DNA of 42,291 nucleotides from Clostridium sp. Marseille-P2415 (GTDB lineage Bacteria > Bacillota > Clostridia > Lachnospirales > Lachnospiraceae): NCBI RefSeq assembly GCF_900155545.1, contig NZ_LT732525.1:199155-241445 (forward strand), written 5' to 3'. A model generated the notes under the pieces. It was not told where the DNA came from, did not search any database, and worked only from the letters and a program-made list of their open reading frames with translations. The position numbers and the translations under genes are program-made. Every line of letters begins with the position of its first letter. Position 1 is the first letter of the stretch. Positions 1 to 42,291 of this stretch are shown piece after piece.

Positions 1-2
1 CC

Positions 3-731
3 GCCATATCCTGTGACATCCCGCACACCACCTGCAGCACGCCGGGAACAGCCAGCAAATGGTCCTATCTGTTCGTGGATATGGGGGAACTTCTACACCC
101 GTTTTTTACCGGAACGGACCTCCGTAATGTGGATCTGTTTTCCATATCCGAACACCATTTAAGCCGGATCATGGGGAAGAAGGAATACCCGGTGATCCAT
201 TCCCTTGTAACGGAGATCATAGAAGAGATGAAGAGAAAAGAGTCGGGTTATGAGCTTATCGTCCGCGGCCTTTTTCTTGCTCTGGCTTCAAACCTGATGC
301 GGATCGCTGCCGCCGGAAGCAAAAAAGAAGACCAGCAGCCGGAAAACGCTCTGGTCATTGCACCGGCACTGGATTTTATCCGGTACCACTATATGGAGGA
401 TTTCCCAATGGAAAACCTGGCCGGCTTATGCGGCTTAAGCCCGACTCACTTCCGCAGGCTGTTTTCCTCGGTCATGGGAACCCGGCCTCTGGAACACTTA
501 AATGCTACCCGGATCCGGAAGGCCGCCGACTTGCTGCGCATGACAGAGGAATCCGTCTTAAGCATTTCCGAACGGGTGGGATTCCATTCCATATCAAGCT
601 TTAACCGGCACTTTCTTTCCATCATGGGACAGACACCGCGGGATTGGCGCAGGCAGATGTCCATTTTAAAGGACCAATCGGTATTTAAGTACAACGGATG
701 GATGTACGCAGAGATATTAAAGAAAAAATAA
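3..731 (+). CDS. AraC family transcriptional regulator, 5' end outside the window
   Basis: The reading frame is open from base 3, so the gene starts upstream; the GTG at 75 is internal. The first visible residues (HTTCSTPGTASKWSYLFVDM) resemble the end of the N-terminal cupin-like sensing domain of AraC regulators. The C-terminal ~100 residues carry two helix-turn-helix units: the first around MENLAGLCGLSPTHFRRLF, the second around ISERVGFHSISSFNRHF, followed by the typical GQTPRDWRR end. It should be a DNA-binding activator or repressor responding to a small ligand. It lies 14 bases before the acyltransferase gene on the same strand, so the two may be co-transcribed. Family assignment is firm; ligand and targets cannot be read from the sequence. 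Confidence 0.88.
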   Translation, partial: AISCDIPHTTCSTPGTASKWSYLFVDMGELLHPFFTGTDLRNVDLFSISEHHLSRIMGKKEYPVIHSLVTEIIEEMKRKESGYELIVRGLFLALASNLMRIAAAGSKKEDQQPENALVIAPALDFIRYHYMEDFPMENLAGLCGLSPTHFRRLFSSVMGTRPLEHLNATRIRKAADLLRMTEESVLSISERVGFHSISSFNRHFLSIMGQTPRDWRRQMSILKDQSVFKYNGWMYAEILKKK

Positions 732-745
732 AAGGCAGGTAATCT

Positions 746-1720
746 ATGGACCGGGAACAAAGAAACTTTAAAATGGACAATACAAAGGCGCTTTTGATCT
801 TCCTTGTTGTGTTCGGACATTTTCTGGAACTTTTTAAGGGAGATATCAGCGCTTTTCTTTCCCTTCTCATCTATTCCTTTCACATGCCTGCCTTTGCATT
901 CTGCTCCGGATATTTTGCAAAATGGAATCCCAGGCACCTGATTCAGAGAATTCTTTATCCTTATGTCTGTTTCCAGGTCCTTTACCTGCTGTTTGGGAAA
1001 TTCTTTCTTGGGGATCCCTTTTCCCACCCCTTTACCCGTCCCTACTGGCTGATGTGGTACTTAATGTCCCTGTTTTTCTGGTATTTGCTCCTGCCGGTAA
1101 TTGACCGGTATCAGCATTTCAGGCTCTGGTTCATTACCGGAGCAGTGGCTCTTGCGCTTTTAATCGGCTTTGTGCCATGGGCCGGATACCGGTTCAGCTT
1201 TTCCAGGACCGTTGTCCTTTTTCCTTTCTTTCTAACGGGATACCTATGCCGCAATGTGTGGGAATCCAGCTTGCAGGCTTTGAAAAAAAGGGGTTCTATG
1301 GCCGGCTCTCTGTTATGTCTCGTCATGCTGGGATGCATCCTATTGCTGTGGTCAAACCGGTTAAGCATAAAACCGGAATGGCTCTACCATTCCACGTCTT
1401 ACGCTCTGGGCGGTTATTCCATCCGGATAAGGGGACTGCTCCTCTTAAATGCCGGAATCTGGACCTCATGGCTTCTTTTTTATCTGCCCGGACGCAGGAT
1501 CCCCATTGTCTCTGCTCTGGGAAGACATACAATGGCCGTTTACCTTTTGCACGGCTTTTTCTTAAAGCTGGCAAAGGCAAACGGCCTCTTATCCGGCAGC
1601 CAGGCTGTCAACCTGACGGCCTCCTTCCTTCTGTCACTGCTTCTTTGCTTACTGCTTGGGAATCCTATGACGGAACGGCTGTTTCATTTTCTTTTCTCAG
1701 CGGAATGGCAAAAGCATTAA
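746..1720 (+). CDS. Acyltransferase 3 family membrane protein
   Basis: A 324-residue polytopic membrane protein with about ten hydrophobic segments. The N-terminal motif DNTKALLIFLVVFGHFLE matches the start of the acyltransferase 3 family (fucose 4-O-acetylase-like), where the histidine in the first helix is thought to be catalytic. Such enzymes move acetyl or other acyl groups onto exported sugars or cell-wall and surface polymers. The start ATG follows the AraC gene by 14 bases with a weak AGG-type ribosome site. Its TAA overlaps the convergent ftsH stop inside one TTAA sequence at 1717-1720. Substrate unknown. Confidence 0.82.
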   Translation: MDREQRNFKMDNTKALLIFLVVFGHFLELFKGDISAFLSLLIYSFHMPAFAFCSGYFAKWNPRHLIQRILYPYVCFQVLYLLFGKFFLGDPFSHPFTRPYWLMWYLMSLFFWYLLLPVIDRYQHFRLWFITGAVALALLIGFVPWAGYRFSFSRTVVLFPFFLTGYLCRNVWESSLQALKKRGSMAGSLLCLVMLGCILLLWSNRLSIKPEWLYHSTSYALGGYSIRIRGLLLLNAGIWTSWLLFYLPGRRIPIVSALGRHTMAVYLLHGFFLKLAKANGLLSGSQAVNLTASFLLSLLLCLLLGNPMTERLFHFLFSAEWQKH

Positions 1721-3579
1721 ACCTCTGCCTTATTGAAGATTTCCATAAATTCTTCCCCTGTAATTGTCTCCCGCTCCAGTAAGTATTCCGCTATTTCATG
1801 AAGCTTTTTCTCATGGTCTTTCAGTATCTGTAAAGCTTTCTGGTGCTGCTCTCTTATAATCCTTATCACTTCACCGTCAATCTGCCTTGCCGTCTCAGGA
1901 GCACAGGCAAGGGATGTGTCACCGCCCAGATACTGATTGGTCACGGCTTCCAAAGCCACCATATCAAACTCATCGCTCATGCCATAGCGGGTTACCATGG
2001 CCCTGGCGATCCTGGTGGCCTGCTCAATGTCATTGGAAGCCCCGCTGGTAACCGTGTCAAAAACCAGTTCTTCCGCTGCCCTACCTCCGGTAAAGGTAGC
2101 AATCTTACTGAGGGCTGCGTCCTTTGTCAGAAGATGGCGCTCTTCCTCGTCTACCTGCATGGTATAACCGAGAGCCCCGGAAGTTCTTGGTATAATGGTG
2201 ATCTTATGGACCGGTGCCGAATGATTCTGGGAAGCGGCGACCAGCGCATGGCCCACTTCGTGATAGGCAATGATCTTTCTTTCCCTGCCGCTCACAGAAG
2301 CGTCCTTCTTCTGGTACCCGGCGATGACCACCTCTACGCTTTCCTCCAGATCCTTCTGTGTCACGGTCCTCCTGCCCATGCGGACTGCCCGGAGCGCTGC
2401 CTCATTGACCATGTTGGCAAGCTCCGCACCGCTGGCTCCGACCGTAGCCAATGCGATTCCATGAAAATCCACGTCATCGGATAGTTTTACATTTTTGCCG
2501 TGAACCTTCAATATGGCTTCGCGGCCATTTAAATCGGGAAGCTCCACCGGTATCCGGCGGTCAAAGCGGCCTGGCCTTAAAAGTGCCTTATCCAGAGAAT
2601 CCGGGCGGTTGGTCGCCGCCAGAATCACCACGCCCTTTCTTCCGTCAAATCCATCCATCTCGGCAAGCAGCTGGTTTAAAGTCTGTTCCCGTTCGTCATT
2701 GCCGGTAAAGCCGCCTCCGTCACGCTTCTTTCCTATGGTATCAATCTCATCGATGAACACGATGCAGGGTGCCTTATCATTGGCCTGTTTAAACAAGTCC
2801 CTGACCTTTGCGGCTCCCATGCCCACGAACATCTCCACAAATTCCGAACCGGATATGGAAAAAAACGGAACATGGGCCTCCCCTGCTACCGCTTTGGCAA
2901 GAAGTGTCTTACCGGTTCCGGGAGGGCCTACCAGCAGGGCGCCCTTGGGAAGAGAGGCTCCGATATCTGCATATTTCTGCGGCTTGTGCAGGAAATCCAC
3001 GATCTCCTTTAAAGCTTCCTTTGCCTCCTCCTGTCCGGCCACATCCCGAAAGGTTTTCCCTGTCTCGGATTCCGCATAGATCTTCGGGTTGGACTTCCCA
3101 AAGGTCATGGCATTGCCGCCGCCCATTCTCTTCTGCATCTGCCCGGATAAAAAATTCCCCAGAAATACAAAAATCAGAATTGGAAGGATCCAGGTGATCA
3201 AAACGGAAATAATGGGAGACGTCTGTACAACAATGGTCTTTTCAAACTGAACATTATGGGACAGCAGTCTCTCCATCAGCGTATCATCCGGCCAGGGCCC
3301 TGTCTTATAAACCTCATACACAGGCTTGCCTTCCCAGTCCTTCTTTCCGGTATCGGATTTAAACTGGATCTCAGTTTCGGTCTTTGCAACCGCCTGGACC
3401 TTTCCCGCATCCACCATTTCCAAAAATGTGCTGTACGGAACCTCCGTTACCGATTTTGACTGGATCCAGGGAACCGCCATTGCATTAAACAATACCATGA
3501 GAATTAAAACAATTGCATAATAAAAAATAAATGGCTTTTTCGAATCTTTTTGCGAATTGCCACCGTCTTTCAAGCCCAT
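1717..3579 (-). CDS. ftsH: ATP-dependent zinc metalloprotease FtsH
   Basis: A 620-residue membrane-anchored AAA+ protease that extracts and degrades misassembled membrane and short-lived cytoplasmic proteins as a hexamer. Visible parts in order: transmembrane helix ~16-38; extracytoplasmic domain ~40-120; second helix ~123-145; Walker A GPPGTGKT at 218-225; Walker B IVFIDEID at 273-280; second region of homology RPGRFDRR at 335-342; zinc site HEVGH at 440-444 (HExxH). The pore-loop segment FVGMG is present. HEVGH instead of the usual HEAGH still fits the catalytic consensus. The ATG is preceded by AAGGAGG. It lies 21 bases after the flavodoxin stop, so the two are probably co-transcribed. Clostridia often carry FtsH paralogues; this may be an accessory copy. 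Confidence 0.96.
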   Translation of the reverse strand: MGLKDGGNSQKDSKKPFIFYYAIVLILMVLFNAMAVPWIQSKSVTEVPYSTFLEMVDAGKVQAVAKTETEIQFKSDTGKKDWEGKPVYEVYKTGPWPDDTLMERLLSHNVQFEKTIVVQTSPIISVLITWILPILIFVFLGNFLSGQMQKRMGGGNAMTFGKSNPKIYAESETGKTFRDVAGQEEAKEALKEIVDFLHKPQKYADIGASLPKGALLVGPPGTGKTLLAKAVAGEAHVPFFSISGSEFVEMFVGMGAAKVRDLFKQANDKAPCIVFIDEIDTIGKKRDGGGFTGNDEREQTLNQLLAEMDGFDGRKGVVILAATNRPDSLDKALLRPGRFDRRIPVELPDLNGREAILKVHGKNVKLSDDVDFHGIALATVGASGAELANMVNEAALRAVRMGRRTVTQKDLEESVEVVIAGYQKKDASVSGRERKIIAYHEVGHALVAASQNHSAPVHKITIIPRTSGALGYTMQVDEEERHLLTKDAALSKIATFTGGRAAEELVFDTVTSGASNDIEQATRIARAMVTRYGMSDEFDMVALEAVTNQYLGGDTSLACAPETARQIDGEVIRIIREQHQKALQILKDHEKKLHEIAEYLLERETITGEEFMEIFNKAEV

Positions 3580-3600
3580 AATGCTCCTCCTTTTCCTCTG

Positions 3601-4104
3601 TTACTTTTTAAGAGCTGATTCTGCAAATTCACAGGCATTCTGAAAATCCTGCTCATTTGGATGAAGCATTGCGTCCTCATATGCGGATATCAGGGCCCTG
3701 ATCTGAGGGGTATCGTTTATTACCTGCATCTGTCTGTATTTTTCAAGGATCTGGGGTGCCATCTTACCGCCGCACAAAAAACAGCCCAGATATTCATTAT
3801 CATCCGGTATAAAAACAGCTACCTGCTTTTCTACCTGTTTAAAATATTCTTTATTTCCGGAAAGCCCGCAGGTTCCAAACAAAGCCACCCGCTTGCAATG
3901 CAGCTCCGAAAGAAAATCTATCACTTCCGTTTTGCAGGTTCCGCGGTTGTTCCAGAATCCTACAAAATATGTCTCCGCTTCCTCACCATGCAGTTCCTCC
4001 AAGCTGACAATGTCCTTGGATTTTCCAGGAAGCGCTTCAAAAATCTTCATGGCTACCTTCTGAGTATTTCCGGTTTTGCTTGTATACACAACTAAATAGT
4101 CCAT
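3601..4104 (-). CDS. Flavodoxin family protein
   Basis: A 167-residue flavodoxin-like protein. The N-terminus MDYLVVYTSKTGNTQKVA contains the FMN phosphate-binding loop (TSKTGNT) after the first beta strand, and the length is typical of a single flavodoxin domain. The start at 4104 is chosen because AGAGGAGG stands 8 bases before this ATG; a longer in-frame extension up to 4242 has no ribosome site and crosses the promoter. It has its own promoter at 4127-4155 and leads into ftsH. The cysteine-containing segments (FGTCGLSG, GCFLCGGKM) resemble the flavodoxin subfamily that includes BilS, the partner of bilirubin reductase, but no bilR-like gene is seen here. The role in electron transfer is inferred. 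Confidence 0.85.
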   Translation of the reverse strand: MDYLVVYTSKTGNTQKVAMKIFEALPGKSKDIVSLEELHGEEAETYFVGFWNNRGTCKTEVIDFLSELHCKRVALFGTCGLSGNKEYFKQVEKQVAVFIPDDNEYLGCFLCGGKMAPQILEKYRQMQVINDTPQIRALISAYEDAMLHPNEQDFQNACEFAESALKK

Positions 4105-4126
4105 ATATTCAGCCTCCTCTAAGAAT

Positions 4127-4155
4127 AAAATATACCCAATTGGCTTATTTTTCAA
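4127..4155 (-). promoter_or_regulatory. Sigma-A promoter of flavodoxin-ftsH
   Basis: On the minus strand, TTGAAA (4150-4155) and TATTTT (4127-4132) are separated by 17 bp and lie just before the AGAGGAGG ribosome site of the flavodoxin gene. The terminator of hemL lies immediately upstream, so flavodoxin-ftsH forms a separate unit. Confidence 0.6.
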
Positions 4156-4232
4156 TAGATAATCGGAAATGTTAATACAATTTATGTAACTTTTATATTT
4201 TATACTGTAAAATTTATGACTTAAAACTCCGT

Positions 4233-4269
4233 AAAAAAACAAAGGCCGGAAAACAGCCGCTCACCGGCC
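4233..4269 (-). terminator. Intrinsic terminator after hemL
   Basis: A GGCCGG/CCGGCC stem (4244-4249 with 4264-4269) is followed on the minus strand by TTTGTTTTTTT. It sits 26 bases after the hemL stop and closes the tetrapyrrole transcript. Confidence 0.72.
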
Positions 4270-4294
4270 ATTCTCCAGCCTTATTCATCTGTAC

Positions 4295-5572
4295 TTAATC
4301 CAGGATGCCTGCTGCTTCCTTTATGACCCCGCAGGTTTTTTCAATATCCTCATCCGTATGGACTGCGGACAGGAACAGAATCTCAAACTGGGAGGGAGCC
4401 GTGTAAATACCATGCTCCAGCAGGTAATGGAAATACTTTGCATATTTGACCGTATCAGAAGTCAGCGCGGTGTCATAATCCACCACCGGATTTTCTGTGA
4501 AAAATACGCTGAACAGGGAACCTGCCTGATTTACCTGGACGCGGGGAAGGCTTTCCTGCAGAGCCTTTACAAGCCTCCCGGCCTTCTCTTCCAGAGAGGG
4601 ATAGATTTCCGGATGCTCCATCAGGGTCTTTATGGTCACGATTCCCGCTGCCGTAGCAATTGGGTTGCCGGAAAGTGTACCGGCCTGGTAGACCTTCCCT
4701 GCCGGGGAGACCACCTCCATGATTTCCTTCCGCCCTCCGTAAACTCCCATGGGCATACCGCCGCCCACGATCTTCCCCAGGGTCGTCATATCAGGCGTAA
4801 CGCCGTAATAACCCTGGGCTCCGCCAAGTCCCATACGGAAGCCGGTTATGACCTCATCAAAGATGAGAAGTGCCCCATACCGGGTCGTGATATCCCTTAA
4901 GAATTCCAGAAAACCGGCCTTCGGAGCTACAAGGCCCATATTGGCGGCTACCGGTTCTACCACCACAGCCGCTATTGCATCCGGAAATTCTTTAAAAAGC
5001 TTCTTTACGGATTCCTCACTGTTATACTGGGCGAGCAAGGTGTGTTGGGTATAGGATAACGGTACTCCGGCACTGTCCGGCGCGGAGCCCGTCAGCGCAC
5101 CGGAACCGGCCTTTACCAGAAGTCCGTCGGAATGGCCGTGATAGCAGCCTTTGAATTTGATGATCTTATCCCTTCCGGTGTAGCCTCTTGCCGCACGGAC
5201 CGCACTCATGACCGCTTCTGTCCCGGAGCTTACCATACGCATCATTTCTACGGAAGGAATGCACTCCTTGATGAGTTTACCCAAAACCAGCTCTTTTCCG
5301 GTGGGCGCTCCGAAAGACAGGCCGTCAAAGCATGCCTCTCTCACAGCTTCCACCACCGGCCCCCAGGCATGTCCAAGGATACATGGCCCCCAGGAATTCA
5401 CGTAATCAATGTATTCGTTGCCGTCTTCATCATAAATATGGGAACCTGCCGCCCGTTTTACGAATACCGGAACCCCTCCAACGGAACCAAAGGCACGGAC
5501 CGGGCTGTTTACTCCGCCCGGAAAATACTCCCTTGATTCCTCAAATAATGCGCTCGACTCTTCTATCTTCAT
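4295..5572 (-). CDS. hemL: Glutamate-1-semialdehyde 2,1-aminomutase
   Basis: A 425-residue PLP enzyme that converts glutamate-1-semialdehyde to 5-aminolevulinate, the second step of the C5 tetrapyrrole pathway. It has the family start (FPGGVNSPVRAF), the SSGTEA cofactor loop near 115-120, the FDEVITGFR segment at ~238-246 and the Schiff-base lysine in TLGKIVGG at residue 267. Full length. The ATG is preceded by AAGGAG about 10 bases away. It is the last gene of the hemA-led cluster on the minus strand, separated from cobA-hemD by about 120 bases that contain a tandem 52-bp repeat. Confidence 0.97.
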   Translation of the reverse strand: MKIEESSALFEESREYFPGGVNSPVRAFGSVGGVPVFVKRAAGSHIYDEDGNEYIDYVNSWGPCILGHAWGPVVEAVREACFDGLSFGAPTGKELVLGKLIKECIPSVEMMRMVSSGTEAVMSAVRAARGYTGRDKIIKFKGCYHGHSDGLLVKAGSGALTGSAPDSAGVPLSYTQHTLLAQYNSEESVKKLFKEFPDAIAAVVVEPVAANMGLVAPKAGFLEFLRDITTRYGALLIFDEVITGFRMGLGGAQGYYGVTPDMTTLGKIVGGGMPMGVYGGRKEIMEVVSPAGKVYQAGTLSGNPIATAAGIVTIKTLMEHPEIYPSLEEKAGRLVKALQESLPRVQVNQAGSLFSVFFTENPVVDYDTALTSDTVKYAKYFHYLLEHGIYTAPSQFEILFLSAVHTDEDIEKTCGVIKEAAGILD

Positions 5573-5590
5573 TTTGACTTACTCCTTTCT

Positions 5591-5694
5591 TTATTATTGC
5601 CTTTATTTTCCCGGCATAAAGGGATACCCGCAGGGTGTTTCCTTATTATTGCCCTTATTTTCCGGACATAAAGGGATACCCGCAGGGTATATCC
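5591..5694. repeat. Tandem duplication of a 52-bp unit between cobA-hemD and hemL
   Basis: Two adjacent copies, 5591-5642 and 5643-5694, differ at only a handful of positions. Each holds a run with two overlapping small palindromes (GGGATACCC and CCCGCAGGG), able to form short hairpins in the mRNA. The repeat begins directly after the cobA-hemD stop and ends just before the hemL ribosome site. It occupies the place where many clostridial clusters carry hemB. No coding potential is convincing. Confidence 0.85.
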
Positions 5695-7209
5695 TTATAT
5701 TTCCTCATTCCAGTCCCGGCATATGGCATCCGCCATGCCGCGGATACTGTATGCCTCTGCTATGATATCAGCCTTCTTTCCTTGTTCCATAAGCGCTTTG
5801 GCCGTGACATCCCCGATGCATACCACCTTAAGGCCGGAAAGGGCTTCCGTAAGCTCCTCATCCGCATCCGCAAAAAATGCTTTCACTCCCGAGGCACTGG
5901 CAAAAGTCAGATAGTGGATGCGACGCAGGGCTTCCTTCCAATGGTCCGTCTTTTTCCTGCTTAAGACCACATCGTACAGCACAACATCATCATAGGATGC
6001 CCCAGTCCCGTCCAGAACCTCATTAAGCTCCTTTGAACCTCCGGAAGACCTGGGAATCAAAAGCCTGTCGCTCCGTGATATCAGATCCTTAAGGCCGGCA
6101 GCCAGATCACTTACCTGATATTTTCCCGGCGTATAATCGGCACGGAATCCATATTGGAACAGTTCTCCCGCCGTTCCCTTCCCGACCGCAGCGAATTTCA
6201 CATGGCCCAATGCCCGGAAATCATGGCCGTATTCCAAAAGACCGTGAAAGAATTCCCGTACTGCATTGGCACTGGTAAAGACGACCCAGGTATAAGATGC
6301 CAGTTTTTTATAAGCTTCCTTCATGGGCTTACCCGTCCGGCAGGATTCCACCCGAAGGTTTTGCAGACATTCCGTCCACCCGCCAAGGGATTCCAGCTGT
6401 CTCCTGAGTTTTCCGGTAAAGGAATCCGTCCCCGTTACTCCGATCCGGCACCTTTCCAAAGGGTATTTCACAGTGGAAGAAAAATCAAGGGAAGCCGCCT
6501 CTCCCACCGCAATGATGGCAGGGCTTTCGATTCCTGCCTCCAAAACCTTCTGCCCGATATCTTTTAAGGCACCCCGGACCGTTTTCTGCTCCGGAAGGGT
6601 TCCGCTGTGAATGACTGCGGCGGGCGTCTCCCCGGATTTTCCCTGTTCCAGAAGCCCCTTTACGATGAGAGGAAGATTTCCAAGTCCCATAAGGAAAATA
6701 AGAGTCCCGGAAAGCTTTGCAAATGCATCAAAATCAGGCGGCAGCGTCCCTCCCTCTGAAAGAGTATGGCCCGTCATGATGTGAAAGCTCCTGCTCAATG
6801 CCCGGTGGGTTACGGGAATCCCTGCACTGGCCAGGGCCGCGACCGCAGAGGTGACACCGGAAACCACTTCAAATGGGATCCCTGCCTCAGTTAAAGCCAG
6901 GATCTCCTCTCCCCCCCGTCCGAACACAAACGGGTCCCCGCCCTTTAACCGGACAACTGTAAGGCCCTCCCCTGCAAGCTCCACCAACAGCCGGTTTATT
7001 TCCTCCTGCTTCATGGAATGGCAGCCGGCCCGTTTCCCCACATAGATTTTCCTGCAGCCGGACCGGACTGAATCCAGAAGGCGTTCCGAAATAAGGGAAT
7101 CATAGACCACCGCGTCACATATCTCAAGTCTTGACAGTCCCTTTACAGTCATGAGTCCCGGATCTCCGGGACCGGCCCCTACCAGATAGACGACTCCTGT
7201 TTTCTTCAT
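5695..7209 (-). CDS. cobA/hemD: Uroporphyrinogen-III C-methyltransferase / uroporphyrinogen-III synthase fusion
   Basis: A 504-residue two-domain enzyme. The N-terminal ~245 residues are an SAM-dependent uroporphyrinogen III methyltransferase (VGAGPGDPGLMT near the start, then VRLKGGDPFVFGRGGEE), which makes precorrin-2. The C-terminal ~250 residues resemble uroporphyrinogen III synthase (YTWVVFTSANAVREFF; LTFASASGVKAFF), which closes and inverts ring D of hydroxymethylbilane. This fusion order is common in Clostridia. The start at 7209 follows AAGGAGG at 5-base spacing; an in-frame ATG at 7236 would overlap hemC and lacks a site. It diverts the pathway toward siroheme or cobalamin rather than protoheme. 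Confidence 0.95.
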   Translation of the reverse strand: MKKTGVVYLVGAGPGDPGLMTVKGLSRLEICDAVVYDSLISERLLDSVRSGCRKIYVGKRAGCHSMKQEEINRLLVELAGEGLTVVRLKGGDPFVFGRGGEEILALTEAGIPFEVVSGVTSAVAALASAGIPVTHRALSRSFHIMTGHTLSEGGTLPPDFDAFAKLSGTLIFLMGLGNLPLIVKGLLEQGKSGETPAAVIHSGTLPEQKTVRGALKDIGQKVLEAGIESPAIIAVGEAASLDFSSTVKYPLERCRIGVTGTDSFTGKLRRQLESLGGWTECLQNLRVESCRTGKPMKEAYKKLASYTWVVFTSANAVREFFHGLLEYGHDFRALGHVKFAAVGKGTAGELFQYGFRADYTPGKYQVSDLAAGLKDLISRSDRLLIPRSSGGSKELNEVLDGTGASYDDVVLYDVVLSRKKTDHWKEALRRIHYLTFASASGVKAFFADADEELTEALSGLKVVCIGDVTAKALMEQGKKADIIAEAYSIRGMADAICRDWNEEI

Positions 7210-7222
7210 TGCATCCTCCTTT

Positions 7223-8125
7223 TCACACAAGGCCATCGGCAGCCTCCTGTGCCAGTTTATCCAGTTCCTCTGATTTTCCCCACAGGTGGATCCTTTTTAT
7301 CTCTTCCCCTCTTCTGTTTATCCCAAGAACCTCCATCTGTCCGTCCTTTAACTTGGAATACACTCCGACAGGCTCATGACAGCCGGCATTTAAAAGCCTT
7401 AAGATCTTACGCTCCAGCGTCAGGCACATTCTGGCTTCCCCATCCTCAAGATGCTTTACGATATCCTCTGTCCCGGAATCCAGCCGTCCTTCCACGGCAA
7501 GGATCCCCTGGCCGCCTGCCGGGATAAAGGTTTCACAGTCAAAATAATGGAAATCATACCGGCCGTCGTCCTGGAGCCCCAGCCGTTTTAAGCCTGCAGC
7601 TGCCAGAATGATCCCGTCGAAATCACCTTCCATAAGCTTAAAAAGCCTGGTCTGCACATTGCCCCTTAAATTCTCACAGCGCACCCCAGCCTCCGGCCAC
7701 ATGGTCTTTCCGATTTCCTCTATCTGGATTTTTCTTCTTAAGCTGGAGGTTCCGATTACGATTTCTTTTTTCCCGGAAAATCCGCTTCCGGCCGGTGTCA
7801 CCAGAACATCTCTGGGATCTCCTCTCTCCGGAACTGCCACGATTCCCAGGCCTTCTTCCAGTTCCACAGGCAGATCCTTGGCGCTGTGAACGGCGAAATC
7901 GATCTCTCCCCGCAAAAGGGCCTGCTCGAATTCCGTAACGAATACACCCTTTCCGCCGAATTCCAGAAGCGGCCTGTTAAGAATCCGGTCCCCTTCCGTC
8001 TGTTTTAATACCAGTTCTGCGGACAGTCCGGTACCGGCCTTATTTAAGGCTTCCGCCACCAGTTCTGCCTGGACCACCGCCAGAGCGCTTTTTCTTGTTC
8101 CGATTCGGATGGTTTTACTTCTCAT
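7223..8125 (-). CDS. hemC: Hydroxymethylbilane synthase (porphobilinogen deaminase)
   Basis: A 300-residue enzyme that joins four porphobilinogens into hydroxymethylbilane. The start RIGTRKSALAVVQA, the HSAKDLP segment (80-86), the arginine-rich GTSSLRRKIQ region (126-135) and the cofactor cysteine in NAGCHEPVG (C249, dipyrromethane attachment) are all visible. It overlaps the upstream dehydrogenase gene by 11 bases, which indicates translational coupling. Its substrate requires porphobilinogen synthase (HemB), which is not encoded in this window. Confidence 0.96.
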   Translation of the reverse strand: MRSKTIRIGTRKSALAVVQAELVAEALNKAGTGLSAELVLKQTEGDRILNRPLLEFGGKGVFVTEFEQALLRGEIDFAVHSAKDLPVELEEGLGIVAVPERGDPRDVLVTPAGSGFSGKKEIVIGTSSLRRKIQIEEIGKTMWPEAGVRCENLRGNVQTRLFKLMEGDFDGIILAAAGLKRLGLQDDGRYDFHYFDCETFIPAGGQGILAVEGRLDSGTEDIVKHLEDGEARMCLTLERKILRLLNAGCHEPVGVYSKLKDGQMEVLGINRRGEEIKRIHLWGKSEELDKLAQEAADGLV

Positions 8126-8756
8126 GCTCAGCCAGCTTCCTTTCTATCAGTTTCTTTGCCTGTTCCCTGGTAAAGGTCCCTCCCTGCCGGATCCCCTCTT
8201 CTGCCATGGTTTTAAAAATCTCCATCCGGACAGGCTGGGAATCTGATTCTTCCTTTACCATATCCCGGTACGAACCAAGCTGTTTCGCCAGGCCGCCGAA
8301 TCCGGGAGGAATGGCCTGCTTGAAAATTCCTTTCAGATACTTGGCAAGGGTCGGGGCGCTTCCTCCCGTGGAGATCCCCACCGTAATATCTTCGTCCTTT
8401 ATCAGGGCCGGAAAAATAAAACTGCATTCCTCCTGCACATCCACTACATTAACCGGAATTTTCCGTTCCCTGCACAGGAGGGATATCCGCCTGTTTAAGG
8501 CTTCATCCGAAGTTCCGGCCACCACGAAATCCATATTTTCAAGGTCAGATTCTTTAAAATCCCGGTGCTCCAATAACACCCTGCCTTCCTTCTCCTTTGA
8601 CAGCCGTTCCAGTTCATGTGTCATTTGCGGCGCCACTACCGTAATATCAGGCCCATAATCTTTTAAGATCAGAGCCTTCCGGTAAGCAACCGGCCCCCCG
8701 CCGGCAATCAGACATTTTTTCCCTTCAATGTCTACGAAAAAAGGAAAATAAGCCAT
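8115..8756 (-). CDS. Precorrin-2 dehydrogenase / sirohydrochlorin ferrochelatase-like protein
   Basis: A 213-residue protein of the CysG N-terminal/Met8/SirC family. It has the opening PFFVDIEGKKCLIAGGG with the NAD-binding GGGPVAYRKA loop, the VVAPQ strand end, and the NVVDVQEECSFIFPALI and VGISTGGSAPTLAKYLK segments typical of the family. It oxidises precorrin-2 to sirohydrochlorin and may also insert iron to give siroheme. Start 8756 has AAGGAGG at 7 bases; an ATG at 8762 overlapping the hemA stop (ATGA) is too close to that site. Whether chelatase activity is retained cannot be decided by eye. Confidence 0.9.
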   Translation of the reverse strand: MAYFPFFVDIEGKKCLIAGGGPVAYRKALILKDYGPDITVVAPQMTHELERLSKEKEGRVLLEHRDFKESDLENMDFVVAGTSDEALNRRISLLCRERKIPVNVVDVQEECSFIFPALIKDEDITVGISTGGSAPTLAKYLKGIFKQAIPPGFGGLAKQLGSYRDMVKEESDSQPVRMEIFKTMAEEGIRQGGTFTREQAKKLIERKLAEHEK

Positions 8757-8758
8757 GG

Positions 8759-9922
8759 TCATCCCTCCTTAATCCAGTTTTCCAGGCCATCCAGTGTTTT
8801 TAATACCACCTTTAATTCCTCACTGGAAACATGATCTCTGATCTGATACAACAATGTATCCAGACGCTTCCCCGAAAATGTCTCTTTCAGTTCATCCATT
8901 CTCCGGATATACGGGTGGAATACCACTTCCTTGACCGCCCCATCCAGATCCTCTTCCATGATCGCCCTGGCCCGGTCCAGTTCCTTCAGCTTCATTTCCG
9001 TATTATTCTTTGAAAGGGTTTCAAAATAATCAATATCATAAAGCGTCAGACCTTCTGCTTTCCGAATGGCCGGATCCATATCAACCGGTACTGCCACATC
9101 GATGAACAGCCGTTTCTTCTTTTCGGAAAGCTTACCGGACAATTCCTCATAAGTCACCGTATAATGGGGACCCAGAGTCGCGCTGATGACGATATCCATC
9201 TCATCCATATACCGGTAGCGGTCCTTGTAATCTATTATTTTTACCCGGTCGCTTTTCACCTCCAGGGTAAAGTCCGACTTATGGCTTCTGACCGTCCCAA
9301 TGACTTCAATGCCAGGTTTGCTTAAAATGTTTTTCGTTATGGTATTTCCCATCTTGCCGGTCATACCGATCACCATCACCTTTTTTTCCCCGCCTTCTTT
9401 CTCAAAATGGAATACCTCATTGGCCACAAGTGTGGCGATCGAGAGCGGAGTTCTGGACAAGTTGGTGTCTGTCTTGATCCGTTTGGCAGAAGTGACCGCC
9501 TTTTGGAACAGCACATTGAGTTCATAATCCACCGCGCCCTGGTCTTTGGAAATCTGGTAGGCGTCCTTTACCTGCCCCAAAATCTCATCTTCACCTAAAA
9601 CCATGGAATCAAACCCGCAGGCAACCTTAAAGAGGTGGCCGATGGCGCTTTCTCCACTGTAAATATTTAAGTATTTAAGCAGCTTCTCCAGCCGGATCTG
9701 CTTAAAATCGGCCACCTCCTGCTGAAGCTCCCTGATTGCATTCTTCTCTCCTGAAACATAGATCTCACTGCGGTTGCAGGTACAAAGCACAACAACTCCT
9801 GTCACCGCTTCCTTCCTACTGATCCGCTTTATAAATTCCGTCTTTTCCTCCGCACCGAAGGAGAATTGTTCCCGGATATTCACAGGAGCCTTTTTATGGC
9901 TCACACTCATACAATACATCAT
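8759..9922 (-). CDS. hemA: Glutamyl-tRNA reductase
   Basis: A 387-residue NADPH enzyme that reduces glutamyl-tRNA(Glu) to glutamate-1-semialdehyde, the committed and usually regulated step of tetrapyrrole synthesis. The catalytic cysteine sits in VLCTCNRSEIY (~C49), followed by the GEDEILGQVKDAY motif and the nucleotide-binding VIGMTGKMGNTI segment. The C-terminal dimerisation helix is short and present. The chosen ATG at 9922 begins MMYCMSVSHKKAP, matching the family start; the frame continues upstream only to a TTG at 9961. First gene of the cluster, with its own promoter and a leader hairpin. Confidence 0.95.
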   Translation of the reverse strand: MMYCMSVSHKKAPVNIREQFSFGAEEKTEFIKRISRKEAVTGVVVLCTCNRSEIYVSGEKNAIRELQQEVADFKQIRLEKLLKYLNIYSGESAIGHLFKVACGFDSMVLGEDEILGQVKDAYQISKDQGAVDYELNVLFQKAVTSAKRIKTDTNLSRTPLSIATLVANEVFHFEKEGGEKKVMVIGMTGKMGNTITKNILSKPGIEVIGTVRSHKSDFTLEVKSDRVKIIDYKDRYRYMDEMDIVISATLGPHYTVTYEELSGKLSEKKKRLFIDVAVPVDMDPAIRKAEGLTLYDIDYFETLSKNNTEMKLKELDRARAIMEEDLDGAVKEVVFHPYIRRMDELKETFSGKRLDTLLYQIRDHVSSEELKVVLKTLDGLENWIKEG

Positions 9923-9960
9923 TCTTCCAGCCTTCTTATCATTAAAATCTGAATCAATCA

Positions 9961-9983
9961 AGCGGATATTCGCAATCCGCTTC
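9961..9983 (-). promoter_or_regulatory. Inverted repeat in the hemA leader
   Basis: AAGCGGAT (9961-9968) and ATCCGCTT (9976-9983) form an 8-bp stem around a 7-base loop. It lies between the proposed promoter and the hemA start. It has no T-run, so it is more likely an RNA stability or protein-binding element than a terminator. Function unknown. Confidence 0.5.
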
Positions 9984-10016
9984 GCTACTTACCTGATTCG
10001 GTTAAACTCTTCCTTA

Positions 10017-10046
10017 TTCTATCACACCCGCGCCGAAAAGAGCAAT
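10017..10046 (-). promoter_or_regulatory. Predicted hemA operon promoter
   Basis: Minus strand TTGCTC (10041-10046) and TAGAAT (10017-10022) with an 18-bp spacer, about 95 bases upstream of the hemA ATG. A pyrimidine-rich stretch (minus strand, ~10065-10095) lies further upstream. Confidence 0.5.
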
Positions 10047-10140
10047 GTGCTGTTTCGGATCTGTGAAAAGAAAAAGAAAAAAGAGGAAGAAATGAGATTC
10101 CGGTCCATTCCCCGACTCCCATATCTGCCTCCCAGCCTTT

Positions 10141-10452
10141 TTACTTATTATCTTCAATTAATTTAACAATAACAGGTTTCTGCTGTAACCCCTGAAGACG
10201 GCCGGCCTCTTCCCCGTTCTTAAAAAGGATCAGTGTGGGATATCCGGTCACGCCGTACTCTTCTGTCAACTCCCTGTTCTGGTCAAAATCAACCTTTAAT
10301 ATCGTCAGATTGTCACCGAATTCTTTCTCCACATCTCTTAAAACAAATCCGAGCATCTTGCAAGGCCCGCAGGTTGTTGAGAAAAAATCCGCAAGCACAA
10401 GGCCCCTGCCTGCCAATTCTTTAAATTCTTCGCGGTTCACTTCTTTTATCAT
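10141..10452 (-). CDS. trxA: Thioredoxin
   Basis: A 103-residue single-domain thioredoxin with the classical active site STTCGPCK (C28 and C31) and the cis-proline segment VTGYPTLILFKNGEE. It reduces protein disulfides in the cytoplasm and is recycled by the thioredoxin reductase encoded just upstream. In place of the common WCGPC it has TCGPC, a frequent variation in clostridial thioredoxins. The ATG at 10452 follows an AAAGGG site by about 10 bases, and a good -10 box lies upstream, so it can be transcribed separately from trxB. Confidence 0.94.
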   Translation of the reverse strand: MIKEVNREEFKELAGRGLVLADFFSTTCGPCKMLGFVLRDVEKEFGDNLTILKVDFDQNRELTEEYGVTGYPTLILFKNGEEAGRLQGLQQKPVIVKLIEDNK

Positions 10453-10477
10453 ATGGATAACACCCTTTCTGTCTTTT

Positions 10478-10506
10478 ATTATATCAAAAAATGGTGATAA
10501 ATTAAA
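10478..10506 (-). promoter_or_regulatory. Predicted trxA promoter
   Basis: Minus strand TATAAT at 10478-10483 with a weak -35 (TTTAAT) 17 bp upstream, about 25 bases before the trxA start. Only the -10 hexamer is strong. Confidence 0.4.
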
Positions 10507-10517
10507 TTCTAAATATT

Positions 10518-10533
10518 TATTTATCGATAAATA
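10518..10533. repeat. 16-bp perfect palindrome between trxB and trxA
   Basis: TATTTATCGATAAATA reads the same on both strands. It lies 8 bases after the trxB stop and just upstream of the proposed trxA -35 box, a position that would suit an operator. There is no central loop, so a simple RNA hairpin is unlikely. Confidence 0.5.
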
Positions 10534-10540
10534 TCAGTTA

Positions 10541-11470
10541 TCATAAGTCCTTCCGGCTCCGCACAAAATGAGCCGCCTCCTGGGCCGCAACAGCACCGTC
10601 GGCACATGCCGTGATCACCTGTCTTAAATTCTTTGTCACACAATCCCCTGCACCAAAAATGCCTTTCACTCTTGTATGCATCTTTTCATCCACTTCCAGA
10701 TAGCCATCGGAATTTAATATATTAAGATCTCTTAAATATTCCGTGGAAGGTGTAAGTCCGATGTACTCGAACACGCCGTCACAGGAAACCGTATGCTCCT
10801 CTCCGGTTTCGGCGGATTTAAAATGAACACCGGTCAGCTTCGTATCCCCGGCAAAACCCAGGATTTCCTGGTATGGATAAATGGTCACATGATCCATGGA
10901 ATGAAGCTCTTCACAGGCTATGGGATCCGCCGTTAAATCAAGCATGGTAATAATGGTTAAGGATTTAACAAAGCCTGCTAAAAAAATGGATTCCTCCACC
11001 GCTGAGTTCCCGCCGCCGATCACCACCACATCCTGATCCCGGTACCGGGGCCCGTCACAGATGGCACACCAGCTGATGCCATTTCCGCAGAACCGGTCCT
11101 CTCCGGGAACCTCCAGCCGTCTCGGCCTTGTTCCGGTCGCCAGGATCAATGCTTTTCCGGTAAACTCCTTGTCTTTCTCAACGCAAAGAACCTTTTTCTC
11201 ACTTCCAATGCCTTGAATCTCTCTGACTGTCCCATAATCAAATGTGATGTTGTCAAACTGCCGGGTATGCTCAAACATCTGATAAGCCAGCTCTGCACCA
11301 TTTATGGTACCGACGCCCGGATAATTCTGGATCTCGTTGGTGTTGATGATCTGTCCGCCCGGTGCCAGCTTATCCAGCAAAAGCACGCTCTGGCCTGCCC
11401 TGGCCGCATAAATGGCTGCCGTCATGCCGGCCGGACCGGCCCCCACGATTATAACATCGTATTGTGCCAT
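10541..11470 (-). CDS. trxB: Thioredoxin-disulfide reductase
   Basis: A 309-residue low-molecular-weight flavoprotein. It has an N-terminal FAD site (VIIVGAGPAGMTAAIYAARAG), the redox-active pair in SWCAICDG, the NADPH site VVIGGGNSAVEE and the C-terminal FAD motif GIFGAGDC. It passes electrons from NADPH to the neighbouring thioredoxin. The start at 11470 is preceded by AAAGGAG at 9 bases; an upstream in-frame start at 11518 lacks a site. Order trxB-trxA on one strand. Confidence 0.96.
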   Translation of the reverse strand: MAQYDVIIVGAGPAGMTAAIYAARAGQSVLLLDKLAPGGQIINTNEIQNYPGVGTINGAELAYQMFEHTRQFDNITFDYGTVREIQGIGSEKKVLCVEKDKEFTGKALILATGTRPRRLEVPGEDRFCGNGISWCAICDGPRYRDQDVVVIGGGNSAVEESIFLAGFVKSLTIITMLDLTADPIACEELHSMDHVTIYPYQEILGFAGDTKLTGVHFKSAETGEEHTVSCDGVFEYIGLTPSTEYLRDLNILNSDGYLEVDEKMHTRVKGIFGAGDCVTKNLRQVITACADGAVAAQEAAHFVRSRKDL

Positions 11471-11610
11471 TTTAAGATTCTCCTTTCTCCGCAGATATGA
11501 AAACAAAGAGAGGCGCATCCAGGCTTCCCTTTTCTCTATTTTATCATAACTCTGCTTTCATAAAAAATAACATTCGATATATTTCTAAATATTCTGAGTA
11601 TTTTATCACA

Positions 11611-11655
11611 ACAACAAAAATGCTCCCCTGGCCATAGATCGGTCACCAGGGGAGC
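11611..11655 (-). terminator. Terminator of the amino acid ABC operon
   Basis: A 10-bp perfect stem, GCTCCCCTGG (11622-11631) with CCAGGGGAGC (11646-11655), with a 14-base loop, is followed on the minus strand by TTTTTGTTGTTG. It stands directly downstream of the ATPase gene stop. Confidence 0.85.
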
Positions 11656-11662
11656 TGCCGTT

Positions 11663-12412
11663 TCAAAGCACCTTGCTTAAAAACAGTTTCAGTCTGTCAT
11701 TCTTGGGATTTGCAAAAAATTCCTTAGGTTCGTTTTCCTCCAGGAAATAACCGCCATCCATAAACATGACCCGGGTCGCCACTTCTTTGGCAAAACCCAT
11801 TTCATGGGTAACCACCACCATGGTCATCTTCTCTTCGGCTAACTCCCGCATCACATTCAACACCTCGCCCACCATCTCCGGATCAAGAGCAGAGGTGGGT
11901 TCATCAAACAGCATCACATCCGGGTTCATGCAAAGGGCGCGGACAATGGCGATGCGCTGCTTTTGCCCGCCGGATAACTGATTGGGATAAGACTCAGCCC
12001 GGTCGGCAAGCCCTACCTTATGAAGAAGCTTTAAAGCCTGCTCTTCCGCTTCCTTCCCGCTGCGTCCCTGAAGCTTCATTGGCGCAAGGGTCAAATTCTT
12101 CAAAATCGTCATGTGGGGAAATAAGTTAAACTGCTGGAATACCATCCCCATTTTCTGGCGGTGCCTGTCAATGTCGGTCTTCTTATCGACAATGTCAACG
12201 CCCTCAAACAGGATATGGCCTCCGGTCGGTTCCTCCAGGCGGTTTAAGCAGCGAAGGAATGTGCTCTTTCCGGAACCGGAAGGCCCGATGACACATACCA
12301 CATCTCCTTTATAAATGTCAACGGAAATGTCCTTAAGCACTTCCATATCACCAAATTTCTTTCCCAGATTCTGTACCTGAATCAGAGGTTGTTCCATATT
12401 GTTAATGCTCAC
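11663..12412 (-). CDS. Polar amino acid ABC transporter ATP-binding protein (GlnQ-like)
   Basis: A 249-residue ABC ATPase. Walker [10 protein letters not shown]-loop [12 protein letters not shown], signature LSGGQKQR, Walker [15 protein letters not shown] and the switch histidine in VVTHEMGF are complete. Sequence style matches the GlnQ/HisP group that drives uptake of polar amino acids with one permease type and a lipoprotein receptor. It overlaps the end of the permease gene by 11 bases, as the third gene of a receptor-permease-ATPase operon. The exact amino acid cannot be read from sequence. Confidence 0.93.
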
Positions 12413-13094
12413 TTCTGTGCAGCCTCCTCTCCAGTAATTTTACGAGATGTGAAAATACCATAACCATAACCAGATAAATAATTGCCACTGCAATCAGAGG
12501 CATAAACGCGGAATAGGTACGGCTCTTAATGATATCGCCGCCCTTTGTCAGATCCTGCAGTCCTATGTAACCTGCCACAGAGGTTTCCTTTAAAAGAACG
12601 ATAAACTCATTGGCAAGGGTAGGAACCACGTTCTTAAATGCCTGGGGCATGATGATGAACCACATGGTCTGGGCGTAATTAAAGCCCAGGCTGCGGCCTG
12701 CCTCAAACTGTCCTCTTTCGATGGAACTGATGCCGCTTCGAAAGATTTCCGCCACGTAGGCGCCGGAGTTGATTCCGAACGCCAGAATCGCTGTGAACAC
12801 CTGGCCCGGATCATGGAACGAAAAGATGACAAAATACATGATCATAAGCTGTACAACGACCGGCGTTCCACGGATTACCGTCAGATAAACGCTGCAAATG
12901 GCATTTAACAGTTTCAGTTTATGGGTGTTTTCATAGGTTGAACGTATGATCGCAACCAGAAACCCCAGCACAATACCGATCAATACTGCAAAAAACGTGA
13001 TCTTCAACGTGTTCTGCAGACCGTCGGTAATGTATTTCCAACGGTCATCTATGATAAAATTCTGATAAAAATCATCTCTTAGGTTTTCCCACAT
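12402..13094 (-). CDS. Polar amino acid ABC transporter permease
   Basis: A 230-residue inner-membrane permease of the HisM/GlnP family. It has several hydrophobic segments, a cytoplasmic EAA-type loop ([23 protein letters not shown]) that docks to the ATPase, and the conserved [12 protein letters not shown] segment. Its stop overlaps the start of the ATPase gene and it starts 16 bases after the receptor gene, so all three are one transcript. Confidence 0.93.
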
Positions 13095-13110
13095 GGCACT
13101 CTTCCTTTTT

Positions 13111-13935
13111 TTATTCTGCGGTGATGTATTTATCTATGATCTTCTGTAATTCACCGGATTCCTTTAATTCTTTGATGGCACCGTTCATCTTCTCCACTAA
13201 TTCCGTGTTGCCTTTTTTCACTGCGATCGCGTACTCTTCCTCTGTAAATGCCTCATCTAAGATCTTTAATCCTGCATTTTCTTTTACAAATACCTTTGCC
13301 GGCTCGCGGTCAATGATAACCGTATCAATTTTTCCCTGGGTAAGAGCCATGACGGCATCCATTCCCTTGTTGAAACGCTGGATTTCAGCTCCATCAATAT
13401 CAGCCGCATAAATATCTCCGGTGGTACCTGTCTGAACGCCGATCTTCTTACCGGTCAGATCATCCGGAGCTGCGATCTCACTGCCTTCCTTTACGATGAT
13501 AACCTGAGCTGCTTCTGCATAGGTATCCGTAAAATCCACATTCTTCTTACGGTCTTCATTAACGGTCATACCGGCTGCGGTAAAGTCAGCCTTACCGGAC
13601 TGAACGGCCGGAATCAGGGAATCAAAAGCCATATCCTGGATTTCCAGTTCCATGCCTAACTTGTCTGCGATCGCTTTTGCAATATCCGCATCAATTCCTA
13701 CGATTTCATTATTTTCATGGAATTCATACGGTGGGAATTCCGCATTGGTCACCATTACCAGCTTTCCGCCTGCTGCTTCGCTTTCGGCAGTTTTTGTTTC
13801 GCCTGCTTTCGTTTCTGTGCCTGCATTTCCGGTTGCTGCTGCCGTTGTCTCCGTCTTGGTACCGGAACCGCCGCAGGCAGTTAATACAGCTGCCATACAA
13901 ACGGCTGCTGCTATCATGATCAAATTCTTTTTCAC
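13111..13935 (-). CDS. Amino acid ABC transporter substrate-binding lipoprotein
   Basis: A 274-residue extracellular receptor of solute-binding family 3. A signal peptide with lipobox LTAC places it as a lipoprotein, followed by a Thr/Glu/Ala/Gly-rich linker of ~35 residues and the domain start MVTNAEFPPYEFHENNEIVGIDADI. The start is a GTG at 13935 with GAGGAGG 7 bases upstream; a longer reading from 13959 begins without a ribosome site. Encoded before the permease, behind a good promoter. Ligand likely a polar or charged amino acid. Confidence 0.94.
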   Translation of the reverse strand: MKKNLIMIAAAVCMAAVLTACGGSGTKTETTAAATGNAGTETKAGETKTAESEAAGGKLVMVTNAEFPPYEFHENNEIVGIDADIAKAIADKLGMELEIQDMAFDSLIPAVQSGKADFTAAGMTVNEDRKKNVDFTDTYAEAAQVIIVKEGSEIAAPDDLTGKKIGVQTGTTGDIYAADIDGAEIQRFNKGMDAVMALTQGKIDTVIIDREPAKVFVKENAGLKILDEAFTEEEYAIAVKKGNTELVEKMNGAIKELKESGELQKIIDKYITAE

Positions 13936-13996
13936 AATGATTCCTCCTCTTATATGCACAAACCTGCATAATTATAAAATAAAGTATCAGTTATAC

Positions 13997-14024
13997 ATTA
14001 TATAGCATTTTCGGAATTAATCAA
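13997..14024 (-). promoter_or_regulatory. Promoter of the amino acid ABC operon
   Basis: Minus strand TTGATT (14019-14024), 16-bp spacer, TATAAT (13997-14002), about 60 bases before the GTG start of the receptor gene. Confidence 0.65.
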
Positions 14025-14068
14025 GTACTTAAAAAGAAGAAGATTCTTATTTTTCCAAGGTAATTCCA

Positions 14069-14103
14069 ATTGTCTTGCATGTTTTCAGACAATCCTATAT
14101 AAT
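14069..14103 (+). promoter_or_regulatory. Promoter of the YwaF-like gene with overlapping palindrome
   Basis: TTGCAT (14075-14080) and TATAAT (14098-14103) with a 17-bp spacer. ATTGTCT (14069-14075) and AGACAAT (14087-14093) form a 7-bp inverted repeat over the -35 box and spacer, a placement typical of a repressor operator. Confidence 0.6.
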
Positions 14104-14145
14104 ATGATTTAAATAGAAGCAGCATAGAAACGAAGGAAATGACTT

Positions 14146-14922
14146 ATGAAGGATATTCTTGAAAAAACAGCATGGCCCATGAGCCCGCCGGAACCTTATT
14201 CCCTTTTTCATATCTCATTTATTGCCATAGGGCTTGCTGCTGCGGTTTTGTTGTCTTATTATACCGCCAGAAGAATAAAAAGCATGAAGCTTCCCTGCCT
14301 GCTTTTTTTCTGCGGTATTCTTCTGGCCGCCACCGAATGCTGGAAACAGCTTTTTTTATATTATGTGGTAAACCGGCAAACCTACAACTGGTGGTATTTT
14401 CCATTTCAGCTGTGCAGTCTTCCCATATATTTCTGCCTGGTCCTCCCGTTTGTCCCTTCTAAGGACAAAAAAACGGTCCTCTATACCTTTATGCAGGATT
14501 TTAACCTGTTAGGAGGCATCATGGCACTGGCAGAGCCGTCCGGACTTTTCCATCCCTACTGGCTTTTAACGCTTCACGGGCTGGTCTGGCACCTGCTGTT
14601 AATTTATATAGGACTTGTCATCGCATTTTCCCATCTGTCAGATAACTCGCTTATGGGATTCGTACGAACGCTTCCCCTGTTTTTTGCCTGCTGCATCATT
14701 GCTTCTATTATAAATAGAACTGCAAAGCCTTTGGGGCAGGCGGATATGTTCTATATATCGCCTTACTATCCTTCCGCCCAGATCGTTTTTCATGAGATCG
14801 CTTTAAAATACGGGATATCCGCAGGCAATGCCGTTTATCTTTTTGCAACCTGCCTGGGCGGCTTACTGTTTCACATTATCTTTGGAAAATTTCATTTACA
14901 CCCTTCCCAGGCCGAAGCATAA
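14146..14922 (+). CDS. YwaF/TIGR02206-like integral membrane protein
   Basis: A 258-residue protein with about seven hydrophobic helices. Conserved-looking features are the WYFPFQLCSLPIYF segment, the region around GGIMALAEPSG and the histidine in LTLHGLVWH, which fit the TIGR02206/YwaF (TMEM164-like) family of uncharacterised membrane proteins. The ATG follows AAGGAA by 7 bases, and the gene has its own promoter divergent from the amino acid importer. The function is unknown; the histidines inside helices suggest a membrane enzyme, which is inference. Confidence 0.7.
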   Translation: MKDILEKTAWPMSPPEPYSLFHISFIAIGLAAAVLLSYYTARRIKSMKLPCLLFFCGILLAATECWKQLFLYYVVNRQTYNWWYFPFQLCSLPIYFCLVLPFVPSKDKKTVLYTFMQDFNLLGGIMALAEPSGLFHPYWLLTLHGLVWHLLLIYIGLVIAFSHLSDNSLMGFVRTLPLFFACCIIASIINRTAKPLGQADMFYISPYYPSAQIVFHEIALKYGISAGNAVYLFATCLGGLLFHIIFGKFHLHPSQAEA

Positions 14923-14964
14923 CGGCGGGGAACATTCACATAAGATCTAAGGAGGAATATTTAC

Positions 14965-15393
14965 ATGTCAGATACAACATCAAAAAGAGTGGAAGAAGCA
15001 CTTCACAGGCACACAAAGGGTTATAATTGCGCGCAGGCAGTTTCCTGCGTTTTCTGCGATAAGGCAGGCATTGATGAGGAAACCATGTTCCGTTTTACCG
15101 AAGGCATGGGCCTTGGTATGGGCGGAATGGAGGGCACCTGCGGCGCCATCGGAGCTGCCGCCATACTTTCCGGCTTAAAGAACAGCTCTGCCCATTTGGA
15201 CCGGCCGGACTCCAAGGGAGTCTCCTATAAAGCGTCTAAAAAATGCCTGTCAGATTTCAAGGAGCAGAACGGCAGTGTAGTCTGCAAGGATTTAAAGGGC
15301 GTGGAGACTGGAAATGTCCTCCGTTCCTGCAATGACTGTATTGCCGATGCAGTTAGAATCATCGCGCAGGAATTGTATGGGGAAGATGATTGA
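14965..15393 (+). CDS. C_GCAxxG_C_C family putative redox-active protein
   Basis: A 142-residue cysteine-rich protein. It has the family pattern: YNCAQAVSCVFC near residues 20-31, the GMGGMEGTCGAIGAA core that names the family, and CNDCIADAVRI near the end. Such proteins are common in anaerobes, sometimes beside oxidoreductases, and are thought to bind a metal or undergo thiol redox chemistry; no enzymatic role is established. The ATG has AGGAGG 9 bases upstream. It starts 42 bases after the YwaF-like gene, so it may share that transcript, and is followed by a strong hairpin. Confidence 0.85.
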   Translation: MSDTTSKRVEEALHRHTKGYNCAQAVSCVFCDKAGIDEETMFRFTEGMGLGMGGMEGTCGAIGAAAILSGLKNSSAHLDRPDSKGVSYKASKKCLSDFKEQNGSVVCKDLKGVETGNVLRSCNDCIADAVRIIAQELYGEDD

Positions 15394-15440
15394 ATATAGA
15401 ATATCTGCTATGACCAAAACAGGAATTGTTAAAAAATTCA

Positions 15441-15480
15441 GGGCGGATCCGGAAAACCGGTTCCGCCCACATTTCATTTT
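15441..15480 (+). terminator. Hairpin terminator after the C_GCAxxG_C_C gene
   Basis: GGGCGGATCCGG (15441-15452) pairs with CCGGTTCCGCCC (15457-15468) with one mismatch and a four-A loop, followed by a T-rich stretch ATTTCATTTT. Confidence 0.7.
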
Positions 15481-15521
15481 AATCCTGTCATGGATTGGTT
15501 TTTGCACACATCAAATAAACA

Positions 15522-16247
15522 TTAATCCGGCAGCTTCCTTGCCTTCTTTACATCTTTTAAGAACCTTTCCCATTCATCCTCATGAGCCACAAAGTACCGC
15601 GGACAGTCCTTTCCCGTGGCATCGTAATGCCGGATCACATCCTTTTCAGTCAGTCCCAGATTCTTACAGAGCCAGGCTGTCAGCTTCACCAGCGAATCAT
15701 AGGTCGCATCATTGAACTTCCCTGTCTCATCCGGATGGCAGCATTCGATGGAAACCGTATCCACATTTTTTTCCTTTGAAGTGGAATAAGCCATCTCGTA
15801 GATGGGGATCCCCTGAAGGACCTCTCCATCCAGCCCTATAATAAAATGGCTGCTGGCTGATATCTTCCTGATCCCGGTCTGATCCTTCAGACTGTTGAAA
15901 TAATTCATGTTCTGCTTGGCTGTGGTCCCCGGATTCGCCACATAATGAATCACAATTTCATTGACCCGCTTCATTTCCGTTCCGGGCCTGGAATAAGGAT
16001 TTGGATCCAGGAAATCCTGTTCCACCCACTCCGGCATCCGGATTCCTTTTAAATCCACATAATTTCTTGCAAACAACTGGCTCATCGCCCATAGGATCCC
16101 GGCTAAAACAATAGTCAGCACAAGAATCCTGGCCCCTATGTAAAGCAACCGCTTTCTTTCCTGCTTCTTCTTTTGCTTCTGCCTCCGGTCTCTGGCACGG
16201 CGGCGGCGTTCCAGATCATCCTGGCTTTCTTTTGCTTGATTTTTCAT
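15522..16247 (-). CDS. Membrane-anchored N-acetylmuramoyl-L-alanine amidase
   Basis: A 241-residue protein with a very basic N-terminus (RRRRARDRRQKQKKKQERKR), one transmembrane helix at ~34-56, and an extracellular amidase_2 (PGRP-like) domain. Zinc ligand regions are visible: the first histidine in IVIHYVANPG, the SSHFIIGLDG strand, ECCHPDETGKF, and HYDATGKDCPRYF near the end. It should cleave the amide bond between muramic acid and the stem peptide. The ATG has CAGGAGT 6 bases upstream. It is transcribed alone. The N-terminal anchor with no separate wall-binding domain suggests a role in wall turnover. Confidence 0.9.
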   Translation of the reverse strand: MKNQAKESQDDLERRRRARDRRQKQKKKQERKRLLYIGARILVLTIVLAGILWAMSQLFARNYVDLKGIRMPEWVEQDFLDPNPYSRPGTEMKRVNEIVIHYVANPGTTAKQNMNYFNSLKDQTGIRKISASSHFIIGLDGEVLQGIPIYEMAYSTSKEKNVDTVSIECCHPDETGKFNDATYDSLVKLTAWLCKNLGLTEKDVIRHYDATGKDCPRYFVAHEDEWERFLKDVKKARKLPD

Positions 16248-16334
16248 GTCTTGACTCCTGATTTGCCCTTTTCTTAAGTTTACGTCTTTCCTTAAGGAAA
16301 AGTCAACCCAAAACAGGGCATTCTTATCCCACTC

Positions 16335-17918
16335 TTAAGCTCCGGGGCCCATCCGGACAGTCTCACATACATCCTGCAGCACCCGGTGAAGCTTCCCCTG
16401 TGCGGTTTCATCACACAGAACTACGATTTTATCTCCTGCCGCAAGCTTCGTCTCTCCTCCCGGAACAAACTCAGCCTCTCCCCGCATCAACGATACCAGA
16501 AGGCAGGTCCCGGGCCACTGGATTTCGGAAACCTTCCGGCCCTCCGCCTCGCTTCCATGAAAGATCATGCCTTCTACCAGAACCTTTTCCCCTGTAAGGT
16601 ATGACATTTTATCCGGATTCAGCCTCGAAAGGAGGCGGTGAAGAAGCTGGTCGTATACCGGCGCGCAATGGACCAGGTCCGGAACCACATAAGCAGCCAG
16701 GGACACCATGGACAGGGTCAGCAAATGGGAAAAGGAGCCCGTCATTTCACTGATCAGAATGATTCCCGTTATGGGCGCACGGACTATGGCAGAAAAATAT
16801 CCTGCCATTCCCAATATGATGAAATTCCCCAGAAGCCCGTCTAACGAACCGGACACCATTCCGGCTGCACTGTAATAAATGTTTCCGATCACAGCCCCCA
16901 GCACCAGAAGGGGGAGAAAGATTCCACCCGGAGCACCGGAGCCAAAGCTTAGCATGGAAAAACCGAATTTTAAAACCAAAAGCAGGCACAGAGCTCCAAA
17001 CATCATCTCACCTGACGCTAAAGCCTCCACAAGAGTATGACCGCCGCCCAGTACGTAAGGATAGAAAATACCAAACACCCCGGCTAATAAAAACGGGACC
17101 ATAAGCCTTACGGTCTGACTGGGTATCTTCCGGTACAGATCCTGTGTTCCGGAAAGACAGGTGTTATATACTATGCCCAGCCCTCCCATGACCACACCGA
17201 GAAGAATGACATGTCCATAGATATGCAGTGGTATCATCCGGGTGACCTGAAAATCAAAAACAGGCCGCAGTCCAAAGACATTTCTGGAAACGAAATCGGC
17301 CGTGATGGAGGATGCCATGGTAGACAGCAGGACCTCCGGTGAGAAATGTTTGTGAATCTCTTCCAGGGAAAACAGAACTCCTGCAATGGGCGCATTAAAA
17401 GCGGCAGAAAGCCCTGCACTGGCACCGCAGGTGATCAGCAGCTTTTCCTCTGTTTTCGCCCTCCCGGCCAGACGGGAAAATCCCTTGGCAGCCATAGCGC
17501 CCAGCTGAATACTTGGGCCTTCCCTTCCCAGAGATAGCCCGCAGCCCAGAGACAACAGGCCGCCGGCCAGCTTGGCAGCAAGGACCTTCCACCAGCAGGG
17601 ATCCAGTTCCCCGTTCATTTCCCCTTCCACCTGCGGAATTCCGCTTCCTGATATAAATGCCTCCCATTTAAGCAAAAGGGCCACAACAAATGCCGCGGCT
17701 GCCAGAATAAGAAACCATACCGGGATAAACCAGGTATGAGCCTTTCCGTAATTTAAAACCGAGTGCAGCAATCCATCCGCATAGCTTAACAGATACCGGA
17801 AAAACACAACTATGGCACCTGATATGGCTCCAATAACAATGCCTTCCAATATTAATGCATAACGAAAACTGCGGTAACGGTTTATGGTTTTCTTTACCGT
17901 ATGACCTTCAGTTTGCAT
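16335..17918 (-). CDS. ClC-type chloride/proton exchanger with C-terminal TrkA-C domain
   Basis: A 527-residue membrane protein of the ClC family. The selectivity motifs are all present: GSGIPQVE, GREGPSIQLGA and GSGAPGGIFLPLLVLG. The gating glutamate is the E of GREGP, and the LFSLEEIHKHF segment keeps the internal proton glutamate, so an H+/Cl- exchanger is more likely than a channel. The last ~70 residues (LVSLMRGEAEFVPGGETKL...GDKIVVLCDE) look like a regulatory TrkA-C domain. Start 17918 has AGGAGG at 6 bases; an in-frame extension to 17954 lacks a site. Likely role in acid resistance or ion balance. Confidence 0.93.
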   Translation of the reverse strand: MQTEGHTVKKTINRYRSFRYALILEGIVIGAISGAIVVFFRYLLSYADGLLHSVLNYGKAHTWFIPVWFLILAAAAFVVALLLKWEAFISGSGIPQVEGEMNGELDPCWWKVLAAKLAGGLLSLGCGLSLGREGPSIQLGAMAAKGFSRLAGRAKTEEKLLITCGASAGLSAAFNAPIAGVLFSLEEIHKHFSPEVLLSTMASSITADFVSRNVFGLRPVFDFQVTRMIPLHIYGHVILLGVVMGGLGIVYNTCLSGTQDLYRKIPSQTVRLMVPFLLAGVFGIFYPYVLGGGHTLVEALASGEMMFGALCLLLVLKFGFSMLSFGSGAPGGIFLPLLVLGAVIGNIYYSAAGMVSGSLDGLLGNFIILGMAGYFSAIVRAPITGIILISEMTGSFSHLLTLSMVSLAAYVVPDLVHCAPVYDQLLHRLLSRLNPDKMSYLTGEKVLVEGMIFHGSEAEGRKVSEIQWPGTCLLVSLMRGEAEFVPGGETKLAAGDKIVVLCDETAQGKLHRVLQDVCETVRMGPGA

Positions 17919-18026
17919 CTTTTTCCTCCTAGTATTTGATTCCTTGGTAAACAATTACCCTATAGACAATATAAAATTATATCGCCTGAAATTCCTGATT
18001 GCAAGGAAAAAGCCATATTTTTATAA

Positions 18027-18075
18027 AATAAGCCGGCTCTCGCTTCCTGTCATAAAAAGCGGGGGCCGGCTTATT
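18027..18075 (-). terminator. Terminator of the HPr-like gene
   Basis: AATAAGCCGGC (18027-18037) pairs perfectly with GCCGGCTTATT (18065-18075), and the stem extends inward. On the minus strand it is followed by a T-rich stretch. It lies 23 bases after the HPr-like stop and before the ClC gene. Confidence 0.7.
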
Positions 18076-18097
18076 CTGTTCTATTTATGCCTGGCAT

Positions 18098-18319
18098 TCA
18101 GGCTACATGACCTACTAATTCCTCGGGGGAAGCTGCTGCATTATGGCAGACGATTTCTACCTGCCTTCCAATGCCGATGATCATGACGCCCATCAGTGAT
18201 TTTCCGTCAATAACCAATTGGTTATATTTGACTTCAATATCAAAGTCGCATTTTTCTGCTCTTGCTACAAATGCAACCAGCTCTTCTACTGTGGAAAATG
18301 TATATTTCATATGTCTCAT
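18098..18319 (-). CDS. HPr-like protein lacking the phospho-histidine
   Basis: A 73-residue protein aligned by eye to HPr of the phosphotransferase system. The segment GKSLMGVMIIGIG matches the HPr helix around Ser46 (KSIMGVMSLGI), including that serine. The N-terminal HARPA motif with catalytic His15 is missing and replaced by TFSTVEELV. It therefore cannot relay phosphate in the usual way, but could still be a target of HPr kinase or a structural relative, like Crh. The ATG at 18319 has AGGGGGTG upstream; an earlier GTG at 18328 is less likely. Similar His-less HPr proteins occur in Lachnospiraceae. Confidence 0.75.
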   Translation of the reverse strand: MRHMKYTFSTVEELVAFVARAEKCDFDIEVKYNQLVIDGKSLMGVMIIGIGRQVEIVCHNAAASPEELVGHVA

Positions 18320-18481
18320 CTTAAGCACCCCCTTTCCCTTGATACTATCATTCTATCTCTTTTTTTAACAAAAAGGAATGAACTTTTCCGAAAAAAATAT
18401 GCACTTTTTCAGATACATTCCTATTATTTCCATAGTATATGAGCCTATACGAGAAAAATTTAAAAATTTTGTTAAAACTAC

Positions 18482-18510
18482 TACACAAATCTGCATTTAT
18501 CGTGTATAAT
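18482..18510 (+). promoter_or_regulatory. Promoter of tRNA-Ser
   Basis: TACACA (18482-18487), a 17-bp spacer and TATAAT (18505-18510), ending 39 bases before the mature tRNA 5' end. Confidence 0.6.
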
Positions 18511-18549
18511 CGTATCGTTCGCTTTTTATCAAAAAGCAATATTTAATAA

Positions 18550-18635
18550 GGAAGCGTATCGAAGTGGTCATAACGAGCCGCACTCGAAATGCGGTAGTCC
18601 GCAAGGGCTCGTGGGTTCGAATCCCACCGCTTCCG
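18550..18635 (+). tRNA. tRNA-Ser (anticodon CGA)
   Basis: Acceptor strands GGAAGCG (18550-18556) and CGCTTCC (18628-18634) pair, with discriminator G at 18635. The anticodon stem CCGCA/TGCGG encloses loop CTCGAAA, giving anticodon CGA (18585-18587), which reads UCG. A long variable arm (TAGTCCGCAAGGGCT region) and a T-loop GTTCGAATC confirm a class II serine tRNA. CCA is not encoded (the genome has CTA). Confidence 0.96.
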
Positions 18636-18640
18636 CTAAC

Positions 18641-18679
18641 AAAAATCCCGCATAAGCCAAAGGTTTATGCGGGATTTTT
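18641..18679 (+). terminator. Terminator of tRNA-Ser
   Basis: AATCCCGCATAA pairs with TTATGCGGGATT around a short loop, followed by TTTTT. It begins 6 bases after the tRNA. Confidence 0.88.
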
Positions 18680-18776
18680 TATGCCTTTTTGTGGTGCCCG
18701 GTTTGGTTGACCGAATATCCATTTACTATTAATTTCTTCATTAGCGCCTGTATATTGAACAGGCAGTCGATTTTAT

Positions 18777-19742
18777 TTACCTCCGCACTGGTCTGATATA
18801 CTTGAAAAACCGTTCCGGATCGTGATACATGTAAATGATTCTGCCGGGGGAGGTATCAAAGCAGTAACCTGTGCCTGAAAAATCAAAAGTTGACATTGCT
18901 TTTTCTATCTTTTCCTCCACACTGCGATTTTCCTGCTCATAATCAAACGGCCCATGTTCAAAGACAATATACTCGGCTTCTGGAACATCGATCATAAGCA
19001 TTTGTGTCGGTATTTCACCTTCATAATCAATAGAAAGTCGTACACCATAACACTCTGTACGTGGAATACCCCAATCGCAGAGCCTGCCCTCCGGGTCATT
19101 GATGTACGCCATAATCTGGCCGCTGCCGCTGTTAACTTCGCTCCCGCCATCGTCATCCAATTTACCCTTGATACTATCAAGCAGGCCGCAGATGGTTTCG
19201 CAGTCCTGTCCCGGAATCAGACTTTGCTTTTGCCAAAAATCCCAATACCCATTACTCTCATAGTTTTTAATGTGTAAAAATTTGTGTGGGGGAATGGTTA
19301 CAAAATAAATTTTAACATCATCTGTAGATTTCAACATACCAATCTCTCCTAATCCGAAAAAGTAGCGGTCGAAAGGGTTTATTTTTGTACGAAGAACGAC
19401 AGGATCAGGCTTTTTTCGGTATTCACTTGGAGTTACACCATATGTTCCCTTGAAAGCTCTGGTAAAAGCTTCATGTGATGAAAAACCATAATCAAAAGCA
19501 ATATCCAAAATGCCTTTTTCACTATCCCGCACCTCTTTTAGTGCAAAGGCTAATTTTCTATGCCGCAGGTAATCCCTAAATTGCATACCCGATATTTCTT
19601 TGAATTTCCTCGTTGTATAAAATTCGGAATAACCCAGCCTGCGGGAAAGAAAGCGTAGTGTTAAGGCTTCATCATTATAATTTTTAATACATTTATCAAT
19701 TTCATCAACGATTATTTGAATTTGTTTCTGCCACTCGTACAT
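18777..19742 (-). CDS. AraC family regulator with GyrI-like ligand-binding domain
   Basis: A 321-residue two-domain regulator. The N-terminal ~110 residues carry the AraC helix-turn-helix pair (LTLRFLSRRLGYSEFYTTRKF; ILDIAFDYGFSSHEAFTRAF; GVTPSEYRKKP). The rest, from about residue 135, resembles the GyrI-like/effector-binding domain that binds drugs or other hydrophobic molecules, as in Rob or BmrR-type regulators. Start 19742 (MYEWQKQ) has GAGGTGA about 8 bases upstream; a GTG at 19754 is too near that site. No target gene is evident next to it; the MATE exporter 4 kb away is a possible target only by analogy. Confidence 0.87.
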   Translation of the reverse strand: MYEWQKQIQIIVDEIDKCIKNYNDEALTLRFLSRRLGYSEFYTTRKFKEISGMQFRDYLRHRKLAFALKEVRDSEKGILDIAFDYGFSSHEAFTRAFKGTYGVTPSEYRKKPDPVVLRTKINPFDRYFFGLGEIGMLKSTDDVKIYFVTIPPHKFLHIKNYESNGYWDFWQKQSLIPGQDCETICGLLDSIKGKLDDDGGSEVNSGSGQIMAYINDPEGRLCDWGIPRTECYGVRLSIDYEGEIPTQMLMIDVPEAEYIVFEHGPFDYEQENRSVEEKIEKAMSTFDFSGTGYCFDTSPGRIIYMYHDPERFFKYIRPVRR

Positions 19743-20195
19743 TCGTCTGTTCACCTCGTTTCGACCACCCTACATTTATTATAAAGAAATAGAGACGTTA
19801 CTGCTTGATTTTACTTGCTGTTATTTTATTATTATCTTTTAAGTTTTGCATCTTATCGTCTGGCTTACAATATTACATTATATCACATAAGCTTGACATC
19901 ACTTACGGACAATTTTGAATAGCGCCCTCTGCAAAACAGATGGCCATCTCCCCTCGCCGTCAGCAAGAGCATTTCACACCAAGTTAAAATTTTGAATTTA
20001 TATTTGAAGAAATGTAAAAAATAATTTTAGAAAACTATAAGAATTGAATATCGTCTTCATTAAGGATATTGATTTAATATATAATCCTCTGATATTTTAT
20101 CTACAGTTTAAGTTGAGTTTAAACTGCTTGCTTATACTGGCTTTGTTACCGGACGGCAGACGACTTTCCATCTTATCAGAAAGGTATACTCAATT
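19743..20195. other. 453-bp gene-free region
   Basis: Mostly AT-rich sequence between the AraC/GyrI gene and the first glycosyltransferase. A GC-rich island at ~19921-19975 stands out; read on the minus strand it is open in more than one frame without a start or ribosome site. A -10-like TATAAT for the regulator lies near 19778-19783 (minus strand) without a clear -35. No RNA gene recognised. Confidence 0.5.
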
Positions 20196-21386
20196 ATGAA
20201 AATATTAATTACAACAGACTGGTATGAGCCAACCATCAACGGAGTGGTGACTTCCGTGTTAAATTTGCGAAAAGAGCTTGTGCGGCGCGGACACGATGTC
20301 CGTGTCCTTACCTTGTCACAGACCATTCATTCTTTTGAAGTGGATGGCGTGACATACATCGGCTCAGTGGATGCCGGAGTTATCTATCCCGGGGCTCGTA
20401 TAAAGGCAGCTTTATTTAGCAGCTTCGTGCAGGATCTTATCAATTGGCAGCCGGATATTATACACTCCCAGTGTGAATTCTCCACCTTCCTTATTGCCCG
20501 GCGGATTTCTAAAAGCTTGAATATTCCTGTTATCCACTCATACCACACCGTTTATGAGGACTATACCCATTATTGCCTGCCAAATAAAAAATGGGGACAT
20601 CTCCTGGTTGCCTCGTTGTCGCGCTGGGTCATCAGGCAAACGGCAGGTGTGATTGCGCCCACGGAAAAAGTGCAGACACTTTTAAACCGATATGGTATTA
20701 ACCATAACATCCATGTGGTTCCGACGGGAATTGATATAGCGCAATTCTCGAAAGCCCCCTCCTTCCAAAGATGTCTCGAAATCAAAAAGCAACTCGGCAT
20801 TCCGTATGAAAACCGGATTTTGCTCTATGTCGGCCGCCTTGCTAAAGAAAAGAACCTTGAGGAACTGCTGCAATATTACGCCAAATGCAATATTCCGGAG
20901 ATGACCTTTTTAATCGTAGGCGACGGCCCTTATCGTGATATATTGGAACACTTATCATTGGAACTTGGCATTCGGAATTCTGTTCAATTTACCGGTATGA
21001 TTCCCCCGGAGCTTGTCAAAGATTACTATCATCTCGGTGATCTGTTTATCAGCGCTTCTACCAGTGAGACTCAGGGGCTTACGTACATTGAAGCCCTGGC
21101 TTCCGGTCTGCCGGCTCTTTGCCGCAAAGACAAATGTCTGGACGGTGTCATATTAAATGGATGCAATGGCTGGCAATATGAGGATGAAAATGATTTTTTC
21201 GAAAAACTGACTTCTTTCTTTGCTGATACCAAAATACAAAAAAATATGAAAATAAATGCCGCCGGATTGGCTCATCAGATATTTTCCTCAGCAACATTTG
21301 CCGAAAAAGTCGAGCATATCTATTTTGATGTGCTTAGAGATTTTCCTGAGAGTTGGAAAATCACCCGTCAGAAGGCGTTATCATGA
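20196..21386 (+). CDS. GT4 glycosyltransferase, probable 1,2-diacylglycerol 3-alpha-glucosyltransferase
   Basis: A 396-residue GT-B fold glycosyltransferase. It begins MKILITTDWYEPTINGVVTS, has HSYHTVYEDY, and the nucleotide-sugar E-x7-E motif in SETQGLTYIEALASG. The segment VDAGVIYPGARIK and overall pattern resemble the monoglucosyl-diacylglycerol synthases of Firmicutes and mollicutes, which put glucose from UDP-glucose on membrane diacylglycerol. Its stop overlaps the next gene's start (ATGA). The neighbouring VTT membrane protein and second glycosyltransferase fit a glycolipid or lipoteichoic-acid anchor operon. Substrate is inferred from similarity remembered, not computed. Confidence 0.8.
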   Translation: MKILITTDWYEPTINGVVTSVLNLRKELVRRGHDVRVLTLSQTIHSFEVDGVTYIGSVDAGVIYPGARIKAALFSSFVQDLINWQPDIIHSQCEFSTFLIARRISKSLNIPVIHSYHTVYEDYTHYCLPNKKWGHLLVASLSRWVIRQTAGVIAPTEKVQTLLNRYGINHNIHVVPTGIDIAQFSKAPSFQRCLEIKKQLGIPYENRILLYVGRLAKEKNLEELLQYYAKCNIPEMTFLIVGDGPYRDILEHLSLELGIRNSVQFTGMIPPELVKDYYHLGDLFISASTSETQGLTYIEALASGLPALCRKDKCLDGVILNGCNGWQYEDENDFFEKLTSFFADTKIQKNMKINAAGLAHQIFSSATFAEKVEHIYFDVLRDFPESWKITRQKALS

Positions 21387-21979
21387 AAATGAGCTTAGTC
21401 AAAAAAACCATCGGTATTATTTCTGCCGTCAGCCTGTTTATCTGCATAATTTTTTCAGTTTACGCCATTCATAATAACCTCTTTACCTCCATTGACGCTC
21501 TGCAGGAATACCTTGCCGGCTTTGGCGCCCTAAGCGCATTGGTTTTTATCGGCTTCCAAGCAGTTCAGGTCGTCATGCCTATTCTTCCGGGCGGGCTTGG
21601 CTGCCTTGCCGGTGTCTTGCTTTTTGGACCTTGGCTTGGCTTTCTCTATAATTATATCGGCATATGTATTGGTTCTCTTGCGGCGTTCGCCATAGCCCGT
21701 ACCTTCGGAAAGCCCATTATACATGCTCTTTTCAATGAGAAGATAATTACGAAGTATGACGCATGGACAAACAAAGAAAGCCAATTTGCAAAATGGTTTG
21801 CCATTGCAATCTTTTTTCCGGTAGCTCCCGATGACTTTTTGTGTTACTTAGCCGGGACCACAAAGTTGAGCTGGAAAGAATTCACGGCCATTATTCTGCT
21901 CGGCAAACCGTTCTCAATTGCCCTTTATAGTTTGGGGCTCAATGTAATTTTGCAGTCTATTGTATCTATCGTGCAATAG
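21383..21979 (+). CDS. VTT/DedA-like (TVP38/TMEM64 family) membrane protein
   Basis: A 198-residue membrane protein with about five hydrophobic segments. GFQAVQVVMPILPGGLGCLAGVLLFG and ICIGSLAAFAIARTFGKP match the VTT (SNARE-associated) domain, and FFPVAPDDFLCYLAGTTKLSWKEF is the second conserved half. Members are implicated in moving lipids or lipid carriers across membranes. The start at 21383 overlaps the upstream stop by 4 bases (ATGA) and has AGAAGG upstream. Its position between two lipid-type glycosyltransferases suggests that it flips or recycles their product or carrier. Confidence 0.85.
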   Translation: MKMSLVKKTIGIISAVSLFICIIFSVYAIHNNLFTSIDALQEYLAGFGALSALVFIGFQAVQVVMPILPGGLGCLAGVLLFGPWLGFLYNYIGICIGSLAAFAIARTFGKPIIHALFNEKIITKYDAWTNKESQFAKWFAIAIFFPVAPDDFLCYLAGTTKLSWKEFTAIILLGKPFSIALYSLGLNVILQSIVSIVQ

Positions 21980-21993
21980 GAAAGGAGTTATTC

Positions 21994-23004
21994 ATGCTTA
22001 TCACCTTATATTCCGGCTGCCTTTCGCTGGTACAAAAAAGCGGTGTCGGACGGGCAGTCCTACACCAAAGGGCCATGCTGGAGCGCATCGGCTTTAAGAC
22101 AACAGATAAATTCACCAAAACCGCTTCGGTTGTGCATATCAATACCGTATTTCCCGATTCTTTTGCTGCGGCATGGCTGGCCCGTAAACGGCATAAGAAA
22201 ATCATTTATTACGGGCATTCCACCATGGAAGATTTTAGAAATTCATTTAAAGGTTCTAATATTTTCGCACCCTTGTTTAAACGGTGGATTATCCGCTGTT
22301 ATGAACTCGGGGATGTTATTATAACTCCCACTGTCTACTCAAAAATGCTGCTTAAAAGTTATGGAATCAAAACCCCGATCTATAACCTGTCCAATGGAAT
22401 TGACACGGACTTTTTTGCTTACAGTCCGACTAAGCGTGCCGCATTTCGGGCAAAATACCATCTCCTTCCTTCTGATAAAGCGGTTATCTCCGTTGGCCAC
22501 TATATCGAACGCAAGGGCCTTTTAGATTTTATAGAGCTTGCCCGCAGCATGCCAAAGGTGCGCTTCTTTTGGTTTGGATATACAAACCTGAATCTCGTTC
22601 CAAAGCATATCCAAACCGCTATTAAAAGCGCACCTGAAAATTTGAGTTTCCCCGGATATATAGAGCGCGATGAACTCCGGGATGCCTATTGCGGCTGTGA
22701 CTTGTTCACCTTCTTCTCTTATGAAGAGACCGAAGGAATTGTTGTGCTGGAAGCTCTCGCCTGCGGTATCCCTGCTCTTGTCCGGGATATTCCTGTCTAT
22801 GAAGGATGGCTGGCTGATGGAAAAAACATCTACAAAGCGAAAGAATTCAAGCAATTTGCCGAGAAAGCAGCTGGCATTTTAGATGGTACTTTACCTGACC
22901 TTACAGCTTGTGGCCTTCGCGTCGCTCAGGAACGCAATCTGACAGCGGTCGGCAAAAAGCTTATAAAAATATATCAAAATGAGAACATTTTACCTCGCCT
23001 TTAA
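21994..23004 (+). CDS. GT4 glycosyltransferase, probable second glycolipid glycosyltransferase
   Basis: A 336-residue GT4-like protein with a short N-terminal domain (YSGCLSLVQKSGVGRAVLHQ) and the donor-binding E-x7-E in ETEGIVVLEALACGIPALV. The SVGHYIERKGLLDFIELAR segment begins the C-terminal Rossmann domain. It resembles the partner enzymes (CpoA-like) that add the second sugar to glucosyl-diacylglycerol. The ATG has AAAGGAG upstream and lies 14 bases after the VTT gene. The last bases overlap the remains of the ATPase pseudogene on the other strand. Confidence 0.8.
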   Translation: MLITLYSGCLSLVQKSGVGRAVLHQRAMLERIGFKTTDKFTKTASVVHINTVFPDSFAAAWLARKRHKKIIYYGHSTMEDFRNSFKGSNIFAPLFKRWIIRCYELGDVIITPTVYSKMLLKSYGIKTPIYNLSNGIDTDFFAYSPTKRAAFRAKYHLLPSDKAVISVGHYIERKGLLDFIELARSMPKVRFFWFGYTNLNLVPKHIQTAIKSAPENLSFPGYIERDELRDAYCGCDLFTFFSYEETEGIVVLEALACGIPALVRDIPVYEGWLADGKNIYKAKEFKQFAEKAAGILDGTLPDLTACGLRVAQERNLTAVGKKLIKIYQNENILPRL

Positions 23005-23765
23005 ACTATCAGTTGTACAAAGCACTGCCCCTGTCCCACGCTCCAAGGTGGCTTTATCAATAACCCCAAACACCCGGGTAAGCTGGCTCTGCGGGGTGGC
23101 CGTTTTCTTGATTTCCATAGGGTACAGCTTGCCGCTGTCCTCCATCAGAATGTCGATCTCCTTGGTATCCTTATCCCGATAGTAATAAATAAAGGCTTCC
23201 CGACCGCAGTTCTGATAGCTCTTGACAATCTCCGATACCACAAAATTTTTAAGAATCGTACCGCTCATGGCGCCGTTCATCAGGGTATCTCTGTCGCTCC
23301 ATTTGGTCAGGTATGCCACCAAGCCACAGTCATAGAAATAGAGCTTGGGCTTGGTTACCATGCGTTTAAGCATATTGTTGGAATAGGGATGAAGATAAAA
23401 CACAATGCCCAGTCTCTCTAAAATACCAAGCCAGTTTTTGGCGGTGACCTGATCGATACCGGCAGCGTCAGAAATGGTCTTGTAATTAAGCATCTGCCCG
23501 CACAGGGCTGCAGCAGCCGTGATAAAATCCATAAACCTGAGCGAATCTATGGCACCGGAAATCTCTTTTCTGCCCACTGACAAGGGCAGGCATACCGCCT
23601 CTGAAAATACGCTCAAAGAGTGCGGGAGTATCAACGGAACTGCGCTCCTTTATTCGCTGTGACAGTTGCTCCAGATCCAGTACAAAAGGTGCAGTGGCAC
23701 CACCGTAGATTTCCGCCTGTGACATCGGAGCCATATGGAGCAGGCAGACACGCCCGGCCAGCCTA
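22990..23765 (-). pseudogene. Degraded ATPase of the AAA_14/DUF4143 family
   Basis: Two frames on the minus strand together give the C-terminal part of an ATP-binding protein with DUF4143. Frame one, ~23765-23570, reads NRLAGRVCLLHMAPMSQAEIYG ... FERIFRGGMPALVSG (split here). Frame two, ~23575-22990, reads EISGAIDSLRFMDFITAAAAL through VTAKNWLGILERLGIVFYLHPY and the nuclease-like EIDILMEDSGKLYPMEIKKT. The N-terminal P-loop ATPase half is gone, and about 20 residues with a +1 change are missing near 23570. No start codon with a ribosome site exists. It is a remnant of what is often an accessory or toxin-like ATPase. Confidence 0.8.
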
Positions 23766-23790
23766 TTTTGGTTGGTTCAACTATTCGAAG

Positions 23791-23818
23791 TTGACTTCAT
23801 GGAAAAATATGTTATAAT
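23791..23818 (+). promoter_or_regulatory. Promoter of the MATE gene
   Basis: TTGACT (23791-23796), a 16-bp spacer and TATAAT (23813-23818). Transcription would start near 23825, giving a leader of ~110 bases before the MATE start. Confidence 0.72.
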
Positions 23819-23829
23819 AATTACTGATC

Positions 23830-23920
23830 ACTCGGAGGGCGAGTCATTCATCAGAAATGACAAGCTGGATAAGATGGCAGGATGGAACACCTGTTATCTT
23901 ATCCGGCTTTTTTTGTTTTT
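23830..23920 (+). promoter_or_regulatory. Structured leader with transcription attenuator before the MATE gene
   Basis: Three stems can form in the leader RNA: ACTCG/CGAGT (23830-23844); GTCATT/AATGAC (23843-23861), sharing two bases with the first; and a 14-bp stem AAGCTGGATAAGAT/ATCTTATCCGGCTT (23862-23875 with 23896-23909) followed by TTTTTTTGTTTTT. The last is a complete intrinsic terminator upstream of the ribosome site GAGGAGG, so MATE expression requires read-through. It matches no riboswitch class I can name. A 21-codon frame (23857-23922) spans the terminator but lacks a ribosome site. Confidence 0.7.
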
Positions 23921-23935
23921 AGAGAGGAGGAACTA

Positions 23936-25264
23936 ATGGATTTACTAAATGGAAATGTAAAACAAATTTATTTGAAATATTTAACGGCTTCTTTTGGAAG
24001 CGCTTTAATCACATCCGTCTATGGATTGGTGGATATGGTAATGGTCGGTCAATACCACGGCCCAACCGGCTCTGCAGCCATGGCGGTGATTGCGCCTGTT
24101 TGGAATATTATATATAGCTTTGGTCTTCTTACGGGCATAGGCGGCTCCATTCTTTTTAGTTCAAGCCGGGGGAAAAGCAGTGATTCCGGCAAAGGAAATG
24201 AATATTTCTCAGCGGCGGTTATTCTCACAGCGTTGTTTGCTGCAGTACTGTGGTGTTCCCTCATCTTTTTTGAGGATCAGCTATTGCTTTTATTTGGCGC
24301 CGATGAGACACTTATTCCTTTAGCGAAAAGGTATCTGTTTCCTGTAAAGTTCTGCGTGCCGGTGTTTCTTTTTACCCAACTGCTATCCGCCTTTTTACGA
24401 AATGATTCCAATCCCGGACTCGCAACGAAAGCCGTTATGATCGGAGGTGTTTTCAATATTATCGGAGATTACTTACTTGTATTCACCTTTGATTTAGGAA
24501 TTATCGGCGCGGGTATCGCTACGGTTGGAGGCGCCAGTCTGTCGCTTGCGGTGATGATAACGCATTTTTTCAGCGCCGGAAATACGCTGAAGTTCGTATG
24601 CCCACCCCGTTTGCCTGCAAAGGCAAAACAAATTCTCATGACAGGCTTTTCAACATTCTTCATTGATATCGCCATGGGAATTCTGACCATGCTGTTCAAT
24701 CGGCAGATCATGAGATATTCCGGGGCGAATGCTCTCGCTGTATATGGAATCATTGTAAACATCAGCACATTCGTACAATGCTGCGCTTACGGCATCGGCC
24801 AGGCCGCTCAGCCGATTCTATCCATAAATTTCGGCGCGCAGAAGCTTGATAGAATCCAAAAGCTGATCCGCTACAATTTGATCACTGTGGGAGTTGTAAG
24901 CGGCATCTGGACCTCGCTTACCATGGCGGTTCCCAACTCGTTCGTCTATTTATTTATGACTCCGACTGAGGAGGTTCTTCAAATTGCCCCATTGATCATA
25001 CGCTGCTACTGTCTGTCGTTCCTGCTGCTGCCTTTCAATATATACTCTACATATTATTTTCAATCTGTTATGAAGCCGGGTACCTCATTTGTGATTTCCG
25101 TCGCACGGGGCATGGTCATCAGCGGAACTCTCATCCTTATTCTACCAATATTTTTTGGTGGAAATGCTTTGTGGGCCGCCATGCCGGTGACAGAATTGAT
25201 TGTGGCCGCTTTTGTTATGTATTCCATGAGAAGGATTTTAAAGAGCGAAAAAGCGGTAAAATAA
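23936..25264 (+). CDS. MATE family multidrug efflux transporter
   Basis: A 442-residue membrane protein with about twelve hydrophobic helices in two similar halves. YGLVDMVMVGQYHGPTGSAA in the first half and CCAYGIGQAAQPILSINFGAQ in the second match the MATE family; Clostridia members (MepA/VmrA-like group) use Na+ or H+ gradients to export cationic drugs or metabolites. Start 23936 has GAGGAGG 5 bases upstream; a longer reading from 23882 runs through the leader terminator. Controlled by the attenuator-like leader. Single-gene unit with a downstream terminator. Confidence 0.92.
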   Translation: MDLLNGNVKQIYLKYLTASFGSALITSVYGLVDMVMVGQYHGPTGSAAMAVIAPVWNIIYSFGLLTGIGGSILFSSSRGKSSDSGKGNEYFSAAVILTALFAAVLWCSLIFFEDQLLLLFGADETLIPLAKRYLFPVKFCVPVFLFTQLLSAFLRNDSNPGLATKAVMIGGVFNIIGDYLLVFTFDLGIIGAGIATVGGASLSLAVMITHFFSAGNTLKFVCPPRLPAKAKQILMTGFSTFFIDIAMGILTMLFNRQIMRYSGANALAVYGIIVNISTFVQCCAYGIGQAAQPILSINFGAQKLDRIQKLIRYNLITVGVVSGIWTSLTMAVPNSFVYLFMTPTEEVLQIAPLIIRCYCLSFLLLPFNIYSTYYFQSVMKPGTSFVISVARGMVISGTLILILPIFFGGNALWAAMPVTELIVAAFVMYSMRRILKSEKAVK

Positions 25265-25284
25265 TCTGGGTACTGCAAAGCGAA

Positions 25285-25330
25285 GAGCAGACCGAATCCT
25301 GCAAAAAGATCCGGTCTGCTCATTTTTTCT
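25285..25330 (+). terminator. Terminator after the MATE gene
   Basis: GAGCAGACCG (25285-25294) pairs with CGGTCTGCTC (25312-25321), followed by ATTTTTTCTGCTTTT. Confidence 0.85.
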
Positions 25331-25396
25331 GCTTTTGGCTGCGATAATAACAATATTGAAAAGTATTATATCCTGCATCTTTACGGGTATCTCACC

Positions 25397-26404
25397 TTAT
25401 TCCCCCGCAGGCAATGGACAAACCGATTTCCGCTCTATCAGCTCCCCTTTCAAAATCATCCGTACCGCCGCCTTTCCATTTTCAATCTGCCCGGTCAGGC
25501 ACTCCACACACTGTTGTGCCAGACGGTCAATGGGCGCATTGTAAGTAGTCAGTGACGGCGTCATGTATTGGGTCATGAAAATGTTGTCAAATCCCACTAC
25601 GGATACATCCTGTGGGATCACAAGTCCGCTTTCAATGATGCCACTGTAAATTCCGATTGCCAATATGTCCAGGCTGGCAAAAAAGGCTGTGGGCCTGTCC
25701 TCTCTGGAAAGTACATCCTGGGTACACTTATAAGCTTCCTCTATCGTATTCACATCGTAGATAAAATACTTCTTATAATTTTCAATCCCGTACTCTTCCA
25801 TGGCCTTCTTGCAGCCATTATACCGCTCCCTGAACCTCTGCCGGCTGAAATCACCAAACATCCCGGCAATCTTTCTGTGCCCCATGTCAAGAAGGTATTT
25901 CGTCATCAGGTATCCGCCATATTCATTATCAACAGTAATGCAGCTGATGTCCTCGGTAAAATTCCTGTTCACGAGCACCACCGGCACTTTATTTTCCTTC
26001 TGAAAATGCACTAAATGACGGATATCATCCTCCACGCTCATGCACAGAACTCCATCGATCCCCCTGCTCCCCAACATTTCCATATTGCGTTTTTCACATT
26101 CAATATCCTCATTGTTGTTATACAGGATTATGGAATATCCTTTTTGTGCGGCATACTTCTCAATGCTTTTCATGATCATCGGATAGAAGAGACTGTTGAT
26201 ATCCGGAACCAGAAGCGCTATGGTGTAAGTCTTTCCTTCCCTAAGGGCCTTGGCCATAATGCTGGGCTTATAATTCAGTTCCTCCACCGCCTTCAGTACC
26301 TTTTGACGTGTCTCTTCTTCTACAAATATCCGGTTTGACAAGGTTCTGGATACTGTGCTGGGCGATACCCCGGCTAATTTCGCAACTTCTTTAATTGTAC
26401 TCAT
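25397..26404 (-). CDS. LacI family transcriptional regulator (copy 1)
   Basis: A 335-residue LacI/GalR repressor. The DNA-binding head reads TIKEVAKLAGVSPSTVSRTL with hinge helix YKPSIMAKALREGKT, followed by a periplasmic-binding-protein-like effector domain (IALLVPDINSLFYPMIMKSIE; VVGFDNIFMTQYMTPSLTT). The ATG has AAGGGAG upstream. It lies 119 bases after the TRAP large permease gene on the same strand and has a promoter of its own. The head is very similar to the second LacI gene at 35383-36396 (SPSTVSR then A or T, L, S; IFVEE), so the two may share an operator. Effector presumably the TRAP substrate or a pathway intermediate. Confidence 0.94.
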   Translation of the reverse strand: MSTIKEVAKLAGVSPSTVSRTLSNRIFVEEETRQKVLKAVEELNYKPSIMAKALREGKTYTIALLVPDINSLFYPMIMKSIEKYAAQKGYSIILYNNNEDIECEKRNMEMLGSRGIDGVLCMSVEDDIRHLVHFQKENKVPVVLVNRNFTEDISCITVDNEYGGYLMTKYLLDMGHRKIAGMFGDFSRQRFRERYNGCKKAMEEYGIENYKKYFIYDVNTIEEAYKCTQDVLSREDRPTAFFASLDILAIGIYSGIIESGLVIPQDVSVVGFDNIFMTQYMTPSLTTYNAPIDRLAQQCVECLTGQIENGKAAVRMILKGELIERKSVCPLPAGE

Positions 26405-26434
26405 GATTGTCTCCCTTTTTCTCAGCTATACAAT

Positions 26435-26464
26435 ACTATATAACAGAAGATGCTTCAAAATCAA
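26435..26464 (-). promoter_or_regulatory. Predicted promoter of LacI copy 1
   Basis: Minus strand TTGATT (26459-26464), 18-bp spacer, TATAGT (26435-26440). This would let the regulator be expressed independently of the upstream TRAP operon. Confidence 0.5.
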
Positions 26465-26522
26465 GTATATAGGGATCAAAAATTCGTACAAATCATGAGT
26501 TCTTCCCGGAATCCATATCCGG

Positions 26523-27827
26523 TTAATAACCGGCCAGACCTGGCAGCCACATGGAAACTGCCGGAATAAAGGTGACAAGCATAAGAACCACAAAAATTAC
26601 GGCATAATAGGAGAACAGTGGCTTCATGACGCCTTCCAGTCTGAGCTTAGCCACCTTGACTCCTACAAACAGGATGTTTCCAACCGGAGGTGTGATGGTT
26701 CCGATACACAGATTGTAGGTTATCATGATACCAAACTGCAGAGCACTCATTCCAAAGGACTGGCAGATTGGCAGGAAAATAGGCGTGAAAATCAGTACCG
26801 CAGGCGTAATATCCATAAAGGTTCCGACAAATAGAAGGAACACGTTGATAATTAAAAGTATCACTACCGGGCTTTTGCTGATTCCCAGCAGGGCGGATGA
26901 GATTGCCTCCGGAATTCCTGTAAACGTCATGACCCAGGCCATGATATTGGATGCGCCTACCAGAAAAATGATAATGCCTGTCATTTTTGCACTGTCAATA
27001 AGGATGCCTGTCAGCTCCTTTAAGTTAATAGTCCTGTAGATAAACAGGGACAGAATCAGGCTGTAGGCCACTGCAATGGCAGATCCTTCCGTGGCAGTAA
27101 ACACACCGGCAATGATTCCGCCGATTACGATAACAATCAGCATCAGGCTGGGGATAGCCTGCCAGGTAATCACCATGGCTTCCTTGAAGGTTAGCTTTAC
27201 AGAGCTCTTATACCCGTGTTTTTTTGCATAGAAGAATGCAACAGCCATACACGCAACGCCCCATAGGATACCTGGGATATAACCGCCCATGAACAGCGCA
27301 GCCACCGAGGTGCCGCCGCTGACCAGAGAGTATGTGATCAGTACATTGCTCGGGGGAATGAGCAGCCCCGTAGGCGCCGTGGCAACATTAACTGCTGCGG
27401 CAAAATTATCGTCATATCCCTCTTCTTTTTCAATAGGGCCGATAATGGAACCCATGGCGGAAGCTGCCGCCACACCGGAGCCTGATATAGCGCCGAACAG
27501 CATATTGGCAACCGCATTGGTATGGGCCAGTGAACCCGGCACCCGCCCTGTAAGGACCTTGGCAAAATTAATCAAACGGAGGGCGATACCGCCTTTATTC
27601 ATGATATTTCCGGCCAAAATGAAAAATGGGATGGCTAAAAGTGTGAAAATCGAGATACCGGAAAAAATACGCTGGGTTGCTGTCAGTACGGTGGCCCCGA
27701 AATTCAGGGTGGGCAGGATAGCCAGAATAGATGAAATGCCCAGAGAAACCGCAATCGGGACACCTGCCAGCAGCATGACGATCAGGACGACTGCTATGAT
27801 CAGGCCGGAAAATAATGCTATACTCAT
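26523..27827 (-). CDS. TRAP transporter large permease subunit (DctM-type)
   Basis: A 434-residue membrane protein with about twelve hydrophobic helices, the transport subunit of a tripartite ATP-independent periplasmic transporter. Family features include MLLAGVPIAVSLGISS near the N-terminus, FGAISGSGVAAASAMGSI (GSGVA substrate/Na+ region) and PTGLLIPPSNVLITYS. It imports an organic anion with sodium. The ATG has AAAGGA at 6 bases and follows the small subunit by 12 bases. It forms a set with the receptor and small permease directly upstream. Confidence 0.95.
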   Translation of the reverse strand: MSIALFSGLIIAVVLIVMLLAGVPIAVSLGISSILAILPTLNFGATVLTATQRIFSGISIFTLLAIPFFILAGNIMNKGGIALRLINFAKVLTGRVPGSLAHTNAVANMLFGAISGSGVAAASAMGSIIGPIEKEEGYDDNFAAAVNVATAPTGLLIPPSNVLITYSLVSGGTSVAALFMGGYIPGILWGVACMAVAFFYAKKHGYKSSVKLTFKEAMVITWQAIPSLMLIVIVIGGIIAGVFTATEGSAIAVAYSLILSLFIYRTINLKELTGILIDSAKMTGIIIFLVGASNIMAWVMTFTGIPEAISSALLGISKSPVVILLIINVFLLFVGTFMDITPAVLIFTPIFLPICQSFGMSALQFGIMITYNLCIGTITPPVGNILFVGVKVAKLRLEGVMKPLFSYYAVIFVVLMLVTFIPAVSMWLPGLAGY

Positions 27828-27839
27828 ATGGATTCCTTT

Positions 27840-28316
27840 CTACTGTGCTTTTAACTGTCCGCACAGATTTGCTATATTGATGATGCTGTAGACCGCTGTC
27901 AGTACTCCGCTGACAGGCATGATGCTGTACACATAACCCATAGGTATTCCCAGGGATGCTGTCACCTGGGTCATGGTGAGCTTTGTTATGGATATGCCTC
28001 CGTAAATCAGCACCAATACGGTAAATACGAGTATGATGCACTCTGTCGCCACTGCCAGCAGGATTCCCTTTTTCTCTGTGAGCTTATCAGCAAAGTATGC
28101 AAGGCGCATATGGTCCCGCTCTCCAAAGACCAGGGTTGCAGCAAACATGGACATCCATGCAAAGCTGTAGGTCAAAAGTTCCTCTGAAAACGAACTGGGA
28201 TTGTTGAACACATATCTGGTAACCACCTGGTACACAGCAATAACCGTCATAAAGCTGAACATGACTGCACATACGGCACTCAATATTTGATCCATGGTCT
28301 TTTTTAACTTACTCAT
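27840..28316 (-). CDS. TRAP transporter small permease subunit (DctQ-type)
   Basis: A 158-residue protein with four hydrophobic helices, matching the DctQ family (TYSFAWMSMFAATLVFGERDHMRL). It links the extracellular receptor to the large permease. Start 28316 has AAAGGAGG 8 bases upstream and overlaps the receptor gene by 8 bases; a longer frame to 28373 has no site. Part of the P-Q-M order on the minus strand. Confidence 0.93.
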   Translation of the reverse strand: MSKLKKTMDQILSAVCAVMFSFMTVIAVYQVVTRYVFNNPSSFSEELLTYSFAWMSMFAATLVFGERDHMRLAYFADKLTEKKGILLAVATECIILVFTVLVLIYGGISITKLTMTQVTASLGIPMGYVYSIMPVSGVLTAVYSIINIANLCGQLKAQ

Positions 28317-29343
28317 TCCGGCTGCCTCCTTTCCCGTCCAGGGCCGCATTCTGAATGGACTGGATGGAATCATAGATGGGTACTAATCTCGGGTTATTCT
28401 TCAGCACTTCCTCATGGAGAGGCAGCACCTTCTGCCTGAACGGCTCCATATCTGTCTCAATGAACTCCACGCCCATTTCCTCCGCCTGTTTTTTCACATC
28501 CTCGATCTGGCCGTTCCATGCCTGGACCTCCGCCTGAGTGCTGATTTTAGCCGCCTCGTCAAAGACCGCCCTCTCCTCAGGCGTCAGGCTCTCCAGGAAT
28601 TTTAAGTTTGCCACCAGCAGATCCGGCACGATCTGATGCTGGTTATACGTATAGTACTTTGCAACCTCCCCGTGTTTCATGGTGGTAAGTGCCATCTCGC
28701 TGTTCTCGGCACCGTCAATTACTCCTTGTTGAATGGCTGTATATACCTCGCCGTAGCTCATAGGCACGGCAGCGGCTCCCATCATGTCCATCATTCTCAC
28801 GTTGGTGGGACTGGACTGTACCCTGATTTTCATTCCCTTTAAATCATCCGGTGTGCGGATCGGTTTTGTTGCATAAATGTTCCTCACTCCGGCTGTATAC
28901 CACGCTACTGCCCGAAAACCGGATTCATCCGTTGATTCGTAGATGCTGTTCATAAAATCGTCATCCTCTATTACAGCATTGAATCCTTCCAGCCCTTTAA
29001 ACAGATAGGGGAGACTGAATATCTGGTATATATTGTTAAATGTTTCCAGGTTACTGGTGCTGCTCACCACATATTCAATAGCCCCTGTTTGCACCAGTTC
29101 AATGGCCTTTTGGGAAGAACCCAAAAGCTCATTCGGGAAAATCTGTACTTCGTATTTATCCCCCAGATTCTTTTCCACATAATCCTTAAATGCCAGTAAT
29201 CCAATATTATCGGGATGAGTTATCGGCTGACTGTTGGATATCCTGATGATGCGCTTTCCGTTATCCACAGTTCCACATCCTGTCAGACTTACCATCATGA
29301 TTAAACTCAGAATAAGTGCTGCCACTGTTTTTGCTGCTCTCAT
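28309..29343 (-). CDS. TRAP transporter substrate-binding lipoprotein (DctP-type)
   Basis: A 344-residue receptor. Signal peptide with lipobox LTGC at ~19-22 makes it a lipoprotein, suited to a Gram-positive envelope. The body has the DctP pattern: the start RISNSQPITHPDNIGL, the central VPMSYGEVYTAIQQGVIDGAEN and the arginine in MKIRVQSSPTNVRMM that normally clamps the carboxylate of the ligand (DctP R-x-Q/R region). The ligand is thus probably a carboxylic acid, consistent with the adjacent CoA-transferase. Which acid cannot be told. Confidence 0.94.
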   Translation of the reverse strand: MRAAKTVAALILSLIMMVSLTGCGTVDNGKRIIRISNSQPITHPDNIGLLAFKDYVEKNLGDKYEVQIFPNELLGSSQKAIELVQTGAIEYVVSSTSNLETFNNIYQIFSLPYLFKGLEGFNAVIEDDDFMNSIYESTDESGFRAVAWYTAGVRNIYATKPIRTPDDLKGMKIRVQSSPTNVRMMDMMGAAAVPMSYGEVYTAIQQGVIDGAENSEMALTTMKHGEVAKYYTYNQHQIVPDLLVANLKFLESLTPEERAVFDEAAKISTQAEVQAWNGQIEDVKKQAEEMGVEFIETDMEPFRQKVLPLHEEVLKNNPRLVPIYDSIQSIQNAALDGKGGSRNE

Positions 29344-29369
29344 AAGATTTCCTCTCCTTAATGTTATAA

Positions 29370-30137
29370 TCAGAGCTTCTTAATATGAAACCCGCCGTCA
29401 ATATCAATATAATTGCCTGTACTGTAGATGAATTTCTCACTGCAGAATGCGCTGACCGCATCGGCAATGTCCTGTGGCGTACCCCACCTGGCAATGGGGA
29501 ATACCCCCTGGTCAATTAAGTCGCTGTACTTCTTGTGAACCACCTTTGTCATATCCGTATCAATTACGCCCGGACGGATCTCATATACCTGTATGGCGTT
29601 TGCTGCCAGACGGTCCGCATACAAGGTGGTAAGCATGGCCACGCCTGCCTTTGAAACGCAGTATTCTCCCCTGTTGATGGAGGATACAGTGACGGAGCTG
29701 GAACTGATATTTACAATCACGCCGCGGCGGCGGCTCTTAACCTCCTGCTTAAGCATCTGCTTTGCCACCAGCTGGGTCATAAACATGGTACCTTTTGTGT
29801 TGGTTCCTACCACATAGTCAAAGCTTTCCTCCGTCATCTCCAGAAGGTCCTGCCTCACCTTAGGAGCAACCCCTGCATTGTTCACCAGTACATCGATATC
29901 TCCATACCTTTCCACTGCCTGTCTAAGGAATTCTTCCCTGTCTCCTCTGTCGGTGGTGCTTCCCTGCACATACAGGTAATCTATGCCCAGGCAGCCCAGC
30001 TCATCCAGATTTTCCTTATAATCCTCAGGGCTGTTCACATCCAGGATAGCCACGTTATAACCGTCAAGTCCCAGCTGGCGGACAATGCCAAATCCAATCC
30101 CCCTGCTTCCTCCTGTTACAATTGCTGTCTTTTTCAT
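29370..30137 (-). CDS. Short-chain dehydrogenase/reductase
   Basis: A 255-residue classical SDR. Cofactor loop TGGSRGIG, NNAG at ~87-90, catalytic serine in the NISSSSVTVSS strand and YxxxK in EYCVSKAG are present, with the C-terminal GGFHIKKL end. Family members oxidise hydroxy-acyl-CoA or alcohols, or reduce ketones, with NAD(P). In this operon it follows an enoyl-CoA hydratase, so oxidation of the 3-hydroxyacyl product or reduction of a keto group is the simplest proposal. The ATG has AGGAGG 9 bases upstream and lies 13 bases after the cupin gene. Confidence 0.92.
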   Translation of the reverse strand: MKKTAIVTGGSRGIGFGIVRQLGLDGYNVAILDVNSPEDYKENLDELGCLGIDYLYVQGSTTDRGDREEFLRQAVERYGDIDVLVNNAGVAPKVRQDLLEMTEESFDYVVGTNTKGTMFMTQLVAKQMLKQEVKSRRRGVIVNISSSSVTVSSINRGEYCVSKAGVAMLTTLYADRLAANAIQVYEIRPGVIDTDMTKVVHKKYSDLIDQGVFPIARWGTPQDIADAVSAFCSEKFIYSTGNYIDIDGGFHIKKL

Positions 30138-30150
30138 TTCTGTCTTCCTC

Positions 30151-30531
30151 CTACTTCAGTTCCCCAGAGCTTTCCTGGGCCCAGTGCTCTGCTACCATTT
30201 TAGGTGCATAAACAAACATCATGTGCATTTCCCCGGCTCCGGTGTTCACAAGTCCGTGGGATTTGCCGCTTTCAATGTAAATGGTATCTCCTTCCTTCAC
30301 CTCCTCGGTTTCGTTGTCCACAGTCATCTCCCCCCGGCCTTTCAGGATGGTATATGTCTCCACCGTCACGTGGTCATGAATGGGAACCGAGCCGCCCTGG
30401 TAAATCACTACATATCCCTGGCAGAAATAATCACCGTTGATTGCCCCGTTTTCCCCGATCATTACCCTTGTCCTTCTCCCTGCCGGAAATTCCGTTCCCT
30501 CGATATCTTCGAATATGTTTACCTTTTTCAT
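30151..30531 (-). CDS. Cupin domain protein
   Basis: A 126-residue single cupin. Metal-ligand motif PIHDHVTVETYTILKG (H-x-H ... E) and the second motif histidine in GKSHGLVNTGAGEM are visible. Small cupins of this kind act as isomerases, decarboxylases or dioxygenase-like binding proteins on small acids and sugars. Start 30531 (MKKVNIF) follows the enoyl-CoA hydratase stop by 4 bases; an extension to 30570 would overlap that gene. Its catalytic role in the pathway is unknown. Confidence 0.85.
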   Translation of the reverse strand: MKKVNIFEDIEGTEFPAGRRTRVMIGENGAINGDYFCQGYVVIYQGGSVPIHDHVTVETYTILKGRGEMTVDNETEEVKEGDTIYIESGKSHGLVNTGAGEMHMMFVYAPKMVAEHWAQESSGELK

Positions 30532-30535
30532 CCTT

Positions 30536-31318
30536 TTACCTTCCTTCATACTTTGGCGGGCGCTTTTCAAGAAATGCCGTAAGCCCTTCTATAGCATCGT
30601 GGGTAGTATATATAAATCCCAGGGCCAGGGCATCCCTCTGCGCAATGTCCGCAGGCTGTTTGTTGGCAGCGTCATATACGAGGCGCTTGTCAATCTTCAT
30701 GGTCACAGGCGCTTTAGAAGCCAGTTCCCTTGCCAGCTCCTCCGCTTTTTCCCTCATCACCGCCACATCTTCATATACCTCTGCCACAAGGCCGTAGTCC
30801 AGCGCCTCCTGAGCCGTAATCATCCTGCCCCTTAAAAGCATGTTCTTGGCTCTGCTCTCACCAATCAGCCTTGGCAGGCGCAGTGTACCGCCCCAGCCTG
30901 GTATCATGCCGATATTAATCTCCGGCAGTCCGAATTTAGCATTGGCGGAACAGATACGGATATCACAGCACATGGCAATCTCCAGCCCGCCGCCCAGGCA
31001 GTATCCGTTAACAGCGGCCACAACGGGGATATCCATGGTCTCAATTTTGGAAAACAGCTTATGGCCTATCTCGATGGAATATCTGGATTCCTCCGGTGAC
31101 ATCTTCACCAGCCTGGCGATATCAGCTCCTGCTACAAAGGACTTCTCCCCTCCCCCCGTGATAATCAAACAGTGAATGCTCTTGTCTGCACGAACCTGGT
31201 CTGCCAGTGTATCCATGTATTCCACAATGGGCACACTGAGGGCATTCCTTGTCTGTGGTATATCCACCGTTAAGATTGCGTAACCTTCTTTTTTCTCTAA
31301 TCTGATTCCTTCTATCAT
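30536..31318 (-). CDS. Enoyl-CoA hydratase/isomerase (crotonase family)
   Basis: A 260-residue crotonase. The oxyanion-hole glycine segment NGYCLGGGLEIAMCCDIRI and the GGEKSFVAGADIARL loop are intact. Both glutamates of true hydratases appear, E113 in GGGLE and E133 in LPEIN. This supports water addition to an enoyl-CoA rather than only isomerisation. The ATG at 31318 lies 9 bases after GGAGG. It begins 14 bases before the CoA-transferase stop in the previous gene's wake, so the genes are tightly coupled. Confidence 0.92.
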   Translation of the reverse strand: MIEGIRLEKKEGYAILTVDIPQTRNALSVPIVEYMDTLADQVRADKSIHCLIITGGGEKSFVAGADIARLVKMSPEESRYSIEIGHKLFSKIETMDIPVVAAVNGYCLGGGLEIAMCCDIRICSANAKFGLPEINIGMIPGWGGTLRLPRLIGESRAKNMLLRGRMITAQEALDYGLVAEVYEDVAVMREKAEELARELASKAPVTMKIDKRLVYDAANKQPADIAQRDALALGFIYTTHDAIEGLTAFLEKRPPKYEGR

Positions 31319-31331
31319 CACATTCGTCCTC

Positions 31332-32876
31332 CTATTCTGATAATCCCATACGCTCCGGGCGGAAAATTCTCTCATCCATAAGGCTTGGCTGCTCCGGCAT
31401 CAGGGGAACAAAATCCATCTGGTCCAGGATATCCTTCTGAAGGTCTGCCCCTGGTGCAATTTCCTTAAGCACGAGCCCTTCCCCGGTCATCTCAAATACG
31501 GCCCTCTCCGTCACATAGAGCACACTCTGATTTGTCTCACGGGCATAATCTCCGCTGAATGTAATGTGTTCCACGTCCTTTAAAAATTTCTTGTGGCGTC
31601 CTTCCTTAAGGATATTAAGCTTTCCGTCCCGGATCTCCGTCTTCAGTCCCCCAGCAGTAAATGTCCCACAGAACACACACTTCTTGGCTGTCTGGGAAAT
31701 GTCAATAAAGCCGCCGCATCCCGCTATGGTGGGACCGAATTTACTCACATTCACATTTCCGCGGCTGTCTGCCTGGGCCAGTCCAAGACAGGTCAGGTCC
31801 AGTCCGCCTCCGCTGTAAAAATCGAACTGGGAAGGGCCGTCAATCATGGCTTCGGAATTGTAAGCCACTCCGAAGATGGCTCCCCCGGCAGGCACACCGC
31901 CGATGATTCCCTGCTCGATGGTCATCTTTATATAGCCGGAGATTCCCTCCTCTGCAGCCACCCTTGCCACGCCGTCCGGCATGCCGAAACCAAGGTTAAT
32001 CACGCTCCCCCCGGCCAGTTCCATTGCGGCTCTTCTGGCCACCACCTTTCTCTGGTCCAGAACCATAGGATCCATGCTTTCCACAGGCATCTTCACATCG
32101 CCTGTAAGGGCAGGATTGAATTCGCCCTCTATGGTCTGCTGCTGGCCCGGATTTACGACAACGGCATCCACCAGGATACCCGGTATCCTCACATCCTTAG
32201 GGTTTAAGGTCCCTGCCTTGGCCGCAAACTTAACCTGACAAATCACGATGCCGCCACAGTTGTGTACAGCTTGTGCGATGGCCATGGATTCCAGATAGGC
32301 GGGCTCGTAAGCCAGGGAAATATTCCCCTCTTCATCACCGATGCTTCCCCGAATCAGGGCAACCGTCACCGGATATGTCTTGTAGCGGAGCCACTCCTGT
32401 CCATCCATCTGAATCAGTTCCACCAGGTCCTCCCTGGTCACATCGTTTAACTTTCCCCCTGAAATACGAGGGTCCACGAATGTCTTCAATCCTGTCTGAG
32501 TGACCACGCCCACACGCTTTGCAGCGATCTCACGGTACTGCAGGGTTATGATTCCCTGGGGAAGGTTATAGGCCTCAATCTGATTCTCATTGGCCATCTG
32601 CTGCATCTTGGGCGACCAGCCCCAATGTCCGCCTACCACCCGTTTGACCATTCCCTCATGGACAAAGCGGCTGATGCCTCCCTGATCCTTGTCACCGATC
32701 CCAGCTGAATGGGTCAATGTCAAATCCCGCGGCTTTTTCTCATTAAGAAACCGCCTTTCCAGGGCTTCAAACAACGCATTCGGTTCCATGATACCTCCTC
32801 CATTGCCTGACACAGCCACGCTGTCACCGTCCTTAATCAGCTTCACCGCTTCCTCTGCCGACATAAATTTACTCAT
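31332..32876 (-). CDS. Acyl-CoA:acetate CoA-transferase, fused alpha-beta type
   Basis: A 514-residue family I CoA-transferase in which alpha and beta halves are joined, as in YdiF and propionate CoA-transferase (Pct). The N-terminal GDSVAVSGNGGGIMEP, the DQGGISRF region and the catalytic glutamate in MTIEQGIIGGVPAGG (E321) are visible. It activates an incoming carboxylate by swapping CoA from acetyl-CoA or another acyl-CoA. Position: second gene of the operon, after the flavoprotein (61-base gap). This gene, with TRAP and crotonase, defines the pathway as CoA-dependent acid catabolism. Confidence 0.94.
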   Translation of the reverse strand: MSKFMSAEEAVKLIKDGDSVAVSGNGGGIMEPNALFEALERRFLNEKKPRDLTLTHSAGIGDKDQGGISRFVHEGMVKRVVGGHWGWSPKMQQMANENQIEAYNLPQGIITLQYREIAAKRVGVVTQTGLKTFVDPRISGGKLNDVTREDLVELIQMDGQEWLRYKTYPVTVALIRGSIGDEEGNISLAYEPAYLESMAIAQAVHNCGGIVICQVKFAAKAGTLNPKDVRIPGILVDAVVVNPGQQQTIEGEFNPALTGDVKMPVESMDPMVLDQRKVVARRAAMELAGGSVINLGFGMPDGVARVAAEEGISGYIKMTIEQGIIGGVPAGGAIFGVAYNSEAMIDGPSQFDFYSGGGLDLTCLGLAQADSRGNVNVSKFGPTIAGCGGFIDISQTAKKCVFCGTFTAGGLKTEIRDGKLNILKEGRHKKFLKDVEHITFSGDYARETNQSVLYVTERAVFEMTGEGLVLKEIAPGADLQKDILDQMDFVPLMPEQPSLMDERIFRPERMGLSE

Positions 32877-32937
32877 ATTCCTCTCACCTTCCTATATGTT
32901 ATTTTTTCTTTCAGGTCTGCCTTCCATGAAATCGTTG

Positions 32938-34950
32938 TCATCGAAGATTCGATGAATCGCTCTGAAAATATACTCCTTCCCTGTATCTCTTCCATACGGC
33001 CTCGAACCAGCAGTCATCCTCCGGTATGGGCCGCACCTTCCTCCACAGGAAGCGGCTGCTGTCATCAAAATACTCCAGTTCCTGTATCATTTCAGAAAGC
33101 CCCTGATCTTCCTCTAGAAAGCGGAAACACTCTGGAAGGTCTTTCGATGGCTTTTCACCGTTTTCATCATAAATCAGGTATGATCCCCTGCTCTTCCCGC
33201 CGTGGGCAATGTAATCATCTATTGCCTCCAGATAAGCTTTTTGACTGGCAAGGAGATCACGAAGCCGGTAGAGGCGTCCTAATTCCCCTGAACCAATAAT
33301 TCCCGAGGTTTCCAGCCTCTGCCTCTGGATCCGGTTTTCTCTGAGCGCAGTCCGGATCCCCTCCCTGGAACGGATATGTGCCCCATACCGCGACATACGG
33401 ACTCCAAGCTTCTTCCTCTCCTCCTTCATATCCATGATGCATTCCTTCGTTGCTAAAGCTTTCGTGCCAAAATCAACAGATGCCATGATTTGCTGCCCGC
33501 ATCGGCTGGCTATCTCCTTTCCGGATAATGGCTGTCCAATATAACAGTTGACGATATACTCCGCTGCCCTCATGCTTCCCACCTGTCCTGAATTAAGGGC
33601 GCTCCCCCCGGGCCGGTAGACACCATGGCTCCCATTGACCTCTCCCACCGGAAAGAAATGCTTTAAGTTGCTCTCCCACCACCAGTCACCTGACAGACCC
33701 CCATTATTGTGCTGAGCACATACCGCAATCTCTAATTTTTCCCGATACAAGTCAATCCCATGACTTCTGTATAATTCAATTGCGGCTGGATTCATACTTT
33801 CCAGTCTTTTAATGGGAGCCTCCTTTAAACCGCCGGAGCTTTTCAGGTAGTCATACGTTTCAGAATGCAAAAGTGCCGTGTGAAAATGTCCTTCCTTCTC
33901 ACTGCCGGAAGGATTCCTCTGATAATCCAGGAATACCTTCCGCCCCTTTATAACCGTCTCCTGATATACCAGGATATCAATGAGGGACGAACCATATTTC
34001 CTGGTCTTTCGCGGATCAAATGGCCACTGGTATCCTTTTAGGAAAATTGCATATAACATACTTTCGGGACAGTCGAAATATTCATCCAGGAATTCCCGTT
34101 CTCCACTTCCATCCTGCTCCGTTGAAATATACCTTGGAATGACCTGCTGGTAAGTACCTGACAGGTTCCACCGAAACTTAACCGAGGCTATGCCATATTG
34201 GGATTCCGTCAGGTTTTTTCCCCTGGCGCCGGCCCTTAGTGCAGTACCGGTTCCGCCGGTCTGGCTGACCGGGTACACGGACATATCATATAACCCTGCC
34301 TCTCCCCCTGTGGCATAAACGATATTCTCCGAGGAAAATACCACATACCTCTGTTCCGGCTTTACAGCCCTTCTATTCAATGCGAGGACACCTCTGGACC
34401 TGCTCTCCATTCCGTACCGCTCAGTCAGTATCTCAATCACTTGATACCCGTCAAATACAGGGATGCCGTATCCTTCCACTTCCTTCCACAGTGCCTCTGT
34501 CATAAACTTTGAGGTCAGCGGGCCTGCTGATGTGCCTCTTCTGAATGGATCATGGTCTGTCTTATAGCCTATATATTCGCCGGCTCCGTTGTGGGGAAAG
34601 GGGACCCCTATGTCTGCCAGATGGCAGAACCCTCTCACGGATAGCCCTGCCTCAGCCAATGCCAGATCTCCGTCCATACAGCCACCTTCAAAAAGGGTCT
34701 GCGCCATCTGGCGCACGCTGTCAGACTCGCCGGAGCAGGTCGTCAGCTTGTAATAGGTCTGTTTATCAGAACCCGTATTCCTGGAAGTGCCCATCCTTTT
34801 CCCCTCGGTTATAATAGCAATATCCCTTTGCCCCTGCTTATAGAGCGAGGCTGCTGCGTTCAGTCCTGCTGCGCCGCTTCCCACTATGATGGTCTGAATG
34901 ATATACAGAGGGAGTATTTTCCCGTCTAAGCAAACTTCTTCTTGTTTCAC
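32938..34950 (-). CDS. FAD-dependent oxidoreductase, fumarate reductase/succinate dehydrogenase flavoprotein superfamily
   Basis: A 670-residue flavoprotein. FAD-binding motif IIVGSGAAGLNAAASLY lies near residue 22, and the closing FAD segment FFPVGEVNGSHGVYRPGGSA appears at ~460, both as in the fumarate reductase/aspartate oxidase superfamily. No heme or FMN-binding domain is attached. The usual HxxxGG is QHNNGGLSG here. It probably oxidises or reduces a C-C bond next to a carboxylate. The start is taken as GTG 34950, 8 bases after AAAGGAG; the ATG at 34968 is inside the conserved operator. First gene of the operon. Confidence 0.85.
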   Translation of the reverse strand: MKQEEVCLDGKILPLYIIQTIIVGSGAAGLNAAASLYKQGQRDIAIITEGKRMGTSRNTGSDKQTYYKLTTCSGESDSVRQMAQTLFEGGCMDGDLALAEAGLSVRGFCHLADIGVPFPHNGAGEYIGYKTDHDPFRRGTSAGPLTSKFMTEALWKEVEGYGIPVFDGYQVIEILTERYGMESRSRGVLALNRRAVKPEQRYVVFSSENIVYATGGEAGLYDMSVYPVSQTGGTGTALRAGARGKNLTESQYGIASVKFRWNLSGTYQQVIPRYISTEQDGSGEREFLDEYFDCPESMLYAIFLKGYQWPFDPRKTRKYGSSLIDILVYQETVIKGRKVFLDYQRNPSGSEKEGHFHTALLHSETYDYLKSSGGLKEAPIKRLESMNPAAIELYRSHGIDLYREKLEIAVCAQHNNGGLSGDWWWESNLKHFFPVGEVNGSHGVYRPGGSALNSGQVGSMRAAEYIVNCYIGQPLSGKEIASRCGQQIMASVDFGTKALATKECIMDMKEERKKLGVRMSRYGAHIRSREGIRTALRENRIQRQRLETSGIIGSGELGRLYRLRDLLASQKAYLEAIDDYIAHGGKSRGSYLIYDENGEKPSKDLPECFRFLEEDQGLSEMIQELEYFDDSSRFLWRKVRPIPEDDCWFEAVWKRYREGVYFQSDSSNLR

Positions 34951-34962
34951 CAGTCTGGCTCC

Positions 34963-34986
34963 TTTCATGAAATCGTTTGTGCAAAC
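34963..34986. promoter_or_regulatory. Operator-like element, copy 1 (flavoprotein operon)
   Basis: On the plus strand: TTTCATGAAA, then T, then CGTTTGTGCAAAC. It includes the palindrome CGTTTG-TG-CAAACG (34974-34987), typical in size and style of LacI-family operators. It lies 17 bp downstream of the -10 box, a position where a bound repressor blocks transcription. It matches 23 of 24 bases of copy 2 at 37953-37976. Confidence 0.8.
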
Positions 34987-35002
34987 GTTGTCTTGCAATT
35001 TC

Positions 35003-35031
35003 AAAATACCATTTTTGTATTAATTAGTCAA
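35003..35031 (-). promoter_or_regulatory. Promoter of the flavoprotein-CoA-transferase-TRAP operon
   Basis: Minus strand TTGACT (35026-35031), 17-bp spacer and TATTTT (35003-35008). The operator-like palindrome follows immediately. Confidence 0.7.
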
Positions 35032-35257
35032 CACTTTTTGCTTATTCTTTTATTTATTATATATTTTTTATATTTTAAAGCCTATTTTCATCTGTTTTAA
35101 TATGATTCATTGGTTATTTTTCATATCATATTGCAAGAAATCGTTATCATTACTTTTTTAACATCTTGAGTACTTATAAGCCAATTTATAAATCTAGTAC
35201 AAATACTAATAATTCATCCTCTTAATAAAACCCATAATCTCATTTAGATTGCGATAA
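35032..35257. other. AT-rich gene-free segment between the operon promoter and LacI copy 2
   Basis: Very AT-rich sequence with long T and A runs upstream of the operon -35 box, possibly an UP element. No ORF, RNA gene or second operator was recognised here. Confidence 0.5.
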
Positions 35258-35306
35258 GATACAAAAAACAGGGACCAGTCACTTGCTGATCCCTGTTTTC
35301 TGTATC
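35258..35306 (-). terminator. Terminator after LacI copy 2
   Basis: AAAACAGGGA (35265-35274) pairs with TCCCTGTTTT (35290-35299), with outer GATAC/GTATC arms. On the minus strand the stem runs into TTTTTTGTATC. Confidence 0.75.
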
Positions 35307-35382
35307 TTTATTGTCAAGAATTTTCTTACAACACGATTCTACCTGAGTACCACTCCTATAACTTTCGTATAGCACATTCCTG

Positions 35383-36396
35383 CTACATTTCCTCATAAGG
35401 AATTCTGCAAACCGAATTACGGATTTGCAGTCTCCCTGTCATTTTCATAACCTTTCTCCTGGTTCCCTCTTTTTCTGTTATTTCCTGGATCAGAAGATTT
35501 AAGGCCATCTGAGCAATTTCTCTGGCAGGATGTTCGAAAGAAGTCAACGGTGGCACCATATATTGGGAAAAGATAGTGTCATCATATCCAATCACTGAGA
35601 TATCAGATGGAATTTTAAGTCCTGAACGGTCAACTGCATAGTAGGCCCCTGGCACCAAAATATCACTGAACGCAAAAATAGCAGTAGGCCTGTCCTCACC
35701 AGAGAGCATAACCATGGTTTTCTGATATGCGTCTTCAACGGAGCTGACATCCCGAATCAAATAACGATCATAACCAGTCAGTTCCCTTTCCTTAAAAGCT
35801 CGTAAAAAACCATCAAGCCGCGCCTCATTATACTGCCGTTTTTTGTCGTCCATCATACAGGCAATTTTTCGGTGCCCTTGATCCAGCAGATAGCTGCCCA
35901 CTGTATATCCGCCATCATAATCATCACCAAGGACACAATTAATTTTTCCCTCATCAAACTTTCTATTAATCACGACCATCGGAATCGTATCGGTAAAACA
36001 TCTGATGTGTTCCAAACTGTCGGACGAAGGCAAAAGGATGATACCATCAACAAACAGTTTTTCCAATGCAGTAAAATACTCTTTTTCCCGTTCCACCTGC
36101 TCCAGAGCATCACAAAGAATGATGGAATAGCCTTTGTGATAAGCAAACTCCTCTATATATTTCACGATTTTGGGATAATAAGGGTTTTGAATATCGGGAA
36201 TCACCAAGCCTAAAAGTCCGGTTTTCGACTCTTTCAGACTTCTGGCGGCGAGACTGGGTTTATAATCCAGCTCTCTGACAGCCTCCATTACCCGTCTTCT
36301 TGTTGCTTCCTCAACAAATATTTTCTGCGATAACGCTCTTGATACAGTACTGGGGGACACCCCTGCTAATTTGGCGACATCTTTTATATTTGCCAT
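35383..36396 (-). CDS. LacI family transcriptional regulator (copy 2)
   Basis: A 337-residue LacI/GalR repressor. The head NIKDVAKLAGVSPSTVSRAL and hinge YKPSLAARSLKESKT are followed by an effector domain (LGLVIPDIQNPYYPKIVKYIE; VIGYDDTIFSQYMVPPLTS). It resembles copy 1 along its whole length, including IFVEE after the recognition helix and the TAIFAFSDILVPGAYYAVDRSG region. It lies between the DUF2264 gene and the flavoprotein operon, both of which carry the same operator, and is the best candidate for binding it. Own promoter at 36432-36460. Confidence 0.94.
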   Translation of the reverse strand: MANIKDVAKLAGVSPSTVSRALSQKIFVEEATRRRVMEAVRELDYKPSLAARSLKESKTGLLGLVIPDIQNPYYPKIVKYIEEFAYHKGYSIILCDALEQVEREKEYFTALEKLFVDGIILLPSSDSLEHIRCFTDTIPMVVINRKFDEGKINCVLGDDYDGGYTVGSYLLDQGHRKIACMMDDKKRQYNEARLDGFLRAFKERELTGYDRYLIRDVSSVEDAYQKTMVMLSGEDRPTAIFAFSDILVPGAYYAVDRSGLKIPSDISVIGYDDTIFSQYMVPPLTSFEHPAREIAQMALNLLIQEITEKEGTRRKVMKMTGRLQIRNSVCRIPYEEM

Positions 36397-36431
36397 TTTG
36401 CTTTTCTCCCATCAGATTACATTTTACCCCC

Positions 36432-36460
36432 AGTATAATACATTTCTTATTATTTCACAA
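36432..36460 (-). promoter_or_regulatory. Predicted promoter of LacI copy 2
   Basis: Minus strand TTGTGA (36455-36460), 17-bp spacer, TATACT (36432-36437). No copy of the 24-bp operator is present here, so the regulator does not appear to repress itself through it. Confidence 0.55.
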
Positions 36461-36482
36461 TCACAATGAACAATCTGTCTGA

Positions 36483-37688
36483 TTAGTGTCCGCCTTTTGC
36501 CACATGTGCATCATGGTCATAAATAGTCTGGTGTACTTTTTCATGCCGGGCTTCATCAATCATGCACAGACCCCCTCCCCACTGACGTTTATTCGTCCAC
36601 TCCGTATCAGGTCCCGACCAGAATGGATCAGAAGGCGAAAGTCCTAATGGCAAAAAAACAGTTGTACACAGATACAGGCTGCCCGTTGATATATATACCT
36701 CACCAATTTCTCTCTGGGCTCCGCACCATCCGATCTTAAGCCAGCCATTTTCATCAAACGTCCCAGGTCTCATCATATTTTTGATGACAGCAGTCAGCGC
36801 ACAGCGCACTTGCATAGGGGTAACTTCTTCAGGCAGATTATGGCATAATGCCATTTGGGAAAGGTGCTGCATCGCTCCAAACCGATAAGCAAGGGAGCGC
36901 CCTACAGCCGGAAATGTTCCTTCAGGGCTGATCAATCTTTCTAAAATGCCCGCATAACGCTTTGCGCGGGGAACCACACAATCGCATAAAATACTCCAGT
37001 CCTTATCGGCAGGCGCCATAATCCTTGCCACATCATAATACATAGGCTGTATTACGAAACTGTTGTAATAGTTCATACAATACTCTTCCCCATCCCCGTA
37101 CATGCCATCACCCTTGTACCAAATTTCATGAAAATGCAAGGCGGAATCCAGATGATTCATGTCATAAGGTTTTCCCATTACATAAAGCAGGGTTTCTATC
37201 ATGGCAAGAAACATGTAGAAGTTATTGAAACCCGATTTTATTTTCGTGGATTCGGCCATACAGTCCGCTATATTTTGCTTTTGCCGATCAGTCAGCGGAT
37301 CCAGAAGGACACTTTTTGCCCGTATCAGCCCATGAGCAAAGAATGCCGCGTCTACCAAAGGTTGTCTCCCCTCTTTAAAATTCACAAAATCCGGTGATTG
37401 GGGATCTGTTGTGTTAATAATAGCCTTGCGGGTAATTTCAACGTATTTCAGCCGTAAGGCTTCTTCCTCACCTGTTAATCCCTCACAGGCCAGCCATGCC
37501 GAAATTCCATCCAGGGTTCTTCCAATCGCTTCCAAATGTGTGAATTTCCTTCGAATATCCACCTCTGATTTCTCTTCTACCCGGCATTCACAAGGCATAT
37601 CCTTATGAAGCCTGCCTTCCGCCGCCGCTTCAAGAACGGGAGCTGCTATTTGAAGCATTATCTTTAACCAATATTTTCTATCATCCAT
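36483..37688 (-). CDS. DUF2264 domain protein
   Basis: A 401-residue soluble protein matching DUF2264: DGISAWLACEGLTGEEEALRLKY near the N-terminus, NFYMFLAMIETLLY, and the YGDGEEYCMNYYNSFVIQPMYYD block typical of (alpha/alpha)6-barrel enzymes. GRSLAYRFGAMQHLSQMAL continues the pattern. Members occur near polysaccharide and uronate catabolic genes and are suspected glycoside hydrolases or lyases; activity is unproven. No signal peptide. The ATG has AAGGAGA 7 bases upstream. Its promoter carries operator copy 2, tying it to the TRAP/CoA-transferase operon. Confidence 0.85.
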   Translation of the reverse strand: MDDRKYWLKIMLQIAAPVLEAAAEGRLHKDMPCECRVEEKSEVDIRRKFTHLEAIGRTLDGISAWLACEGLTGEEEALRLKYVEITRKAIINTTDPQSPDFVNFKEGRQPLVDAAFFAHGLIRAKSVLLDPLTDRQKQNIADCMAESTKIKSGFNNFYMFLAMIETLLYVMGKPYDMNHLDSALHFHEIWYKGDGMYGDGEEYCMNYYNSFVIQPMYYDVARIMAPADKDWSILCDCVVPRAKRYAGILERLISPEGTFPAVGRSLAYRFGAMQHLSQMALCHNLPEEVTPMQVRCALTAVIKNMMRPGTFDENGWLKIGWCGAQREIGEVYISTGSLYLCTTVFLPLGLSPSDPFWSGPDTEWTNKRQWGGGLCMIDEARHEKVHQTIYDHDAHVAKGGH

Positions 37689-37952
37689 GTTATCTTCTCC
37701 TTATATTTTAGTTACATAATTTTAGCAAAACACCATTTTGAGTAACAAAAGCACTAGTTACGGGAACGCATATTTTCATATTCTCTTAATTCTAATACAT
37801 TGGCTCGAACATTTATGATCATCTGGTATGTATAAACTTTACAATAAAATTACCCCTCCAAATATAGCTTCGAGCTTGTAGTTTTTTATTACCCCCATTC
37901 ACCATTTATTAGTTTTACAATTTTCGCATTGCTGACAAAAATCAATGAAACA
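37689..37952 (-). other. Long untranslated leader of the DUF2264 gene
   Basis: About 285 bases separate the predicted transcription start (~37973) from the DUF2264 ATG. The leader has two purine-rich GGAGGGG/GGGGG-like sites not followed by long frames and a 23-codon frame (37708-37779, starting MKICVPVTS) without a good ribosome site. It may hold a decayed first gene or an RNA element; I recognise neither. Confidence 0.4.
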
Positions 37953-37976
37953 GTTTGCACAAACGTTTTCATGAAA
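37953..37976. promoter_or_regulatory. Operator-like element, copy 2 (DUF2264 gene)
   Basis: On the minus strand: TTTCATGAAA, then A, then CGTTTGTGCAAAC. The wider sequence ATGAAA...TTTCAT around it makes a 28-bp imperfect palindrome centred on TG. It starts 4 bp downstream of the -10 box, overlapping the transcription start. Differs from copy 1 by one base in 24. Confidence 0.8.
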
Positions 37977-37979
37977 TAT

Positions 37980-38008
37980 TTTATAACATATGCACAATCA
38001 TATGTCAA
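37980..38008 (-). promoter_or_regulatory. Strong promoter of the DUF2264 gene
   Basis: Minus strand TTGACA (38003-38008, consensus), 17-bp spacer, TATAAA (37980-37985). Confidence 0.75.
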
Positions 38009-38140
38009 TATCGCATTTAATAGTTTGTTATTAACTTATAATATATTCACCTGAAACTATTTTCCTCCAGTCAGCGTTTCATCAGTAAAACTATTCCCAG
38101 CCGGCAGGCTGCTGACTTCCCCGTCTTTTCTTTTTGTAAA

Positions 38141-38158
38141 CTTTATAAAATCTTTATC
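38141..38158 (+). promoter_or_regulatory. OmpR-type direct repeat upstream of the ABC remnant
   Basis: CTTTATA (38141-38147) and CTTTATC (38152-38158) repeat at 11-bp period, the spacing used by OmpR/PhoB-family response regulators. It precedes the remains of an ABC/two-component locus, so it is probably the old autoregulatory site. Confidence 0.45.
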
Positions 38159-38223
38159 TTTTTCTGTTAGCCTTATTTCTGCAAGCCGGATTAAGTATTT
38201 TAGAAGAGAAAGGAAGATCAAAA

Positions 38224-38490
38224 ATGCACGATTTAATTCTTGAAACAAAAAGCCTGATTAAAAATTTTGGCAAACAGCCTGCTAGGGCAAACAGCACCGC
38301 GCTTTCTGATTTAGCTTCCGGTTATTTTTATGCCCGGCGTTCATTTGCCCGGTCATATTGTACCTTCGGAATTTTATTTACAGCAAATGGCGAAAGGGAT
38401 TGTCCCGGCCATCTTAGTTTATACATTCGTTACTGTTTGTAGTATAATATGGTTTAACAGATGGGAAAGCCGTAAAAGCTATGAATAATA
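38224..38490 (+). pseudogene. Remnant of a lantibiotic/bacitracin-type ABC exporter: ATPase start joined to a permease-like end
   Basis: The frame starts at ATG 38224 behind AAAGGA and reads MHDLILETKSLIKNFGKQ, the usual first strand of peptide-resistance ABC ATPases, then loses all similarity before Walker A. From about 38315 another frame is open to a stop at 38490 and ends in a hydrophobic segment and basic tail (GIVPAILVYTFVTVCSIIWF, then NRWESRKSYE), as at the C-terminus of an ABC-2 permease. A single deletion of the ATPase body and permease front would create this. No working protein is expected. Confidence 0.7.
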
Positions 38491-38509
38491 TTTACGTGGA
38501 GGCGATTTA

Positions 38510-38915
38510 GTGGGCAAAATTCTAATCATAGACGACGAAAAAGAGCTTGTGATGCTGCTTGAAGATGAACTAAGGGCAAGAGGTCATGATGTATTAGCGG
38601 CATATGACGGCTACGAGGGAATAAGGCAGGCAAAAATCCAGCCCGATCTTGTCATACTTGATATAATGATGCCGGGCATAAATGGATTTGAGGTTTGTCG
38701 TGCAATCCGGGATGACGTATTATGCCCGATCATCTTTTTAAGTGCAAGGCAATCGGAAGCAGACATGATCAAGACATTCCGGTTTGGGCCTCTATATTGT
38801 CAAACAATTGGTTGAACAACTTGATGGTTCTATCAGGATATACAATACAGAATCCGGTGGGGCCTGTGTAGCATTCCGGCACAAGGTTTTTAGGAATTTT
38901 GAATCTTGTAGATAA
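38510..38915 (+). pseudogene. Remnant two-component system: response regulator receiver domain joined to a histidine kinase C-terminus
   Basis: From GTG 38510 (GGAGG 7 bases upstream) the frame gives ~90 residues of a receiver domain: KILIIDDEKELVMLLEDEL, phosphoacceptor aspartate in DLVILDIMMPG, and PIIFLSAR. After MIKTF (~38779) similarity stops. In a different frame GLGLYIVKQLVEQLDGSI, the ATP-lid G2 box of a histidine kinase, continues to a stop at 38913-38915. The DNA-binding domain and most of the kinase are deleted. The receiver frame itself ends at 38815, giving an unstable 101-residue product at best. Confidence 0.82.
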
Positions 38916-38962
38916 AGAAAAAGCCGGAACGGCAGAAAATTGAATTGACAAAAGCCGTTCCG
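38916..38962 (-). terminator. Terminator of the redox operon
   Basis: CGGAACGGC (38925-38933) pairs with GCCGTTCCG (38954-38962); on the minus strand the stem is followed by GGCTTTTTCTTTAT. It lies 40 bases after the polyferredoxin stop. Confidence 0.7.
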
Positions 38963-39001
38963 ACCTTATTCCATCGGCATTTTAAGTATTGCCAGAAAAC
39001 T

Positions 39002-39880
39002 CTATCGTTCCGCTGAATCCCCCGTCACTATGCAATCATTATTTTTCAATGTTTTGAATCCGAAATGAATTGCATTGACCGGACATGCTGCCGCACATTC
39101 CCCGCACCGTATGCATTCCACTGAATTTGGATTTTTCAACGGATTTACATCCATTTTGCAGGCTTTGCTGCACTTTCCGCAATCTACACATCGGTGCTTA
39201 TTTACTTCCAAATGATAGATACTGATCTTATTCAGCAGCCCATAGATAGCACCTAACGGACATAATGTTTTGCAGAAAAACCGGTAAACGAAAAGGCAGC
39301 CGAGGATTGTCAATACCAGAATAGTCATTTTTAGGCTAAACAGGGAGCCTATGGTTTGCCGAAGTTCTGTATGTGTGCTTAAGAGCGGAATCCCTCCTTC
39401 TAACGTTCCTGCCGGACAGATAAACTGACAAAAGGCCGGTTTTCCAATTCCCATATAATTCGTGACTGCAATTGGCAGCAATATAACAAATACGATCAAT
39501 ACAAAATATTTAATAGAAAGAAATCCTTTCCAAAGCTTAAATTTAGGAACTGGGATTTTATGTAATAATTCCTGAAAAAGTCCGAATGGACATAAAAATC
39601 CGCATACAAAGCGTCCCAACAGAACCCCTGTTGCAAGTAATAATCCTACGACATAAAAGCTGAATTGGAATTCCATCGAACCGCTGACCGCCTGAAGAGC
39701 ACCGATCGGGCAGGCCAGAGTTGCTGCCGGGCAGGAATAACAATTCAGTCCGGGATTACAAAATTGTTTCCATGAACCTTTATACAGTTTCCCGCCGATA
39801 AAATTACCCATATGAGGATTCGTAAATCCAAAGGCTGCTGCCTGAATCAACTTCCTTTTCACTGTATTTTTCAGTTTCAT
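39002..39880 (-). CDS. Membrane polyferredoxin (NapH/YccM-like 4Fe-4S protein)
   Basis: A 292-residue membrane protein with about five hydrophobic segments and many cysteines. In order: NCYSCPAATLACPIG near residue 50, CGFLCPFGLFQE, CQFICPAGTLEGG, CKTLCPLGAIYG, then two ferredoxin motifs CVDCGKCSKACKMDV and CIRCGECAAACPVNAI near the C-terminus. It resembles NapH-type quinol or ferredoxin oxidoreductases that carry electrons across the membrane. The ATG has GAGG 5 bases upstream and lies 7 bases after the CXXC micro-protein stop. As the last gene of a redox operon it probably supplies electrons to the extracellular TlpA-like protein. Confidence 0.9.
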   Translation of the reverse strand: MKLKNTVKRKLIQAAAFGFTNPHMGNFIGGKLYKGSWKQFCNPGLNCYSCPAATLACPIGALQAVSGSMEFQFSFYVVGLLLATGVLLGRFVCGFLCPFGLFQELLHKIPVPKFKLWKGFLSIKYFVLIVFVILLPIAVTNYMGIGKPAFCQFICPAGTLEGGIPLLSTHTELRQTIGSLFSLKMTILVLTILGCLFVYRFFCKTLCPLGAIYGLLNKISIYHLEVNKHRCVDCGKCSKACKMDVNPLKNPNSVECIRCGECAAACPVNAIHFGFKTLKNNDCIVTGDSAER

Positions 39881-39887
39881 GCTTTCC

Positions 39888-40034
39888 TCACCCCAATCCT
39901 ATGCATTCGAGGCAAATATTAACCGCTTTATTCAGAACGATTGCCATTTCTCCTCTGCTGATTCCATAAACCAAAAATACGGCGGCTATTATGCATGTAA
40001 AAGCCTGCAATTTAAGCTTTATACTATTGCTCAT
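39888..40034 (-). CDS. CD1871A-type CXXC micro-protein (48 residues)
   Basis: A short gene on the minus strand, with ATG at 40034 behind GGAGG (9 bases) and TGA at 39888-39890. The product has one hydrophobic helix (LQAFTCIIAAVFLVYGIS), then RGEMAIVLNKAVNICLECIGLG with a C-terminal CLEC (CxxC) motif. It overlaps the end of the TlpA-like gene by 11 bases and precedes the polyferredoxin by 7. The pattern matches the CD1871A family of CXXC proteins of Clostridia. A membrane-tethered thiol pair is placed to pass electrons between the polyferredoxin and the redoxin; this role is inferred. Confidence 0.85.
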   Translation of the reverse strand: MSNSIKLKLQAFTCIIAAVFLVYGISRGEMAIVLNKAVNICLECIGLG

Positions 40035-41154
40035 TTAAATATTCCTCCACGAACTTTTTATAGCCCTCTATATCATCCCCAACGATCGGGTCTCCAACAA
40101 CGTTTCCTTCTTTATCAACAAAAAATGTTGTAGGAACACCTACGATTCCTGACATAAGATCTTTAAAATCATCATTAGCAATAATTTGAGTAAAATCCGC
40201 ATTTGCTTTCGTTACAATATCAACTGCAAGATCATGATACTTTTTATCACTATCCCCATCAATATCTGAAACCAGTCCCACAATCTGAACGTTATCCGGC
40301 ATAGACTTTGCCCACTTACCGAGCTCAGGCATTTCTTCTATACATGGTCCACAGAAAGTTCCCCATATATTTACCACTGTTAAATCTTTTTTCGCAAATA
40401 TAGATTCTGTTACCGTATTTCCATTTAAGTCTTTTGCCGTAAAAGCTGGCATCTTAGGTAAAAGTACTGTATCATTTGATTCAAATTGAATTGGCATAAA
40501 TTTAAGGTTTTCTTTCACTGTTGTCATATAATTTCTGCATTCTTCATATTGCAGTTTTTCTTCCTCACTCATACCCTCCGTATCGTTTGTTGGTATAGAA
40601 AGAAGATAGATATACTTATCGTTTTCTCCAAATTTTTCTGTATTATTAAAACCGGATAAATCATCCAGCGATTTTCCTGAATCTGTTCCCTGTTTATATT
40701 CATCCTCTGTTAACAGCACGATATTCATAATACATTTTGAATGAACAGCCATCTTCTTATTAAAGGCATCTTCAACTTCTTTTGTACGATCTTCAGGTTT
40801 CATATCAATCATCTCACTGAATAACTTATCTGTAATTGGTTTATAGTAATAATAAATTGATATAATAGGCTGGCCATTCAAATTTTCATTATATGATTCC
40901 AGCTCAACGCCCTTATCAATATACTCCTGTGAAATAGAGAAAGAAAGTCCCCGTTCCTTTACATCTGTAACTACTATATCACTTTCTGACTGATTAACAC
41001 TTTTCGCATCACCCACACTTTTTCCGTCATCTGCATTTTTCCCAGCCTCTACACTTTTCCCGCCATCTGCACTCTTACAGCCAGCTAACATGGATATTCC
41101 CATGCAGACAGTAAGCATTATTGTTATCATTTTTTTTGAAACCTTTAAAATCAT
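40024..41154 (-). CDS. TlpA-like thioredoxin-fold lipoprotein
   Basis: A 376-residue exported protein. Signal peptide with lipobox LAGC (C26) predicts a lipoprotein. Residues ~27-55 hold a low-complexity linker built from a 12-residue repeat (DGGKSVEAGKNA / DDGKSVGDAKSV). Residues ~60-225 form a domain I do not recognise. The C-terminal ~150 residues are a TlpA/ResA-type thioredoxin domain with active site WGTFCGPCIEEMPELGKW (C268, C271) and cis-proline GVPTTFFVDKEGN. It should reduce or oxidise disulfides outside the membrane. First gene of the operon with the CXXC protein and polyferredoxin, divergent from a LytTR regulator. Confidence 0.9.
   Translation of the reverse strand: MILKVSKKMITIMLTVCMGISMLAGCKSADGGKSVEAGKNADDGKSVGDAKSVNQSESDIVVTDVKERGLSFSISQEYIDKGVELESYNENLNGQPIISIYYYYKPITDKLFSEMIDMKPEDRTKEVEDAFNKKMAVHSKCIMNIVLLTEDEYKQGTDSGKSLDDLSGFNNTEKFGENDKYIYLLSIPTNDTEGMSEEEKLQYEECRNYMTTVKENLKFMPIQFESNDTVLLPKMPAFTAKDLNGNTVTESIFAKKDLTVVNIWGTFCGPCIEEMPELGKWAKSMPDNVQIVGLVSDIDGDSDKKYHDLAVDIVTKANADFTQIIANDDFKDLMSGIVGVPTTFFVDKEGNVVGDPIVGDDIEGYKKFVEEYLNEQ
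40993..41064. repeat. 36-bp tandem repeat inside the TlpA-like gene
   Basis: ACACTTTTTCCGTCATCTGCA recurs 36 bases on as a near copy (ACACTTTTCCCGCCATCTGCA, each shown as 21-base units differing at two sites), encoding the 12-residue linker repeat after the lipobox. A third partial unit follows upstream. Such repeats can expand or contract, changing linker length. Confidence 0.6.
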
Positions 41155-41225
41155 TTTTGTTTTCTCCTTATTTGTTTATTTTTTACGGCCTGATAATAAC
41201 ATAAAAAATCCGGCAAAAACGTATT

Positions 41226-41256
41226 TTGTCTTCAATTGAATTGGTATTGTCTTAAA
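41226..41256. promoter_or_regulatory. Direct-repeat pair toward the redox operon (probable LytTR sites)
   Basis: TTGTCTTCAA (41226-41235) and TTGTCTTAAA (41247-41256) on the plus strand, 21-bp period. They lie 72-100 bases upstream of the TlpA-like ATG. Together with the oppositely oriented pair at 41275-41304 they give the consensus TTGTC(G/T)T(N)AA. Confidence 0.6.
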
Positions 41257-41274
41257 ACATTGGCAGTATAGAAT

Positions 41275-41304
41275 TTCACGACAAAATATTTTCATTCACG
41301 ACAT
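41275..41304. promoter_or_regulatory. Direct-repeat pair toward the LytTR gene (probable LytTR sites)
   Basis: TTCACGACAA (41275-41284) and TTCACGACAT (41295-41304), identical over nine bases at 20-bp period, end 5-6 bp before the -35 box of the LytTR gene. Two helical turns between repeats is the arrangement used by LytTR/AgrA-type activators. Confidence 0.72.
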
Positions 41305-41309
41305 GATGC

Positions 41310-41337
41310 TTGAAAAAACTCTGTTCTCTGCTATACT
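41310..41337 (+). promoter_or_regulatory. Promoter of the LytTR response regulator gene
   Basis: TTGAAA (41310-41315), 16-bp spacer, TATACT (41332-41337), directly downstream of the repeat pair and 33 bases before the start codon. Confidence 0.65.
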
Positions 41338-41370
41338 TTTCTTATATAAATAGAGGAGGTTAAGAAGGAT

Positions 41371-42123
41371 ATGTTAAAAATCATTCTCTGTGATGATGAT
41401 ATGTTCTCACTTACCATTTTTTCAGAACTCCTTCAGGAAGCAATCGACAGGCTTTCTATTTCTGCGATAATCTTATGCAGGGCTTCTTCCACGAAGGAAC
41501 TTCTTAATTTTCTGAATAAAAATCCGGATGATTATTTTTTCTTTCTGGATCTGGACATGGGAAATGGGGAATTAAATGGTCTGGATCTGTCCCGTATCAT
41601 CCGCGGGCAATATCCGGCATCCAAGATTGTATTTGTTACCAGCCATATTGAAAAAAGTATGGCTATCCTGAAAAGCGGAATAGAACCCTTTGGATTCATC
41701 GAAAAAGATTTTAATCGGAAATTGATGATTCGGGAATTTGAAAACAGCTTACGCCTGGCTGTAAAAACAGATTTGACAGAAAAAATCCCTCCGCAGAAAA
41801 CAATCGAATTAATTATCGGACTTGATGAAGTAATATCAATTCCGGTTGAAAATATAGCCTATGTAGAAGCTGTGAAAACCGTAGCACACAACATTTGCTA
41901 TCATACACTGGATGATTCTAAAATCACGGTACGGGATACGATAAAACATGCTCTGGAAATGTTAGGTGATGATTTTGTTCTAAGCCATCGTTCTGTCATT
42001 GTAAATAAACAATATATCATAGGAACTGAACATACACAGCTGAAGCTCTCTAACGGAAAGCTCGTCGCCTGTTCTATCAGTAAAAAGAGTTTTTTTACAA
42101 ATTGGAATAAAAAAAATGGATAA
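41371..42123 (+). CDS. LytTR family response regulator
   Basis: A 250-residue two-domain regulator. The receiver domain (1-~125) has acidic pocket LCDDDMFS, phosphoacceptor aspartate in FFFLDLDMGNG, and conserved Thr/Lys positions in IVFVTSHIEKS and FIEKDF. The C-terminal LytTR domain (~145-245) is typical: IPVENIAYVEAVKTVAHNI, FVLSHRSVIVNKQYI and LSNGKLVACSISKK. Like AgrA and related proteins it should bind direct repeats as a dimer. Start ATG 41371 follows GGAGG/AAGGA sites. It faces the redox operon across shared repeats and is followed by a membrane protein gene that may be its sensor. Confidence 0.93.
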   Translation: MLKIILCDDDMFSLTIFSELLQEAIDRLSISAIILCRASSTKELLNFLNKNPDDYFFFLDLDMGNGELNGLDLSRIIRGQYPASKIVFVTSHIEKSMAILKSGIEPFGFIEKDFNRKLMIREFENSLRLAVKTDLTEKIPPQKTIELIIGLDEVISIPVENIAYVEAVKTVAHNICYHTLDDSKITVRDTIKHALEMLGDDFVLSHRSVIVNKQYIIGTEHTQLKLSNGKLVACSISKKSFFTNWNKKNG

Positions 42124-42138
42124 GGAGTTGTTAATCTT

Positions 42139-42291
42139 ATGCCTTATGGAAATTTAAACGATTTATTTATAACCGGTCTTCAAGAAATTATTTACTTTTA
42201 TCTGCATTTTGCCTGCATCTTACTTGCTGCCCTGTTATCAAAAAAAATGCCGGTCAAAGGGAAGATGCTATGGGCTTCTTTTATTGCTGTA
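42139..42291 (+). CDS. Start of a membrane protein, possible sensor kinase (truncated by window end)
   Basis: ATG 42139 begins a frame open to the end of the window (51 residues seen). AAGGAG overlapping the LytTR stop lies 11 bases upstream. The visible sequence has a hydrophobic segment (IIYFYLHFACILLAALL) and a second one beginning at the end (MLWASFIAV). Position directly after a LytTR regulator suggests a GHKL-type histidine kinase with an N-terminal membrane sensor, but the kinase part is not in view. Confidence 0.6.
   Translation, partial: MPYGNLNDLFITGLQEIIYFYLHFACILLAALLSKKMPVKGKMLWASFIAV

Follow-up and report, generated by a model that had tools for sequence, protein, structure and literature searches.

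The window, a 42,291-nucleotide stretch of DNA from Clostridium sp. Marseille-P2415, contains a run of minus-strand genes that would constitute an acid-catabolic operon. These genes encode a flavoprotein of the FAD_binding_2 family (aspartate oxidase/fumarate reductase type, 32938–34950), a CoA-transferase (31332–32876), an enoyl-CoA hydratase family protein (30536–31375), the true start of which may lie further in, a small Cupin_2 protein (30151–30531), a short-chain dehydrogenase (SDR) with a score over the cut-off for NCBIfam NF009386 (29370–30137), and the TRAP transporter proteins DctP, DctQ, and DctM (26523–29343). Assignment of the cupin as KdgF was unsupported, with no KdgF among 32 matched solved sequences and a best match to DddK (6e-9). 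The TRAP genes are followed on the same strand by the gene for LacI1 (25397–26404). A DUF2264 protein is encoded at 36483–37688, and the gene for a second LacI-family protein, LacI2 (35383–36396), is located 86 bp downstream of it, both also on the minus strand. Both LacI proteins contain the PF00356 helix-turn-helix and a PF13377/PF00532 effector domain with Pfam scores above the cut-offs.

A sequence-only reading of this DNA had described two 24-bp copies of an operator-like element in opposite orientation with a LacI gene, here LacI2, between them, and this description was confirmed. The copies at 34963–34986 (plus strand) and 37953–37976 (minus strand) have the same base at 23 of 24 positions and both fit TTTCATGAAAWCGTTTGTGCAAAC without mismatch in a pattern search of the window, whereas 100 shuffles of the window gave no match with up to three mismatches allowed. 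Exact occurrences of CGTTTGTGCAAAC in the own genome (5.25 Mb) are limited to these two places, with three further places at one mismatch. Among 295 genomes of the order, three contain the 24-mer when up to three mismatches are allowed, namely the own genome with its two copies and two others with one three-mismatch match each; given that the reversed 24-mer also yielded one match in each of two genomes, these additional matches are at chance level. The inner palindrome alone with any center (CGTTTGNNCAAACG, up to one mismatch) was not enriched in the own genome, with 9 places compared with 17 for the reversed control, and the claim of an operator therefore rests on the longer motif.

Each copy lies just downstream of a promoter-like sequence on the minus strand, as had been proposed. 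TTGACT-17-TATTTT (35031–35003) precedes the flavoprotein operon and was detected by the promoter scan, and TTGACA-17-TATAAA (38008–37980) precedes DUF2264 but is not listed by the scan, which demands T at position 6. LacI2 has its own promoter-like site (36460–36432). Promoter-like sites are no more numerous in the region than chance would give (12 compared with 9.8 expected, sd 2.6). The ATG within the element had been argued not to be a start codon, and this conclusion is supported for the flavoprotein: the Met starts of its relatives at loci L006 and L007 align with the GTG at 34950.

Those two loci belong to two other Lachnospiraceae genomes, G686 (L006) and G687 (L007), in which the same operon contains the DUF2264 gene and the motif is again situated just past the –10 element. 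Comparison of the relatives' sites revealed a 28-bp dyad, ATGAAA-N-CGTTTG-YR-CAAACG-N-TTTCAT, with the motif being derived from five sites in three genomes, four of them distinct and two identical in sequence. In the window, the dyad corresponds to 34967–34994 for the flavoprotein operon (minus strand; transcribed strand AAGACAACGTTTGCACAAACGATTTCAT) and to 37945–37972 before DUF2264 (minus strand, ATGAAAACGTTTGTGCAAACTGTTTCAT), beginning 8 and 7 nt past the –10, respectively; all five sites begin 6 to 8 nt past the –10 of promoters with 17-nt spacers. A search with GAAANCGTTTGYRCAAACGNTTTC, allowing up to three mismatches, gave five places in the three genomes (two in the own genome, one in G686, and two in G687), all at this regulon, and the reversed control gave none. 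The genome-wide search that the sequence-only reading had called for, performed with both the 24-mer and the dyad, returned few sites, at genes of related function. Over the dyad, the flavoprotein promoters of L006 and L007 agree perfectly for 30 bp before diverging downstream, and their –10 regions are also alike. Relatives of the flavoprotein are present in 17 of 397 genomes of the family and are 47–58% identical apart from the own copy. Twenty stretches containing such relatives (L064 and L070–L088; 7.7–20 kb) gave one dyad match with up to five mismatches, that in L080 with five, and no inner palindrome at zero or one mismatch, with two-mismatch matches in 10 of the 20; the promoter may be missing from some of these stretches because they end near the gene.

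Among the 10 half-sites of the five sites, G3, A4, A6, G9, T11, T12, and G13 never vary and A5 is kept in 9. Of the TTTCATGAAA arm, which had been called conserved, the ATGAAA portion is indeed so, whereas TTTC precedes ATGAAA in none of the three relatives' sites. The inner GTTTG-TG-CAAAC had been described as a CG-style palindrome, but its center is not the classical CG of LacI operators: the dyad center is TG or TA and not CG. Each half instead has a CG step of its own, with 12 bp between the two; such a step is present in 9 of 10 half-sites, with one missing from the window DUF2264 site. Each 28-mer has 10 or 11 symmetric pairs of 14, a symmetry that alone proves nothing because it is equaled by 28 of the 42,264 28-mers of the window.

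The sequence-only reading had inferred a LacI-type regulator with a preference for LacI2. A LacI-type binder does appear likely, but the preference does not stand, given that the operator-keeping relative G687 possesses a LacI1 ortholog (70% identity), and we consider both proteins candidate repressors. No LacI2 ortholog was found in G687, and its LacI1 ortholog is encoded on a different contig, one without a dyad site. G686 has a dyad site, yet none of its 20 matches to LacI2 is a LacI more than 36% identical. With scoring limited to a few top candidates in each genome, relatives of LacI1 (E ≤1e-65) were found in 2 of 397 family genomes (the own genome and G454) and relatives of LacI2 (E ≤1e-60) in 1 of 280 order genomes (the own); the own genome contains 31 matches to LacI2, itself included. 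The recognition helix VSPSTVSR is common to LacI1, LacI2, and a LacI of G454, with that of the G687 protein being VSASTVSR. The G454 protein is 48% identical to LacI2 (157/327), and its gene is placed after a DctP gene. This DctP-LacI unit (L134, L136) resembles the window in its recognition helix, its TRAP binding protein, and its outer half-site ATGAAAACG, but its promoter region contains two separate CG-centered ATGAAAACGGTTTC sites 34 bp apart instead of the 28-bp dyad, which was not found with up to six mismatches in the 20 kb of G454 examined.

On balance, we interpret the dyad as a pair of LacI sites that overlap in inverted orientation, each with an outer half TGAAAWC, a CG step, and an inner half GTTTGYR, and each window copy as retaining, again on balance, one full CG-centered element together with a second, partly decayed one. 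The intact elements would be ATGAAATCGTTTGTGC (34967–34982, plus strand) in the flavoprotein operator, in which one outer arm is decayed, and ATGAAAACGTTTGTGC (37957–37972, minus strand) in the DUF2264 operator; the CG-centered elements are each asymmetric. Single sites of the form TGAAAWCGNTTKY number 13 in the own genome compared with 4 for the reversed control. Another possibility, to which we give less credence, is that a single LacI dimer binds the inner palindrome CGTTTGY|RCAAACG at its TG or TA center, with the outer GAAA arms providing flanking contacts only. The two readings concern one and the same operator, and LacI control is common to both. The window flavoprotein site and the MaoC site of L007 have perfect inner palindromes, and centers other than CG are on record: of 1251 even LacI-family palindromes surveyed, 1173 have a central CG, with 49 regulators having another central pair and 29 a degenerate one, according to Ravcheev et al. 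2014 (PMC4052901). A similar dyad with a CG center in G328 also fits a single dimer; the LacI gene that follows it, G328's own, is of another kind (SITTVSH), and the site was therefore left out of the regulon. Against a single dimer, the outer GAAA is as conserved as the inner part although it lies farther from the center than the seven base pairs that are contacted according to the same survey (PMC4052901), and in G454, where the related LacI has an identical VSPSTVSR helix, the site is a CG-centered ATGAAAACGGTTTC.

Regulation by a different LacI-family protein of the own genome, or by CcpA acting at cre-like DNA, is improbable. TGAAAWCG-type sites do occur elsewhere, three of them beside another LacI gene at C9:1469340, and the half TGAAAWCG presumably resembles a cre half-site, but we take the half GTTTGTG to fit the cre consensus poorly. 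Many sites would be expected for a global regulator, which is disfavored because the dyad occurs at only two places in the own genome. An exact half-site copy at C9:1704797 falls within a permease gene. Action of the element as RNA, through a hairpin in the 5' leader, we regard as very improbable, despite an inverted repeat located inside the expected transcripts and an L007 MaoC copy whose folding is slightly better than that of shuffled sequences (equaled by 20 of 200). Folding z scores for the five sites (0.59, –0.31, –1.51, –0.97, and –0.09) do not support a hairpin, and in L006 and L007 CGTTTG has become CGATTG without a compensating change on the opposite arm. Nearly identical 24-bp sequences in inverted orientation might also arise from a dispersed repeat or a duplicated promoter. 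Both origins were rejected and are scarcely credible, however, with only two copies in 5.25 Mb, flanking sequences that differ and show no mutual match, and the motif kept at this operon in the relatives.

The DUF2264 protein is not functionally blank but belongs with GH154 and uronate dehydratase proteins, and its predicted activity is of this type. Residues 2–374 match solved β-glucuronic acid dehydratases (PDB 9o4u and 9nwf; E 9.6e-87). Homology to BcGDH/GH154 (PMC12269599) extends over the whole domain and includes active-site residues: 9 of the 10 mutated ones are kept, with W178 replaced by F, and the proposed catalytic Y229, R285, and Y289 correspond to Y208, R264, and Y268. Co-location with GH88/GH105 is frequent, though not strictly defining, for GH154/BcGDH genes. 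In contrast, the partners of the window protein are a CoA-transferase, hydratase, flavoprotein, and SDR, and a Pfam scan of 19 proteins of the window found no GH88/GH105. A literature search on DUF2264 found nothing under that name. The functional link between DUF2264 and the acid operon that had been predicted is well supported by the location of the DUF2264 gene inside that operon in L006 and L007.

Because the motif is genuine and is found again at this pathway in two relatives, its most likely function is to let sugar-type repressors of the LacI family switch on both operons together, and an operator for LacI1, LacI2, or both probably controls the two operons. We infer a small local regulon in which one or both paralogs would bind the dyad over approximately +1 to +28 of the two promoters and thereby block a putative flavoprotein–CoA-transferase–enoyl-CoA hydratase–cupin–SDR–TRAP–lacI1 unit and a putative DUF2264–lacI2 unit. 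A pathway compound would free the repressors and turn on both operons together, with each induced operon making its repressor anew. DUF2264 probably dehydrates a uronic acid–like ring imported by the TRAP transporter, as the initial reaction of the acid pathway or one close to it. It is a more speculative and rather doubtful notion that LacI1 and LacI2, alike in DNA specificity but unlike in their ligand domains, compete for the double site or alternate on it in a joint response of the two operons to two ligands, such as a uronide taken up by the cell and an acid formed farther down the pathway, and that a uronate dehydratase feeds a CoA-linked pathway; no published description of such a pathway was found in a limited literature search.

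Local LacI regulons in the 2014 survey likewise have inverted-repeat operators, and most of their regulators are autoregulated (PMC4052901). The survey reports overlap of LacI sites, at a spacing of about 13 bp, upstream of 110 operons; in the window, the CG steps are 12 bp apart and the pair is inverted. The window further differs from those regulons (PMC4052901) in that its repressor genes are two paralogs, one next to each target unit, and in that the targets are an acid operon linked to CoA and a relative of uronate dehydratases. The operator offers a short, clean test case for overlapping LacI sites, the binding mode of which the survey leaves open (PMC4052901). Two lines, a common operator and a common operon, tie the DUF2264 enzyme to the TRAP-fed CoA-transferase pathway and therefore allow a concrete search for its substrate. 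A DUF2264 paralog elsewhere in the own genome (47–49%) adjoins a GH88.

The operator-like element near the flavoprotein and DUF2264 promoters is a real and specific predicted operator, ordinary in kind and useful in its details, and its shape is corrected here relative to that given in the sequence-only reading. A pattern search of the window with the 24-bp form, TTTCATGAAAWCGTTTGTGCAAAC, recovered two copies, at 34963-34986 (plus strand) and 37953-37976 (minus strand), which matched at 23 of 24 bases as had been claimed; the pattern with up to three mismatches gave no match among 100 shuffles of the window. The expected rarity was also confirmed, with CGTTTGTGCAAAC occurring exactly at just these two copies in the source genome (5,247,868 bases, 9 contigs) and at three more places with one mismatch. 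With up to three mismatches, the 24-mer was present in 3 of 295 genomes of the order (two exact matches in the source genome and one three-mismatch match in each of two others), and the reversed control likewise gave two matches. Searched by itself with a free centre and at most one mismatch, the inner palindrome was not enriched in the source genome (9 places versus 17 for the control).

Both copies lie directly 3' of promoter-like sequences, as proposed earlier. The promoter scan yielded TTGACT-17-TATTTT, ending at 35003, upstream of the flavoprotein gene (32938-34950, minus strand), and TTGACA-17-TATAAA ends at 37980 upstream of the DUF2264 gene (36483-37688, minus strand). Promoter-like sites in general were no more frequent in the region than in shuffles. 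The flavoprotein start is a GTG at 34950 that aligns with the Met starts of the proteins from L006 and L007, the related loci described below; the ATG within the element is therefore not used, which bears out the earlier view that it is not a start codon. A leader of 256 bases (37689-37944) separates the DUF2264 operator from the DUF2264 start codon.

Scanning of genome contigs with the DUF2264 protein identified two loci, L006 (82% identical) and L007 (80%), both from uncultured Lachnospiraceae. Their gene order is three MaoC-like genes, flavoprotein, CoA-transferase, enoyl-CoA hydratase, cupin, SDR, DUF2264 and a second CoA-transferase (Pfam analysis of L006 covered two MaoC genes and the second CoA-transferase). 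DUF2264, separate in the window, therefore belongs to the same gene run in the relatives, and the link between the DUF2264 and flavoprotein operons is well supported. Dyad sites were found before the MaoC genes of L007 (CGTTTGCACAAACG) and before the flavoprotein gene of both L007 and L006 (CGATTGTACAAACG in each). Alignment of the five sites (two from the window, two from L007 and one from L006, two of them identical to each other) gave ATGAAA-N-CGTTTG-YR-CAAACG-N-TTTCAT, with 7 of 14 half-site columns invariant in all 10 half-sites. All five begin 6-8 nt 3' of the -10 element of a promoter with a 17-nt spacer. The flavoprotein promoters of L006 and L007 have similar -10 regions and are identical throughout a 30-bp block covering the dyad, with diverged sequence downstream. 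The TTTC preceding ATGAAA, previously regarded as a conserved arm, occurs in none of the three sites of the relatives. At up to three mismatches, GAAANCGTTTGYRCAAACGNTTTC was found at 2, 1 and 2 places in the source, L006 and L007 genomes, every one at the promoters just described, with none for the reversed control. A looser form with one mismatch detected, among 387 genomes of the family, just the two window sites and one place in genome G328. In G328, a CG-centred dyad, GAAAACGTTTGCGCAAACGTTTTA (L138, 1501-1524), lies directly upstream of a gene for another kind of LacI, whose helix is SITTVSH.

The centre of the dyad is TG or TA, not the CG-style centre originally described. In a LacI-family survey (PMC4052901), CG is the central pair of most even palindromes. 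The survey also describes overlapping LacI sites about 13 bp apart upstream of 110 operons, with the binding mode not settled; in our dyads, a CG step is present in 9 of 10 halves, and the two steps within a site are 12 bp apart. Genome G454 encodes a LacI that is 48% identical to LacI2 (157/327), shares VSPSTVSR with it and is located after a DctP gene, the promoter region of which contains a pair of ATGAAAACGGTTTC sites, both CG-centred and 34 bp apart; the half of these sites, TGAAAAC, is the outer half of our dyad. Given the CG steps in the halves and the G454 sites, the dyad probably comprises two overlapping inverted LacI sites as candidate binding sites; a single LacI dimer on the inner palindrome is a less likely alternative. 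Caution over a firm two-site view is warranted, because TGAAAWCGNTTKY single sites were found in all four genomes searched and the one other exact half-site inspected lies inside a permease gene. The source genome has 13 TGAAAWCGNTTKY matches including the two window sites (control, 4), three of them by another LacI gene. Window positions 32927-32940 (TGAAATCGTTGTCA), which fall at the stop of the flavoprotein gene and precede the CoA-transferase gene, are one mismatch off a CG-centred TGAAANCGNTTTCA site; no such site with up to two mismatches was found at the equivalent place in L006 or L007.

Both LacI proteins of the window may bind the operator. The LacI2 gene (35383-36396) lies on the same strand as DUF2264 across an 86-bp gap, and the promoter scan gave a promoter-like site for LacI2 alone at 36460-36432. 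Between LacI2 and the flavoprotein promoter, an inverted repeat (35265-35299) with a minus-strand T run after it resembles a terminator; it was not among the listed results of a hairpin scan with loops of up to 8. The LacI1 gene (25397-26404) comes after the TRAP genes DctP, DctQ and DctM, and its product is the closest paralogue of LacI2 in the source genome (46%; 31 matches, LacI2 itself counted). The L007 genome encodes, on a contig other than that of L007, a LacI with 70% identity to LacI1 and 44% to LacI2, and no LacI more than 36% identical to LacI2 was found in the L006 genome. LacI2 is thus better placed, and LacI1, given its 70% match, is better supported evolutionarily.

The DUF2264 protein matches PF10022 and, among solved structures, beta-D-glucuronic acid dehydratase (9o4u) and glucuronate dehydratase (9nwf), with E values of about 1e-86, as well as a beta-galactosidase (8oi4). 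A 2025 study (PMC12269599) proposes that GH154 proteins are uronate dehydratases; 9 of 10 active-site residues mutated there are kept in the window protein, with W178 replaced by F. We infer that its substrate is a uronic-acid-like ring. A second DUF2264 gene of the source genome (47-49% identical; L065, 8165-11861) adjoins GH88 and PTS EIIC genes, the GH88 neighbour being the pairing described in that study. The window copy, unlike that pairing, has CoA-linked partner genes in place of GH88, and Pfam scans of 19 window proteins detected no GH88. No other genome among 25 of the genus had a DUF2264 protein more than 51% identical, and at 80% or above only the L006 and L007 genomes had one among 195 genomes around that of L007, the pattern of an accessory block.

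On contig C8 of the source genome, 24 kb beyond the window, a stretch of L070 (10855-19998) encodes a second flavoprotein (49-50%) together with relatives of the CoA-transferase (57%) and enoyl-CoA hydratase (32%), a hydantoinase_A protein and a regulator of the GntR/FCD type. The flavoprotein, an SDR and a family of 444-487 amino acids form a recurrent module. Across 23 loci (the L064 and L071-L088 set, with the window, L006 and L007 included), an SDR gene is near the flavoprotein gene on the same strand in 16, and the 444-487-amino-acid family is nearby in 11; a Pfam scan of a single member of this family identified an Oxidored_FMN protein.
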